Shown: positions 1-51,789 of the stretch, in pieces
How positions within the stretch are numbered: position 1 is the first letter of the stretch
How the letters are laid out: each line of letters begins with the position of its first letter
Assembly (NCBI GenBank): GCA_028280515.1
Contig: JANQLP010000162.1
Span: 90,092-141,880, forward strand
Direction: 5' to 3'
Length of the DNA: 51,789 nt
Source: Hyphomicrobiales bacterium
Lineage (GTDB): Bacteria; Pseudomonadota; Alphaproteobacteria; Rhizobiales; Methyloligellaceae
The notes under the pieces: generated by a model
What the model saw: only the letters and a program-made list of their open reading frames with translations
What the model was told of the DNA's origin: nothing
Database searches by the model: none
Made by a program: the position numbers and the translations under genes

Positions 1-453
1 GTGACGGGCGCGCTCGCGGCGCTGTTCGGAAGCGTTGTTGAGCTGCAGTTGCTGGCCGCCAAGTTTCCGTTCCTGCGCCAGACCACTGTCTTCATGTGGC
101 AGATGAAGACGCTCTTCCTGATGGGCATCTTCATCTACGCGTTCTTCAAGTTTGCCTGGGCGTACCGGCTCTCTCACTATACCGGCATCATGATCGGCGC
201 GACGCCTATCGCGACCGCGAAAAACAAGAAGCAATGCGCCGATCACGCGGCACGCGCGGCGGAACTGGCCGGAAACGTTGGCCGCCATGCCAATGCGGGA
301 CTCCGGGCCTATTATTTCGGCATTGCCACACTCGGTTGGTTCATCCACCCGCTCGTCTTCATGCTGACAACACTGGCCGTCGTCCTGATCGTCTACCGCC
401 GCGAGTACCGGTCACACGCGCTGGCGACGATTTCCGGTACTTCAGCGCCTTAG
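1..453 (+). CDS. DUF599 family membrane protein, 5'-truncated
   Basis: The reading frame is open from base 1, so the true start lies upstream; the GTG at base 1 is probably internal. The visible 150 residues have hydrophobic segments near residues 37-50 and 104-130, and resemble the C-terminal two thirds of DUF599 integral membrane proteins, which are usually about 230 residues. The visible sequence contains the family-like stretch with many Ala/Arg residues between the two membrane segments. Function is unknown for the family. It converges with the acyl-CoA dehydrogenase that ends 9 bases downstream. Confidence 0.7.
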   Translation: MTGALAALFGSVVELQLLAAKFPFLRQTTVFMWQMKTLFLMGIFIYAFFKFAWAYRLSHYTGIMIGATPIATAKNKKQCADHAARAAELAGNVGRHANAGLRAYYFGIATLGWFIHPLVFMLTTLAVVLIVYRREYRSHALATISGTSAP

Positions 454-461
454 GCTTGAAG

Positions 462-2135
462 TCATTCGGGCAAGGCACGCTCGAGGATGCCCGCCGGATC
501 GCCCGTCAGCTCTACCGACCCGAACAGCGCATCGTCGGCAGCCGCATCGCGCGCCGAGAGATACGCGTCGGCGACGTTCGCCGGCGCATTCGTGACCATC
601 AGCGTCGCAATGGCGAGGTCGGCCAGCAGGCCGGCGAGCACCCGGCCATTGCCTTCGAGGGTTTCCGGCCGCGACACGAGATCCTTGAACTGCCCGAGTT
701 GCGCACGCACCCGGCGTTCGCCGCCCGGCGCATCGGCGAACTCGCCCAGCACGAGCTCGACGCTCTCCGGCAAGCGCTTGAGTACGCGCAGGACATCGAG
801 ACACATGACATTGCCCGACCCTTCCCAGATCGCGTTGACGGGCACTTCACGGTAGAGACGCGCCAGAGGCGATGCGTCCTCGACGTAGCCAATACCGCCG
901 AGACACTCCATCGCCTCATATGCGAAGTTGGGTGCCGTCTTGCACACCCAGTACTTGATGACCGGGGTCATGAGCCGTCTAAAGGCCGCTTCCTTTTCGT
1001 CCTGAACGCCGTCATAGGACCGCGCCAGACGCATCGCCAGCATGGTCGCCGCCTCGCTGTGCAAGGCCATGTGCGCCAGAACCCGCGCCATCATCGGCTG
1101 TTCGACGAGCTTCTTGCCGAACACGGCCCGGTGGCGGCAGTGATGGATCGCATCTGCCAGTGCGAAACGCATCAACCCCGCTGACGACACGGCACAATCG
1201 AGCCGCGTCAGGGTGACCATGCCGACAATCGTGCGCACACCGCGCCCTTCCCGGCCGATGAGCCAGCCCTGGGCATCGTGGAACTCGACCTCGGACGAGG
1301 CGTTGGAGCGGTTGCCAAGCTTGTCCTTCAGGGTCACGAAATCGATGGCGTTGGGGGTGCCGTCGGGCAGAAAGCGCGGCATGAGGAAGCAGGAGAGCCC
1401 GCCCGGCGCCTGCGCCAGCACAAGAAACGCATCGCTCATCGGCGCCGACATGAAGTATTTGTGCCCGGAGATCGAGTACAGCGTACCCGGCCCTCCACCT
1501 TCCAGAGGTTCCGCGCGTGTCAGGTTGGCGCGCACATCGGTCCCGCCCTGCATCTCGGTCATGCCCATGCCGAGCGTCACGGCGGATTTGTCCGCGACCG
1601 GCGCGAAAGCCGGATCATATTTGCGGGCCAGGATCTTCGGCAGCCATGCATCGAGAATTTCCGGCTGCCGCTGCAAAACCGCAACACCGGCGTGGGTCAT
1701 TGTGACGGGGCAACAATGGCCGGCCTCCATCTGGGCCGCCATGAAGAACGCCGCAGCACGCGCCACATGCGCACCGGGCTTCGGCGCCACGCCCGATACA
1801 AGCTGCTGCCATGTCGAACAGTGCAGCCCGGCCTTCATGCTGATGGCCATCAGCTCGTGATAGGAGGGATCGTACACCACGATCCCGTTGCCAATCCCCT
1901 CATGGGCGGTATCCCGTTCAAGCACCGGTAAGCGCGTGTTGGCCCGTGCACCGCGCGCCAGATTCTCCGCGCTTCCCGTAATGGCGCCGAATGCACGCAA
2001 CTCGTCCTCCGCGTGCGCGGCACCCTCGCGCACCGCGCAGCCCTGAAGAACCAGGTCGGTTTCGTACAGGTTGATGTCCGCGAACGGCGGGCTCTGATTG
2101 AGGTTTTTCGGGGTTTGGGGCGTAACTTGATCCAT
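462..2135 (-). CDS. AidB-type acyl-CoA dehydrogenase
   Basis: This is an FAD-dependent acyl-CoA dehydrogenase of the AidB branch, 557 residues against 541 for E. coli AidB. Shared stretches include the GMGMTEMQGGTD segment, the KDKLGNRSNAS segment, and the ECLGGIGYVED and IWEGSGNVMCLDVLRVL blocks near the C-terminus. E. coli AidB is a flavoprotein linked to the alkylation response; whether this homologue does that or oxidises an acyl-CoA cannot be read from the sequence. I chose the ATG at 2135 because AGGAGG (2141-2146) sits 5 bases upstream; an ATG 24 bases further upstream lacks this. It is divergent from pyrB. Confidence 0.88.
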   Translation of the reverse strand: MDQVTPQTPKNLNQSPPFADINLYETDLVLQGCAVREGAAHAEDELRAFGAITGSAENLARGARANTRLPVLERDTAHEGIGNGIVVYDPSYHELMAISMKAGLHCSTWQQLVSGVAPKPGAHVARAAAFFMAAQMEAGHCCPVTMTHAGVAVLQRQPEILDAWLPKILARKYDPAFAPVADKSAVTLGMGMTEMQGGTDVRANLTRAEPLEGGGPGTLYSISGHKYFMSAPMSDAFLVLAQAPGGLSCFLMPRFLPDGTPNAIDFVTLKDKLGNRSNASSEVEFHDAQGWLIGREGRGVRTIVGMVTLTRLDCAVSSAGLMRFALADAIHHCRHRAVFGKKLVEQPMMARVLAHMALHSEAATMLAMRLARSYDGVQDEKEAAFRRLMTPVIKYWVCKTAPNFAYEAMECLGGIGYVEDASPLARLYREVPVNAIWEGSGNVMCLDVLRVLKRLPESVELVLGEFADAPGGERRVRAQLGQFKDLVSRPETLEGNGRVLAGLLADLAIATLMVTNAPANVADAYLSARDAAADDALFGSVELTGDPAGILERALPE

Positions 2136-2223
2136 ATGCGCCTCCTGTCCGCTAACCACAGTCTAACATGGCTTCAACCTGTGCTTGCCGTATATCGGGA
2201 CTCGGCATATACAGTCCGCTTTA

Positions 2224-3180
2224 ATGAGCATAGCGGCCGCACCAACGAGCTTTTTCTATCCGCACCGCCATCTTCTTGGAATTGAAGGTCTGACGCCTGC
2301 GGAGATCGAGGGACTCCTCGATCTCGCCGATGATGCGGTCGAGCTCAGCCGTCAGGTCAGCAAGAAGCAGGACAGCCTGCGCGGCCGCACCCAGATCAAT
2401 CTTTTCTTTGAAGCCTCCACGCGCACTCAGAGCTCGTTCGAACTTGCCGGCAAGCGCCTCGGCGCGGATGTCATGAACATGTCGGTCGGCTCGTCCTCGA
2501 TCAAGAAGGGCGAGACGGTGATCGACACCGCCATGACGCTGAACGCCATGCGCCCGGATATCCTCGTCGTCCGCCATTTTGCCGCCGGCGCGGTCGAGCT
2601 TCTGTCGCAGAAGGTCAGCTGTTCCGTCATCAATGCGGGCGACGGCAGCCACGAACACCCCACGCAAGCGCTGCTAGACGCACTCACCATCCGCCGCAAC
2701 AAGGGCCGGATCGCCGGGCTGACCGTCGTCATCTGCGGCGACGTTCTGCACTCACGTGTCGCGCGCTCGAATATCATCCTCCTGAATGCCCTCGGGGCAC
2801 GGGTGAGGATCGTCGCACCCTCGACCCTTCTGCCGCCCTTCGCGGACCGGCTGGGTGCTGAAGTGTTCACCTCCATGGAAGAAGGCCTCGACGGCGCGGA
2901 TATCATCATGATGCTGCGGCTCCAGCTTGAGCGCATGTCCGGATCGTTCGTGCCGAGCGTGCGGGAGTATTTCCATTTCTTCGGGCTCGACCACGACAAG
3001 CTCAAGCTGGCAAAGCCCGATGCGCTGGTGATGCACCCCGGCCCCATGAACCGCGGCGTGGAAATCGACTCCGCCGTCGCCGACGACAACCGCAGCGTCA
3101 TCTCCGAGCAGGTGGAAATGGGTGTGGCCGTACGGATGGCCGTGCTGCAGGCCCTGAGCCGGCACCTGCCGAACAAGTGA
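2224..3180 (+). CDS. pyrB: Aspartate carbamoyltransferase catalytic subunit
   Basis: Condenses carbamoyl phosphate with aspartate to N-carbamoyl-aspartate, the committed step of pyrimidine synthesis. Signature segments are the carbamoyl-phosphate loop [16 protein letters not shown], the [11 protein letters not shown] loop, [15 protein letters not shown] and [11 protein letters not shown]. The ATG at 2224 gives 318 residues, the normal length; an in-frame ATG at 2185 would add 13 residues not typical of the family. The neighbouring dihydroorotase homologue begins one base after the stop, so the two are almost certainly co-translated and, in related bacteria, co-assembled. No pyrI regulatory subunit is present. 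Confidence 0.96.
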
Positions 3181-3181
3181 C

Positions 3182-4534
3182 ATGATGACCAAGCCGCTTG
3201 TCGCCAAACGAAAGAAGAAAAAGGTCGGGTCGAAACCCGGCGACAAGATCGCCCTGATCAATGCACGGCTTCTCGATCCCGCAACCGGCCGCGACGAAGC
3301 CGGCGGCCTCACCATCCGGAAAGGCAGGATCGCGGAGATCGGCCCGGATTTGCGGCGCAATGCGCCCGAGGGCTTCAGTGTCATCGACTGCGGCGGCCAT
3401 GTCCTGTGCCCCGGCCTGATCGACATGCTGGTGTATACCGGCGAGCCCGGCTTTGAGCATCGCGAGACGCTGGCGACCGCAAGCCGCGCCGCCGCCGTCG
3501 GCGGGGTGACGACAATCATCTGCATGCCGGACACCAACCCGGTGATCGACGACATGGCGCTCGTCGACTTCATCGAGCGGCGCGCCCGCGACACCGCTAT
3601 TGTCCACGTCCACCCCATGGCCGCGGCAACCCGGGGGCTCGAGGGCAAGGAAATGACGGAGATCGGCCTGCTCGGGGACGCCGGTGCCGTCGCATTCACC
3701 AACGGCGCTACCAGCATCGCGAGCGCGCGCGTCATGCGCCGCACGCTCGATTATGCCAAGGATTTCGGCGCACTGATCGTGCACAGCACGGAGGATCCGG
3801 AGCTTGCCGGATCGGGCGTCATGAACGAGGGCGAGGTGTCCAGCCGGCTCGGCCTGCCCGGCATACCGGCCTCGGCCGAGGTGATCATGCTGCAGCGTGA
3901 CATGGAGCTCGCGGAGCTCACAGGTGCGCGCTATCACGCAGCGCAGATTTCGACCGCGTCCTCGCTCGACGTTATCCGGCGCGCCAAGGACCGGGGGCTC
4001 AACGTCACCTGTGGCGTCTCGATAAATCACCTCACACTCAATGAAAACGACATCGGGTCTTACCGGACGTTCCTGAAGGTCCGCCCGCCGCTGCGCCGGG
4101 AGGAAGACCGCATGGCGATGGTCGACGGCCTCGCGTCGGGCGATATCGACGTCATTGTGTCCGGGCACAACCCCAAGGACGCCGACGTCAAGCGTCGGCC
4201 CTTTGCGGAAGCCGAGGATGGCGCGATCGGACTGGAGACGCTGCTGCCGGCCGCGCTCCGCCTCTATCACGCAGGACACATCGAACTCGGCCCCCTGCTG
4301 CGCGCAATGACCAGCACCCCGGCTGACCTGCTCGATCTCCCCGCCGGCCGGCTTGAGAAGGACGCTTCCGCCGACCTGATCGTCGTCGACCTGGACACGC
4401 CATGGGTCGTCGATCCGGAACTGCTTCAATCAAAATCAAAGAACACGCCGTTCGACGAAAGCCAGCTCCAGGGCCGGGTGGTGCGCACGCTGGTGAACGG
4501 CAACACCGTCTACGCCCTGAACGACGAGAACTGA
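3182..4534 (+). CDS. pyrC: Dihydroorotase-like protein, metal site lost (PyrC')
   Basis: A 450-residue class I dihydroorotase homologue, directly behind pyrB. The fold-defining segments are intact (GGVTTIICMPDTNPVID, INHLTLNEND, IGLETLLPAALRL), but the metal site is not. The HxH after the first strand (expected in D-x-H-x-H-l-R-E-P) reads D81-M-L83-V-Y85-T-G87-E-P, so both His and the substrate Arg are replaced. The His expected in YHxxHIST is Gln255. The Asp of the T-D-H-x-P-H motif is Gly328. It should not hydrolyse dihydroorotate. By analogy with the pseudo-dihydroorotases of Pseudomonas, it likely scaffolds PyrB dodecamers, and a functional dihydroorotase should lie elsewhere in the genome. 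The N-terminus is Lys-rich (KRKKKK). Confidence 0.9.
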   Translation: MMTKPLVAKRKKKKVGSKPGDKIALINARLLDPATGRDEAGGLTIRKGRIAEIGPDLRRNAPEGFSVIDCGGHVLCPGLIDMLVYTGEPGFEHRETLATASRAAAVGGVTTIICMPDTNPVIDDMALVDFIERRARDTAIVHVHPMAAATRGLEGKEMTEIGLLGDAGAVAFTNGATSIASARVMRRTLDYAKDFGALIVHSTEDPELAGSGVMNEGEVSSRLGLPGIPASAEVIMLQRDMELAELTGARYHAAQISTASSLDVIRRAKDRGLNVTCGVSINHLTLNENDIGSYRTFLKVRPPLRREEDRMAMVDGLASGDIDVIVSGHNPKDADVKRRPFAEAEDGAIGLETLLPAALRLYHAGHIELGPLLRAMTSTPADLLDLPAGRLEKDASADLIVVDLDTPWVVDPELLQSKSKNTPFDESQLQGRVVRTLVNGNTVYALNDEN

Positions 4535-4594
4535 GCGCTTGCCGGAACCGCGCGGCAGCGCGCAAGATACCGGCGCATTTTGGGGGATCACTTC

Positions 4595-5206
4595 ATGCCG
4601 GACCCGATCGATTGGGGCGTCTCTCTTCCGTACTATCTTGCCGCCCTGGCCGTTGGATATCTGCTGGGCTCCATTCCGTTCGGGCTGATCTTCACCCGAC
4701 TTGCCGGAACGGAAGACATCCGCGAAATCGGCTCGCGCAATATCGGCGCAACCAACGTCTTAAGGACCGGCCATAAAGGACTGGCCGCGCTGACATTGGC
4801 GGCCGACATGCTTAAGGGCACGGCGGCGGCGCTCATCGGCCTGCAGTGGGGACCAGACACAGGCGTCCTCGCGGGCCTCGGCGCCTTCATCGGACATCTC
4901 GCGCCCGTCTGGTTGAAGTTCCGCGGCGGCAAGGGCGTCGCAACCTATATCGGCATCCTGCTCGGTCTTTACTGGCCTGTCGCCGTCGCCTTCTGCGCGG
5001 TCTGGCTGCTTGTCGCCGGTGTGAGCCGCTACTCGTCGCTCGCGGCGTTGGCCGCGTCGGCTGCAACGCCCGCGCTGCTTGCCTATTTCGGGCAATGGCA
5101 GATTGCCGAACTGTTCGTGCTGCTGTCGGTCCTCGTCTACATCCGCCACTGGGCGAACATCCGGCGGCTGATGTCCGGCACGGAGTCGAAGATTGGCCGG
5201 TCCTGA
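4595..5206 (+). CDS. plsY: Acyl-phosphate:glycerol-3-phosphate acyltransferase
   Basis: Integral membrane enzyme that transfers an acyl chain from acyl-phosphate to glycerol-3-phosphate, starting phospholipid synthesis. The three PlsY signature loops are visible: [26 protein letters not shown] and [18 protein letters not shown], separated by hydrophobic helices. The ATG at 4595 (203 residues) follows a GGGGGA stretch 7 bases upstream; an upstream TTG at 4580 is less likely. It follows pyrC' by 60 bases and overlaps the dprA start, so the run is probably one transcript. Confidence 0.95.
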
Positions 5207-6362
5207 ACATGGCGTTGGGTCCGCATGTTCCGGACGTGGCCAGAATTTGGACGACGATGAGCGGCTGGCCTGGCTGAGGCTCATCCGCAGCAACAATGTG
5301 GGCGCGGTCACCTTTCATGAGCTTCTGAGCCATTTCGGCAGCGCGTCCGCGGCAATCGACGCCCTGCCCGATCTCACGCGCGGCGGTGGGCGGCGTGCGG
5401 TCACCGTATGCCCTCCGGACAAGGCGGAGGCGGAGCTCGATCGGGCCACGCAATGGGGCGCCTCTCTGGTGGCTTTCGGAGAGCCGGAATACCCGCCGTG
5501 GCTGGCGCGGGCCGAGGCGCCGCCACCCCTTCTCTACATGAAAGGTGAAACGGAGCTCTTGTCGCAGCCGGTTGTTGCCATTGTCGGATCACGGAACGCA
5601 TCGGCCATCGGCCAGAAATTCACGCGCCGACTCGCGGAGGAGCTCGGCACCCAGGGGTTTATCATCGCGTCCGGTCTTGCGCGCGGCATCGACACGGCGG
5701 CGCACACGGCCGCTTTGGATCGCGGGACCGTCGCGGTGCTGGCAGGAGGCATCGACTCGATCTATCCGCCGGAAAACGAGGAGCTGCATCAGACAATCGG
5801 CATACAAGGCGTTCTTTTGAGCGAAATGCCGTTCGGCTACCGGCAACGGGGCCAGGATTTTCCACGGCGCAACCGGATCATCGCCGGCATCTCCGTCGGC
5901 GTGATCGTCGTCGAGGCGGCGACCCGGTCGGGGTCGCTCATCACGGCCCGGTTGGCCGGCGAGCTTGGTCGGGAGGTCTTTGCCGTCCCCGGCAACCCGC
6001 TGGACCCGCGCGCCGAAGGCACGAACGGACTGTTGCGGGACGGCGCGGGATTGGTGACATGCGCAGACGACGTGCTCCAGACGCTCGCGCCGATCCTCGG
6101 TCAGGATTTCACTGCGGACGATAAACCCCTACAGGATGCGGCCGCGGCACCTCCGAAACCTGCCGCAATCGACGAGCCCGACCGCAAGCAGGTCGTCTCA
6201 GCGCTTGGCCCTTCACCGGTTGATATCGACGAGGTCGTGCGCGTGACCGGCCTGTCCGCACGCCAGGTCCAGATTGTCCTGCTGGAGCTTGATCTCGCGG
6301 GCCGGCTGCAACGCCACGGCGGTCAACTGGTTTCACTGATGAGCAATGGCGACAGGAAATAG
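5193..6362 (+). CDS. dprA: DNA-processing protein DprA
   Basis: Binds incoming single-stranded DNA and loads RecA during natural transformation. The Rossmann-like core (about residues 105-300) shows [49 protein letters not shown], the [12 protein letters not shown] block and [11 protein letters not shown]. The C-terminal 60 residues form a winged-helix-like segment ([30 protein letters not shown] region). The start is uncertain: TTG at 5193 overlaps plsY by 14 bases, and TTG at 5247 is an alternative that fits family N-termini slightly better. DprA is also widespread in bacteria not known to be competent. Confidence 0.93.
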
Positions 6363-6614
6363 CCCTCAGGTTTCGAAAAAACGTCGAAGTCGCAGACAGC
6401 CACGGTCTTGACCTGGGATCAGACGTCCCCATGTCCCGTTCACGAACGTGTCCTCTTCACCAAATTGCAATGGGAAGAATGCATACGGCCAATTGACAGC
6501 AATGATGCGATTCACCATTTTCCTCGTGCCCGAGCGGCGAGTCCCTTGCATCTGGCGGCAAATTCGGTTTAGGGACGCAGACCTCGAATATCGGTGTTTC
6601 CGGAAACGCAATAT

Positions 6615-9203
6615 ATGAACGTTGTCATTGTCGAGTCCCCGGCGAAGGCCAAGACCATCAACAAGTATCTCGGTTCGGGATATCAGGTGCTGGCCTCATA
6701 TGGCCATGTCCGCGACCTGCCGTCCAAGGACGGCTCGGTCAATCCCGACTCCGATTTCGATATGCAATGGGAGGTCGATTCCAAATCGGCCAAACGCCTC
6801 AATGAAATCGCTAAGGCGGTGAAGGGCGCGGAAAAGCTCATCCTCGCCACCGACCCGGACCGCGAGGGCGAAGCGATTTCCTGGCATGTGTTGCAGGTGC
6901 TGGAAAAGAAGAAGGCGCTCAAGGGCGTCGATGTGCAACGTGTCGTCTTCAACGCGGTGACGAAGCAGGCCGTGACGGAAGCCATGGCGCATCCGCGCAC
7001 CATCGACTCGCCGCTCGTCGACGCCTATCTGGCGCGCCGCGCTCTGGATTATCTCGTCGGCTTCACCTTGTCGCCGGTGCTGTGGCGCAAACTGCCGGGC
7101 GCGCGTTCGGCCGGCCGCGTACAGTCGGTTGCCCTGCGCCTCGTCTGCGACCGGGAAGCGGAGATCGAACTCTTCAAGTCGCGCGAATACTGGTCGATCG
7201 AGGCGGGTCTTGCGAACGCCGCAGGCGATGCCTTCGCGGCCCGTCTGGTTGCGGTCGACGGCAACAAGCTCGACCGTTACGACATTCCCGACGAAGCGAC
7301 GGCATCGAAGTACAAGGCGGGTCTCGAAGGCGGCGCCTACACGATCGCCTCGGTTGAAAGCAAGGCCCAGAAACGCAATCCGCAGCCCCCGTTCACCACG
7401 TCGACACTTCAGCAGGAGGCCTCGCGCAAGCTCGGCTTCAGCGCCCGCCACACCATGCAGGTGGCGCAACGCCTCTACGAAGGCATCGATATCGGCGGTA
7501 CGACACAGGGGCTCATCACCTATATGCGGACCGACGGCGTGCAGATGGACCCCGAAGCCATCACCGCCTGCCGCAACATGGTGAACGATACCTTCGGCGC
7601 GACGTACCTTCCGGACAAGCCGCGCGACTACAAGACCAAGGCGAAGAACGCACAGGAGGCCCACGAGGCGATCCGGCCGGTTGATTTCGCAAAGGACCCC
7701 AAGAGCATCGCCGACATGCTCGAGCCCGATCAGGCCAAGCTCTACCGCCTAATCTGGCAGCGCGCCGTAGCGAGCCAGATGTCGAGCGCGGAACTGGAGC
7801 GCACGGTCGCCGAGATCGAGGTTCAGGGCAGCGACGGAACACGGTACGGCCTGCGGGCGAACGGATCCGTCGTCAAGTTTGACGGTTTCCTGAAGCTCTA
7901 CGAGGAAGGCAAGGACGACAGTGGCGAGGGTGACGGCGACCGCCGTCTGCCGGCGCTGGCGCGCGGCGAGACACCGAGCCTCCATTCCGTCGAGGCGAAG
8001 CAGCACTTCACCGAACCGCCGCCGCGCTACACAGAGGCGACCCTCATCAAGAAAATGGAGGAACTGGGTATCGGCCGTCCCTCCACCTACACCTCCACAC
8101 TGAACGTTCTGCGCGACCGTGAATATGTGCGCCTCGACAAGAAACGGCTTATCCCGGAGGACAAGGGCCGTCTGGTCATCGCCTTCCTGGAGAGCTTCTT
8201 CAAACGCTATGTGGAGTTCGATTTCACCGCCGACCTGGAGGAAAAACTTGATCGGATTTCCGCCGGCGAGCTCGAATGGAAGGACGTGCTGCACGATTTC
8301 TGGCGGGACTTTTTTGCGGCGGTCGACGAAATCAAGGATCTGCGCATTTCCGAGGTGCTGGAAGCCCTCAATGAAATGCTTGGGCCGCACATCTTCCCGC
8401 CGGGCGACGATCCGGAGGCCGACCCGCGCAAATGCCCGAGCTGCGAAGACGGGCGCCTGAGCCTCAAGACCGGCAAGTTCGGCGCCTTCATCGGGTGCTC
8501 GAACTATCCCGATTGCCGCTTCACGCGTCAGCTCGCCGAGAGCACCGAAGAAGCGGCAAAGACACCGTCCGGCGAAGGAAAACTGCTTGGCCAGGACCCG
8601 GAGACCAGCCTTGATGTGACCCTGCGGTCCGGTCGGTTCGGCCCCTACGTCCAGCTCGGCGACGCGAATGGCGATGAAAAACCGAAGCGCGCCTCGGTGC
8701 CGAAGACGTTCGATCTCGACACCGTCGATCTGGAGCGCGCGCTGGCGCTACTGTCCCTGCCCCGCGAAGTCGGTCTGCACCCCGAAACCGGCAAGCCCAT
8801 CCTCGCCGGTATCGGCCGCTACGGCCCGTTTGTGCAGCATGACGGCGTGTACGCCAATCTTGACAGCCCCGAAGAGGTCTTCGAGGTCGGCATAAACCGT
8901 GCAGTGACCGCGCTGGCAGAGAAAAAGACCAAGCGTGCGCCACGCCAGGCGACTGTGCTGAAAGACCTCGGCGAGCATCCGGAACTCGGCGGGCCCATAC
9001 AGGTGCTCGACGGTCGCTACGGGCCATATGTCAAGCACGGCAAGGTCAACGCCACGCTGCCGAAATCGCTGGAGCCGAAAGAGGTCACCCTTGATCAGGC
9101 GGTGACCCTGATCGCCGAGCGTGCCGCAAAAGGCAAAGGTGGTTCCAAGGGCGGGTCGAAACGCAAGAAGACAACCGCGGCGGCCAAAGAGGCCGCACCC
9201 TAG
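6615..9203 (+). CDS. topA: DNA topoisomerase I (type IA)
   Basis: Relaxes negatively supercoiled DNA through a transient 5'-phosphotyrosine bond. The Toprim domain shows VESPAKAKTI at the N-terminus and DPDREGEAI. The active-site tyrosine is Tyr303 in TYMRTDG. The C-terminus has one C4 zinc finger (CPSCEDGRL...CSNYPDC), then glycine-rich degenerate finger repeats containing GRFGPYVQLG, GRYGPFVQHDG and GRYGPYVKHGK, then a Lys-rich tail. The ATG at 6615 matches the family start (MNVVIVESPAKAK); the upstream GTG at 6594 would add seven unconserved residues. The protein is 862 residues. The rnr start codon follows its stop directly. Confidence 0.97.
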   Translation: MNVVIVESPAKAKTINKYLGSGYQVLASYGHVRDLPSKDGSVNPDSDFDMQWEVDSKSAKRLNEIAKAVKGAEKLILATDPDREGEAISWHVLQVLEKKKALKGVDVQRVVFNAVTKQAVTEAMAHPRTIDSPLVDAYLARRALDYLVGFTLSPVLWRKLPGARSAGRVQSVALRLVCDREAEIELFKSREYWSIEAGLANAAGDAFAARLVAVDGNKLDRYDIPDEATASKYKAGLEGGAYTIASVESKAQKRNPQPPFTTSTLQQEASRKLGFSARHTMQVAQRLYEGIDIGGTTQGLITYMRTDGVQMDPEAITACRNMVNDTFGATYLPDKPRDYKTKAKNAQEAHEAIRPVDFAKDPKSIADMLEPDQAKLYRLIWQRAVASQMSSAELERTVAEIEVQGSDGTRYGLRANGSVVKFDGFLKLYEEGKDDSGEGDGDRRLPALARGETPSLHSVEAKQHFTEPPPRYTEATLIKKMEELGIGRPSTYTSTLNVLRDREYVRLDKKRLIPEDKGRLVIAFLESFFKRYVEFDFTADLEEKLDRISAGELEWKDVLHDFWRDFFAAVDEIKDLRISEVLEALNEMLGPHIFPPGDDPEADPRKCPSCEDGRLSLKTGKFGAFIGCSNYPDCRFTRQLAESTEEAAKTPSGEGKLLGQDPETSLDVTLRSGRFGPYVQLGDANGDEKPKRASVPKTFDLDTVDLERALALLSLPREVGLHPETGKPILAGIGRYGPFVQHDGVYANLDSPEEVFEVGINRAVTALAEKKTKRAPRQATVLKDLGEHPELGGPIQVLDGRYGPYVKHGKVNATLPKSLEPKEVTLDQAVTLIAERAAKGKGGSKGGSKRKKTTAAAKEAAP

Positions 9204-11528
9204 GTGCCGGCGTCCAGGGGCGTGGCTGTCAGGAAATCCACCCGCAAACAGCGCTCAAGGCGCGCCAAGCATTCCGCACGCGCCCTCCCTACCAAAGAGG
9301 AGATCCTCGCCTTCGTTCAGCAGGCCGGGGCGGATACCGGCAAACGCGAGATCGCGCGTGCCTTCCAGATCAAAGGGGCGGACCGGATCGAGCTCAAACG
9401 GCTGCTGCGCGAGATGGCCGATGAGGGGCTCATCCGCCGTGGCCGAAAGCGCATCTCGAAGGTCGGCGGCTTGCCATCTGTTACCGTCATCGAGATCGTC
9501 ACGCGCGACGACGACGGCGAGTTCATCGCACTGCCAACGCGCTGGGACGAGGAGGACACGCCACCGCCCCGCATCCTCGTACCGACCTCAGCGAGAGATA
9601 CCGGCCCCATGCCCGGCATCGGCGACCGGGTGCTTGCGCGCCTGAAACCGCTCGATGACGACTATGCGGACGTGCGTTTCACGGCCAGTATCATCAAGCG
9701 CCTGCCCCACGAGCCGGTCCGGCTGCTCGGCATCTTCCGCGCTATGCGCGACGGCGGCGGGATCATCGATCCCATCGACCGCAAACAACTGCGCGAATGG
9801 TCGGTCCGTGACGGCGACACGGAGGGCGCCGCGGACGGCGACCTTGTGCGCTTCGAAATCGAAAAGAGCCGCCGCTACGGAGCCACGCGCGCGCGCGTCG
9901 TCGAGATCTTCGGCAACCCGGACGCTGAGGCCGCGGTCAGCCTGATTGCCTTGCATGCCCTCGGCATTCCGGACGAGTTTCCGCAGGCCGTGCTGGACGA
10001 GGCCGAGGCGCTCAAGCCGCCGACGCTGAAAACCCGCGAGGACTTGCGGGACGTTCCCTTCGTGACCATCGATCCGCCCGACGCCCGCGATCATGATGAC
10101 GCGGTCTGGGCGGCGCCGGACGACGATCCGGACAATGCGGGCGGATGGGTCGTGCGTGTAGCGATCGCCGACGTCGCCCATTTCGTCCACAGCGCCAGCG
10201 GCCTCGACGATGAAGCACGGCGGCGCGGCAATTCGGTTTACTTTCCTGATCGCGTCGTGCCGATGCTGCCGGAGCGCATCTCAAGCGATCTGTGCTCGCT
10301 CCGCGAGGGTGAGGACCGCGCCTGCATGTGCGTGCGCATGGTGTTCGATGAACATGGCAACAAGCGATCGCACCGCTTCACGCGCGCCCTGATGCGCTCA
10401 CGCGCACGCCTCAACTACGCCCAGGCACAAACGGCAATGGACGGCACGCCGGACGACACGACGGCGCCGCTCCTCGAAACCGTGCTGAAGCCGCTGTGGG
10501 CCGCCTACGGCACGCTGGCGGCCGCGCGTGACAAGCGCGCGCCACTTGATCTCGACCTGCCTGAACGCAAGGTTGTTCTTGATTCCGACGGTCAGGTGGA
10601 CGCCATCATTGTGCCGCCGCGCCTGGAAGCGCATCGTCTGATTGAAGAGTTCATGATCCAGGCCAATGTCTCGGCGGCAGAAACACTCGAAGCGCATCGC
10701 ACGCCGTTGATCTACCGGGCGCATGACGCACCCTCTTCCGAGAAGATCGTCGCGTTGGCGGAGTTTTTGGCGACCCTCGATATCAGCCTGCCGAAGGCCG
10801 GACGGCTGAAGCCTGAACAGTTCAACCGGATCCTGGCGCAGGCGCGCGAGAACGACATCGGTGAACTGGTGAGCGAAGTGGTGCTGCGATCGCAGGCGCA
10901 GGCCGAGTACAGCCCTTCGAATTTCGGGCATTTCGGCCTCAATCTGCGCCGCTACGCGCATTTCACCTCGCCGATCCGCCGCTATGCCGACCTCATCGTG
11001 CATCGCGCCTTGATCCGCGCGCTCGGTCTCGGCAAGGACGGGCTGAGCGATGCTGAAATCGGTGCGCTCGAAGATACGGCGCAGGCGATTTCCGATTTCG
11101 AGCGGCGCGCTATCTCCGCCGAACGCCAGACCGTGGACCGGCTCATCGCGAATTACCTCGCCGACCGCATAGGCGCCGACTTCACCGCACGCGTCGCGGG
11201 GACCGTGCGGACCGGGCTGTTCGTACGCCTCATCGAGACCGGCGCCGACGGGTTCGTTTCGGCCTCGTCCATTGACGGCGACTATTTCGAACACGACGAA
11301 CGCCGCCAGGCGCTCGTTGGCCGGCGCACGGGACGGTCATTCACATTGGGCGATGCGGTCACAGTGCGGCTCATTGAAGCAGTTCCGAGTGCGGGCGCCC
11401 TACGGTTTGAAATGTTAAGCGATGGAGCGTATATGCCAAAGGAGGGTAGCCCGCGCAGCCGCCCTGCCCGCCGCAAGACTGCCGGCAAAAGCCGCGCAGC
11501 ACGGCGCCGACAGCGCAGGAGCAACTGA
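9204..11528 (+). CDS. rnr: Ribonuclease R
   Basis: Processive 3'-5' exoribonuclease of the RNB family that degrades structured RNA. An N-terminal helix-turn-helix-like segment (residues 30-90) precedes cold-shock-like domains and the RNB catalytic core with DARDHDDAVWA (metal-binding aspartates), SSDLCSLREGEDR, NFGHFGLNLRRYAHFTSPIRRYADL and the S1 domain (RVAGTVRTGLFVRL) near residue 660-740. The C-terminus is basic, as usual. GTG at 9204 abuts the topA TAG, and a second in-frame GTG at 9222 could also serve. At 774 residues the length is normal. Confidence 0.96.
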   Translation: MPASRGVAVRKSTRKQRSRRAKHSARALPTKEEILAFVQQAGADTGKREIARAFQIKGADRIELKRLLREMADEGLIRRGRKRISKVGGLPSVTVIEIVTRDDDGEFIALPTRWDEEDTPPPRILVPTSARDTGPMPGIGDRVLARLKPLDDDYADVRFTASIIKRLPHEPVRLLGIFRAMRDGGGIIDPIDRKQLREWSVRDGDTEGAADGDLVRFEIEKSRRYGATRARVVEIFGNPDAEAAVSLIALHALGIPDEFPQAVLDEAEALKPPTLKTREDLRDVPFVTIDPPDARDHDDAVWAAPDDDPDNAGGWVVRVAIADVAHFVHSASGLDDEARRRGNSVYFPDRVVPMLPERISSDLCSLREGEDRACMCVRMVFDEHGNKRSHRFTRALMRSRARLNYAQAQTAMDGTPDDTTAPLLETVLKPLWAAYGTLAAARDKRAPLDLDLPERKVVLDSDGQVDAIIVPPRLEAHRLIEEFMIQANVSAAETLEAHRTPLIYRAHDAPSSEKIVALAEFLATLDISLPKAGRLKPEQFNRILAQARENDIGELVSEVVLRSQAQAEYSPSNFGHFGLNLRRYAHFTSPIRRYADLIVHRALIRALGLGKDGLSDAEIGALEDTAQAISDFERRAISAERQTVDRLIANYLADRIGADFTARVAGTVRTGLFVRLIETGADGFVSASSIDGDYFEHDERRQALVGRRTGRSFTLGDAVTVRLIEAVPSAGALRFEMLSDGAYMPKEGSPRSRPARRKTAGKSRAARRRQRRSN

Positions 11529-11530
11529 AA

Positions 11531-11935
11531 ATGGCCGTCGAGTACGCACCGAACCCGCCCCGTGACCTGATGCAGTCACTCACACGCGGCCTGCGCAGGC
11601 GTTGTCCGAACTGCGGGGTCGGCTCGCTTTTCAACAAGTATCTCAAGGTTACCCATACCTGTAGCCATTGTGGCGAAGAACTGCATCATCACCGCGCCGA
11701 CGATGCACCGCCCTATTTCACCATTCTGATCAACGGCCACATCATCGTTCCGATCGTCCTGGCCATAGAATTGGCCTACCAGCCGGCCTACTGGCTTCAG
11801 GCGGTCGTCTGGTTGCCGGTCACCGTCGCCACCACCATCGCAGCCCTGCCCGTCGTGAAGGGCGCCCTCGTCAACTATCAATGGGCGCTTTACATGCATG
11901 GCTTTGATCCACGGGACCGTGACAAGGCGCATTAG
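11531..11935 (+). CDS. DUF983 family membrane protein
   Basis: A 134-residue protein with an N-terminal zinc-ribbon-like pair (RRRCPNCGVGSLF and HTCSHCGEEL), then two hydrophobic segments (about residues 68-86 and 91-112) and a conserved-looking tail ending HGFDPRDRDKAH. This is the DUF983 pattern; function is unknown. It starts two bases after the rnr stop, so it is translated from the same message. It is the last gene of the long plus-strand run before the accessory block. Confidence 0.9.
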   Translation: MAVEYAPNPPRDLMQSLTRGLRRRCPNCGVGSLFNKYLKVTHTCSHCGEELHHHRADDAPPYFTILINGHIIVPIVLAIELAYQPAYWLQAVVWLPVTVATTIAALPVVKGALVNYQWALYMHGFDPRDRDKAH

Positions 11936-11961
11936 CGCGCTTATCGCTCGTCACAAGCTGT

Positions 11962-13929
11962 CTAGGAGCCGCTCTTTTCCGCGGCCAATGCTGACCGTAA
12001 CGGTTCCAGCTGTTCTTCGTAGTGCCGCCAACGTGCAATGGAAGTGCGATAGAGCGGTTGGCGCACCTGCCACGAGCTCGTGGTGCGCACCGCGCGCTTG
12101 GTTTTTTGAAAGTCCAGGCAGCGGCGATCAAACCCGAGCCCGCAAAAGTCGAGAAGCCTGCGTGTCTGCACCTCCGGTTCGTTCACTACGGATTCGTAGT
12201 CGACCTCGATCATGCTGTCCGGCACGACCTCCCGCCAATGCGCCATCATTGCCTCGTAAAGACGGTAATAGGCGCCGAGCTCTGTCAGCTCATAGGCGTA
12301 AGGGTGGCTGCCCGCGAAGTAATTCGCGTAGATCGAGAAGCAGGTATCCATCGGATCGCGCCGGATGTGGATAACGCGCGCATTTGGCATCATGAGCCTG
12401 ATGAAGCCGATGAACCAGAAATTCTGGGGCATCTTGTCGACGATGCGGCTCTTGTCGCATGCGGGCCGCACGTCAAGCCGCTCAAGATAACTCGTGGACA
12501 TATCTGCGAACGTTGTATCGTCGAGACCGGCTGTCCCGTGCGGGAATGAAAGGCCCGACCGGTCGAATGCGGCGCGTATGACCGCTTCAAGATCGCGAAG
12601 TTCACCGGCAGCATATACATCCGGGTGTCCGGCAAGAATCTGTTCGATGAGCGAGGTACCGGACCGCGGCATGCCGACCACAAAGATGGGCCGGTCGCTG
12701 TCGCTTCCCGCACTCGTGCGGCTTGCAAAAAGGTCGGGGCTGAACGTGCCCTGGCAAGACCGCAGGAAATCTTGCGTTTCGGACAATGAAAAGTCCAACG
12801 CTTCGCGCTTGAGACGATTGCCCGCGTGAAAATAGGTCAACGCCGTCTCATAATCCTCCAGGTCCTCAAACGTTTTGCCAAGCGCGAAAGCCAGATGGAC
12901 CCTCGCTTCCGGCAGACAGTCCGGCCGGTCATACAGCCACTGCATGGCCTGAATATCGGTGTTGTCCGCCGCTCGGTTCTTGCAGTTGACCATGAGGCGG
13001 TACGCGGTCGCGAATTCAGGCTCGATCGCGAGGCCTTTCCGAAAACTGTCGATCGCCTCATCCCATCGGCCCATGGATCTGTAGGCGTCACCAAGAAGGC
13101 AGTGGTCCTCGGCGGTTTCGAATCCAAGCGACACCGCTTGCTCAAGCAATGTAATGGCCTGTTCCGTGTGGCCGATTTCGTGCAACGTCTCGGCATAATC
13201 CTGATGGGTTTTGGCCACGTCCTGCTTCAGCCTCAAGGCCTCCTCATGGGCCGCGAGCGCCTCGGCATAGCGGCCAACGCGTCTCAGCGCGACGCCCAGA
13301 TTGCTGTGTGCTTCCGACAGGCCGGGGGCCAGACCGATCGCTCTCTGAAAGGCGGCAATTGCGTCTTCAAGTTTGTCCTGATCCTGCAAGACCAGCCCAA
13401 GATTGTTGTGGAGCCCCGGATCTCGGGGTTTGCGGATGAGTATTTCGCGCAGTGATGATTCCGCAGCCTCCAGTTCGCCGAGCCGCCAAAGCGCCCCGGC
13501 GAGCGATTCATGCGTACTGGTATCGTCGGGCGAGATGGACAGGGCACGACGATAAGACACCACGGCCTCCTCGAGCTCGCCCGTTTGTTCCAGGACAAGT
13601 CCGAGATTGGCATGCGCTTCCGCCAGACCCGGATCGAGTTCGAGCGCCTTGCGGCAACTTGCGGCCGCCATCTCCAGCTTGCCCTGCGTGCGATAGACTT
13701 CGCCGAGGTTGCTGTGTCCGAATGCGAGATCCGGATGCGCCCGCACCGCCTTGCTGATAATCCGTTCGGCCTGCACGAGCTTGCCCGAGCGCAGAAAGGT
13801 GATGCCGAGCATATGTATGGCATTCAGGTTGTTGGGGTCGCGGGCGAGCACACGGCGCAGCAGCTTTTGGGCCGCGCGCAGCTTGTTCTCCTGCAGATAC
13901 TGCATAGCCAGGTTGACGTCGTCGGCCAT
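11962..13929 (-). CDS. TPR-repeat sulfotransferase
   Basis: A 655-residue fusion. Residues 1-370 are about ten tetratricopeptide repeats (recurrent NLGxxL...AxxxxxxAL...P). Residues 410-640 are a sulfotransferase domain with the PAPS 5'-phosphosulfate loop at 416-427 (FVVGMPRSGTSL), a KMPQNFWFIGFI block, and the 3'-phosphate-type segment VIHIRRDPMDTCFSIYANYF. The family transfers sulfate from PAPS to glycans or proteins, with TPRs probably recruiting the acceptor; the acceptor is not visible here. I prefer the ATG at 13929 (MADDV) over 13950. The gene lies just after a conserved core run and is probably accessory. Confidence 0.88.
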   Translation of the reverse strand: MADDVNLAMQYLQENKLRAAQKLLRRVLARDPNNLNAIHMLGITFLRSGKLVQAERIISKAVRAHPDLAFGHSNLGEVYRTQGKLEMAAASCRKALELDPGLAEAHANLGLVLEQTGELEEAVVSYRRALSISPDDTSTHESLAGALWRLGELEAAESSLREILIRKPRDPGLHNNLGLVLQDQDKLEDAIAAFQRAIGLAPGLSEAHSNLGVALRRVGRYAEALAAHEEALRLKQDVAKTHQDYAETLHEIGHTEQAITLLEQAVSLGFETAEDHCLLGDAYRSMGRWDEAIDSFRKGLAIEPEFATAYRLMVNCKNRAADNTDIQAMQWLYDRPDCLPEARVHLAFALGKTFEDLEDYETALTYFHAGNRLKREALDFSLSETQDFLRSCQGTFSPDLFASRTSAGSDSDRPIFVVGMPRSGTSLIEQILAGHPDVYAAGELRDLEAVIRAAFDRSGLSFPHGTAGLDDTTFADMSTSYLERLDVRPACDKSRIVDKMPQNFWFIGFIRLMMPNARVIHIRRDPMDTCFSIYANYFAGSHPYAYELTELGAYYRLYEAMMAHWREVVPDSMIEVDYESVVNEPEVQTRRLLDFCGLGFDRRCLDFQKTKRAVRTTSSWQVRQPLYRTSIARWRHYEEQLEPLRSALAAEKSGS

Positions 13930-14255
13930 CGTCCTACCCCTTGTCGGCAAACACGGCAGGCGTAAGCAGGTGCGCGGTGTTACCGGCGTGGCTCAGCTTC
14001 GACGCATGTCATGAACCGTACATAATCCGGCAATACGGCGGCAATCCGAAATTCGATGCAAAAAAGCGAGGGATGGTTTTTCGGGAATGCGAGCTTTCGT
14101 GACCTGGCCGACTAGGACGCCCACACAAGACACCGGTTTCGCCGAGCCGCTGCAATGAGTGGCCGACATCTGCCCGGCAGCGAACGTGGGCGTTTCGAAG
14201 AGCCTGCGTCCAGTTTTGCCCCCGAAAAGTCGTCAGGCGCGATTGAATGGTCGGA
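13930..14255. other. Intergenic, 326 bases, no gene seen
   Basis: This is the 5' side of the TPR-sulfotransferase and the 3' side of the autotransporter-like gene, both on the minus strand. I see no open frame of credible composition, no clear hairpin-plus-T terminator and no RNA gene. The part next to 13929 must contain the sulfotransferase promoter or leader, but no convincing -35/-10 pair is evident. Confidence 0.6.
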
Positions 14256-15893
14256 TTACTCCGCCTGTCCCCCGAGCGGTATCCTGATCCGCGCTTTGGC
14301 GCTCCCGCCGCCAGGGCTCGCTGCCAGGTCGAAGCTGACGAGACCAGCGGCCGTGTTGCCGAAGCCGAGTGCGGCGAGCGGCAGGGCCGCGGCCCCCGTC
14401 ACGGACCAACTGTCCAGATCATCCGCGAAGCCGTACCAGTCACCACCGACTGAGAGGACCATTCCACCGAGAAATGCGACTTCGACGCCACCACCCAGGT
14501 TTATCGCCGTGGACGCGTTCGAGATGACGGCACCGCCGGCCACCAGATAGTCGCCGTCATTGACGAAGTCCCAAACGCCATTGATGCGCATAAAGGGTTT
14601 GATTTGCGCATTCTGTCTCTGGATGGTCGTCCCGATCCTGGGGCCGTAGGTGAACCGGCCGAGCTCCAGCTCCGACCCGGCCACGAAAGCTCCCGCGCTG
14701 TCGGTGTAGCTGTCGCGGTCAACCTGTGTGTAGAGCAGGCCTATCGCCGGCTCGATCCAGTACCGCCCGCGCATGATGCGTTTGTCGATGCGGCCTTCCA
14801 CCGTCCACTGGTCGCTGTCGAAGCTCCCTGTCGCGCCTTCTATCGAGATGTCGTTGTCACCGGCCTCGTAGAGCGCTGCACCCGTCAGTCTGACGCCTCC
14901 CGCGAGCGGCGCGCTCACGAACGCACCGCCGCCGTAAAAATCGCTGTCGAGCTTGGCATTTAGCGCATTCGAGTCCACTTCGCCCTCGCGCACCCGCGCA
15001 AAGGCACCGAATGACGCGCCGCTGTCTGTCTGATAGCTGACCCCCGATACGACCGACCACTGATGGCCGTCCCGGTCGGCACCGGCATCGTCATCATCGA
15101 ACTCCGTGTAGCGGCCCGATACCCAGCCGTTCCATGGGCCCTGATAGACCGCTTCGCCATTGCCCCTTCCGTCAAAACCCGAAGCACGGTTCGCATCCTT
15201 CCTGGCCATCATGGACTTCAAGTCAAAGCTGAACTGGAAACTGTCGGACGTCCGCTTGTCGCCGAACGCCGCAAGCCCCGGAGGACCGGACTGGAGACCG
15301 AACGTTTCGCGATAGACATTCGGCGTTGCCGTGCTCGGCACGAACTTCAGCACCTTGTCGCTGGCCGGTTTGTAGGTTCGGGGAACGGCTACCGGGATTT
15401 GGATGCTGTCCAGAATTGAACGGTCGGTTCGCACAAACGTCGAAAAGAGACCGTCCGTCGTCTCTGACTTTTCCCTGGGGGTCGGCGCGACCGTGCAGCT
15501 GATATTCGCGAACGATCCAATAACAAACACGCCGACCTGACCGGGGCCGACGTTGATGACCGCGGGCGACGGCGTGAAGATAGGAGCCCCGCCGCCGGGA
15601 GGCGTGAAACTCACATCATTGGGAGGACCGGCGGGACTGGTGATGGTGATCTGATCGCCGAGAGCAACCGTCAAATTGACGTCGGCTCCCGTATTGAGCA
15701 GTGGCGTCCCGCCCCGAGCCGGGTCAAGTTGCGCGCAAGTGACATTCAGGATCGCCTGAGCCCGGGCATCATCTGCAAGATACACATTGAGCGCGAAGAC
15801 AACGGGAAACACGACGGCTGTGATGACCCACAACACGTATCGTGGTCCCGTCCGCGACATAGATAAATGTCTGTATTGATTGCGTATACGCAT
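14256..15893 (-). CDS. Autotransporter-type outer-membrane beta-barrel protein
   Basis: About 545 residues. The N-terminus has a hydrophobic export signal (VLWVITAVVFPVVFALNVYLA, then an ARAQA cleavage-like site). A short 150-residue region follows with Pro/Gly-rich stretches and only two Cys, then a spacer. The last ~300 residues have alternating hydrophobic strands rich in Gly, Tyr and Trp (GNGEAVYQGPWNGWVSGRYTEF, YGGGAFVSAPLAGGVRLTGAAL, GRYWIEPAIGLLYTQVDRDSY), typical of an autotransporter barrel. The passenger is very small, so it may be a plain surface barrel. The start is unsettled: ATG 15893 has GGGG upstream; ATG 15860 has no visible ribosome site but gives a more normal signal peptide. 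Confidence 0.75.
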   Translation of the reverse strand: MRIRNQYRHLSMSRTGPRYVLWVITAVVFPVVFALNVYLADDARAQAILNVTCAQLDPARGGTPLLNTGADVNLTVALGDQITITSPAGPPNDVSFTPPGGGAPIFTPSPAVINVGPGQVGVFVIGSFANISCTVAPTPREKSETTDGLFSTFVRTDRSILDSIQIPVAVPRTYKPASDKVLKFVPSTATPNVYRETFGLQSGPPGLAAFGDKRTSDSFQFSFDLKSMMARKDANRASGFDGRGNGEAVYQGPWNGWVSGRYTEFDDDDAGADRDGHQWSVVSGVSYQTDSGASFGAFARVREGEVDSNALNAKLDSDFYGGGAFVSAPLAGGVRLTGAALYEAGDNDISIEGATGSFDSDQWTVEGRIDKRIMRGRYWIEPAIGLLYTQVDRDSYTDSAGAFVAGSELELGRFTYGPRIGTTIQRQNAQIKPFMRINGVWDFVNDGDYLVAGGAVISNASTAINLGGGVEVAFLGGMVLSVGGDWYGFADDLDSWSVTGAAALPLAALGFGNTAAGLVSFDLAASPGGGSAKARIRIPLGGQAE

Positions 15894-16246
15894 ACCCAGC
15901 CCCAGATTCTGACTATGGTTGCGGAGTCGAAAGGACGCGGTCAACGTATTGATCACCCCGATAACCGATTTGCATTGGAACTGTGATCAACGTGCAACAG
16001 TAAGACGAAGTCTGCCCAAATATTGAGCACTTCCTGGGTTTGAGGGACCAGCATTTCCGCATTGGATGGCTCTTTGCCGCCTGTCGTGTGCCGTGCATAG
16101 CCCGGCAACACAGCGCGAATCGGTATTCCAGCGCGCAACGGCTGCAACGGGTATCAGTATCGCGGCGCGGCTCGCGGAAGTTTGACTTGGCACCGCAACC
16201 ACGAGCCCCCAGAGTCATTCACAATGGCCAACAGGAGATATCGGAA
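15894..16246. other. Divergent intergenic region, 353 bases
   Basis: Promoter-bearing gap between the divergent autotransporter-like and DUF3500 genes. I see no gene in it. The ribosome site AGGAG (16233-16237) belongs to the DUF3500 gene. The frame upstream of 16247 stays open for 69 codons but has a composition unlike an export signal, so I leave it out. Confidence 0.6.
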
Positions 16247-17269
16247 ATGGGTATCGATCGCCGCACATTTCTGACGACAAGTGCCGCCGCCGCCTTGTCA
16301 GCGACCATCCCCGGACCAGCAGGCGCACAGAATGCTTCCCCGGGCGCCACAATGCGACAACGGGCGGTGGCGCTCCTGGACAAGCTTGACGGACAACAAC
16401 GCGACTCGGCCCTTTTTCCGTTCAGCGGCAGCAATCGCAAGGCGTGGAATTTCATGCTCGGTTCGCGCCGCGCACCCGGCCTCGCCCTGGAGCAGATGAC
16501 AGCGGTCCAGAAGGACCTGGCGCTTGATCTGCTCGCAAGCGGAACCAGCCGCCTAGGCCTCGAAAAAGCGATGAACATCATGCTTCAACAGGACATCCTC
16601 AGGGATGAATGGGGCAAAGGTTCGCGCGACCGAAACCGTGAGCGGTTCTGTATCCAGATCTATGGAACCCCCGTCAGTTCAGGCGCCTGGTCGTGGCGTT
16701 GGGAAGGACACCACCTGTCCCTTACGTTCACCTTGCGCAACGACGAGGTGGTCTCAACCACCCCGAGTTCGTTTTCTTCCGAACCCAACAGCGTCCCGTC
16801 GGGGCCCCATCGCGGTCTCGTGGTGCTGAAGGAAGAAGAGGTGCTCGGTCGGCGGCTTTTCGGCGACCTTGCAAGGGCAAGCCGGCGCAAGGCTCTGGTG
16901 TGGGCCAACTCACCGGGGAACATCCGCTCAAATCGCGGGGCGGAACAGCAGGTCGCCGCGGAGGCTGCAGGCGTGCCGCTCGGCGACCTGACTCAACAGC
17001 AAGCCGATATGGCGGTCCGCCTCATCGAGGTCTACACAACGGAGGTTTTGCCCGCGCCCCTGGCGGGTATCCAGGCTGCGCGGTTGAAAGAGCAGGACAT
17101 GGCGGCGGTGCGCTTTGCCTGGGGCGGAGAAGATCTCGACGGTTCGATCTATTATCGGCTGACCGGGTCGGCTCTGCTCATTGAATTTGCCAGCCTTTTC
17201 AACCAGCCGCTTCATCTCCATGCGGTATTTCACGATACGGCGCGCAACTTCGGAGCCGATCTGGTCTGA
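16247..17269 (+). CDS. Tat-exported DUF3500 domain protein
   Basis: A 340-residue protein of unknown biochemical function. The N-terminus MGIDRRTFLTTSAAAALSA is a twin-arginine signal (R5-R6) followed by a hydrophobic stretch and an AGAQN cleavage-like site, so it should be folded in the cytoplasm and exported to the periplasm. The body matches the DUF3500 pattern, with AWSWRWEGHHLSLTFTL, the conserved EEEVLGRRLF stretch and the C-terminal FAWGG...YYRLTGSALLIEF region and HLHAVFHDTARNFG end. The ATG at 16247 is fixed by the Tat signal and by AGGAG nine bases upstream. No neighbour suggests a pathway. Confidence 0.85.
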   Translation: MGIDRRTFLTTSAAAALSATIPGPAGAQNASPGATMRQRAVALLDKLDGQQRDSALFPFSGSNRKAWNFMLGSRRAPGLALEQMTAVQKDLALDLLASGTSRLGLEKAMNIMLQQDILRDEWGKGSRDRNRERFCIQIYGTPVSSGAWSWRWEGHHLSLTFTLRNDEVVSTTPSSFSSEPNSVPSGPHRGLVVLKEEEVLGRRLFGDLARASRRKALVWANSPGNIRSNRGAEQQVAAEAAGVPLGDLTQQQADMAVRLIEVYTTEVLPAPLAGIQAARLKEQDMAAVRFAWGGEDLDGSIYYRLTGSALLIEFASLFNQPLHLHAVFHDTARNFGADLV

Positions 17270-17270
17270 C

Positions 17271-17515
17271 TGCCGCGAAGGCGGCAATCCAGTGCGGACG
17301 TGCCACACGCAACGCTGCTTGCGCCTGGATCCCGGATCGCGCATGGGCATATTGATCACCTCGGCCGCCGCTTGTCCGGGATGACGCTCTAAACCGTCTT
17401 CGTGCCTTTCTTCTCGTCATTCCGGCCCCCGCCTGCGCGGGGGCAGGCTTCAGCCGGAATCCAGTTCAGACGTGCCCCATGCAATGCTGTGAACGCTCTG
17501 GATTCCGACCTTGAA
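17271..17515 (+). repeat. Composite palindromic repeat, left copy (L1-spacer-L2)
   Basis: Two modules of a dispersed palindromic element. L1 (17271-17386) begins with an eroded CGCGAAGGCGG hairpin, passes through GGATCCCGGATC, and ends CCGGGATGACG. A 28-base spacer (17387-17414) follows. L2 starts with CGTCATTCCGG at 17415 and has a CCCCCGCCTGCGCGGGGG hairpin (17426-17443). The module ends are near-inverted (CGTCATTCCGG against CCGGGATGACG), which is MITE- or REP-like. The same order and the same 28-base spacer length recur at 20121-20514 in the same orientation. Confidence 0.8.
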
Positions 17516-18056
17516 AGCGGGCAGAGACGTGCCCGAGCCTCATGATACGCCCAGCTCAACTAACCGCCACTAATGCGTGTAATTCATTGTAAATACGCCC
17601 ATAATTGCTGATTAATTGCGCCCGAAAAGCCACACTCAATAAGAAATCAGCACGCCAAACGGGCGAATTCGGTCACATTTCAGTGCACTTTCTTGTTTGT
17701 GACCGGCACGCGCAGGTAAATTATTGTCAGATAACAAGAATCTACCCCCGAGGCGTGCCGGGATGGCCGTCAACATGCGTCCGGTAACATCTACAGATGG
17801 CTTGACAGCGGCTGTATATCCATTTGAACCTGCTTTCCTGACAGCGACACGCATTGTCAATGGAGTGCGCGGCATCAATCGGGTTTGTTATGATTACACA
17901 TCTAAACCTCCCGGAACGATTGAGTGGGAATAGTTCTCAAAAATACTAAAGGGAATCCGGCCTCTTAAGATTTCTGTCTTTTCTTTTGGCAAATCAGCGC
18001 GCAAATCTGTCGGCTCTATAATTATTTTATAAAAATATCATATAAATGCTTCAAAA
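17516..18056. other. AT-rich junction around the guaA fragment
   Basis: Between the left composite repeat and the formyltransferase gene the composition falls from the high G+C of the host to clearly AT-rich sequence. Apart from the guaA fragment I see no gene. A TATAAT at 18017-18022, 35 bases before the ATG at 18057, is a possible -10 element for the two island genes; no matching -35 is spaced correctly. No tRNA end, integrase or long direct repeat of the guaA end was found on the other side of the insert. Confidence 0.55.
17724..17933 (+). pseudogene. 3'-terminal fragment of guaA (GMP synthase)
   Basis: The frame ends with the C-terminus of GMP synthase. From about 17763 it reads [12 protein letters not shown]..., then [15 protein letters not shown] and [10 protein letters not shown], then TAG (stop 17931-17933). 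These match the last ~55 residues of GuaA (R-x-V-T-S-T-D-G, then a R-I-I-N-E-V-x-G-I-N/S-R-V-x-Y-D-type core and the final K-P-P-x-T-I-E-W-E). Nothing of the ATPase or glutaminase domains precedes it; the 13 codons before 17763 are unrelated. The fragment is less G+C-rich than the flanks by eye. The 3' end of guaA is a known insertion point of genomic islands, and an AT-rich segment starts right behind it. Confidence 0.8.
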
Positions 18057-18764
18057 ATGAAAGTCGCTATCCTTACAACAAACACATTGCATCATGCTTA
18101 TTTTGTGAAATGTTTAAATGAGTTAGATATTACGCTTTATGTGTTTGAAGAGAAAGAATCCGTTCAACCTCCTTTTAAAACATCTCACCCTTTCGAGGCC
18201 GAGAGAGATGTTTATGAGCAGCACTTTTGGTTCAGTGATAAGTCTTCTTCCATTCATGATTATGCAGAAACTCAGAGTTTTAAAAATATCAACGATAAAG
18301 AATTTAGTGACGCTATTCGGCACTATAATCCTGATTTAAGTATCGCCTTTGGAACCAGAAAATTAGCAAGAGAGACGATTAACAGTTGTGGTTATATTCT
18401 CAACCTACATGGCGGTGACCCACAAGCTTATCGAGGTTTAGATACACATCTTTGGGCCATTTATCATGGGGATTATGATAATCTAAAAACCTCCCTTCAT
18501 ATTTTAGATGATCAATTAGATACAGGTGATATTGTCGATATAGCGGCTCTTTCAATACAACCCAATATGCCGTTAACAGAACTTCGCGCCAGAAATACCG
18601 AAACCTGCGTAAATTTATGCAAGTCCGCTTTAAATACATTAAAACAAAAAGGATTCATTAAGACTTCACCTCAAGAGCAAAAAGGGCGATATTATTCGTT
18701 CATGCCACCACAATTAAAAGAATTATGCGTTCAAAAATTCGCAAATTACACGAAGAACTTATAA
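18057..18764 (+). CDS. Formyltransferase-fold protein (putative sugar N-formyltransferase)
   Basis: A 235-residue protein with the formyl-transferase N-terminal fold. The sequence LNLHGGDPQAYRGLDTHLWA carries the catalytic Asn116 and His118, and LDTGDIV supplies the expected Asp155. Such enzymes move a formyl group from N10-formyltetrahydrofolate to methionyl-tRNA, a nucleotide or an amino-sugar. This one lacks the C-terminal tRNA-binding domain of Fmt, so an amino-sugar acceptor is more likely (inference). Composition is strongly AT-rich, unlike the host genes. The deacetylase begins directly after its stop; the pair suggests modification of a surface glycan. I cannot name the substrate. Confidence 0.75.
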   Translation: MKVAILTTNTLHHAYFVKCLNELDITLYVFEEKESVQPPFKTSHPFEAERDVYEQHFWFSDKSSSIHDYAETQSFKNINDKEFSDAIRHYNPDLSIAFGTRKLARETINSCGYILNLHGGDPQAYRGLDTHLWAIYHGDYDNLKTSLHILDDQLDTGDIVDIAALSIQPNMPLTELRARNTETCVNLCKSALNTLKQKGFIKTSPQEQKGRYYSFMPPQLKELCVQKFANYTKNL

Positions 18765-19670
18765 GTGAATTATACAGAATTCCTTACCGACAACACCTAT
18801 GCCATTTACCTGCTACATGGCGTACATAAGAATGCGGAAACCAAGGTTAGAAATTATACGCGTAAACATATTCCTGATACGGATTTTATAGCCTTCCTGA
18901 AAACACTCCTTGAGGCTGGTGGGACACCAGTTTCTATGGATGATATTGTGAACGCTAAAATAGAAGGTAGAGCTTTACCTCCAAAATCTTTCGCAATTAC
19001 TTTTGATGATGGATTTGAAAATAATCTAACCGTTGCGGCGCCTATCTTGGAATCCTTGAATATTCCTGCAACTTATTACATTACAACAGATTTTATAGAT
19101 CAAAATCGCATGTCATGGATTGACCGCATAGAACTGGTTGTGGAAGAATCACCTGTAGAAAAACTATCCCTTCCCTGGGGAGAAGAAAGCTTCAAAAATA
19201 TTGAGGAAAAACGGCGTTTTCTAGACAATGTCAGACTGCATGTTAAAACAACGCCATCCCTCAACCCAGATGAAATTGCAACACAGATACAAAATCAACT
19301 TGGCTTTGATGAAATCTGGTCTAGCACGCATCCACTTGATCAAAAGTTAAATTGGTCACAGGTCAAAGAACTTTCCAAAATTCAAGGCAGTACCATTGGC
19401 GGACATACACATACACATCCGATTATGTCTTATCTAAATGATAACGATTTGAGTTATGAAATTGATCACAGCCTGATTTTACTCAAAGAAAAAGGCCAAT
19501 TACGTCATATAAATCATTATTCTTATCCGGAAGGGTTAGAGCATTGTTATAACCAAAAAGTTATAGATGCACTCAAGCAACGCAATATCGTATGTAGCCC
19601 TTCAGCTATTCATGGTATTAATGATAAAAAAGTTGATCTATTTAACTTACTCAGAGTCACGGTCACCTAA
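18765..19670 (+). CDS. Polysaccharide deacetylase (NodB-type), AT-rich island gene
   Basis: A 301-residue carbohydrate esterase 4-type domain. FAITFDDGF (Asp81-Asp82 pair) is motif 1, GGHTHTHP (His214 and His218, metal ligands) is motif 2, and HYSYPEG near residue 250 is motif 3. The family removes acetyl groups from N-acetylated sugars. No signal peptide is seen, so it is likely cytoplasmic and acts on an intermediate rather than a finished envelope polymer (inference). The GTG start follows the upstream TAA with no gap, so the two genes are translationally coupled. Codon use is AT-rich, as in its partner. Confidence 0.85.
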   Translation: MNYTEFLTDNTYAIYLLHGVHKNAETKVRNYTRKHIPDTDFIAFLKTLLEAGGTPVSMDDIVNAKIEGRALPPKSFAITFDDGFENNLTVAAPILESLNIPATYYITTDFIDQNRMSWIDRIELVVEESPVEKLSLPWGEESFKNIEEKRRFLDNVRLHVKTTPSLNPDEIATQIQNQLGFDEIWSSTHPLDQKLNWSQVKELSKIQGSTIGGHTHTHPIMSYLNDNDLSYEIDHSLILLKEKGQLRHINHYSYPEGLEHCYNQKVIDALKQRNIVCSPSAIHGINDKKVDLFNLLRVTVT

Positions 19671-20120
19671 CCCCTCTTAAACCAAGCCCTTCCTTCATCC
19701 ACATAATAAACTACACGCCCACCACAATTTTCGATATAGATATTAGTGATCAAACACGATTATCAATAGTTTTGACATATGTCTGAGGCATCTGGCGACC
19801 TGATCGCTTGTTCTGCTTTGTCTGGCAATCATGAACAGCGGCGCGCAGACTGGCGCCTTCAACTTCGACGTCGCGCCGCAGCCGACCTGTCCCTGATACT
19901 GCCGTCCTTTTACCGCCTCAGGGGGAAGCTTCGGCGCCCCCTTCTTCTTTGCAGGACCGAAGTATCACAACCCTGTACATGATCCATTCCGTGACCTGTC
20001 TAATCGGCGAACTGCCAATGGAGTGGACCCCCGGACTGAATCGGGGGGTGACGGAAAGAACGAAGGACGTCGAGTCACGTATTGGATGGGATGACGGTTA
20101 TCGTCGCCTTGCCCCAACAT
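19671..20120. other. Right flank of the AT-rich insert
   Basis: AT-rich sequence continues to about 19780 and then returns to host-like composition. I see no intact gene. On the minus strand a short open tail of about 28 codons (19667-19752, reading NIYIENCGGRVVYYVDEGRA near its end) has a protein-like composition, and its stop overlaps the deacetylase stop. It may be a truncated gene. A hairpin with GGGGG...CCCCC arms at 19921-19941 is followed by a pyrimidine-rich run, and could be a weak terminator on the plus strand. Confidence 0.4.
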
Positions 20121-20514
20121 CGTCATTCCGGCGAACGCCGGAATCCAGTGCGGACGTGCCATACAGAACGCTGCCGGGTTCTGGATCCCGGATCGCGGGC
20201 CGGGTCGAACGCAGTACCACACCTGCCGCCGTGGCCGTCCCTTGTCCGGGATGACGATCTAAACCGTCTTTGTGTCTTTCTTATCGTCATTCTGGCCCCC
20301 GCCTGCGCGGGAGCCGGCTTCAGAGGCGGCATCAAAACAAGGAGCCGAAATTTCCGCGAAGGCGGGAATCCGCATCAGAAGCTCATGCGATGAACTGCCG
20401 GATCCCGGATCACATGACGCGCTTTCAGCGCGCACTGTCCGGGAGTTCAAACATGGGCGGATTGCAGACATGGACGTAGCAGGCCCACAAGGCCGCCGCT
20501 TGTCCGGGATGAGG
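20121..20514 (+). repeat. Composite palindromic repeat, right copy (R1-spacer-R2)
   Basis: R1 (20121-20256) runs from CGTCATTCCGG to CCGGGATGACG, which are inverted at 10 of 11 bases, and contains the CGGCGAACGCCG hairpin, GAATCCAGTGCGGACGTGCC and GGATCCCGGATC. A 28-base spacer (20257-20284) follows, matching the left spacer at about 24 of 28 positions. R2 (20285-20514) begins CGTCATTCTGG, contains a second TTCCGCGAAGGCGGGAATCC module and ends CCGGGATGAGG. Homology to the left copy is clearest over L1/R1 and the start of L2/R2. Orientation is the same as the left copy. Confidence 0.8.
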
Positions 20515-20597
20515 CGTCCGTCTCCGGTAACGCTTGACTTCCCCTGCTTTCCCGGTAGGTTCCTGCTCACTTCACGAGATCCCGAAGGACCTTCGAC

Positions 20598-20765
20598 ATG
20601 GCCAAGGCGACCACACTGAAAATCAAGCTCGAGAGCACGGCCGGCACGGGCTACTACTACGTGACGAAGAAGAATTCGCGCACGCAGACTGAGAAGCTCA
20701 CCATGAAGAAGTACGATCCGGTCGCGCGCAAGCACGTCGAGTTCAAAGAGACCAAGATCAAATAG
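20598..20765 (+). CDS. rpmG: 50S ribosomal protein L33
   Basis: A 55-residue basic protein reading [20 protein letters not shown], with YVTKKNSRT and a C-terminus ending FKETKIK. It is the cysteine-free (zinc-independent) form of L33 typical of proteobacteria, full length. It lies near pleD on the opposite strand, an arrangement I recall from other Hyphomicrobiales. It sits 84 bases after the right composite repeat, so its upstream region is probably one border of the accessory block. Confidence 0.96.
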
Positions 20766-21345
20766 GCGACCACGCGCGCGGTTCAGCGTACGCGCCGCCA
20801 GCACAATTACTTGCGGCAATTTGAGTGTGAGGCCAGCCCCGCAACCATTCGGTAGCGGGGTAGATCCGAATTGGTCAACAGGGCTGGCCAACAAGCCAAA
20901 TGGACCAAAGAGGGCCTTGGTCATCTGACTTGGTGGCCGGCCGGCAAACGGCGTTTACGAGGAGGCCACTCATACCGTCTACCGGCCAGCCAAACCCCAC
21001 GGACCCAGGAGATGCGGCGGACCTGAGCACTCCGCAGGGTTATCTCTTTTTCGGGGCGACGGTTGCCGAAGGATACGCCAGTCGAGTCACGTGGAGTGGC
21101 GATCCCTCAATCTCAAACGCCTCCCCGTTTTTCAACGCAGACTGGACGCCAACCATAGCGTAACCTGCGCCCCGCCAAAATCAATCGATCTTACCCTGCC
21201 ATTAAACGAAAAGACCTGTCAAAGTAAAGTGTTAACCTTAAACTTTCACACGAAACGTGAGCAGGCGCCGGACGCGAAGTCCGCAGTTATCCACAATCTT
21301 TGGGGGAAGTGGCGCAAATAGTGCGCCCGGTCGATTTGTGCCGGC
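20766..21345. other. Convergent intergenic region, 580 bases
   Basis: Between rpmG and pleD, which converge. No credible gene is seen. A nested inverted repeat lies at 20831-20889: outer arms GGCCAGCCC (20831-20839) and GGGCTGGCC (20881-20889), inner arms CCCCGC (20837-20842) and GCGGGG (20855-20860). It could be a transcribed structure downstream of rpmG. The segment near 21225-21250 is locally AT-rich. A single TTATCCACA (21287-21295) matches the DnaA-box consensus. Confidence 0.5.
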
Positions 21346-22716
21346 TTAGGCGGCGTCGGCGACGACCCGGTTCCGGCCGTCGCGCTTTGCGCAGTACAGC
21401 GCCTGGTCGGCGCGCTTGATAATCGCGTCCGGCGTATCCTCCAGGCCCTCCAGAGACGCCACGCCCACGCTCGCGGTGATCTTGATCTGGGAGCCGCCGG
21501 GCAACTGGAACGGGGCGGCGGCAATGCACTGGCGCAGCCGCTCGCCCACCATATACGCCTTGGCGAGATCGGTGTCGGGCATCATCACGACGAATTCTTC
21601 GCCGCCAAGACGGCACGCCATGTCGATGCCGCGCGTATTCTTGCGGACGCGCAATCCGAACTCCCGCAGCACCTCGTCACCCGCATCGTGACCATGGGTG
21701 TCGTTGACGGACTTGAAGTAGTCGATGTCGGCCACCAGGACCGACAACGGTTTCCCCCGTTGCATGGCCTCGTCGAACAGTGTCCTGAGGTGGGATTCCA
21801 TGTAGCGCCGGTTGTACAGACCGGTGAGCGAGTCCGTGATGGCGAGCTCGACACTTTCCTCCAACCGGCTGCGCAGCCTGTCCGAATACCGCTTGCGTTT
21901 GATCTGCGTGCGCACCCGGGCCAGCAGTTCGTTCTTTTCGATCGGCCGGACGAGGTAGTCGTTCACGCCCATATCGAGGCCGCGCAGCAATCGCACGTCT
22001 TCGTCGGGTTCGGCCAGGATCAGGATCGGCAGATGGCGGGTGCGGTCGAGCGAGCGCACCTGAGAACACAGCCGCAGGCCATCGGTCTCCGAGAGGCTCA
22101 GGCTGACGATCAGCAGGTCGTAGTCGCCGTCCGGCAGGTTCAGGATCGCCTGCTGCGGATCACGCTGAAGCTGCACGCGCTGTTCGCGGGACAGGGTCGC
22201 CATGATCCGCTCGGCAGAGCGCTCATTGTCCTCGACAAGGAGGATGCTTCCACCGACGCCGGCGCGCGTATCACTCGCAAGGCCGTCGGCGCCGACACCC
22301 ATCTGCTCGCTGGTTGAGGCCCGCATGAGCATTTCGTCGGTCAGGGTCTTGAGGCGTGACAGGTTCTTCACGCGCGTGATGAGTGCGATATCGTCGACCG
22401 GCTTGGTCAGAAAGTCATCCGCGCCCGCCTCCAGTCCCTGAACGCGGTCGGATGGCTGATCGAGCGCGGTCACCATGATGACGGGGATGTAGTGCGTCTT
22501 CGGATCCGCCTTGAGGCGGCGGCAGACCTCGAAACCGTCCATGCCCGGCATCATAACGTCGAGCAGGACCACGTCGGGGCCTTCGTTCGCGCAGATCTCG
22601 AGCGCCTCGGGTCCCGACCGTGCCGTTAGCGTCTCGAAATACTCGACCGTCAGCCGCGCCTCGAGCAGTTTCACATTCGCTTCGATGTCATCGACGATGA
22701 GGACCCGAGCTGTCAT
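21346..22716 (-). CDS. pleD: Response regulator diguanylate cyclase PleD
   Basis: A 456-residue REC-REC-GGDEF protein that makes cyclic di-GMP, controlling the swarmer-to-stalked (motile-to-sessile) transition in alphaproteobacteria. REC1 has the phospho-acceptor Asp53 (VVLLDVMMPGMDG). REC2 (residues 155-275) has Ser205 where the acceptor Asp is expected, so it is an adaptor domain, as in Caulobacter PleD. The catalytic GGEEF motif is at 371-375, and the RGID inhibitory-site motif (RxxD) at 362-365 suggests product feedback. It lies 26 bases downstream of divK in the same orientation, matching the known divK-pleD operon. Confidence 0.96.
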   Translation of the reverse strand: MTARVLIVDDIEANVKLLEARLTVEYFETLTARSGPEALEICANEGPDVVLLDVMMPGMDGFEVCRRLKADPKTHYIPVIMVTALDQPSDRVQGLEAGADDFLTKPVDDIALITRVKNLSRLKTLTDEMLMRASTSEQMGVGADGLASDTRAGVGGSILLVEDNERSAERIMATLSREQRVQLQRDPQQAILNLPDGDYDLLIVSLSLSETDGLRLCSQVRSLDRTRHLPILILAEPDEDVRLLRGLDMGVNDYLVRPIEKNELLARVRTQIKRKRYSDRLRSRLEESVELAITDSLTGLYNRRYMESHLRTLFDEAMQRGKPLSVLVADIDYFKSVNDTHGHDAGDEVLREFGLRVRKNTRGIDMACRLGGEEFVVMMPDTDLAKAYMVGERLRQCIAAAPFQLPGGSQIKITASVGVASLEGLEDTPDAIIKRADQALYCAKRDGRNRVVADAA

Positions 22717-22742
22717 AGCGTGATCTCAAGCTCCCCGAGCGG

Positions 22743-23114
22743 CTAGGCGTCACCGATGAATTCACGCACCGTGTCCATGAAATTGGTCACGGATATGGGT
22801 TTCGATATGTAGGCCTCACACCCGCCCTCACGGATGCGCTCCTCGTCACCCTTCATGGCGAAGGCCGTGACTGCGACAACCGGAATATCGCGCAGGGCAT
22901 CGTCTTCCTTCAGCCACTTCGTGACTTCCAGCCCGGACACCTCGGGCAACTGGATATCCATCAGGATGAGGTCGGGATGATGCTCACGCGCAAGCTCCAA
23001 CGCCTGCAGACCTTCGCGTGTCTGAAGGGTCTGGTAGCCATGAGCGTCCAGCAGATCGTGGAACAGCTTCATGTTGAGGTCGTTGTCTTCGACAATCAGA
23101 ACTGTTTTCGTCAT
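22743..23114 (-). CDS. divK: Single-domain response regulator DivK
   Basis: A 123-residue receiver domain with no output domain. It shows the acidic pair (VEDND), the phospho-acceptor in [14 protein letters not shown], the conserved Thr in [10 protein letters not shown] and the Lys in ISKPIS. DivK conveys DivJ/PleC kinase signals to DivL-CckA, restraining CtrA in the alphaproteobacterial cell cycle. The ATG at 23114 ([18 protein letters not shown]) gives the standard length; the frame remains open upstream to 23339, but those residues are not part of the family. pleD follows. Confidence 0.96.
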
Positions 23115-23331
23115 GGGCCCGGCCATCGTCGAATCGGTAGCCCCATAATCGGACATGCCGCCAGAATATTCCATGCCATCCAACCGCCGGAACGGTCCCC
23201 TGATAATCGGCAGCTTGACGCCACACCCTTGGATTATTTTTCTCATTTGACCCAAAAACCCGTAATTAAGTCTTAAGGCGGACCCACATTTCCTTGCAAA
23301 GCCGTGGTGTTGGACGGAATTATTGCTTCCG

Positions 23332-23628
23332 ATGACCAAGCAGCCCCCCCTTTCCGCCGACGCCGCCCACGATATCGCCGTTCAGGCGCTTACATTCGTT
23401 GCCGGCGACCCGGACATTCTCAACCGGTTTCTGGGGACCACCGGCTGGACCGCGCAGAGCCTGCAGGAGCCGGAGACCCGCGAGACGTTACCGCGCGCCG
23501 CGCTTGAGTATCTGATGGGCGCGGACGATCTGCTTCTGACTTTTGCTGCAAACGCCGGTGTCGACCCGGCCGACGTTGCGCGCGCGCACCATGCGCTGCA
23601 GAACGCGTCCGCGCACGATGGACAATGA
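23332..23628 (+). CDS. DUF3572 domain protein
   Basis: A 98-residue protein of unknown function, divergent from divK. It resembles DUF3572: helical, with [19 protein letters not shown] near the N-terminus and an acidic alpha-helical C-terminal half ([19 protein letters not shown]). ATG 23332 (MTKQPPL) is preferred over an in-frame TTG nine bases upstream. Its TGA overlaps the ATG of the next gene by four bases (ATGA), so the two are coupled. Confidence 0.8.
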
Positions 23629-24575
23629 CCGGAGCTGATCGCGGACCGCCGGACCCTGCGCGCGTCGGGATCGACCTCGGCGGCACGAAGATCGCCGGTA
23701 TTCTCATGCAAACGGGCGGGACGGTCGCGGCGGAGGCCCGCCTCGATACGCCGAAGGGCAGCTACGACCGGACAGTCGAAGCTATTTCCGAACTCGCCGC
23801 GCGCCTGACACAACAAACAGATCAGCCGGCGAGTATCGGTATCGGCATCCCGGGATCAATTTCGCCCGCCTCCGGACGGGTACAGAACGCCAATTCGACA
23901 TGGTTGAACGGCCGGCCACTGAAGGAAGATATCGAAGCCGCCATCGGCCGTCCTGTGAGGATTGCCAACGATGCGAACTGCTTCGCCCTGTCCGAAGCGA
24001 CCGACGGCGCGGGCTTAGGTGCTGCAAGCGTCTTTGGCGTCATCATCGGAACCGGGTGCGGCGGGGGCCTTGTGGTCGACGGGCGTATCGTGGACGGGCC
24101 GCGCGGCATCGGCGGTGAATGGGGTCACAATCCGCTTCCCTGGCTGGAGAAGGACGAACTTCCAGGCCCGCTGTGCTGGTGCGGACGGCACGGATGTCTT
24201 GAAACCTGGGTGTCCGGACCCGGGCTTGCCGACGATCATCGCCGTGTATTCAACGAGGAGCTGAGCGCCGAGGCCATTGCCGCAGCGGCCAGCGCGGGAC
24301 AGCCCGGCGCGCGTGAGACCCTGGCGAAGCACGCGTCGCGGCTGGCGCGCGGCCTCGCGAGCGTCGTAAATATGTTTGACCCGGAGAGGATCATCCTCGG
24401 CGGTGGCCTTTCGAACATGCCCCATCTCTACGATGAATTGCCCGATCTCATCGCGCCGCACATCTTCAGCGACGATACGCACGTCAGCATCCGCCCGCCC
24501 GTGCATGGCCCGGAGAGCGGCGTTCGCGGCGCGGCGCGGCTGTGGGAGGCACCATCGGCGGACGAGAAACCGTGA
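23625..24575 (+). CDS. ROK family sugar kinase
   Basis: A 316-residue ROK-family ATP-dependent hexose kinase, probably for N-acetylglucosamine or fructose. The N-terminal phosphate loop is VGIDLGGTKIAG; ANDANCFALSEA contains the catalytic Asp region; GTGCGGGLVVDG is the second phosphate-binding segment; and the zinc-binding signature CWCGRHGCLETW is complete. The stretch HNPLPW with the conserved His precedes it. Substrate choice cannot be settled by sight. It is coupled to DUF3572 through a four-base overlap. Confidence 0.9.
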   Translation: MTGADRGPPDPARVGIDLGGTKIAGILMQTGGTVAAEARLDTPKGSYDRTVEAISELAARLTQQTDQPASIGIGIPGSISPASGRVQNANSTWLNGRPLKEDIEAAIGRPVRIANDANCFALSEATDGAGLGAASVFGVIIGTGCGGGLVVDGRIVDGPRGIGGEWGHNPLPWLEKDELPGPLCWCGRHGCLETWVSGPGLADDHRRVFNEELSAEAIAAAASAGQPGARETLAKHASRLARGLASVVNMFDPERIILGGGLSNMPHLYDELPDLIAPHIFSDDTHVSIRPPVHGPESGVRGAARLWEAPSADEKP

Positions 24576-24594
24576 AACCGAGGCTAAAGGCCCG

Positions 24595-25449
24595 TCACTC
24601 GCACCTTTGCGATGGCATCAATTCAAGCGAACTCAGATCGCCCTTGATGGCGAAGTCGCCATAATCGATCACCAGGTCGCGGCTGATCCCGTTCTCGTAA
24701 AACCGGAAGCCGAGCTGATAGACCGGCGTTTCCCCGGGCTCATCATTGTCGAAATAGCTGATCGACACCGGCCAGGAGACGAGCTTGTCGAGAGCTTCGT
24801 CGTTCTTGACGCGTTTTTCGGGGCGCTTCGCACCAGGCTTGACCGGCTTGCCGATGAAAGCGGTGGTGGCGTAGACCTTGTCGCCCTTCCCCGACCCGTC
24901 ATAGACGCGTGCCTGCAGGACGGATTTGCCCTGCTTCGCCGCCTCCAGAATGGCGAGCGAATGCTGCGTCGGGAACAACACCGGGCCCGATACCTTCAGT
25001 TCCTTCGGCTTCGGACCGCTGACGTGCACATCGACATCGCTCCTGGACGCTGCCCGTTCCGCGTCACCGCTGGTCGACTCTTCCAGCTTTTCGCCACGAT
25101 ACTGGCTTGAATTGAAGCGGAACCGCTTGCCGCGCCCCTCTTCCCATGTCGACGACCGCAGGTCCGTGGTGCTTGACCGTCCGGTTTCGCCTTCGATGCG
25201 TGTCACGAGACGCATGTTCATCGTGTATCCGTCGCATCCCGAACCGGCGAATTCGAACACCATGCGCCCCTGTACGCCTGCCACGCCGCTTGCGGGCCGG
25301 CTTTGGTCGAGCGTCATTTCATAGACCGCGCGATGTGGCACCAGATTGACGGCACCACCCGGCACGAATGCAACCGATGAATTGGCGAATGCGCCAACCA
25401 CCGCCAAGCCCAGCAACAGGGTCTTGAAGATCGTCATGCTCAATTTCAT
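24595..25449 (-). CDS. EipB-like periplasmic protein (DUF1849)
   Basis: A 284-residue exported protein, with signal peptide MKLSMTIFKTLLLGLAVVGAFANSSVAF. The body matches DUF1849 (HRAVYEMTLDQSRPASGVAGVQGRM and the C-terminal YQLGFRFYENGISRDLVIDYGDF region). Brucella EipB, the founding member, is a periplasmic beta-spiral protein needed for envelope integrity. Its conserved disulfide is matched here by Cys72 and Cys283. It converges with the ROK kinase and is divergent from the RidA operon. Confidence 0.85.
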   Translation of the reverse strand: MKLSMTIFKTLLLGLAVVGAFANSSVAFVPGGAVNLVPHRAVYEMTLDQSRPASGVAGVQGRMVFEFAGSGCDGYTMNMRLVTRIEGETGRSSTTDLRSSTWEEGRGKRFRFNSSQYRGEKLEESTSGDAERAASRSDVDVHVSGPKPKELKVSGPVLFPTQHSLAILEAAKQGKSVLQARVYDGSGKGDKVYATTAFIGKPVKPGAKRPEKRVKNDEALDKLVSWPVSISYFDNDEPGETPVYQLGFRFYENGISRDLVIDYGDFAIKGDLSSLELMPSQRCE

Positions 25450-25680
25450 TGTCGTTCGGCTTACTGGTTTATCCCCCTCAGCGCGCGATCCCGCCAGGAT
25501 CGGCGATTCCGGCAGTATCGCTCAAGATTACGGCCAAAAATGCGCTTATTTTGAATGTTGTGCAACGGAGAAGTGACGATAATCTAAACACAGTCGCGCC
25601 AAGGACTCGCCGGGTATCGCGGAACCGGCTACAACCTCCAGCCATAGACGACCCACAAAAACATGAGGAGAGACCGACCG

Positions 25681-26145
25681 ATGACGGGCGTGATCGAGGC
25701 AAAACTCACGGAGCTCGGTGTGGAACTGCCGGACGCAGCCGCACCTGCCGCCAATTATGTTCCTTTCCATCTTTCCGGCAATCAGCTCTTTGTTTCGGGC
25801 CAGTTGCCGCTGATGGCCGGCGGGCCGGACTTCAAAGGCACGCTTGGCACGGACATCGATGTCGACACAGCGCAACAGGCGGCGCGCGCCTGTGCAATCA
25901 ACATCCTCGCCCAGGCCAAGGCCGCATTGGGAGACCTCGACCGGATCGCGCAATGCCTGCGTCTCGGCGGGTTCGTCAACTCCGCGCCCGACTTCATCGA
26001 CCATCCCAAGGTGGTCAACGGCGCTTCGGACTTTCTGGTCGAAGCGCTGGGGGACAAGGGCCGGCACACCCGTTTCGCCGTTGGCGTCGCGTCGCTGCCG
26101 TTCGGCGTGGCGGTCGAAATCGACGCCCTGTTTGCGGTCGAATAG
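25681..26145 (+). CDS. RidA/YjgF family protein
   Basis: A 154-residue member of the RidA (YjgF/Rid) superfamily, of the slightly longer Rid subgroup. RidA proteins hydrolyse reactive enamine/imine intermediates, but many paralogues have other or unknown roles. Characteristic stretches are NQLFVSGQLPL, DLDRIAQCLRLGGFVNSAPDFIDHP and the C-terminal VGVASLPFGVAVEIDALF. The ATG at 25681 has a GAGGAG run about ten bases upstream; an in-frame ATG 18 bases earlier would overlap that site. First gene of a RidA-GDPD-DUF482-HIT run. Confidence 0.88.
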   Translation: MTGVIEAKLTELGVELPDAAAPAANYVPFHLSGNQLFVSGQLPLMAGGPDFKGTLGTDIDVDTAQQAARACAINILAQAKAALGDLDRIAQCLRLGGFVNSAPDFIDHPKVVNGASDFLVEALGDKGRHTRFAVGVASLPFGVAVEIDALFAVE

Positions 26146-26151
26146 GCGACT

Positions 26152-26895
26152 GTGCGCGATCTCGACTGGTTGATCCGCCCCATTGCCCACCGCGGCCTGC
26201 ACGACGCGGCCGACGGCATCATCGAGAACACACCATCGGCGGTCGCGGCCGCGATGGACGCCGGATATGCCATAGAGGTCGACATCCAGCCTGCCGGCGA
26301 CGGCGAAGCGGTCGTGTTTCACGACGCCAACCTCGACCGCCTCACCCATGGCGCCGGCCCGGTCATCGCCAAGAGCACGGGCGAACTGAAGCGGATCCGC
26401 TTCAAGGACACATCCGACCGGATGCAAACCCTGCCCGAGCTGTTGGAGCAGATTGCCGGGCGCGTCCCGCTGGTCATTGAAATCAAGAGCGACTGGGCGG
26501 CGCGCGGCCCCTTCGAGCAGACCGTGGCACGGCACCTTGAGCGTTACGACGGCCATGCCGCCGTCATGTCATTCGACCCCAACGTCACGGTGGCATTCCG
26601 CGACGCGGCGCCGCAACGCCCGCGCGGACTGGTGGCCTGTGCATTCCGCAATCCCGCCTACTGGGGCCACATCCCGGCCATGCGCCGGTTCGTCATGCGG
26701 CATCTGCTGTCTGCATTCATCGCCAAGCCACACTTCGTTGCGTATGATATCGAGGCCTTGTCGGCACCGGGGCCGTGGGTGTGGCGTCAGGTCGTACGCC
26801 GTCCGCTGTTGACGTGGACGGTGCGCACCGGGGCCCAGCGTGAGCGCGCGGCGAGGCTTGCAGACGCCATGATCTTCGAGGGATTTCGACCCTGA
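26152..26895 (+). CDS. Glycerophosphodiester phosphodiesterase
   Basis: A 247-residue GDPD domain protein that splits glycerophosphodiesters to glycerol-3-phosphate and an alcohol. Catalytic and metal residues are visible: IAHRGLHD (catalytic His), ENT, EVDIQP (Glu-Asp metal ligands), VVFHDANLDRLTHG (second His) and VIEIKSD. No signal peptide is seen, so it is cytoplasmic. GTG at 26152 lies six bases after the RidA stop. Confidence 0.92.
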   Translation: MRDLDWLIRPIAHRGLHDAADGIIENTPSAVAAAMDAGYAIEVDIQPAGDGEAVVFHDANLDRLTHGAGPVIAKSTGELKRIRFKDTSDRMQTLPELLEQIAGRVPLVIEIKSDWAARGPFEQTVARHLERYDGHAAVMSFDPNVTVAFRDAAPQRPRGLVACAFRNPAYWGHIPAMRRFVMRHLLSAFIAKPHFVAYDIEALSAPGPWVWRQVVRRPLLTWTVRTGAQRERAARLADAMIFEGFRP

Positions 26896-26920
26896 GCGGT
26901 GCGGAAATGAAGGATTTCTG

Positions 26921-28132
26921 ATGGGTGACGCGGAACAGATTCTCGTTCGCGTCGAGCCGGACATCACCGCGCTCGATGCCGCCGCGTGGGACGTTTGCGC
27001 CAATCCGCCCGGCTCAGAAAGCAGTGACAGACGGCCCTATAACCCTTTTATCAGCCACGCTTTTCTCTCAGCGCTGGAAGAGAGCCGCTCGGCGTCTGCG
27101 GAGACCGGATGGGCACCGCATCACCTGGTTCTCGATGACGGACGCGGTGGGGTTCTGGCATGCATGCCGTGCTATCTGAAGTCTCACAGCCAGGGCGAAT
27201 ATGTGTTCGATTATGGCTGGGCGGACGCGTTCGAGCGCACAGGCGGACGCTACTACCCCAAACTGCAGGCCGCCGTGCCGTTTACGCCTGTCACCGGCCG
27301 CAGGTTACTGGTGCCGGATGGCCCCGAGGCCGAAACGCGCGAAGGCTACCTGTTGAATGCCGCCGCCACCCTGCTGGAGCGTCACGGAGCCTCCTCGCTG
27401 CACCTCACATTCCTGACGCAGGGCGAATGGGAGCGCGCCGGAGGTCTCGGCCTGCTGCGCCGGACCGACCAGCAATTCCACTGGCGGAACCAGGAGTATG
27501 GGAGCTTCGACGATTTTCTGAGCGCCCTCACCTCGCGTAAACGCAAGCTGATCAAACGCGAACGGCGCGGAGCGTGCGACGCCAGCATCCGCATCCGGCA
27601 TTATACCGGCGACGACATCACCGAGGCGCACTGGGATGCGTTCTTCTCTTTCTACCTGGACACGGGATCCCGAAAGTGGGGACAGCCGTACCTGAACCGC
27701 GAGTTCTTCAGTCTGATCGGTCAGTCGATGGCCGAAAAGATTCTGCTCATCATGTGCGAACGGGATGGGCGTCCCATTGCCGGCGCGCTCAACTTCATCG
27801 GCGGCGATACGCTCTACGGGCGCTATTGGGGTTGCATCGAGGATCACCGGTTCCTGCATTTCGAGGCCTGCTACTATCAGGCCATCGACTTCGCGATCGA
27901 ACGCGGCCTGTCCTGCGTGGAGGCAGGCGCGCAGGGACCGCACAAGCTCGCCCGCGGCTACGTCCCGCAAACAACCTATAGCGCCCACCTGATTGCCGAT
28001 CCGTCCCTGCGCTCGGCTGTCGCCCGCTTTCTCGACCAGGAGCGCCGCTATGTCGAGATGGAAAACGAGCAACTCGCCCGCCACGCGCCCTATCGCCGCG
28101 GTTCTGACGTCGCGGACGGCGACGACGCTTGA
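26921..28132 (+). CDS. GNAT-like / FemAB-like protein (DUF482)
   Basis: A 403-residue protein of the DUF482 type, annotated in related genomes as a GNAT/peptidoglycan-bridge-like acyltransferase. It shows YNPFISHAFLSALEES at the N-terminus, EYVFDYGWADAFERTGGRYYPKLQAAVPFTPVTG, the LTSRKRKLIKRERR region, a C-terminal acyltransferase half and AGAQGPHKLARGYVP. The enzymatic reaction is not established for the family, so I give none. An AAGGA ribosome site precedes the ATG at 26921. It follows GDPD by 25 bases. Confidence 0.85.
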   Translation: MGDAEQILVRVEPDITALDAAAWDVCANPPGSESSDRRPYNPFISHAFLSALEESRSASAETGWAPHHLVLDDGRGGVLACMPCYLKSHSQGEYVFDYGWADAFERTGGRYYPKLQAAVPFTPVTGRRLLVPDGPEAETREGYLLNAAATLLERHGASSLHLTFLTQGEWERAGGLGLLRRTDQQFHWRNQEYGSFDDFLSALTSRKRKLIKRERRGACDASIRIRHYTGDDITEAHWDAFFSFYLDTGSRKWGQPYLNREFFSLIGQSMAEKILLIMCERDGRPIAGALNFIGGDTLYGRYWGCIEDHRFLHFEACYYQAIDFAIERGLSCVEAGAQGPHKLARGYVPQTTYSAHLIADPSLRSAVARFLDQERRYVEMENEQLARHAPYRRGSDVADGDDA

Positions 28133-28206
28133 CCTGCGCGAAAAGACTTGAGAAACAAGCGAAAACCCGAGCGAAGCGGATCATGGCCGGCGGCCAGGGG
28201 GCACTG

Positions 28207-28632
28207 ATGAGTTACGATGAAAACAATGTGTTCGCGAAGATCATCCGCGGGGAGCTGCCCTGCCACAAGGTCTACGAGGACGACAAGACCTTCGCCTTCA
28301 TGGACATCATGCCCCGCGCGCACGGCCATACCCTGGTCATCCCCAAGGACCAGGCGAGCGACATCTTCGACGTTTCGCCGCAGACCCTGTTCGATACCGT
28401 CGGCACTGTGCAGCGCATCGCGCCGGCCATCCGCGATGCGATGGAAGCGGACGGCATTCTGATCCAGCAGTTCAACGGCACCGCGGCGGGGCAGACTGTC
28501 TTCCACGTGCATTTTCATATCATTCCCCGCTTTGAAGGCGTCACCCTCAAGCCCCACGCCGGCGACATGGGCGATCCGGACGTGCTGGCGGTCAATGCGG
28601 AGAAGATCAGGGCGGCGATCGACGCTGCCTGA
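28207..28632 (+). CDS. HIT (histidine triad) family protein
   Basis: A 141-residue Hint-type nucleotide hydrolase/transferase. The triad is HVHFHIIPR and the other conserved stretches are FAKIIRGELPCHKVYEDD, MDIMPRAHGHTLVIPK and QQFNGTAAGQTVFH. Members cleave aminoacyl-AMP and related phosphoramidates; the physiological substrate is unknown. The ATG at 28207 (MSYDENN) follows GGGGG by five bases and is the family start; the frame is open upstream but carries unrelated residues. Confidence 0.93.
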   Translation: MSYDENNVFAKIIRGELPCHKVYEDDKTFAFMDIMPRAHGHTLVIPKDQASDIFDVSPQTLFDTVGTVQRIAPAIRDAMEADGILIQQFNGTAAGQTVFHVHFHIIPRFEGVTLKPHAGDMGDPDVLAVNAEKIRAAIDAA

Positions 28633-28847
28633 GAACGCGTGCGGTTGCATCTGGATTGCGCGCGCCGGACGTCGGCGGACTACTCCGCCTTGACCCGTCT
28701 GGTCTGGAACGACGTGCGTTCGCGGCCGGTCGCACAGCAAGAGACAAAGACCAAGCTGTCGCCACATGGCAAATGTGTGGCCATGGGCTCAACGGCTCGC
28801 CGACGCTCACATCGGCGAGGCCGCACGGCACCTCACGCGGATACGGT

Positions 28848-31325
28848 CTACTTCGCCGGCAGGGGCACCTTCGGAACAGGACTTGAGCCGTTGGATTTCG
28901 GCGGCTTGGGCTTGCCGGACTTCGACTTTGTCGCGGCTTTGGCAGCCTTGGCGCTCTTACGCCGCGGCTTGGATGCCTTCTTCGGCTTGGACTTGCCCGG
29001 TCCGCCGTTGCCACCGCCACGCTTCGGCGTACTCTTGGCGTCTGCATCGCTCAGATACTCGAAGCCCAGGACCTTCTCGCCATCCTTCTCCTCGACAATG
29101 ACGCGCACCACGCCGCCACTCTTGAGCTTGCCGAACAGGAGTTCGTCCGCCAACGGCCGCTTGATGTACTCCTGAATGACGCGGGAGAGCGGCCGTGCGC
29201 CGAACTTCTCGTCATAGCCTTTGGTGGCAAGCCACTTGTTGGCGTCTTCGGTCAGTTCGATGGTCACGTTGCGGTCACCCAATTGCGCCTCAAGCTCGAA
29301 CACGAACTTGTCGACCACCTTGGAGATCACCTGCGGCGGCAGGTTTGAGAACGCGATCGTCGCATCCAGACGGTTGCGGAATTCGGGCGTGAACATGCGA
29401 TTGATCGCTTCCTCGTCATCTCCTTCACGCTTCGTCCGGTTGAACCCGATCGGTGCCTTGGCGAGATCGGCGGCGCCCGCATTGGTCGTCATGATCAGGA
29501 TGACATTGCGGAAGTCGACCTTCTTACCGTTGTGATCGGTCAGCTTGCCGTGATCCATCACCTGCAGAAGGATGTTGTACAGGTCCATGTGCGCCTTCTC
29601 GATCTCGTCGAGCAGGAGGACACAGTGCGGATGCTGATCGACCCCGTCAGTGAGCAAGCCGCCCTGATCAAAGCCGACATAGCCCGGAGGCGCACCGATG
29701 AGTCGCGACACCGTATGGCGCTCCATATATTCCGACATGTCGAAGCGCAGCAGCTCGACACCGAGCAGCAAGGCGAGTTGTCTTGCCACTTCCGTCTTAC
29801 CGACGCCGGTCGGACCGGAGAACAGATAACAGCCGATGGGCTTCTCCGGTTCGCGCAGCCCGGCGCGGGACAGCTTGATGGCCGCGGAAAGCGCGGTGAT
29901 CGCCTGATCCTGTCCGAACACGACCCGTTGCAGGTCCCGCTCGAGATTGTTGAGCACCTCGAAGTCGGACTTGGTGATGGTCTTCGGCGGGATCCGCGCC
30001 ATGGTGGCGACGGTCGCCTCGATTTCCTTCACGCCGATCGTCTTGCGGCGGCGGCTTTCCGGAACCAGCATCTGCGACGCGCCGGTCTCGTCGATCACGT
30101 CGATGGCCTTGTCCGGCAGCCGGCGATCGTGAATGTACTTCGCCGACAGTTCCACCGCGGATTTCAACGCCTGAACGGTGTAGCGGATCTTGTGGAACTC
30201 CTCGAAATAGGGTTTCAGCCCCTTGAGGATCGCGATCGTGTCCTCGATGCTCGGCTCCTGCAGATCGATCTTCTGGAAGCGACGCACCAGAGCGCGGTCC
30301 TTTTCGAAGTGCTGGCGGTATTCCTTGTACGTCGTCGAGCCGATGCAACGCAGCGTACCGCTCTGCAACGCCGGCTTGAGCAGGTTCGAGGCATCCATTG
30401 CGCCGCCGGACGTGGCGCCCGCTCCGATGACGGTGTGGATCTCATCGATAAACATGATCGCGCCGGGATACGCCTCGATCTCGCGGACAACAGCCTTCAG
30501 CCGCTCTTCGAAGTCGCCGCGATAGCGCGTTCCGGCAAGCAGCGCGCCCATGTCGAGCTGGAAGATGGTCGCGGTTTCTAGAACGTCCGGCACTTCGCCG
30601 CGCACGATGCGGCGCGCCAGGCCTTCCGCAACCGCCGTCTTTCCGACGCCCGGATCTCCGACAAACAGCGGATTGTTCTTCTGCCGCCGGCACAGGACCT
30701 GGATCGTGCGGTGAATCTCGGCATCACGGCCGATCAGCGGATCGATGCGCCCTTTGCGCGCCTTTTCGTTCAGGTTGACGCAATACACCTCGAGCGCATC
30801 GGCACGGCGCTTCTTGTCGTCCGCACCGTCCACAGTGGCTGCGTCTTCGTCCACGCCGCGCACCTCGCGCGGCTCCGACATGCTCGTCCGCTTGGCGATG
30901 CCGTGGCTGATATAATTGACCGCATCGAAGCGGGTCATGTCCTGCTCCTGCAGGAAGAACGCGGCATGGCTTTCGCGTTCCGCGAATATGGCGACGAGAA
31001 CATTGGCGCCCGTCACTTCCTCGCGGCCCGAGGACTGCACGTGCACGACCGCGCGGTGGATCACCCGCTGGAAACCGGCGGTCGGCTGCGCTTCCGAACT
31101 GTCGTTGATGATCAGACCTTCGAGCTCGTTGTCGATATAGTCGACCAGCTTGTCGCGCAGTTCGTCGAGATCGACATCGCACGCGCGCATCACCGCCGAG
31201 GCGTCGCTGTCGTCGAGCAGCGCGAGCAGCAGATGCTCCAGCGTCGCATACTCGTGACTGCGTTCGTTTGCATACTCCAGCGCGCGATGCAGCGCCTGTT
31301 CAAGACTGGACGAAAATGACGTCAC
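28848..31325 (-). CDS. clpA: ATP-dependent Clp protease ATP-binding subunit ClpA
   Basis: An 825-residue AAA+ unfoldase that feeds substrates to ClpP. The N-terminal double-Clp_N domain starts [31 protein letters not shown]. The two Walker A motifs are [15 protein letters not shown] and [15 protein letters not shown], with the Walker [14 protein letters not shown]. The ClpP-docking loop is PIGFNR. After residue ~760 comes a 65-residue Lys/Pro/Ala/Ser-rich tail, longer than in E. coli ClpA. The GTG start is nine bases after clpS, giving a clpS-clpA operon. Confidence 0.97.
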
Positions 31326-31334
31326 GGGTCGGCC

Positions 31335-31664
31335 TCACTCCTTTTCCATCGTACATTGCAGCGGGTGTTCGTTCTGGCGGGAGAAGTTCATCACCTGCGC
31401 AACCTTGGTTTCCGCAACCTCGTAGGTGTACACACCACACACCCCAACACCCTTTTGATGAACATGCAACATGATACGCGTGGCGTCGTCGCGCCCTTTG
31501 TTGAAAAAGCGCTCCAGAATGTAGACGACGAACTCCATTGGCGTGTAGTCGTCGTTCAACAGCAGAACCTTGTAGAGGCTCGGCTTCTTGGTCTTCGGCT
31601 TGGTCTCGGTGACGACACCGGTCCCGCCATCGACTGGCCGATTGTTTTGATCTTTTTCCGACAT
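31335..31664 (-). CDS. clpS: ATP-dependent Clp protease adaptor ClpS
   Basis: A 109-residue adaptor that binds N-degron substrates and hands them to ClpA. The core contains [18 protein letters not shown] (binding-pocket Asn-Asp-Asp-Tyr), [21 protein letters not shown] and the C-terminal [13 protein letters not shown] chose ATG 31664 (MSEKDQNN), the usual start; the frame is open ten residues further upstream. It lies directly upstream of clpA. Confidence 0.95.
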
Positions 31665-31866
31665 CTCAAGAGTCTCGCTTCCGGTCCTTCCCACCGACTC
31701 TCCGAAGACCTCAAAGGCCGCTCACTTTGTCCACGCAGCAAACGTCAACACGCCCGCAATTTCCCGCATTTTAGCGGAAGCCGTGCCCCGCCTGCAATCA
31801 CTGCACTTTGATATATGTACGCTCATCTCCATATGCGACCCCAATGTGACATCACAGGCACTCTGC

Positions 31867-31895
31867 AAAAAAAAGACCCGGCGGAATGCCGGGTC
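31867..31895 (-). terminator. Rho-independent terminator of the phasin gene
   Basis: Read on the minus strand: GACCCGGC, five-base loop, GCCGGGTC, then eight T. The eight-base-pair stem is perfect (31875-31895) and the T tract is 31867-31874. It lies 44 bases after the phasin stop and before the clpS promoter, so it separates the two transcripts. Confidence 0.93.
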
Positions 31896-31938
31896 AGATC
31901 CTGGGAGGAGGACTTTGCGTCCTGAAGTTTGAGGCGCG

Positions 31939-32277
31939 TTACGCCTTCTTGGTAATCGCTGTCTCGACCGGCTTGTAGGCTTCCTTCGCGAGGTCGACAT
32001 ACATCTCGCCGAGCTTCGTGACCTGGGACACGTAGTCTTCGTAAGCCTTCTTGGCATAGGTCGTCTGGACTTCGATGGCCTGCTCGACGGACTTCACACC
32101 GATGAGCTTCTCGTAAGCCGCGGTGCTGTCCTCGATCGCCTTCTTGGTGTAGTCGGTCACCTCAGTGGCAATCGCCTGCACGCCCTTGTTGAACTCGCCA
32201 AAGCTCTTGACGGCCACGTCAAAGTTCTGCTGACCCGCTTTCTGGAAGTCCTCAAAGCCTTTCATATCCATCTCCAT
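31939..32277 (-). CDS. Phasin family protein
   Basis: A 112-residue helical protein without a signal peptide: MEMDMKGFEDFQKAGQQNF, followed by Lys/Glu/Ala-rich amphipathic helices including EFNKGVQAIATEVTDYTKKA. It has the phasin signature of proteins that coat polyhydroxyalkanoate granules. Sequence alone does not show whether it binds granules or is one of the cell-wide phasin-like proteins. It has its own promoter, operator-like array and strong terminator, so it is a single-gene, highly controlled unit. Confidence 0.88.
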   Translation of the reverse strand: MEMDMKGFEDFQKAGQQNFDVAVKSFGEFNKGVQAIATEVTDYTKKAIEDSTAAYEKLIGVKSVEQAIEVQTTYAKKAYEDYVSQVTKLGEMYVDLAKEAYKPVETAITKKA

Positions 32278-32348
32278 TGTCTAATCTCCACGTTTTTGAT
32301 TGGGAGGCCCGCACCGCATTTCTTTGGTCTGCGGAACCGTGCATATCT

Positions 32349-32409
32349 TGCAACGCACAAATTGATATATGCGCTGCACAAAATTTGTCAATAATTTTTT
32401 TGCACTGCA
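32349..32409 (-). promoter_or_regulatory. Three TGC-N3-GCA operator-like sites at the phasin promoter
   Basis: Three copies of the dyad TGCNNNGCA lie upstream of the phasin start: 32349-32357 (TGCAACGCA), 32370-32378 (TGCGCTGCA) and 32401-32409 (TGCACTGCA). Their starts are 21 and 31 bases apart, close to two and three helical turns, so they face one side of the DNA. The middle one abuts the -10. TGC/GCA dyads are the type of site reported for the polyhydroxyalkanoate repressor PhaR in alphaproteobacteria (family knowledge). Binding here is inferred. Confidence 0.65.
32364..32391 (-). promoter_or_regulatory. Sigma70-type promoter of the phasin gene
   Basis: On the minus strand TTGACA (32386-32391) and TATATC (32364-32369) are separated by 16 bases. 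The transcript would begin near 32355 and have a leader of about 80 bases before the ATG at 32277. A TGC-N3-GCA site occupies part of the spacer. Confidence 0.7.
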
Positions 32410-32576
32410 CCATAACTGACCCTCCCGCACCCGGAGATTAACCAGTTGGTAACACCCGCACCCCTACGCTTGTGGGGTTGGACGCTTGCTGGTGGAGGCG
32501 TTCGCAAGCCGGAAATCGAGCGTGCCGGCTCTGCTTAACGTGTTAGGGGTTCGGGGCTACCGCCTCGTGGGTCATA

Positions 32577-33872
32577 GTGGATAGGTGCTTGCGGCTGTGC
32601 CGGTCGCCGAGCCGGCGCTGGACGGTAACCATTCTTTTCTGCCTCGTGGCGGTCGTGGCGATGTCTGCGGGCCGTGCCGGCAGCGCGTATGCCGCGTCGT
32701 ACGCCGCGATGGTCGTCGACGGCCACACCGGCAAAATTCTCTTTTCCCGTCAAGGCGATGCCATTCGATATCCCGCGTCTCTCACCAAGATCATGACGCT
32801 GTTTCTGCTTTTCGATTACATCGAGGCGGGCAAGTTCAAGGAAACATCCAGGCTCACCGTCAGCAAGACTGCCGCGAAACAGCCGCCGTCCAAGATTGGC
32901 GTGAAGCCGGGACAAACAATACTTGTCCGCGACGCCATCAAAGCGCTGGTGACGAAGTCGGCGAACGACGTTGCCGTGGTCGTGGCCGAGAACATCGCCG
33001 GGACGGAAGCGAACTTTGCAAAGCTGATGACGGCTAAGGCGCGAGCCATCGGCATGAAGAAGACCGTGTTCAAGAATGCGTCCGGATTGCCCAACAAGAA
33101 CCAGGTGACAACCGCGCGGGATATGATCACGCTTGCCAACCGACTGATGTTCGATCATCCGGAACGATACCGCTATTTCAGCCGCAAATACTTCAAGTAT
33201 CGTGGCAAGAAGTACCGGAACCACAACCGGCTTCTGTTCGACTACAAGGGCACAGACGGCATCAAGACCGGCTATATCCGCGCGTCCGGCTTCAATCTGG
33301 TGGCCAACGTCCGGCGCGGCAACAAGCATCTGATTGCCGTTGTGTTCGGCGGCAAGACGTCGAAGCGGCGCAACGCCCATATGCGCTCCATACTCAACAA
33401 GTCGCTGCCACGTGCGACCGCGCGGCTGCCGAGAAAGCACCAGCCGACCAAGCGGCCGGTGGTCGCTGCGGCACCGCAGTCTCCGGTCGCAAACAATGCG
33501 GGCACGCCTGCCGCGAAGCCGTACACGTTGGCGCAAGGATCCTCACATACGGGCATGGTTCCGCCGTCGCCGACACAAAAACCGCGGCGGGCGCAACGCG
33601 ACACGGGCGAGCGGCCGCAGAAGAAGGGTGGCTACCACATTCAGGTCGGCGCCTATTCGAGCCGGGACGACGCCATGCAGCGCCTCGCTGCCATTCAGAC
33701 CGAGGCCGGCGACGTGATTCGCGGTCATCCACCGCTGACAACGGCGCTCGTTGAGCCCAAACGCAGCCTGTACCGTGCGCGGTTCGCAGGGTTCACGCGC
33801 AGCGCGGCGCGCACCGCCTGCAGTCAGCTCAAACGGCGTGCGATCACCTGCATCGTCATGTCTGCCGAATAG
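32577..33872 (+). CDS. Serine-type D-Ala-D-Ala carboxypeptidase with SPOR domain
   Basis: A 431-residue penicillin-binding protein of the DacA/DacF type. It trims the terminal D-Ala from peptidoglycan stem peptides. An N-terminal signal (residues 14-40, ending AYAAS) is followed by the active-site serine in SLTK (68-71), SAN (128-130) and KTG (230-232), the complete triad. A proline- and charge-rich linker (about 285-350) joins a C-terminal SPOR domain (GGYHIQVGAYSSRDDAMQRL), which binds denuded glycan at division sites. The GTG at 32577 is the only start compatible with the signal. Single gene with its own upstream region. Confidence 0.93.
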   Translation: MDRCLRLCRSPSRRWTVTILFCLVAVVAMSAGRAGSAYAASYAAMVVDGHTGKILFSRQGDAIRYPASLTKIMTLFLLFDYIEAGKFKETSRLTVSKTAAKQPPSKIGVKPGQTILVRDAIKALVTKSANDVAVVVAENIAGTEANFAKLMTAKARAIGMKKTVFKNASGLPNKNQVTTARDMITLANRLMFDHPERYRYFSRKYFKYRGKKYRNHNRLLFDYKGTDGIKTGYIRASGFNLVANVRRGNKHLIAVVFGGKTSKRRNAHMRSILNKSLPRATARLPRKHQPTKRPVVAAAPQSPVANNAGTPAAKPYTLAQGSSHTGMVPPSPTQKPRRAQRDTGERPQKKGGYHIQVGAYSSRDDAMQRLAAIQTEAGDVIRGHPPLTTALVEPKRSLYRARFAGFTRSAARTACSQLKRRAITCIVMSAE

Positions 33873-33885
33873 GTAACGGAGACTT

Positions 33886-34596
33886 CTAGGATCCGAGCAG
33901 CAGGTCCTTGGCCTGATTGATCTTGGCGGCAAAATAGGTCGAGCCGCCGTGGTCCGGGTGCATCTTTTTCATCAGGCTACGGTGCGCACGGCGGATGTCT
34001 GTCTTGCTGGCGCCCGGCTCAAGACCGAGAATCTCGTAGGCTTCCTCGATACTCATGGGTCCGTCGGTCTGACCCACACCCTGGCCTGAGCTGCGGCTCT
34101 GCCCGGCACGGGTATGCCAGTCCGGAAACCGCCGATCCATATACGCCTCGAGCAGTTGCGCCGCCTGGGGGTCTGACGTCCGGCACTCGCCCAGCACGAC
34201 AAGCACCTCTTGCTCGTCGAGCGAGGACAATGGACGCGACGCGAACTTTCCCTGCAGCACCGTTCCTTCCATGTCGCCGGTATCGTGGTCGAGCTCCATC
34301 TCGACGTTCTGCGTGCGTACGCGCGAACGCTGGCCAGCACTCTTGTTGGCGCTGCCGGGGAAAGGGTTGAACCCGCCGCCCGGGAAACCCCGCCCGAGCA
34401 GCGACATCGCCAGAATTCCCAAAGGAACGGCGAACAGAAACCGGCCGGTGAACGCGAAGAACGCGGCCAGCAGAAGAACCACCACGCCGGCGCTCTTGCG
34501 CAACGTGCGCGCCAGGTCCTTGGGATTGGCGTTCAGGAACGCGCGCAATCCCATGATCACCAGGAAAAGGATCAGAATGCCGAGAAGGAAGTACAT
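33886..34596 (-). CDS. Membrane-anchored DnaJ-domain protein
   Basis: A 236-residue protein. Two hydrophobic segments at the N-terminus (about 2-20 and 35-68) anchor it. The last 60 residues are a J domain with SIEEAYEILGLEPGAS, the signature tripeptide in MHPDHGGST, and AAKINQAKDLLL. It lacks the Gly/Phe-rich and zinc domains of DnaJ. It should recruit DnaK to a membrane site; no client is identifiable. It lies 19 bases downstream of the VWA gene on the same strand. Confidence 0.85.
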   Translation of the reverse strand: MYFLLGILILFLVIMGLRAFLNANPKDLARTLRKSAGVVVLLLAAFFAFTGRFLFAVPLGILAMSLLGRGFPGGGFNPFPGSANKSAGQRSRVRTQNVEMELDHDTGDMEGTVLQGKFASRPLSSLDEQEVLVVLGECRTSDPQAAQLLEAYMDRRFPDWHTRAGQSRSSGQGVGQTDGPMSIEEAYEILGLEPGASKTDIRRAHRSLMKKMHPDHGGSTYFAAKINQAKDLLLGS

Positions 34597-34615
34597 ACGC
34601 CTTGTACGCGCGGCC

Positions 34616-35362
34616 TTAGTTCAGTTGTTCCAGCAACGCGCGTGCGCCGCCGCTTCCGCTATAGTTTTCCAGTGCCTTGCGTCCCCCGGCGGCGTAGACG
34701 GCGACCGCGGACAGAAGCTCTTTCAGTTGCGAGGCCGATCCCGCGTCGAAACGGCAGAAGGCCCCGCCCGTCAAACGCGCAATCTCGCGAAACGCCATTT
34801 CCGCCCCTGGCTCGCGCCCTTCTTGAAACAGGAACACCGGCAAGCCCAGCAGTCCAAGCTCTCCGGCCACAGCCGCCAGATCGTCGACGCGTTCTTCCAT
34901 GCAGTCGCCCACATAGACCATCGCATTCACCTTGGTCTTGTTGGTTTCCTTGCGCGCATGCTTGAGAACGCGCTCGATCTGCGTGTGGCCGCCGCGGCAC
35001 GAGACCTGTGTCATCAGCCCGGCCAGTGCCTCGGGGTCCTTGACCCATTTGCTGGCGCGGCATTCGCCGAAGCCACGGAAGTACAAGAGTTGGACATCGA
35101 GCCCGCCGACCGCCTTAACAGCGGCAAACATGTTTGCCTGCAGCCCGAGCGCCATATCCCACGTAGGCTGTCGGCTCATAGTTGCATCCATAGCGAATAT
35201 CAGCCGCCCGCGGGCACCGGAAGCCTCCGATGCCTCCAACGATTTCACCTTGTTCAGAAAGGCATCGATCTCAGAGGCGCTGGATTGCGCCTCGGGCACC
35301 GTGTCTGACTGATCTGCCGGGGTGACGCTCCGGTCCTTGTGCTCTGACTTGTCCTTGGCCAT
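34616..35362 (-). CDS. VWA-domain protein
   Basis: A 248-residue von Willebrand factor A-like protein with no signal peptide. The metal-ion site is present as AMDATMSRQP (Asp-x-Thr-x-Ser), with VYVGDCMEERVDDL and the GGHTQIERVL (Thr) segment supplying other coordinating positions. Such cytoplasmic VWA proteins mediate protein assembly; a specific role is unknown. The first 45 residues are low complexity. It precedes the membrane DnaJ gene in the same transcript. Confidence 0.75.
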   Translation of the reverse strand: MAKDKSEHKDRSVTPADQSDTVPEAQSSASEIDAFLNKVKSLEASEASGARGRLIFAMDATMSRQPTWDMALGLQANMFAAVKAVGGLDVQLLYFRGFGECRASKWVKDPEALAGLMTQVSCRGGHTQIERVLKHARKETNKTKVNAMVYVGDCMEERVDDLAAVAGELGLLGLPVFLFQEGREPGAEMAFREIARLTGGAFCRFDAGSASQLKELLSAVAVYAAGGRKALENYSGSGGARALLEQLN

Positions 35363-35497
35363 AACTTGCCGCCTCGTACACCAATCGCGTTCCGAGATTC
35401 TGAAAAACGATTGCGGCGAAACAGTATAATCCCTTTCCGTATCGCACTCTCAATTAAATGGGCGTGATCGCGTGCCGCATCAACCAAGGCCACTGTG

Positions 35498-36364
35498 ATG
35501 CCGGAAAAGCCAATACGAATCGTCAGGACCGTATCCGATCTCCGCGAGGCCGTCGACACGTGGCGGTCGTCAGGTAAGAAGACCGTTCTGGTCCCGACCA
35601 TGGGCGCGCTTCATGAGGGCCATCTGTCGCTCGTTCGTCTTGCAAAGCAGACGGGTGACCGCGTCGTCGTGTCGATTTTCGTCAATCCGGCCCAATTTGC
35701 ACCACATGAGGATTTTGACAGCTATCCCCGGACATTTGAAGACGACCTCGCGCAACTCGCCGAGTTGACGGTGGATCTCGTGTTCGCGCCGCCGCGCGAG
35801 GAAGTCTACCCGGACGATTTCTCCACCCACGTGACCGTCGAGGGTCTGAGCGAAGGGCTGTGCGGGACGTCGCGCCCCCATTTCTTCGGCGGCGTCGCAA
35901 CCATCGTCGCCAAGCTGCTCAATCAATGCCGGCCGGACATCGCGATTTTCGGAGAAAAGGACTATCAGCAATTGCTGGTCATCCGGCGCATGGCCCGCGA
36001 TCTTGATACAGGCGCGGAGATCCTGGGCGGACCGATCGTGCGCGAAGCGGACGGCCTCGCCATGTCGTCGCGCAATGCGTATCTGACGCCACAAGAACGC
36101 AGCCGTGCGCCAGAGCTGCACAAGGCGCTCATCGATATCGCATCCGGCCTCGGAGCGGGCCAGGACGTCGAGGCACTTGTGAATGCAGGCCGCGAGAGGC
36201 TCACCACCAACGGGTTCGAGCTCGATTATCTCGAAGTGCGCAATGCCGACACGCTGCAGCCCGTTCACGGTCAGGTGCGCGAACCGGCACGGGTGTTCGG
36301 CGCCGTCATTCTCGGCCAGACACGTCTCATCGACAATGTTGAGGTTCCCGGGTCTCGTCGCTGA
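35498..36364 (+). CDS. panC: Pantothenate synthetase
   Basis: Makes pantothenate from pantoate and beta-alanine with ATP, for coenzyme A. The HIGH-like ATP motif is in MGALHEGHLSLVR, and other family blocks are FVNPAQFAPHEDF, SEGLCGTSRPHFF, FGEKDYQQL and SSRNAYLTPQER. The ATG at 35498 follows an in-frame GTG at 35495; either gives about 288 residues. It lies alone, divergent from the VWA gene and converging with DUF1489. No panB is in the window. Confidence 0.95.
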   Translation: MPEKPIRIVRTVSDLREAVDTWRSSGKKTVLVPTMGALHEGHLSLVRLAKQTGDRVVVSIFVNPAQFAPHEDFDSYPRTFEDDLAQLAELTVDLVFAPPREEVYPDDFSTHVTVEGLSEGLCGTSRPHFFGGVATIVAKLLNQCRPDIAIFGEKDYQQLLVIRRMARDLDTGAEILGGPIVREADGLAMSSRNAYLTPQERSRAPELHKALIDIASGLGAGQDVEALVNAGRERLTTNGFELDYLEVRNADTLQPVHGQVREPARVFGAVILGQTRLIDNVEVPGSRR

Positions 36365-36370
36365 GCCGGT

Positions 36371-36808
36371 TCAAATCAGACCGAGTTCGAGGAGTTCGGA
36401 CCGCATTTCCGGCGACAGTTGGTCCATATCACCGGAAAGCGAGCCGAGATCCTTCGGCGCATCTTCCACGTGCAGATACCGCCATCCCTGAAAGGCGCGG
36501 CGCGGGCGTGGTCGCGTCGGCACGAGTATCTTGTCGAGAACGATGTCGCAGCGGCGGATTCCGTCATCACCCCGCACCTCGCGCAGATCAATGATGCGTT
36601 GGCGCACCAGTACGACGCCCTTGATGACCCAATAGAGCGAACCGCCGTCCAGCACGTCGTCGCGTCGGCGCGGCATCTGGCGCGTGCGGTGAAAAAGCTC
36701 AGGCTTCTGTCCGTTCTTCTTCTGCTGCGCGAGGCGCCAGGCCTGCCGCTCCTGCAAATGCGTCACGCTGTCGATGCCGACACACAGTTTGATGAGGTGG
36801 ACGCTCAC
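36371..36808 (-). CDS. DUF1489 family protein
   Basis: A 145-residue alphaproteobacterial protein of unknown function. It begins MSVHLIKLCVGIDSVTHLQE and ends PEMRSELLELGLI; WVIKGVVLVRQRI, GWRYLHVEDAPKDLG and CDIVLDK are family-like stretches. GTG at 36808 has AGAGG six bases upstream. The open frame continues upstream to 37168, but that extension is Cys/Arg-rich with no relation to the family and was left out. The stop is seven bases from the convergent panC stop. Confidence 0.85.
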   Translation of the reverse strand: MSVHLIKLCVGIDSVTHLQERQAWRLAQQKKNGQKPELFHRTRQMPRRRDDVLDGGSLYWVIKGVVLVRQRIIDLREVRGDDGIRRCDIVLDKILVPTRPRPRRAFQGWRYLHVEDAPKDLGSLSGDMDQLSPEMRSELLELGLI

Positions 36809-37169
36809 GCTCGCCTCTTCACCCGTTTTGCCTGTTTCACGTCGTATCCTTGCACCCGCCGCATGAAAACCCTCTGTGACGCTCTTGGTACAAACTGCGC
36901 CCGCAATGGGCAAACCGGACCGGCCCACTACCCACAGCATGCTCACAATCCGGCTGGTACGGACCACACGTTGCCCGGCCATGCACCGGTTTTCTCTGCA
37001 TGTGAGCAATTCAGGGCCGGCGCTCACAACATGATATCCCACCGCATCCGCGCAAATCGACGCCAATCGTCGTCGATGCTCCGTCAACCGGCGCTTTCCC
37101 TGAGCGGTCGTATTCGCTATATCCCTGAACCATAAGACGTTCCGAAAATCGCGCGCCTTTGAGACCATA
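36809..37169. other. Divergent intergenic region, 361 bases
   Basis: Between DUF1489 and the ECF sigma gene. No credible gene is seen; open frames here have Cys- and Arg-rich composition typical of noncoding high G+C DNA. It must carry promoters for both sides. I looked for a GGAAC-type ECF promoter close to the sigma start and did not find a convincing one. Confidence 0.6.
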
Positions 37170-37715
37170 ATGGCCCAACCGCAACTCGATCAGCTCCTCC
37201 GCGCCGCCGCGAATGGCGATCAGGATGCATTTCGGGCCATTTATGACGCCACCAGCGCGAAACTGTTTGGGGTTGCCGTCCGTATATTGAAACGCAGCGA
37301 TCTGGCAGAGGACGTGACTCAGGACGCTTATCTAAAGATTTGGGACGCTGCGCCGAGTTACAGTCCCGATATCGGCTCACCCATGAGCTGGATGGTCGCG
37401 ATCACAAGGAATCGTGCGATCGACGTGTTGCGCAAGCGAACCGAGGTCGGAGTCGACGATCAGAAAGAGGTTATAGAGCAGGAAGACGAGACACCCGATC
37501 CATATGAACTGACGGCACAAAGCCGGGATTTGAAGGCGTTGCTCGGCTGTATGGAGATGCTCAAGCCGGATCAGCGACAATGCCTGCTGCTGGCTTACTA
37601 TTACGGCTATACGCATGAGGAAATCTCGGCGCGCATGTCGACGCCCGTCGGCACGGTCAAGAGCTGGATCAGGCGATCTCTCGCACGTGTGAAGAAATGC
37701 TTGGATGATGGCTAA
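37170..37715 (+). CDS. ECF-type RNA polymerase sigma factor
   Basis: A 181-residue sigma-70 family factor with regions 2 and 4 only. Region 2 shows DLAEDVTQDAYLKIWD and SWMVAITRNRAIDVLRKR; region 4 shows QCLLLAYYYGYTHEEISARM and TPVGTVKSWIRRSLARVKK. The following gene, overlapping by 11 bases, is an RskA-type membrane anti-sigma, so the sigma is presumably held inactive until an envelope signal. The target promoters cannot be deduced here. Confidence 0.92.
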   Translation: MAQPQLDQLLRAAANGDQDAFRAIYDATSAKLFGVAVRILKRSDLAEDVTQDAYLKIWDAAPSYSPDIGSPMSWMVAITRNRAIDVLRKRTEVGVDDQKEVIEQEDETPDPYELTAQSRDLKALLGCMEMLKPDQRQCLLLAYYYGYTHEEISARMSTPVGTVKSWIRRSLARVKKCLDDG

Positions 37716-38454
37716 GCGCGATCTTGACATATTTGCGGGCGAATACGTCCTCGGCACCCTGGATGCGGCGGAACGCACCGAGGCGGAGAGCCTGTTGCGC
37801 TCGGACGCGGACTTCGCCCGCGCCGTGCGCGATTGGGAGCAGCACCTTTCGCCGCTTGACGAAGCGGCAGACCCTGTCCAGCCGCCGACGGCGGTGTGGA
37901 CACGGATCGCATCGGCGATGGCCGCTGGATCGGCTTCGGCCAGCAATCCGCTGACCGAGCTTGCCAACCAGATGGTCGAGCTGAAACGAAGCCTTTCGAT
38001 GTGGCGATATGCGACGATGACGGCGATGGCCGCGATGGTCGCACTTGCGGTCGTCTGGCTCGGCGGACTTCAGTCGCCGTTCCAGGCACCTACGGCACCA
38101 GAGGAACGCTACGTCGCCATGCTGAAGAGCGAAGACGGCAAGATGGGCTTCGTGGTGACCATGGACATGTCCGGCAGACAATTCGCCATCAAACCGGTCG
38201 AAGCCCAGCAGCCGCAAGACGGCAGTTACGAGCTCTGGGCCATCATGAAGGACAAGAAGACGCCGATGACGCTCGGCCTGGTCGGAACCGACGCCTACGC
38301 CATGATGGACGCACCGACCACCATGCTCGACCGCAAGGAACTCGAGCAGGGCGTCGAACTGGCCGTCAGCATGGAGCCCAAGGGCGGCGCGCCGAAGGGC
38401 CAGCCCATGGGTCCGGTGATGTTCGCCGGCCTGTTGGTCAAGGCAACACCGTGA
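37705..38454 (+). CDS. RskA-type anti-sigma factor
   Basis: A 249-residue single-pass membrane protein. Residues 1-80 form the cytoplasmic sigma-binding part (DIFAGEYVLGTLDAAERTEAE, the anti-sigma zinc-less helical domain). One membrane span lies at about residues 94-113 (YATMTAMAAMVALAVVWLGG). The remaining 135 residues are periplasmic, with SYELWAIMKDKKTPMTLG in the RskA domain. It should bind the ECF sigma encoded immediately upstream and release it on a periplasmic stimulus. Either ATG 37705 or 37708 may start it. Confidence 0.88.
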   Translation: MMAKRDLDIFAGEYVLGTLDAAERTEAESLLRSDADFARAVRDWEQHLSPLDEAADPVQPPTAVWTRIASAMAAGSASASNPLTELANQMVELKRSLSMWRYATMTAMAAMVALAVVWLGGLQSPFQAPTAPEERYVAMLKSEDGKMGFVVTMDMSGRQFAIKPVEAQQPQDGSYELWAIMKDKKTPMTLGLVGTDAYAMMDAPTTMLDRKELEQGVELAVSMEPKGGAPKGQPMGPVMFAGLLVKATP

Positions 38455-38499
38455 GTGTGCCCGCGCACCATTGCGCCACAACACGAACCCGTTAAAACC

Positions 38500-41412
38500 T
38501 CACGAAAGCGTCTCCACAAGCGCTTCGACAACCGGCATGGCGTCACCGAAATGCGGTTTCAACCGGTCATCATTGTTGACCACGATTGACCAGATCCCGG
38601 AACCGCTAAGCATGATGAAAACCGCGAATTTCTTGCCGCTTTTTCGATAGTTGCCGGACGTCTGCAGCACCAATGGCCCGTCTAGCCAAATACGCTCCCA
38701 CCCACCGTCAAGCAGGGCGGTCTTTGTGAACGTCTCTTCAATCCGCTTAATCTGGTCGAGAAGACTTGCATCGTCTGATATCTTGTCGTGCCACGCCAAG
38801 CGGATCACATTTGAAGAACCCGGAGCCCGGAAATCAAAGTTCGCGGTCCTTGAGTTCGTCTTATCGTTGCTATGCACCCAACCTGCAGGAAGTGTTGTGG
38901 ACAGATCGGTCACCGGATTTGTCCAGGACACTCCCACCGCCACTTGCTCTTTGCGTTGCGCGGATCGTTCCGGTTCGCGCTTGGAGGACCCACCTGGTTG
39001 TTGCTTAATTGTCCTTATTAGCGACTTGACGATCGGTGTATTGGAAATGTCGTTCATCCGGCCTTTTGTAAAACTGTCAACTTGTATCCACCAGAATGTG
39101 GTTCCCGCCTTGTTAAGCAGGTGAGTGATTTGGGTGTTGCCTCGGAGACTCAGACCGTCTCGCCGAATCATAGACACTTCAGCGAAGCTGACTTCATACC
39201 AATCGCTTTCAAAGCGGATTCCCTCAGAATAGACCTCGTCAAAAATCTGTGTGTATTTCACAAGATCTATGCTGTCCGCGATATTCCGATCGGCAGTAAG
39301 ATACACCATCATCGATCCATCAGGCGCATCGAAGGCGTCGTATCTCTGCCCTTTCGAGGTCTTTAGAACCTCGTTTGTCCAACCTGCGGGAAGGGTTGCT
39401 GATAGACCGGTCACCGGATTTTTCCAGGAGGCACCAGCCGCCGCTTGTTCTTTGTGTTGCCCGGACGGCTCTTGTTCGCGCGCGGAGGAACCACTGGTTG
39501 GTTGCCTAATTGTCTTCACGAGCGATTTGACAATCGGAGTCCGTGCAAGATCGCTTTTGTCTGTATCTGCAGAACTAAGAATTACAATTTGCCAAAGTGT
39601 GGCTCCCGAGTCGTTAAGCAGGTAAGCAACGCGGGCGTTGTCCCGGAGACTCATACCGTCCCGCCGAAGCATCGAAACTTCATCGAATCTGACTTGATAC
39701 CAATCGCTTTCAAAGCGGGTATCTTTAGAATAGGCCTTGTCAAATACCTCCGTTTGTTTCGCAAGATCTATACTCCCCGAAATATCTCTATAGAAGGAAA
39801 GATACACCGACATAGACCCATCAGGCGCATCGAAGACATCGTGTTTCCTCTTGCCTTTCGAGGTCTTTACAACCTCGTGTGTCCAACCAGCGGGCAGAGT
39901 TATCGACAGGCCAGTGACCGGATTTGTCCACGAGATACCAGAGACCGCTTGTTCATTGCGTTGGGCGGACCGTTCCGGTTCGCGTGTGGAGGACCCGCTT
40001 GGCCTTTGCCCAATCGTCTTTATGAGCGATTTGACGACCGGAGTTCGAGCAAGATCGCTTTCGTCGGCATTTGCGGAACTATGAACGATGACCACCCAAA
40101 ACGTGGTTCCCCATTTTTGCAGCAGGTACATAACTTGCGTTTTGTCATCAAGTCGCCTCCCGCTCCGCCGCATCGTCGACACACCGTCGAGGTTGATTTG
40201 GCGCCATTCGTCAGTGAACTCGATCTCCGCGGGATGAACTTCGTCAAAGATCCTCGTGTATCCCACAAGGTCCAGGCTGCCCGATGCCTCTCTATCGGCG
40301 ACAAGGTATACCGTTCCTGATGCATCATGCGTCTGGAAGGCGTAGTATTCGTCTCCTTCCGGAGTCGTTAGCGTTTCCGTTATCCAACCGGCGGGCAGGG
40401 TTGCCGAAACGCCGGTCACCGGATTTGTCCATGAAGTCCTATTCGTTTCCGACTGTGCAAGCTGGTTTTCGCTTGTAATCGATTGGACTTCCGACCAGAC
40501 CAAAAGACCCGCGATGCCCGCAAAAGCCGCGATTCCTGCAGCCACGCCGGCTGCACGGCGTGCGGTCGTCATCGGCAGAACCTCGACATCGGCAAAGTTG
40601 CGGTCGTAGCCCGCCGGCCTACCCTTGCGCACGTCCAGATAGTTCAGAATCATGGCGATGAATGTAAACAGCGGAATGCCGATACCGTATCCTCCAAACC
40701 ATACGCGCAACTCGCGTTCAATGTTTCCGATAAGACCAAAGCGTCGTCGCCCGCCGATCGGCACCGCCCGCAACCCGAACAGCGCTTTCCCGAGAGAGTT
40801 GCCGAACATGGTGATCACGAGTCCATTTTGAATCATGGCAACGGGCAGGAGAATGAGTCCGAGGACGGCCTCATTCAAACTGCTCATAACGTCGTAAGCC
40901 TCCTTCCAGAGCCGTGGGAGCGAAAGCTCGAACAAAAGGCCGACGACAATGAGCATGATGCAAATGTCGAGTTGTCTGGCGAAAAAGCGCAGCCATGGCC
41001 GACCTTTGCTGGATGTCGATGCTGTCGCGCCGACCGTATCTTGACGGCCGGCATCCGAGACGCCACCGGAGCTACCTGACGCGTCCCGATCATTGGGAAC
41101 GCCGTCATCGCCACCTTCGCTATCGGCGCTCACAGGAAACCGAGGCACCGCCGACGGTGACTCCGAGCCGGGGCCGTCGCCCGATGTATGCGTCGAGCCA
41201 GATTCCGGTTCGTCAGGCGGCACAGGAGGCATGGCCACCGACTTCACGACATGCTCAAAATCTGCAACGGAACCGAGCGGCGTCCAGTCGTCCAACGCCG
41301 GACTCCAAACAAGTGTATCGCGATTGATTTTTCCGGAGCGGAGAAGAGCTTCTATTTTGTCTTGTGAGTAAGGGCCGTCTGACTGGTTATCGACAACGTA
41401 ATACCAATCCAT
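38500..41412 (-). CDS. GYF_2-RDD membrane protein with four tandem repeats
   Basis: About 970 residues. Residues 1-58 are a GYF_2-type domain (WYYVVDNQSDGPYSQDKIEALL, then WTPLG). A Ser/Gly/Asp-rich linker (60-135) leads to an RDD-type membrane domain (about 138-280: RFFARQLDICIML, FGNSLGKALFGLRAVPIGG, NRNFADVEVLP-like end), then a further hydrophobic segment (290-306). Four tandem copies of a ~167-residue unit start at 327, 494, 662 and 829 with SW-T/K-NPVTG-S-LPAGW and end near VVKSLIKTI; linkers repeat REPERSAQR. Copy 4 is the most divergent. The ATG at 41412 has AAGGA upstream. Function unknown; composition is less G+C-rich than the neighbours. Confidence 0.85.
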   Translation of the reverse strand: MDWYYVVDNQSDGPYSQDKIEALLRSGKINRDTLVWSPALDDWTPLGSVADFEHVVKSVAMPPVPPDEPESGSTHTSGDGPGSESPSAVPRFPVSADSEGGDDGVPNDRDASGSSGGVSDAGRQDTVGATASTSSKGRPWLRFFARQLDICIMLIVVGLLFELSLPRLWKEAYDVMSSLNEAVLGLILLPVAMIQNGLVITMFGNSLGKALFGLRAVPIGGRRRFGLIGNIERELRVWFGGYGIGIPLFTFIAMILNYLDVRKGRPAGYDRNFADVEVLPMTTARRAAGVAAGIAAFAGIAGLLVWSEVQSITSENQLAQSETNRTSWTNPVTGVSATLPAGWITETLTTPEGDEYYAFQTHDASGTVYLVADREASGSLDLVGYTRIFDEVHPAEIEFTDEWRQINLDGVSTMRRSGRRLDDKTQVMYLLQKWGTTFWVVIVHSSANADESDLARTPVVKSLIKTIGQRPSGSSTREPERSAQRNEQAVSGISWTNPVTGLSITLPAGWTHEVVKTSKGKRKHDVFDAPDGSMSVYLSFYRDISGSIDLAKQTEVFDKAYSKDTRFESDWYQVRFDEVSMLRRDGMSLRDNARVAYLLNDSGATLWQIVILSSADTDKSDLARTPIVKSLVKTIRQPTSGSSAREQEPSGQHKEQAAAGASWKNPVTGLSATLPAGWTNEVLKTSKGQRYDAFDAPDGSMMVYLTADRNIADSIDLVKYTQIFDEVYSEGIRFESDWYEVSFAEVSMIRRDGLSLRGNTQITHLLNKAGTTFWWIQVDSFTKGRMNDISNTPIVKSLIRTIKQQPGGSSKREPERSAQRKEQVAVGVSWTNPVTDLSTTLPAGWVHSNDKTNSRTANFDFRAPGSSNVIRLAWHDKISDDASLLDQIKRIEETFTKTALLDGGWERIWLDGPLVLQTSGNYRKSGKKFAVFIMLSGSGIWSIVVNNDDRLKPHFGDAMPVVEALVETLS
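38503..40434 (-). repeat. Four ~501-base tandem coding repeats
   Basis: The four copies of the domain in the GYF-RDD gene begin at 40434, 39933, 39429 and 38928 reading leftward, so the period is about 501-504 bases. Identity is high enough at protein level (same NPVTG, LPAGW, ESDWY, RDG-SLR, TPIVKSL landmarks) to indicate internal duplication, with drift in the last copy. Confidence 0.85.
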
Positions 41413-41554
41413 CCAAATTCCTTTCCGGGAATATTGGATCATTGGCAATAGAGAACTGTCAATCGGAAGACCGGCAAAGCTCCACAGCAAAGCTCGACCT
41501 CGCCGCCATTTCCGGCACGCGCAGAATCACTGGAGCCAGTCTCGACGGTTCAGG

Positions 41555-41953
41555 TCACTCCGGCATCTCGACCGGCCCGCCCGCCTTCTTCCACCCCGTA
41601 AACCCGGTTTCGATGTGGGCGACGGGTTTCAGGCCCATCCGCTGCGCCACCTCCGCCGCAAGTGCGGAACGCCAGCCCGACGCACAGTGAAAGATGTACT
41701 TCTTGTGCTGCGCGAAGACGTCCTTGTGATACGGGCTCGCCGGATCGATCCAGAATTCGAGCATGCCGCGCGGACAGTGAAACGCGCCCGGGATCTTTCC
41801 GTCCCGGTGCAGTTCGCGCACGTCCCTGATATCGACGATGACAACGCCGCCGTCACCGTGCAGCGCGATCGCCTCCTCCGCGGAAATCTCCTCGATCGCC
41901 TTCTTGGCGTCCTCGACGAGTTGCCGGACCGGCGTTGTGATGTCCTGTGCCAT
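41555..41953 (-). CDS. Rhodanese-like domain protein
   Basis: A 132-residue single rhodanese domain without a signal peptide. The active-site cysteine is Cys90 in IFHCASGWRSALAAEVA. VVIVDIRDVRELHRDGKIPGAFHCPRGML and ETGFTGWKKAGGPVE are standard rhodanese stretches. It may carry a persulfide sulfur for thiosulfate or other acceptors. A possible operon partner is the YdcF gene upstream, 16 bases away. Confidence 0.92.
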   Translation of the reverse strand: MAQDITTPVRQLVEDAKKAIEEISAEEAIALHGDGGVVIVDIRDVRELHRDGKIPGAFHCPRGMLEFWIDPASPYHKDVFAQHKKYIFHCASGWRSALAAEVAQRMGLKPVAHIETGFTGWKKAGGPVEMPE

Positions 41954-41969
41954 GTTGCTGCCTCCCCCG

Positions 41970-42803
41970 TTACAGCTGCTTCTGTTCAGGTGCCGGAAAC
42001 GGAACCTGCGTCCGGCCTGTCAACCAGTAGACGAGCAATCCGACCCATTCCCGCGTGGCGAGGTCCATACGCCGCCAACCTTCGGACGGCCTGTGAAAGA
42101 ACAGCCAGATATCGGTTTTCCCGCGGGTTCGGTAGTCGACCGGCCATGGCTCGACCTTGACACCGGCCATACGGAACACACCGATGGCACGCGGCATGTG
42201 GCTCGCGGATGTGATCAGCAACCAGCGTTGGTCCTTGTCCTCGCCCATCAGCTCGGCGCTGTATTGCGCATTCTGAAAAGTGTTCTTTGCCCGCGTCTCG
42301 AGCACGAACCTGTCCGGCCGAATTCCGAGGCTTTGCAGCAAGTCCGCCGCACCCTCCGCCTCGCTTTCCTTGGCCTTCAGAAACGAGCTGGACTCGCCGG
42401 TGAGCATGATCTTCGCGTTCGGATACCGCCGGGCCAGCGCCGCAGCCTCGACCAGCCGTTCGCCCGCCTCATTGAGCGTGATCACATTGCGGCTTCCCGA
42501 AACCGACATGTTCTGGACGCCGCCGAGGACAATGATCCCGTCGACGGGTACGTTTCCGGTCAGGTCCGCGCGCGAAAACCGTTCCTCAAGCGGAAGAATG
42601 AGGGCGTGTCCGGCGGGCGATATACCGATGACCAAAAGCAGAATGCCCGCGAGAAGCACAATCCTGCGGCCCGCCCGCGCCCAACGGCTCCACAGCATGG
42701 CGGTACCGACCAGAAGCAGGATCAGCACGGCACTCGACGGCTGGAGGATGAACCAGAGGATTTTTGACAGATAGAAGAACACGATCCGTTCAAACTCCGA
42801 CAA
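41970..42803 (-). CDS. YdcF family (DUF218) membrane protein
   Basis: A 277-residue protein with two N-terminal membrane segments (about 10-35 and 45-66), then a DUF218 domain with GIIVLGGVQN, IMLTGESSSF, ETRAKNTFQNA and ITSASHMPRAIGVF. ElyC/SanA-type proteins of this family affect envelope polymer synthesis, notably at the undecaprenyl step (family knowledge). The start is a TTG at 42803; no ATG or GTG fits better. The rhodanese gene follows. Confidence 0.85.
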   Translation of the reverse strand: MSEFERIVFFYLSKILWFILQPSSAVLILLLVGTAMLWSRWARAGRRIVLLAGILLLVIGISPAGHALILPLEERFSRADLTGNVPVDGIIVLGGVQNMSVSGSRNVITLNEAGERLVEAAALARRYPNAKIMLTGESSSFLKAKESEAEGAADLLQSLGIRPDRFVLETRAKNTFQNAQYSAELMGEDKDQRWLLITSASHMPRAIGVFRMAGVKVEPWPVDYRTRGKTDIWLFFHRPSEGWRRMDLATREWVGLLVYWLTGRTQVPFPAPEQKQL

Positions 42804-42851
42804 TGGACGGTCAGATGTCCATTTCTTTTATCAAATTACAGAGGGTGAGCG

Positions 42852-43295
42852 TTAGGACTGCTCACGTGCGCGCTTTTCGGCCTCGCGTTTCAGCATACGG
42901 TTCATCGCCTGAAAACCTGTCTCGAGCGCCTTCAATTCACGCCGATACATCGCTTCGCCCAACAGCCCCCGAAACACCTCGAAATTCTCGAACCGGCACC
43001 GTCCCGCATCCTCAGGTACGATACGGAATCCATGTTCTGCATCAAACAACCCCATGTACTTCTTGACTCGCCATCTGAATTCCCGGCCGTCGTCCACGTC
43101 AACGATCTCCGGCTCGAAAGACATCGTCTTCCCGCCAGGTGCGGCAATGCTCACGCGTACAGCGTTCCCCGGTGCCAGGCCGCCCGTCACTTTCATGACC
43201 GGATTCCAATCCGACCACCTGTCCAGATCGCTGATGACGTCCCAGACCTCGGTGGCGGGCGCACCGATTCCAATCTCAGTATGCAGTGTCTTCAA
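42852..43295 (-). CDS. SRPBCC family protein
   Basis: About 147 residues of SRPBCC (START-like) lipid/ligand-binding fold: TEIGIGAPATEVWDVISDLDRWSDWNPVM is the standard N-terminal strand-helix, and FRGLLGEAMYRRELKALETGFQAMN the long C-terminal helix. It may bind a hydrophobic ligand; none is indicated. I propose TTG 43295 (reading MKTLHTEIG) because GGAG lies nine bases upstream; the frame is open to 43427 with an unrelated basic N-terminus. Confidence 0.75.
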   Translation of the reverse strand: MKTLHTEIGIGAPATEVWDVISDLDRWSDWNPVMKVTGGLAPGNAVRVSIAAPGGKTMSFEPEIVDVDDGREFRWRVKKYMGLFDAEHGFRIVPEDAGRCRFENFEVFRGLLGEAMYRRELKALETGFQAMNRMLKREAEKRAREQS

Positions 43296-43399
43296 GAGGT
43301 CGCGCTCCGGGATTGCTCGGCGGCGCGAATGGTAACGCACGCGGGCCGCAAGCACAGTACCGCCCGTACGTTTCCTCCACAACTTCAGCTCGTTGGCAG

Positions 43400-43915
43400 T
43401 CAAAGATCTCCGAGCGCGTCGCGCCACGCGCGCAACTGAAGGGCGCGCGACGCCTTCAGCTCAATCGTGCAGGCAGGACCTGCGAAATCTGCCTGGTCCT
43501 GCGAGAAAAGAACGTAGGGAACGCGACAGTCGTCGGACTGATAACGGATCCAAAGGGACTGGGAATTGCGCAGCACCTCGCGCTGTCGCGGTGTGAGCCG
43601 TTTTTCCAGCCTTGCGAATTCCTTCTGAAGAAGCTGGCTCCAGAGGACGAACTCACGCTCGTCGCACTCCATCTGATCCTCACGATGCGCATTGTGGGGC
43701 ATTGCCTTGCAGGCCCCGGCCACGCGGCCGATGCAGTCGCGCCCGCTTCGGCCCGCGGCACGCTCGCCGTCGACACAAGTGGCAATTATGGCGTTCGTCG
43801 CATCAAGATCACCTGCCGCCAGAGGCTTCTGCCAGAGGGCGAACGCCAGGGCGGCCAAAAACGGGACGGCGAGCGAAAATCCACGGCATTGGCACATCAC
43901 GCGTCTCGGGGCCAT
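43400..43915 (-). CDS. LprI-like secreted protein (DUF1311)
   Basis: A 171-residue protein with an N-terminal signal (PFLAALAFALWQKPLAAG). Its exported part has several cysteines and the DUF1311/LprI pattern of a helical Cys-rich domain (ECDEREFVLWSQLLQKEFARLEKRL, then LRNSQSLWIRYQSDDC). Relatives are studied as lysozyme inhibitors (LprI in Mycobacterium). Whether this one inhibits lysozyme is not shown by sequence. Confidence 0.75.
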   Translation of the reverse strand: MAPRRVMCQCRGFSLAVPFLAALAFALWQKPLAAGDLDATNAIIATCVDGERAAGRSGRDCIGRVAGACKAMPHNAHREDQMECDEREFVLWSQLLQKEFARLEKRLTPRQREVLRNSQSLWIRYQSDDCRVPYVLFSQDQADFAGPACTIELKASRALQLRAWRDALGDL

Positions 43916-44025
43916 AGCTCGCTCCGGTGAATGTTGTGGATCGATACTTCACTATAGTGTCAGCGTCCAGACCCGCCTCAATCACGACCCGTTCAAACCT
44001 GCTTGAAGACCATCAACGCCACAGA

Positions 44026-44772
44026 CTAGCGATACAATGGATTGGGATGATCGAACCTGCATCCGGCATCCCACTCGGAGCGCTGGTTGCCATGTGCGGG
44101 GATGCCGCCTTCGTCGCGCAGGATGCGCGCAAGGTGCATCAGGTTCCATGTCATGAATGTCGTATTGCGCTGTGTGAAATCGTTCTCGGGGCCGCCTGAG
44201 CCCGGATCGAGATAGGACGGTCCGGGTCCCGCCTCCCCGAGCCAGCCGGCGTCCGCTTGCGGAGGAATGACGCACCCCAGGTGCGAGAGCGAATAGAGAA
44301 TGTTCATGGAGCAGTGTTTGGCGCCGTCTTCATTCCCCGTGATCAGGCACCCGCCGACTTTGCCGTAATAGGCGTATTGTCCGTTTTCGTTGAGATCGCT
44401 CGATGACGCATAGAGCCGCTCGATCACCTGGGTGCAGACGGACGACTTCTCGCCGAGCCATATTGGCGATCCGATGATCAGAATGTCGGCAGCCTTTACC
44501 TTCTCGTATATTTCCGGCCAGTCGTCCTTTTCCCATCCATGCTCTGTCATGTCAGGGTAAACACCGAACGCAAGATCGTAATCCACCGGCCGGATGTCCG
44601 TGGTTTCGATGCCGTTTTTCTCAAGAATCGCCTTTGACACTTCTATCAGGCCGTTGGTGTGCGACATCTCAGGCGATTTCTTGAGGGTGCAGTTCAGGAA
44701 CAGGGCCTTCAGCCCGGAAAAATCCCATTTCGACTGGCTGCAGAGGGATTCCTGTTTTTCGCTCAGGGTCAT
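44026..44772 (-). CDS. Flavodoxin-fold FMN reductase
   Basis: A 248-residue NADPH-dependent FMN reductase/flavodoxin-like protein. It shows ALFLNCTLKKSPEMSHTNG (phosphate loop region), ADILIIGSPIWLGEKSSVCTQVIERL and GGCLITGNEDGAKHCSMNI. It is soluble, with no signal peptide. Base composition is visibly lower in G+C than the surrounding genes. Its physiological reductant/acceptor pair is unknown, and it has no functional partner gene next to it. Confidence 0.88.
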   Translation of the reverse strand: MTLSEKQESLCSQSKWDFSGLKALFLNCTLKKSPEMSHTNGLIEVSKAILEKNGIETTDIRPVDYDLAFGVYPDMTEHGWEKDDWPEIYEKVKAADILIIGSPIWLGEKSSVCTQVIERLYASSSDLNENGQYAYYGKVGGCLITGNEDGAKHCSMNILYSLSHLGCVIPPQADAGWLGEAGPGPSYLDPGSGGPENDFTQRNTTFMTWNLMHLARILRDEGGIPAHGNQRSEWDAGCRFDHPNPLYR

Positions 44773-44861
44773 CGGTCATGTCCTTTCATTCTAATCCGTC
44801 CGACTGAGGATAATGTCGCAATATGCCTATCAAAGAGAACGTCACCGAGCGGCGTTTTGGA

Positions 44862-46244
44862 TTACACAAGCCAGATCGCGGCAAGGCCGAGAAAGGCGAA
44901 AAACCCGACGACATCAGTGACGGTGGTAACGAAAGCGCCGGACGCGATAGCCGGATCGATATCCAGCGCATCGAGAGCCATCGGGATCAGGATGCCGAAC
45001 AGCCCGGCGACGATGAGATTGATGATCATGGCCGCGCCGATCACAAGCCCCAACGTGTCGCTGCCGAACCAGAAGAACGCAACCGTCCCCATTATCACGG
45101 CGAACAACAGGCCGTTGAGCAATCCCACGAGGGTTTCACGCAGGATAACGCGTAACGCGTTGACACGGCCGAGCTCACGGGTCGCAAGCGCGCGCACGGC
45201 AACGGTCATGGATTGCGTGCCCGCATTGCCGCCCATGGATGCAACGATCGGCATCAGAATGGCGAGCGCGACCATCTGCTTGAGTGTCGCGCCGAACAGG
45301 CTGATCACCCATGAGGCAAGCACCGCGGTTCCCAGATTGACCGCCAACCAGACGAACCGGTTGCGGGTCGTGCGAAATACCGTGTCCGATATGGATTCAT
45401 CGCCAACGCCACCGAGTCGGTGAATGTCCTCCTGCGCCTCTTCGGTGATAACTTCCATGATGTCGTCGGCCGTAATCACGCCGAGAAGCCGGTCATCGGC
45501 ATCGACCACCGGGGCGGAAATCAGGTCGTAACGCTCGAATTCGAGGGCAACCTCTTCCTGGTCCTGCTCCGCCGTGACCTGATGCAGTTCCTGATCGGCA
45601 ACGTCCTTGATCGCCACCGGGCGCTTCGTTCGGAGCAGCCGGTCGAGCGGCACCCGTCCGATGAGATGATGCGCCGGGTCGACGACCCAGATGAACGAGA
45701 ACGTATTGGGAAGGTCCTCCTCCTCGCGCATATAGTCGATGGTCTGGCCGACGGACCAGAACGGCGGAACGGAAATGTAATCCGTCTGCATGAGGCGGCC
45801 GGCGGAGTCTTCGGGAAAGTCGAGCGCGCGCTGCAGCACCACACGCTCCGGGCGCGGCAGCTTGGCAAGGATTTCGCTCTGTTCGCTCTCGTCGAGGTCT
45901 TCGAGAAGATAGACGGCGTCGTCCGATTCCAGTTCGCGGACGGCTTCGGCGACCTGCTCGGGCGGCATCGCCTCGAGAACCTGGTCGCGGACCGGCTCCT
46001 CGAGCTCGCTCAGGGTTTCGGGATTGAAATCGTCGCCAAGGGCGTCAATGAGCTGCTCGCGCTGGTCCTGCCGCAACAACTCGATGAGGTCTGCCAGGTC
46101 GGCTTCGTGAATGTTGCCCGCGAGTCTGCGAACCTTCTTCGTCTTGCCCGCATCCAGCGCCTTTTCGACCGAGCGAACGAACTTCGGCAGAAGAGCACCT
46201 TCCGCGTCGCGAATGTCCACTTCGGCTTGAGCTTGCTGCGTCAT
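44862..46244 (-). CDS. mgtE: Magnesium transporter MgtE
   Basis: A 460-residue Mg2+ channel. Residues 25-145 form the acidic N domain (ELEEPVRDQVLEAMPPEQVAEAVRELESDDAVYLLEDLDE). Two CBS domains follow, and five membrane helices occupy the C-terminal 180 residues, with SMGGNAGTQSMTVAVRALA at the permeation region. The N and CBS domains sense cytosolic Mg2+ and gate the pore. Full length. It is divergent from the deacetylase gene. Confidence 0.95.
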   Translation of the reverse strand: MTQQAQAEVDIRDAEGALLPKFVRSVEKALDAGKTKKVRRLAGNIHEADLADLIELLRQDQREQLIDALGDDFNPETLSELEEPVRDQVLEAMPPEQVAEAVRELESDDAVYLLEDLDESEQSEILAKLPRPERVVLQRALDFPEDSAGRLMQTDYISVPPFWSVGQTIDYMREEEDLPNTFSFIWVVDPAHHLIGRVPLDRLLRTKRPVAIKDVADQELHQVTAEQDQEEVALEFERYDLISAPVVDADDRLLGVITADDIMEVITEEAQEDIHRLGGVGDESISDTVFRTTRNRFVWLAVNLGTAVLASWVISLFGATLKQMVALAILMPIVASMGGNAGTQSMTVAVRALATRELGRVNALRVILRETLVGLLNGLLFAVIMGTVAFFWFGSDTLGLVIGAAMIINLIVAGLFGILIPMALDALDIDPAIASGAFVTTVTDVVGFFAFLGLAAIWLV

Positions 46245-46412
46245 TCAGATCGGCAACCCGGTTTTTGAAGGTTGAGTGTTGCACAAGCGAAACAGTCTTC
46301 GAGAATCATCACCCCGTCCCGGTATGTGGCCGTATTAACGCTTGTTTCCGGAATTTCTCCAGTCAAAAATATTCGTGTCAGTTTGCGTATCCCAGCCACC
46401 AGGGGGGGTGTA

Positions 46413-47279
46413 ATGCGTTACAGGGTGGCTAGCCTTTCCATGTGCGCGCTTGCGTCTCTGAGCGTCCCACCTGCAACAGCTAGCGAATGCCATCACCATG
46501 AGACCGCGCTCGGCGTCTCACGGGTTCTCCATGTCGATACGACAGACGGTCCGTTGTTCGGCACGCTGCAATATGAGCAGACGCTCGATCTCGAACCGAA
46601 AGAAGTCGTCCTGACGTTCGATGACGGACCGCATCCCTATACGACCGGCCGCGTGCTGGAGGCCCTGAGGAAGGAATGCGTGAAGGCGACCTTCTTCCCG
46701 GTCGGCAACATGGCGGAGCAATATTCGCAAGTGCTGCAGGAAGTCTCCGCGGACGGTCACACGATCGGCGCGCACACATGGTCGCATCGGAACATGCGCA
46801 GGCTCTCGAAGGCGCGGGCAACCCAACAGATTGAGCGTGGTTTTCGTGCGGTCGACGAAGCTGCGGACATCCAGATCGCTCCGTTCTTCCGGTTTCCCGG
46901 ACTGAAAGACAGCAAGGCGATGATCGCCCATGCCGCGCGACAGAACTACGCGGTCTTCTCGACCGACGTCACGTCGGACGACTGGCGCGGCATCGGCCCG
47001 CGCACCATTATCCGCCGCACCATGACGCGCCTGCGGCGCCAAAATGGCGGGATCGTGCTGTTTCATGACACCAAGCGCGCCACCGCGACCGCCCTGCCCG
47101 GACTGCTCAAGGCTTTAAAAAAGGACGGGTACAGGATCGTGCATATCGTCCCGCATCAGACATACGACGCGTTGAGGGATGTCCCGACGACCGGCGTGCC
47201 TGAAGCTGCAACCGTGGCCGATCTCAAGGACCCGTCGCATACAGGTACCGACGATGCGCGCGCGCCGATCAAACGCTGA
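46413..47279 (+). CDS. Secreted polysaccharide deacetylase
   Basis: A 288-residue carbohydrate esterase 4 (NodB-like) protein with a signal peptide (RVASLSMCALASLSVPPATAS). The metal motif is LTFDDGPHP (Asp70-Asp71) with the His pair in GAHTWSHRNM, and the RFPGLKDS motif 3 is present. It should deacetylate an N-acetylated envelope polysaccharide, for example peptidoglycan. This is unrelated in composition to the AT-rich deacetylase at 18765. ATG 46413 is preceded by AGGGGGGG and is placed just before the signal peptide. Confidence 0.92.
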   Translation: MRYRVASLSMCALASLSVPPATASECHHHETALGVSRVLHVDTTDGPLFGTLQYEQTLDLEPKEVVLTFDDGPHPYTTGRVLEALRKECVKATFFPVGNMAEQYSQVLQEVSADGHTIGAHTWSHRNMRRLSKARATQQIERGFRAVDEAADIQIAPFFRFPGLKDSKAMIAHAARQNYAVFSTDVTSDDWRGIGPRTIIRRTMTRLRRQNGGIVLFHDTKRATATALPGLLKALKKDGYRIVHIVPHQTYDALRDVPTTGVPEAATVADLKDPSHTGTDDARAPIKR

Positions 47280-47299
47280 CGCTGGGTGTTTGTGGAGAG

Positions 47300-47385
47300 T
47301 GGTGCGGTCGAGAGGAATCGAACCTCCACGGGCAATGCCCACAGCGCCCTCAACGCTGCGCGTCTACCAGTTCCGCCACGACCGC
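47300..47385 (-). tRNA. tRNA-Leu (anticodon GAG)
   Basis: Read on the minus strand, the acceptor GCGGTCG (5') pairs with the 3' CGACCGC, followed by A-CCA encoded in the genome (47300-47303). The D-arm region is GGCGGAACTGGTAGACGCG. The anticodon arm is CAGCG-TTGAGGG-CGCTG, anticodon GAG, reading CUC/CUU. The long variable arm GGGC-ATT-GCCC is the class II form of tRNA-Leu. It lies 20 bases after the convergent deacetylase gene. Confidence 0.95.
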
Positions 47386-47502
47386 ACTGGTTGAAGCCCG
47401 CGAACCGCGAGCCGCCGTCCCATGTAGCAAACCACGCCAGAGCGGGCAAGCGCGACCGCGCGATCGACTCGCCCGGTCGTGGTCGCAAACGCAATGCCGC
47501 GT

Positions 47503-47739
47503 CTAACGGTCCTTGGCGGGGATCTTCTTGGTGATCGTGACGGCGATCCTGTCGCCCTTCACCACTACATCTCCCATGGCTATGGGTGTGTTGTTGGCAA
47601 GGATTTGAACCTGCTCGTTATCAAGCGTGTCGAGCTCGATGACTGCGCCGCGGCCCATCTTCAGCAGATGGTTGACGGGCATTGTCGAGTCGCCAAGAAC
47701 GACCGTGAGCTCTATCGGTACGGTATTGATTGATTCCAT
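47503..47739 (-). CDS. FliN-type (SpoA-domain) short protein
   Basis: A 78-residue protein that is essentially one SpoA domain: ELTVVLGDSTMPVNHLLKMG, RGAVIELDTLDNEQVQIL and ANNTPIAMGDVVVKGDRIAV. This is the C-terminal domain of FliN, a flagellar motor-switch subunit. No other flagellar gene is near it, so it is either an isolated fliN or a stand-alone SpoA paralogue. The start ATG is at 47739. Only the SpoA domain is present, which is shorter than most FliN proteins. Confidence 0.75.
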   Translation of the reverse strand: MESINTVPIELTVVLGDSTMPVNHLLKMGRGAVIELDTLDNEQVQILANNTPIAMGDVVVKGDRIAVTITKKIPAKDR

Positions 47740-47884
47740 TGCGCGTCACAAACTCTTGTTGCCTGCCTGTCGTTACACAGGTGAGCAGACGCGACACAAT
47801 GAATTGCTCGTCCTGATAGGACTCACTTTTCACGATTGAGGTTACCGCTTGGTAAAGCTGCAGGATATTTGTTCAGCACGTTCG

Positions 47885-48571
47885 GTGACGGAACTTCCCG
47901 TCCAACCGGTTGAGTGGCGCGTCAGCCGCTCGCCGGTGGCTTATGCCGACGCCGTCGCGGAAATGGAACAGCGCGTCACGGACATCCGTTCCGGTACGGC
48001 GCCGGAGTGCGTCTGGCTGCTGGAACATCCGCCGCTGTACACCGCCGGAACAAGCGCCGCACCATCCGATCTGCTCACGCCTGACCGGTTTCCGGTGTTC
48101 AGGACCGGACGCGGCGGCCAATACACGTATCACGGTCCGGGACAACGCATCGCCTACGTGATGCTCGATCTGACGACACGCCGCAGGGACGTGCGCGCAT
48201 TCGTCTGCGCGTTGGAGGACTGGGTTATCACCTCGCTCAAACGGTTCGGCGTCACCGGAGAGCGCCGCGCGGGCCGAATCGGCGTGTGGGTACCGCGCCC
48301 GGAACTGGGGCCAAACCGGGAAGACAAGATTGCCGCCATCGGCGTGCGCGTGCGCCGCTGGGTCACCTTTCACGGGCTCAGTCTGAACGTCGATCCGGAT
48401 CTTGAGCATTATTCGGGCATCGTGCCCTGCGGGGTGCAGGACCACGGGATCACGAGCCTTGCCGATCTCGGCGTATCCGTAAGCATGGAAGAGGTGGATC
48501 AGGTGCTGCGCGAGGTGTTTGAGGACCGGTTCGGGCCCGCACGTTCACCGCACCTCACCTTGAGCGCCTGA
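47885..48571 (+). CDS. lipB: Octanoyltransferase LipB
   Basis: Moves an octanoyl group from acyl carrier protein to lipoyl-dependent enzymes, the first step of lipoate attachment. Family motifs are [50 protein letters not shown] with the catalytic Lys, and GIVPCGV with the nucleophilic Cys. I chose GTG 47885 (MTELPVQ...) for family-like length (228 residues); TTG 47849 is an alternative that adds 12 residues. It converges with and overlaps the acylphosphatase gene by 17 bases. Confidence 0.93.
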
Positions 48572-48866
48572 CGCGAAAGCCGCGGTCCACAGTGTGGGTG
48601 TGCGGTTGCGATTTGACTTCGGTCACCTGCGCCAGCGGTGGCCCCTCCTCGCAGCGGCGGAGCATTTCATTGACCGTGTCCGGGGGACCCGAAAAGACCG
48701 CCTGCACGGTGCCGTCGCGCCGGTTCTGAACCCAGCCGTCGAGGTCAAGCGCGCGCGCATTTTCGACCGTCCAGCCGCGGAACCACACCCCCTGCACACG
48801 TCCCGTGATCAACACCTTGATCGTTGAGATCTGATGATACGGATTGCGCGCGCCGCGTGGGATCAT
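48555..48866 (-). CDS. Acylphosphatase
   Basis: A small enzyme (up to 103 residues) that hydrolyses acyl phosphates. The catalytic loop [12 protein letters not shown] contains the active-site Arg, and [11 protein letters not shown] the active-site Asn. The start ATG at 48866 overlaps the TGA of the DUF6356 gene (ATGA), so the two are likely coupled. The first ~14 residues are atypical, so a later start cannot be excluded. The 3' end overlaps the convergent lipB gene. Confidence 0.9.
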
Positions 48867-49105
48867 TTTACCTCGGCTGTTGCCTTCACCGTGCCCGACT
48901 GCGTCCGGACCCTGTTGGTGATCATCCGGTCATGCAGTTCGGCAATGATGCCGCTTCCGGCTCGCACACATATGAACGGAAAGACGGCGTGCAGCAAGCA
49001 GCAGATCGCACCCACAAACATCCGCGCCGAAAACGACACCGCGGACGCCATGTGCTCGAAATAGGTTTCTCCGACGGAATTCGGGTGCTCTGTAAAGAGT
49101 TTCAT
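48863..49105 (-). CDS. DUF6356 family small membrane protein
   Basis: An 80-residue protein with one central hydrophobic segment (about residues 22-47: VSFSARMFVGAICCLLHAVFPF). It starts MKLFTEHPNSVGETYFEHM and ends in HDRMITNRV, features of DUF6356. Function unknown. The acylphosphatase gene begins within its stop codon. The AT-rich segment upstream (to 49270) probably holds its promoter. Confidence 0.75.
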   Translation of the reverse strand: MKLFTEHPNSVGETYFEHMASAVSFSARMFVGAICCLLHAVFPFICVRAGSGIIAELHDRMITNRVRTQSGTVKATAEVK

Positions 49106-49281
49106 GGCCTACGCTCCCAAGACAGTGGTGTTTGTCAAAAGATAGCGCAGCTCCGAGGGAATGCGATTCCTAACTTTCCAATATACCGAGATATATTAGG
49201 ATTATTTTCATGAAAATCATATTAACATAGGAATTTTTTTCTTTTTTATATTGATAAATAGAATTTAAGAGCAATCCACCT

Positions 49282-49770
49282 TCAAAGGTATCGAATCGGG
49301 CGCGCGCCCCGGATAACAGGCACCTGCTTTTCGCCGATTGCCCCTCTCGGGAGCCATGAACGCAGCTCTTCAAGATAATGCGGCGGCAGGTCGAAAGCCT
49401 CCGCGCCCGGCAGGACGGAGGTCATCATGTAGCGCACACGCGCCCGTCCGTCATAGGTTCGCGTTCCGATATAGGTAACCGCGGGGGCGGGCGTGCCGCA
49501 GGACGTGCGAATATCCACGTGACGCCGCAGATAATTGCCCCATGCGACACCCTCAAATCTGTCCAGCAGGTGAAAATGGGCCGGTGTGCAGCGCCACAGG
49601 ACGCCATGCACGACGCCGCCTGTCTGCGGCCTGATAGCGGCGGAGCCGCGGGTGTTCGCATGAAACCGCCACTCATGGAGCGCCGCACGCCCGACGGGGC
49701 GCGCGCCGGGGCAACGAAACGCCATCTGTTTCGCGCACATGTTCGATCCGTAGGCGAAATACAACCGCAT
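49282..49770 (-). CDS. Gamma-glutamylcyclotransferase-like protein
   Basis: A 162-residue protein of the gamma-glutamylcyclotransferase (AIG2-like) fold. The N-terminal substrate motif YFAYGSNMCAKQM is intact, GGVVHGVLWRCTPAHFHLLDRFEGV contains the expected catalytic Glu, and TYIGTRTYDGRARVRYM follows. Members release 5-oxoproline from gamma-glutamyl amines or glutathione, or carry out related reactions. The precise substrate is unknown. It lies downstream of the small membrane gene and pccA on the same strand. Confidence 0.85.
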   Translation of the reverse strand: MRLYFAYGSNMCAKQMAFRCPGARPVGRAALHEWRFHANTRGSAAIRPQTGGVVHGVLWRCTPAHFHLLDRFEGVAWGNYLRRHVDIRTSCGTPAPAVTYIGTRTYDGRARVRYMMTSVLPGAEAFDLPPHYLEELRSWLPRGAIGEKQVPVIRGARPIRYL

Positions 49771-49788
49771 GTTCGTGAAACACGTTCC

Positions 49789-49953
49789 TCAGGCGTGGTC
49801 GCCAATCAACGCCAGAATGACGACCGGAATAAACCAGAAGCAGAGTCCCAGAAAGCCCCACACCATCGTATTTCGGTGCCTTTTCCTCGCCATTGCGACG
49901 CAGATTGCGCAAAACACGATACTGAGGACGACCGCAGCGACAAGTCCCACCAT
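49789..49953 (-). CDS. Small two-span membrane protein
   Basis: A 54-residue frame starting MVGLVAAVVLSIVFCAICVA, then ARKRHRNT and a second hydrophobic stretch WGFLGLCFWFIPVVILALI, ending GDHA. Two membrane spans with a short basic loop. It begins one base after the pccA stop on the same strand, so it would be translated from the same message. I do not recognise a named family; the loop-plus-GLLG-type second helix recurs in small bacterial membrane proteins of unknown function. It is unlikely to be chance because of the strong hydrophobic pattern and the position. Confidence 0.7.
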   Translation of the reverse strand: MVGLVAAVVLSIVFCAICVAMARKRHRNTMVWGFLGLCFWFIPVVILALIGDHA

Positions 49954-49954
49954 C

Positions 49955-51789
49955 CTACTCGAACTCAATGATCACCGCGTCGACGGCGAGGCTGTCTCCG
50001 GTCTCCGCATGGATCGCCGAAACCGTCGCGTCGCGTTCCGCGCGCAGAATGTTCTCCATCTTCATCGCCTCGACGACACACAGTGCCTCGCCGGCCTTGA
50101 CCGCCTGCCCTTCCTTGACATGCATCGCAACCACGAGCCCCGGCATCGGGCACAGCAACTGCTTCGACGTGTCCGGCGCCTCCTTGACCGGCATCAGCGC
50201 GGCGAGCTCCGCCTCGCGCAGAGTGTAGACGTAAGCGGGAACGTGAATCCCGCGGTAGGAAAGATCGTAACCGTTCAAGATCGGGCGCACCTGCACCGTG
50301 GTCCCGACGCCGTTTATCTCGCCTCTCCATAACGGTTCGCCGAACCACCAGTCGGACACGAGCACCCCCTTCTCGATCGCAGATCCCCGGTCATCGAGCA
50401 GCTTGACCTCAATATCCTCGCCGAAGCAGCCGGCCACCTTGACCTTGCGGGATGTGTCTCCGAGACGCACGACCCGCTGATCGGGAAAGCGCACCTCTTT
50501 CCCACCGATCTGGTCGGTGATCTGGCGCCGGCGCTGGTTGCCGAGATGGTCTATTGCCGCGGCAACCATGGTAAGCGTCTGCGCCTCCGCCTCGCTCGGT
50601 GCCCGAGGATGGAACCCGTCCGGGTACTCTTCTGCGAGAAACCCGGTCGTGAGCGCGCCCTCGCGCCAGCGCGGATGCTGCATCAGCGCGGAGAGGAACG
50701 GAACGTTGTGCTGTATGCCGTCGATGTAAAACGCGTCCAGCGCACCGATCATATGGTCCGTCGCAGCGTTGCGGTCCGGCCCGTGCGTGATCAGCTTGGC
50801 GATCATCGGATCGTAGTAGATGGATATCTCGCCGCCTTCGGCGACGCCGGTGTCATTGCGGATCGTCAGCCCGTAAAAGGTGCCCTCACGCGGCGGACGG
50901 TAGGCGGTCAGACGGCCCGTCGAGGGCAGGAAATTGCGGAACGGGTCTTCCGCGTAGACGCGTGATTCGATCGCCCAGCCGTTCAGCTTGATATCGTCCT
51001 GCTTCAGCTTGAGCTTCTCGCCGGCGGCCACGCGGATCATCTGCTCGACAAGATCGACGCCGGTGACGAGTTCCGTCACCGGGTGCTCCACCTGCAGCCG
51101 GGTGTTCATTTCCAGGAAGTAGAAGTTCTTGTCCTTGTCGGCGATAAACTCCACCGTGCCGGCGCTCGTATAATCGACGGCGCGGGCAAGCGCGACGGCC
51201 TGCTCCCCCATGGCCGCGCGGGTTTCCTCGTCGAGTAACGGGCTGGGTGCCTCCTCGATGACCTTCTGATTGCGCCGCTGGATTGAGCACTCGCGCTCAC
51301 CCAGATAGATCACGTTGCCATGGGTGTCGGCCAACACTTGGATCTCGATGTGGCGCGGTTCCTCGATGAACTTCTCGATGAAAATCCGGTCATCGCCGAA
51401 GCTGGATTTCGCTTCCGACTTCGAGAGCGCATAACCTTCCGCGACCTCGTCCTTCGAATAGGCGATGCGCATGCCCTTGCCGCCGCCGCCCGCGGACGCC
51501 TTGATCATCACCGGATAACCGATCTGGCCGGCGATCTTCGCCGCCTCCTTTTCATCCTCGATGACCCCGAGGTGGCCCGGCACGGTGCTGACTTCTGCCT
51601 TCGAGGCGAACTTCTTCGACTCGATCTTGTCACCCATCACCTTGATGGCTTTTTCGGGCGGACCGATGAAGGTGATTTTCGCCCGCTTCAACGCCCGCGC
51701 GAACTCGGCATTTTCCGACAGAAACCCGTAACCGGGGTGAATGGCCTCGGCGCCCGTTTCCTTGGCGGCGGCCACGATGTTCTTGATGA
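49955..51789 (-). CDS. pccA: Propionyl-CoA/acetyl-CoA carboxylase alpha subunit, N-terminus cut off
   Basis: Biotin-dependent carboxylase alpha subunit, probably PccA of propionyl-CoA carboxylase, converting propionyl-CoA to methylmalonyl-CoA. The frame runs to the window edge, so the first part of the biotin-carboxylase domain is missing. Visible are HPGYGFLSENAEF, KASAGGGGKGMRIA (ATP loop), GERECSIQRRNQKVIEE, FLEMNTRLQVEHPVTE, a BT-type linker domain and the biotinyl domain with AMKMEN (biotinylated Lys) near the C-terminus. No beta subunit lies in the window; the start would be to the right of 51789. Confidence 0.93.
   Translation of the reverse strand, partial: IKNIVAAAKETGAEAIHPGYGFLSENAEFARALKRAKITFIGPPEKAIKVMGDKIESKKFASKAEVSTVPGHLGVIEDEKEAAKIAGQIGYPVMIKASAGGGGKGMRIAYSKDEVAEGYALSKSEAKSSFGDDRIFIEKFIEEPRHIEIQVLADTHGNVIYLGERECSIQRRNQKVIEEAPSPLLDEETRAAMGEQAVALARAVDYTSAGTVEFIADKDKNFYFLEMNTRLQVEHPVTELVTGVDLVEQMIRVAAGEKLKLKQDDIKLNGWAIESRVYAEDPFRNFLPSTGRLTAYRPPREGTFYGLTIRNDTGVAEGGEISIYYDPMIAKLITHGPDRNAATDHMIGALDAFYIDGIQHNVPFLSALMQHPRWREGALTTGFLAEEYPDGFHPRAPSEAEAQTLTMVAAAIDHLGNQRRRQITDQIGGKEVRFPDQRVVRLGDTSRKVKVAGCFGEDIEVKLLDDRGSAIEKGVLVSDWWFGEPLWRGEINGVGTTVQVRPILNGYDLSYRGIHVPAYVYTLREAELAALMPVKEAPDTSKQLLCPMPGLVVAMHVKEGQAVKAGEALCVVEAMKMENILRAERDATVSAIHAETGDSLAVDAVIIEFE

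What the first reader, a model, noticed from the sequence alone, without database searches (positions are those of the whole stretch)
17763..17933. A 3' fragment of guaA sits at the edge of an AT-rich insert
The last ~55 codons of GMP synthase, including the terminal [13 protein letters not shown], occur without the rest of the gene, and an AT-rich two-gene segment begins about 120 bases later. guaA 3' ends are known integration points of genomic islands that use a dedicated integrase. A fragment here suggests that an element that carried a guaA end, or excised imprecisely from one, was moved into this locus. That differs from ordinary integration, because the host guaA is not at this site.
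Basis: partly seen in the sequence, partly recalled or inferred. Interest (0 to 1): 0.72.

Follow-up and report, generated by a model that had tools for sequence, protein, structure and literature searches.

The report
Foreign guaA tail with two genes
A 2,008-base piece of another bacterium's chromosome, beginning in the tail of its guaA gene and carrying two sugar-modifying genes, sits exactly inside the first codons of a surface-protein gene in this alphaproteobacterium; it looks like foreign DNA captured by chance rather than a self-moving island.

Summary
The guaA 3' fragment is real (PF00958, 62.9 bits) and foreign: the genome's own intact guaA lies on another contig, and the fragment is 69% identical to it but 83% to another class member. 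The fragment is the left end of the AT-rich insert, not something beside it. A paralogous leader in the same genome gives the ends: the left flank stops at 17773 and the right flank resumes at 19782 at the very next paralog base. So 2,008 bp sit in codon 4 of a relic beta-helix/inverse-autotransporter gene, without target duplication or loss, without integrase, and without the guaA att core at either end. The insert carries the guaA tail, a formyltransferase and a polysaccharide deacetylase that keep 60 of 60 highly conserved columns. The same order with a complete guaA is native in one Rhodospirillales genome (L059). Best reading: passive capture of donor DNA. Five of 82 other class genomes with a match hold extra guaA tails; in two of the four whose neighbours were scanned these are defence- or toxin-type genes, so a guaA-tail cassette remains a live rival. 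Ordinary gene transfer with an unusually clean scar.

The parts
17563..17762 (+). Leader of a host beta-helix / inverse-autotransporter gene family (shared with three other genes of the same genome)
   Evidence: Local alignments to L010, L011, L012; 75-77% DNA identity; two of the three encoded proteins were scanned and match PF13229, PF05048 and PF11924
17763..17773 (+). Start of the relic beta-helix gene, ATGGCCGTCAA; last host base on the left is 17773 (17772 by paralogs L010 and L011)
   Evidence: Alignment to L012 stops at paralog offset 230
17774..19781 (+). The insert, 2,008 bp, without target duplication or loss against paralog L012
   Evidence: Left flank ends and right flank resumes at the same paralog offset, 230; empty site shown
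17775..17933 (+). 3' end of a foreign guaA (GMP synthase C-terminal domain), 52 codons to the stop, in frame with the host ATG at 17763
   Evidence: PF00958 37-92; alignment A7; closest to G137, 83%
17922..17929 (+). Single GAGTGGGA, the published core of guaA-integrating islands; internal, not at an insert end
   Evidence: Pattern search: 2 in the window, 1.4 expected by chance; core from PMC9376610 (passages)
18057..18764 (+). Formyltransferase family protein, 235 aa
   Evidence: PF00551, E 5.6e-11; highly conserved columns kept
18765..19670 (+). Polysaccharide deacetylase family protein, 301 aa, GTG start
   Evidence: PF01522, E 3.7e-15; highly conserved columns kept
19671..19781 (-). Tail of the insert, 37% G+C; on the minus strand an open stretch ending ...VDEGRAWFKRG-stop, possibly the cut 3' end of a neighbouring donor gene
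   Evidence: Translation; no match in Pfam, in plasmids, or in the loci then held other than copies of the window itself
19782..19820 (+). Continuation of the relic beta-helix gene; reads LRHLAT-stop, so the gene is also broken by a TGA
   Evidence: Alignment to L012, score 55 against a maximum of 29 in 500 shuffles

Best explanation
The fragment is the left edge of a 2,008-bp piece of chromosomal DNA from another alphaproteobacterium (or relative) in which a formyltransferase and a polysaccharide deacetylase gene lie directly downstream of guaA. The piece was joined into the host chromosome in codon 4 of a beta-helix/inverse-autotransporter gene by end joining or illegitimate recombination, not by an island integrase. 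Shown: the foreign guaA tail, the exact ends, no target duplication, no integrase among the insert's scanned ORFs, the native order guaA-formyltransferase-deacetylase in one Rhodospirillales genome, and conserved positions kept in both cargo genes. Inferred: the donor lineage, the joining mechanism, that the pair is now read from the host gene's leader (the genes run in its direction), and that it acts on nonulosonic-acid-type or related surface sugars by removing an N-acetyl and adding an N-formyl group. The guaA tail itself probably does nothing.
For: Reciprocal ends at paralog offset 230 on both sides, right-flank alignment score 55 against at most 29 in 500 shuffles. Fragment 69% identical to host guaA but 83% to G137. 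G+C is 32-38% from the guaA stop to the right end, against about 56-63% beyond the leader and right of the insert; the host leader itself has 43-47% and the guaA tail 48%. Complete guaA, formyltransferase, deacetylase in this order in L059. 46 of 80 deacetylase loci have the formyltransferase directly upstream. The window pair's sister in the tree is L050, a 39% G+C alphaproteobacterial locus (support 0.905). In 100 relatives searched with window DNA 17700-19700, 51 matched, all in the guaA part only (at most 3 candidates scored per genome). The host has three NeuB-type genes.
Against: No donor with near-identical DNA was found; best deacetylase identity is 53%, so the donor order is inferred from L059, whose pair is not the closest relative in the tree. 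Of the other pair loci read, only L075 also has a guaA nearby. No Ku match in the genome, so classical two-ended end joining is probably not available. Other class genomes have guaA tails of similar length beside unrelated genes, which a purely random chunk does not predict.
Confidence: 0.62

Rival explanations
1. A guaA-tail cassette: a recurrent small unit made of a guaA 3' end plus cargo, without its own integrase, which normally accumulates behind guaA (by homologous recombination through the tail or by an integrase acting in trans at GAGTGGGA) and here landed at another site.
For: 5 of the 82 other class genomes with a match carry extra guaA tails: G178, G101, G156 (two, in series), G186, G111. 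Nine ORFs beside the tails of G178, G101, G156 and G111 were scanned: a MauJ-domain protein, a D12 methylase with a ParB-like and a marginal Mrr-like gene, a PIN-domain protein, a PDC-S32 defence candidate, SNF2/helicase pieces and an FAA hydrolase; none is an integrase. The G178 tail starts within about 2 nt of the same guaA position as the window tail (codon 462), and the G111 tail, like this one, is not on the contig of its guaA.
Against: The tail starts are not fixed: about codons 443, 451-459, 455-461, 462, 473, 484. The window unit has a guaA tail on one side only. No second copy of this unit is known. The L059 pair behind guaA has no guaA tail after it. The region of G186 was not scanned for cargo, and no control with another core gene was run.
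Confidence: 0.27
2. Remnant of an ordinary guaA-integrating island (GIsul2 type) that inserted at a secondary site and lost its integrase.
For: guaA 3' ends are the site of such islands, and use of less specific sites is reported (PMC9376610, passages).
Against: The insert ends are not at the GAGTGGGA core; the core lies 148 bp inside the left end and is absent from the right end and from the target. No integrase among the scanned ORFs.
Confidence: 0.04
3. Transposition by an element with terminal repeats.
For: The ends read CATGCGTC... and, reverse-complemented, CATATGTC... (6 of 12 bases equal).
Against: That similarity or more arises in 7% of random pairs; no transposase among the scanned ORFs; no target duplication.
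Confidence: 0.03
4. Assembly chimera.
For: The genome is in 253 contigs with 2.36% estimated contamination.
Against: A chance misjoin would not resume the same host gene at the next base on the other side.
Confidence: 0.03

Closest known systems
GIsul2-family genomic islands integrated at the guaA 3' end (PMC9376610, passages read)
   Same: A guaA 3' end is involved; the core GAGTGGGA is present in the fragment
   Different: No integrase seen, insert ends not at the core, not located at the host guaA, 2 kb instead of about 15 kb
Horizontal capture of non-homologous DNA by illegitimate recombination (general concept, recalled; one search gave listings only)
   Same: Foreign chromosomal piece, no target duplication, no mobility gene seen
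   Different: No target bases lost, ends exact against a paralog; no microhomology that I could assign
Formyltransferase + polysaccharide deacetylase pair of nonulosonic-acid-type sugar clusters (L030, L033, L050, L061; neighbours named by eye)
   Same: Same two families, same order, conserved positions kept
   Different: Here outside any sugar cluster, as in L059
cis-mobilizable elements (CIMEs; recalled, not looked up)
   Same: Integrase-less unit associated with an attachment gene end
   Different: Only one att-like side present here

Membership tests
guaA-integrating genomic island (GIsul2 type) | Carries its own site-specific integrase | tested here: not met
   The insert's three main ORFs are the guaA tail, PF00551 and PF01522 (smaller overlapping ORFs not scanned); seven ORFs around the insert scanned, none a recombinase
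guaA-integrating genomic island (GIsul2 type) | Ends at the GAGTGGGA core, repeated on both sides | tested here: not met
   One core in the insert, internal, at 17922-17929; none at the right end (exact search)
guaA-integrating genomic island (GIsul2 type) | Located at the host guaA | tested here: not met
   Host guaA is on G000:C196, the window on C85
Transposon or insertion sequence | Transposase and terminal inverted repeats, usually target duplication | tested here: not met
   No transposase among scanned ORFs, no duplication, terminal similarity at chance level
guaA-tail cassette (pattern described here) | guaA 3' end of about 30-75 codons followed by cargo | tested here: met
   52 codons, then two co-directional genes
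guaA-tail cassette (pattern described here) | Fixed start of the tail, or a tail on both sides | tested here: not met
   Tail starts vary between genomes; only one tail here
Formyltransferase-deacetylase pair | Both genes adjacent with conserved positions kept | tested here: met
   60 of 60 columns with at least 95% conservation kept; 46 of 80 loci paired
Formyltransferase-deacetylase pair | Enzyme activity on an N-acetylated sugar | not testable with these tools
   Needs biochemistry

The most novel reading that the evidence does not exclude
Alphaproteobacteria carry a class of small integrase-less gene cassettes, each marked by a guaA 3' end of about 30-75 codons, which stack behind guaA with defence genes and toxins among their cargo and occasionally land elsewhere; the window insert is such a cassette with a sugar-modification cargo at an ectopic site.
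Probability: 0.25. Interest if true: 0.68.

Novelty: new member of a known kind. Interest (0 to 1): 0.4.

Why it matters
As capture of donor DNA it is a clean scar of gene transfer with both ends known to the base, in a genome where no Ku match was found, and it brings a two-gene sugar-modification module to a bacterium that already has nonulosonic-acid-type synthase genes. If the guaA-tail pattern holds, guaA tails become a search handle for small integrase-less cassettes in Alphaproteobacteria, some with defence genes, that island finders relying on an integrase would miss.

Tried and rejected
Viral and plasmid carriage of the cargo: pattern scans of viral contigs found no relative of either protein; the formyltransferase has one weak match among phage records and one among plasmids; the deacetylase has none among phages and 18 plasmid records, all under 60% identity, 3 covering at least 80%. 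guaA ends in phage records: 15 records match the last 120 residues, 14 of them over at least 80% of the query; plasmids gave 308 records; neither was informative. Viral contigs with guaA ends: 24 loci, 20 with guaA longer than about 110 residues; of the four short ones, three begin at a contig end and one (L209) lies in a provirus whose ORFs near it showed no recognised integrase.

Phylum sample: the formyltransferase at E <= 1e-20 was found in 2 of 398 genomes, this one included, so the pair is rare.

Relatives with the empty site: in 6 of the 29 family relatives that matched rpmG-pleD the region was fetched; in 6 of 6 the DNA match to the window begins only at 20523 or later, so the insert site and the DUF3500 gene before it have no counterpart there. 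The empty site is shown by paralogs only.

Selection on the fragment: its log-likelihood against 29 guaA tails is -62.4 (leave-one-out range -44.6 to -23.6; host guaA -34.3), which suggests relaxed constraint; but positions 1-3 are near the junction, the deletion is counted in two columns, and the 29 were the best matches to the fragment, so the test is weak. A smaller version with 8 reference rows showed no excess: 3 deviating columns, as many as in one full gene.

Terminal repeats: chance level. Promoter scan: no site in the leader, and fewer sites than in shuffles. Tail gene: unidentified. An alignment of the wrong stretch of L002 and one without turning L002 and L004 were discarded and redone. 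The blastn had no input files and was redone.

Full report
What was checked. The open frame 17763-17933 matches the GMP synthase C-terminal domain (PF00958 positions 37-92, 62.9 bits; NF000848 positions 456-512). The genome (5.41 Mb, 253 contigs) has one other match at E <= 0.001, a complete 515-aa guaA on contig C196; the window lies on C85. The class is Alphaproteobacteria by inference: contigs of unnamed 'same class' genomes have the same lengths as named alphaproteobacterial records.

The fragment is foreign. It is 69% identical to the host GuaA but 83% and 81% to GuaA of two other class members (G137, G213). It shares with G137 the stretches PFEPAFL and DYTSKPPG. Against 29 class GuaA tails it scores below all of them, which hints at relaxed constraint, but that test is weak and a smaller one showed nothing.

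Where the insert begins and ends. DNA upstream of the fragment, about 17563-17773, matches the leaders of three other genes of this genome (L011, L012, L010; 75-77% identity), whose aligned reading frames start MAV or MAF. Two of the three proteins were scanned and match right-handed beta-helix and inverse-autotransporter models. Local alignment to paralog L012 ends on the left at window 17773, paralog offset 230, and resumes on the right at window 19782, again offset 230; with L011 both ends lie at offset 234 (17772 and 19781); with L010 they lie 3 bases apart. The right match to L012 scores 55, against at most 29 in 500 shuffles of the same stretch. The joined flanks read TGGGATGGCCGTCAATCTGAGGCATCTGGCGACCTG, as in L012. 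So the insert is 17774-19781 to within a base or two, 2,008 bp, with no target duplication and no target loss. The host gene is broken further by a TGA seven codons after the junction.

What it carries. After the guaA stop and 123 bases come a formyltransferase family gene (PF00551) and a polysaccharide deacetylase family gene (PF01522), then 111 bases with an unidentified minus-strand open stretch. G+C is 32% between guaA and the formyltransferase, 36-38% in the rest, 48% in the guaA tail, 43-47% in the host leader, and about 56-63% farther out. The two genes keep 60 of 60 columns that are at least 95% conserved in 50 related rows (one locus is in that set twice, as L043 and L146).

The pair elsewhere. 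Of 385 class genomes, 7 have the deacetylase at E <= 1e-20, this genome included; in all 6 others the formyltransferase lies directly upstream and no guaA is in the stretch read. A one-pattern scan of 84,980 species genomes gave 299 relatives, of which the best 80 were kept; 46 of 80 have the formyltransferase directly upstream (these 80 include the six just named). In a phylum sample the formyltransferase was found at E <= 1e-20 in 2 of 398 genomes, this one included. Of 200 genomes around that of L059, 8 have the deacetylase; the only one of them with guaA beside it is L059's own. Neighbouring genes in L030, L033, L050 and L061 look like NeuB-type synthases, cytidylyltransferases and sugar amidotransferases (named by eye). 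The proposed chemistry, deacetylation then N-formylation, is inference. This genome has three NeuB matches on C109 but no second deacetylase of this type at E <= 1e-20.

The gene order that explains the fragment. Two of the 80 loci hold a complete guaA within the flank read. In L059 (Rhodospirillales bacterium HXMU1429-12) the order is guaA, formyltransferase, deacetylase, then an NnrU-family gene, with no recombinase recognised by eye among the listed ORFs and no guaA tail after the deacetylase. In L075 (SAR86) a NeuB-like gene, the formyltransferase and the deacetylase follow guaA. In a tree of 50 rows plus the window, the window's sister is L050, an uncultured alphaproteobacterium with 39% G+C (support 0.905); the next group (support 0.49) holds other low-G+C loci, alphaproteobacterial except one Neomarinimicrobiota; L059 and L075 lie elsewhere. 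The pair has therefore probably come to lie behind guaA more than once.

Mechanism. The scanned ORFs of the insert and seven ORFs around it are no integrase or transposase. The published core of guaA-integrating islands, GAGTGGGA (PMC9376610, passages read), occurs once, inside the fragment, and not at the insert ends. No Ku match was found in this genome (98% complete); of 14 control genomes only Bacillus subtilis gave one. In 100 relatives searched with window DNA 17700-19700, 51 matched, in the guaA part only, 17776-17936 (at most 3 candidates scored per genome). Passive capture of donor DNA by an illegitimate event fits best; how the ends were joined is not shown.

A competing pattern. A search with the fragment gave a match in 83 of 115 class genomes, this one included. 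In 5 of the 82 others there are further guaA tails: G178, G101, G156 (two in series), G186 (3' end altered) and G111 (on another contig than its guaA). Their DNA is 87-95% identical to the same genome's guaA end. They start at about codons 462, 451-459, 473 and 484, 443, and 455-461 respectively. Nine ORFs beside four of these (not G186) were scanned: a MauJ-domain protein (G178); a D12 methylase, a ParB-like gene and a marginal Mrr-like gene (G101); a PIN-domain protein and a PDC-S32 defence candidate, E 3.1e-47 (G156); SNF2/helicase pieces and an FAA hydrolase (G111). The window's own two cargo genes match no defence model. The window insert has the same build, a guaA tail followed by cargo, and its tail starts within about two bases of the G178 tail. 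But the starts vary, the window has a tail on one side only, and no control with another core gene was run. I put the cassette reading at about a quarter. Searches for guaA islands, guaA hotspots and tandem guaA islands (listings only) showed no paper whose title or abstract start describes such cassettes; that is no proof of absence.

Verdict. A real, foreign guaA tail at the left end of a precisely bounded 2,008-bp insert; most likely ordinary, passively captured donor DNA.

Noticed in passing
L185:4515-4676, L186:6178-6370, L187:3665-3766 and 4865-4990, L188:4204-4420, L189:4528-4702: Extra guaA 3' ends in 5 of the 82 other class genomes with a match, four behind the full guaA and one on another contig; restriction-modification-like, PIN and defence-candidate genes lie beside those of G101 and G156, and no integrase was among the nine ORFs scanned.
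   Followed up: partly
L059:3487-6879 and L075:2813-6957: Sugar-modification genes lie directly downstream of complete guaA genes in a Rhodospirillales and a SAR86 genome, in separate branches of the pair's tree.
   Followed up: partly
L010:426-2411, L011:4655-6865, L012:3516-5501 and 6277-8442: A family of beta-helix proteins with an inverse-autotransporter domain and similar leaders, several copies in this genome, two side by side on contig C95.
   Followed up: partly
window 17275-17513 and 20131-20515; L011 3765-4271; L012 3195-3405: An interspersed intergenic repeat (like CGTCATTCCGG...GCGGGAATCC) lies on both sides of the insert site and beside the beta-helix paralogs.
   Followed up: no
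window 19782-19900: After the junction the host gene reads LRHLAT-stop-SLVLLCLAIMNSGAQTGAFNFDVAPQP, a signal-peptide-like stretch that departs from the beta-helix paralogs.
   Followed up: no
G000:C109:84408-112559 (L150-L152): Three NeuB-type genes within 28 kb, so the host may make more than one nonulosonic-acid-type sugar.
   Followed up: no
window 14256-15956, minus strand: An autotransporter beta-domain protein (PF03797) close to the relic inverse-autotransporter gene.
   Followed up: no
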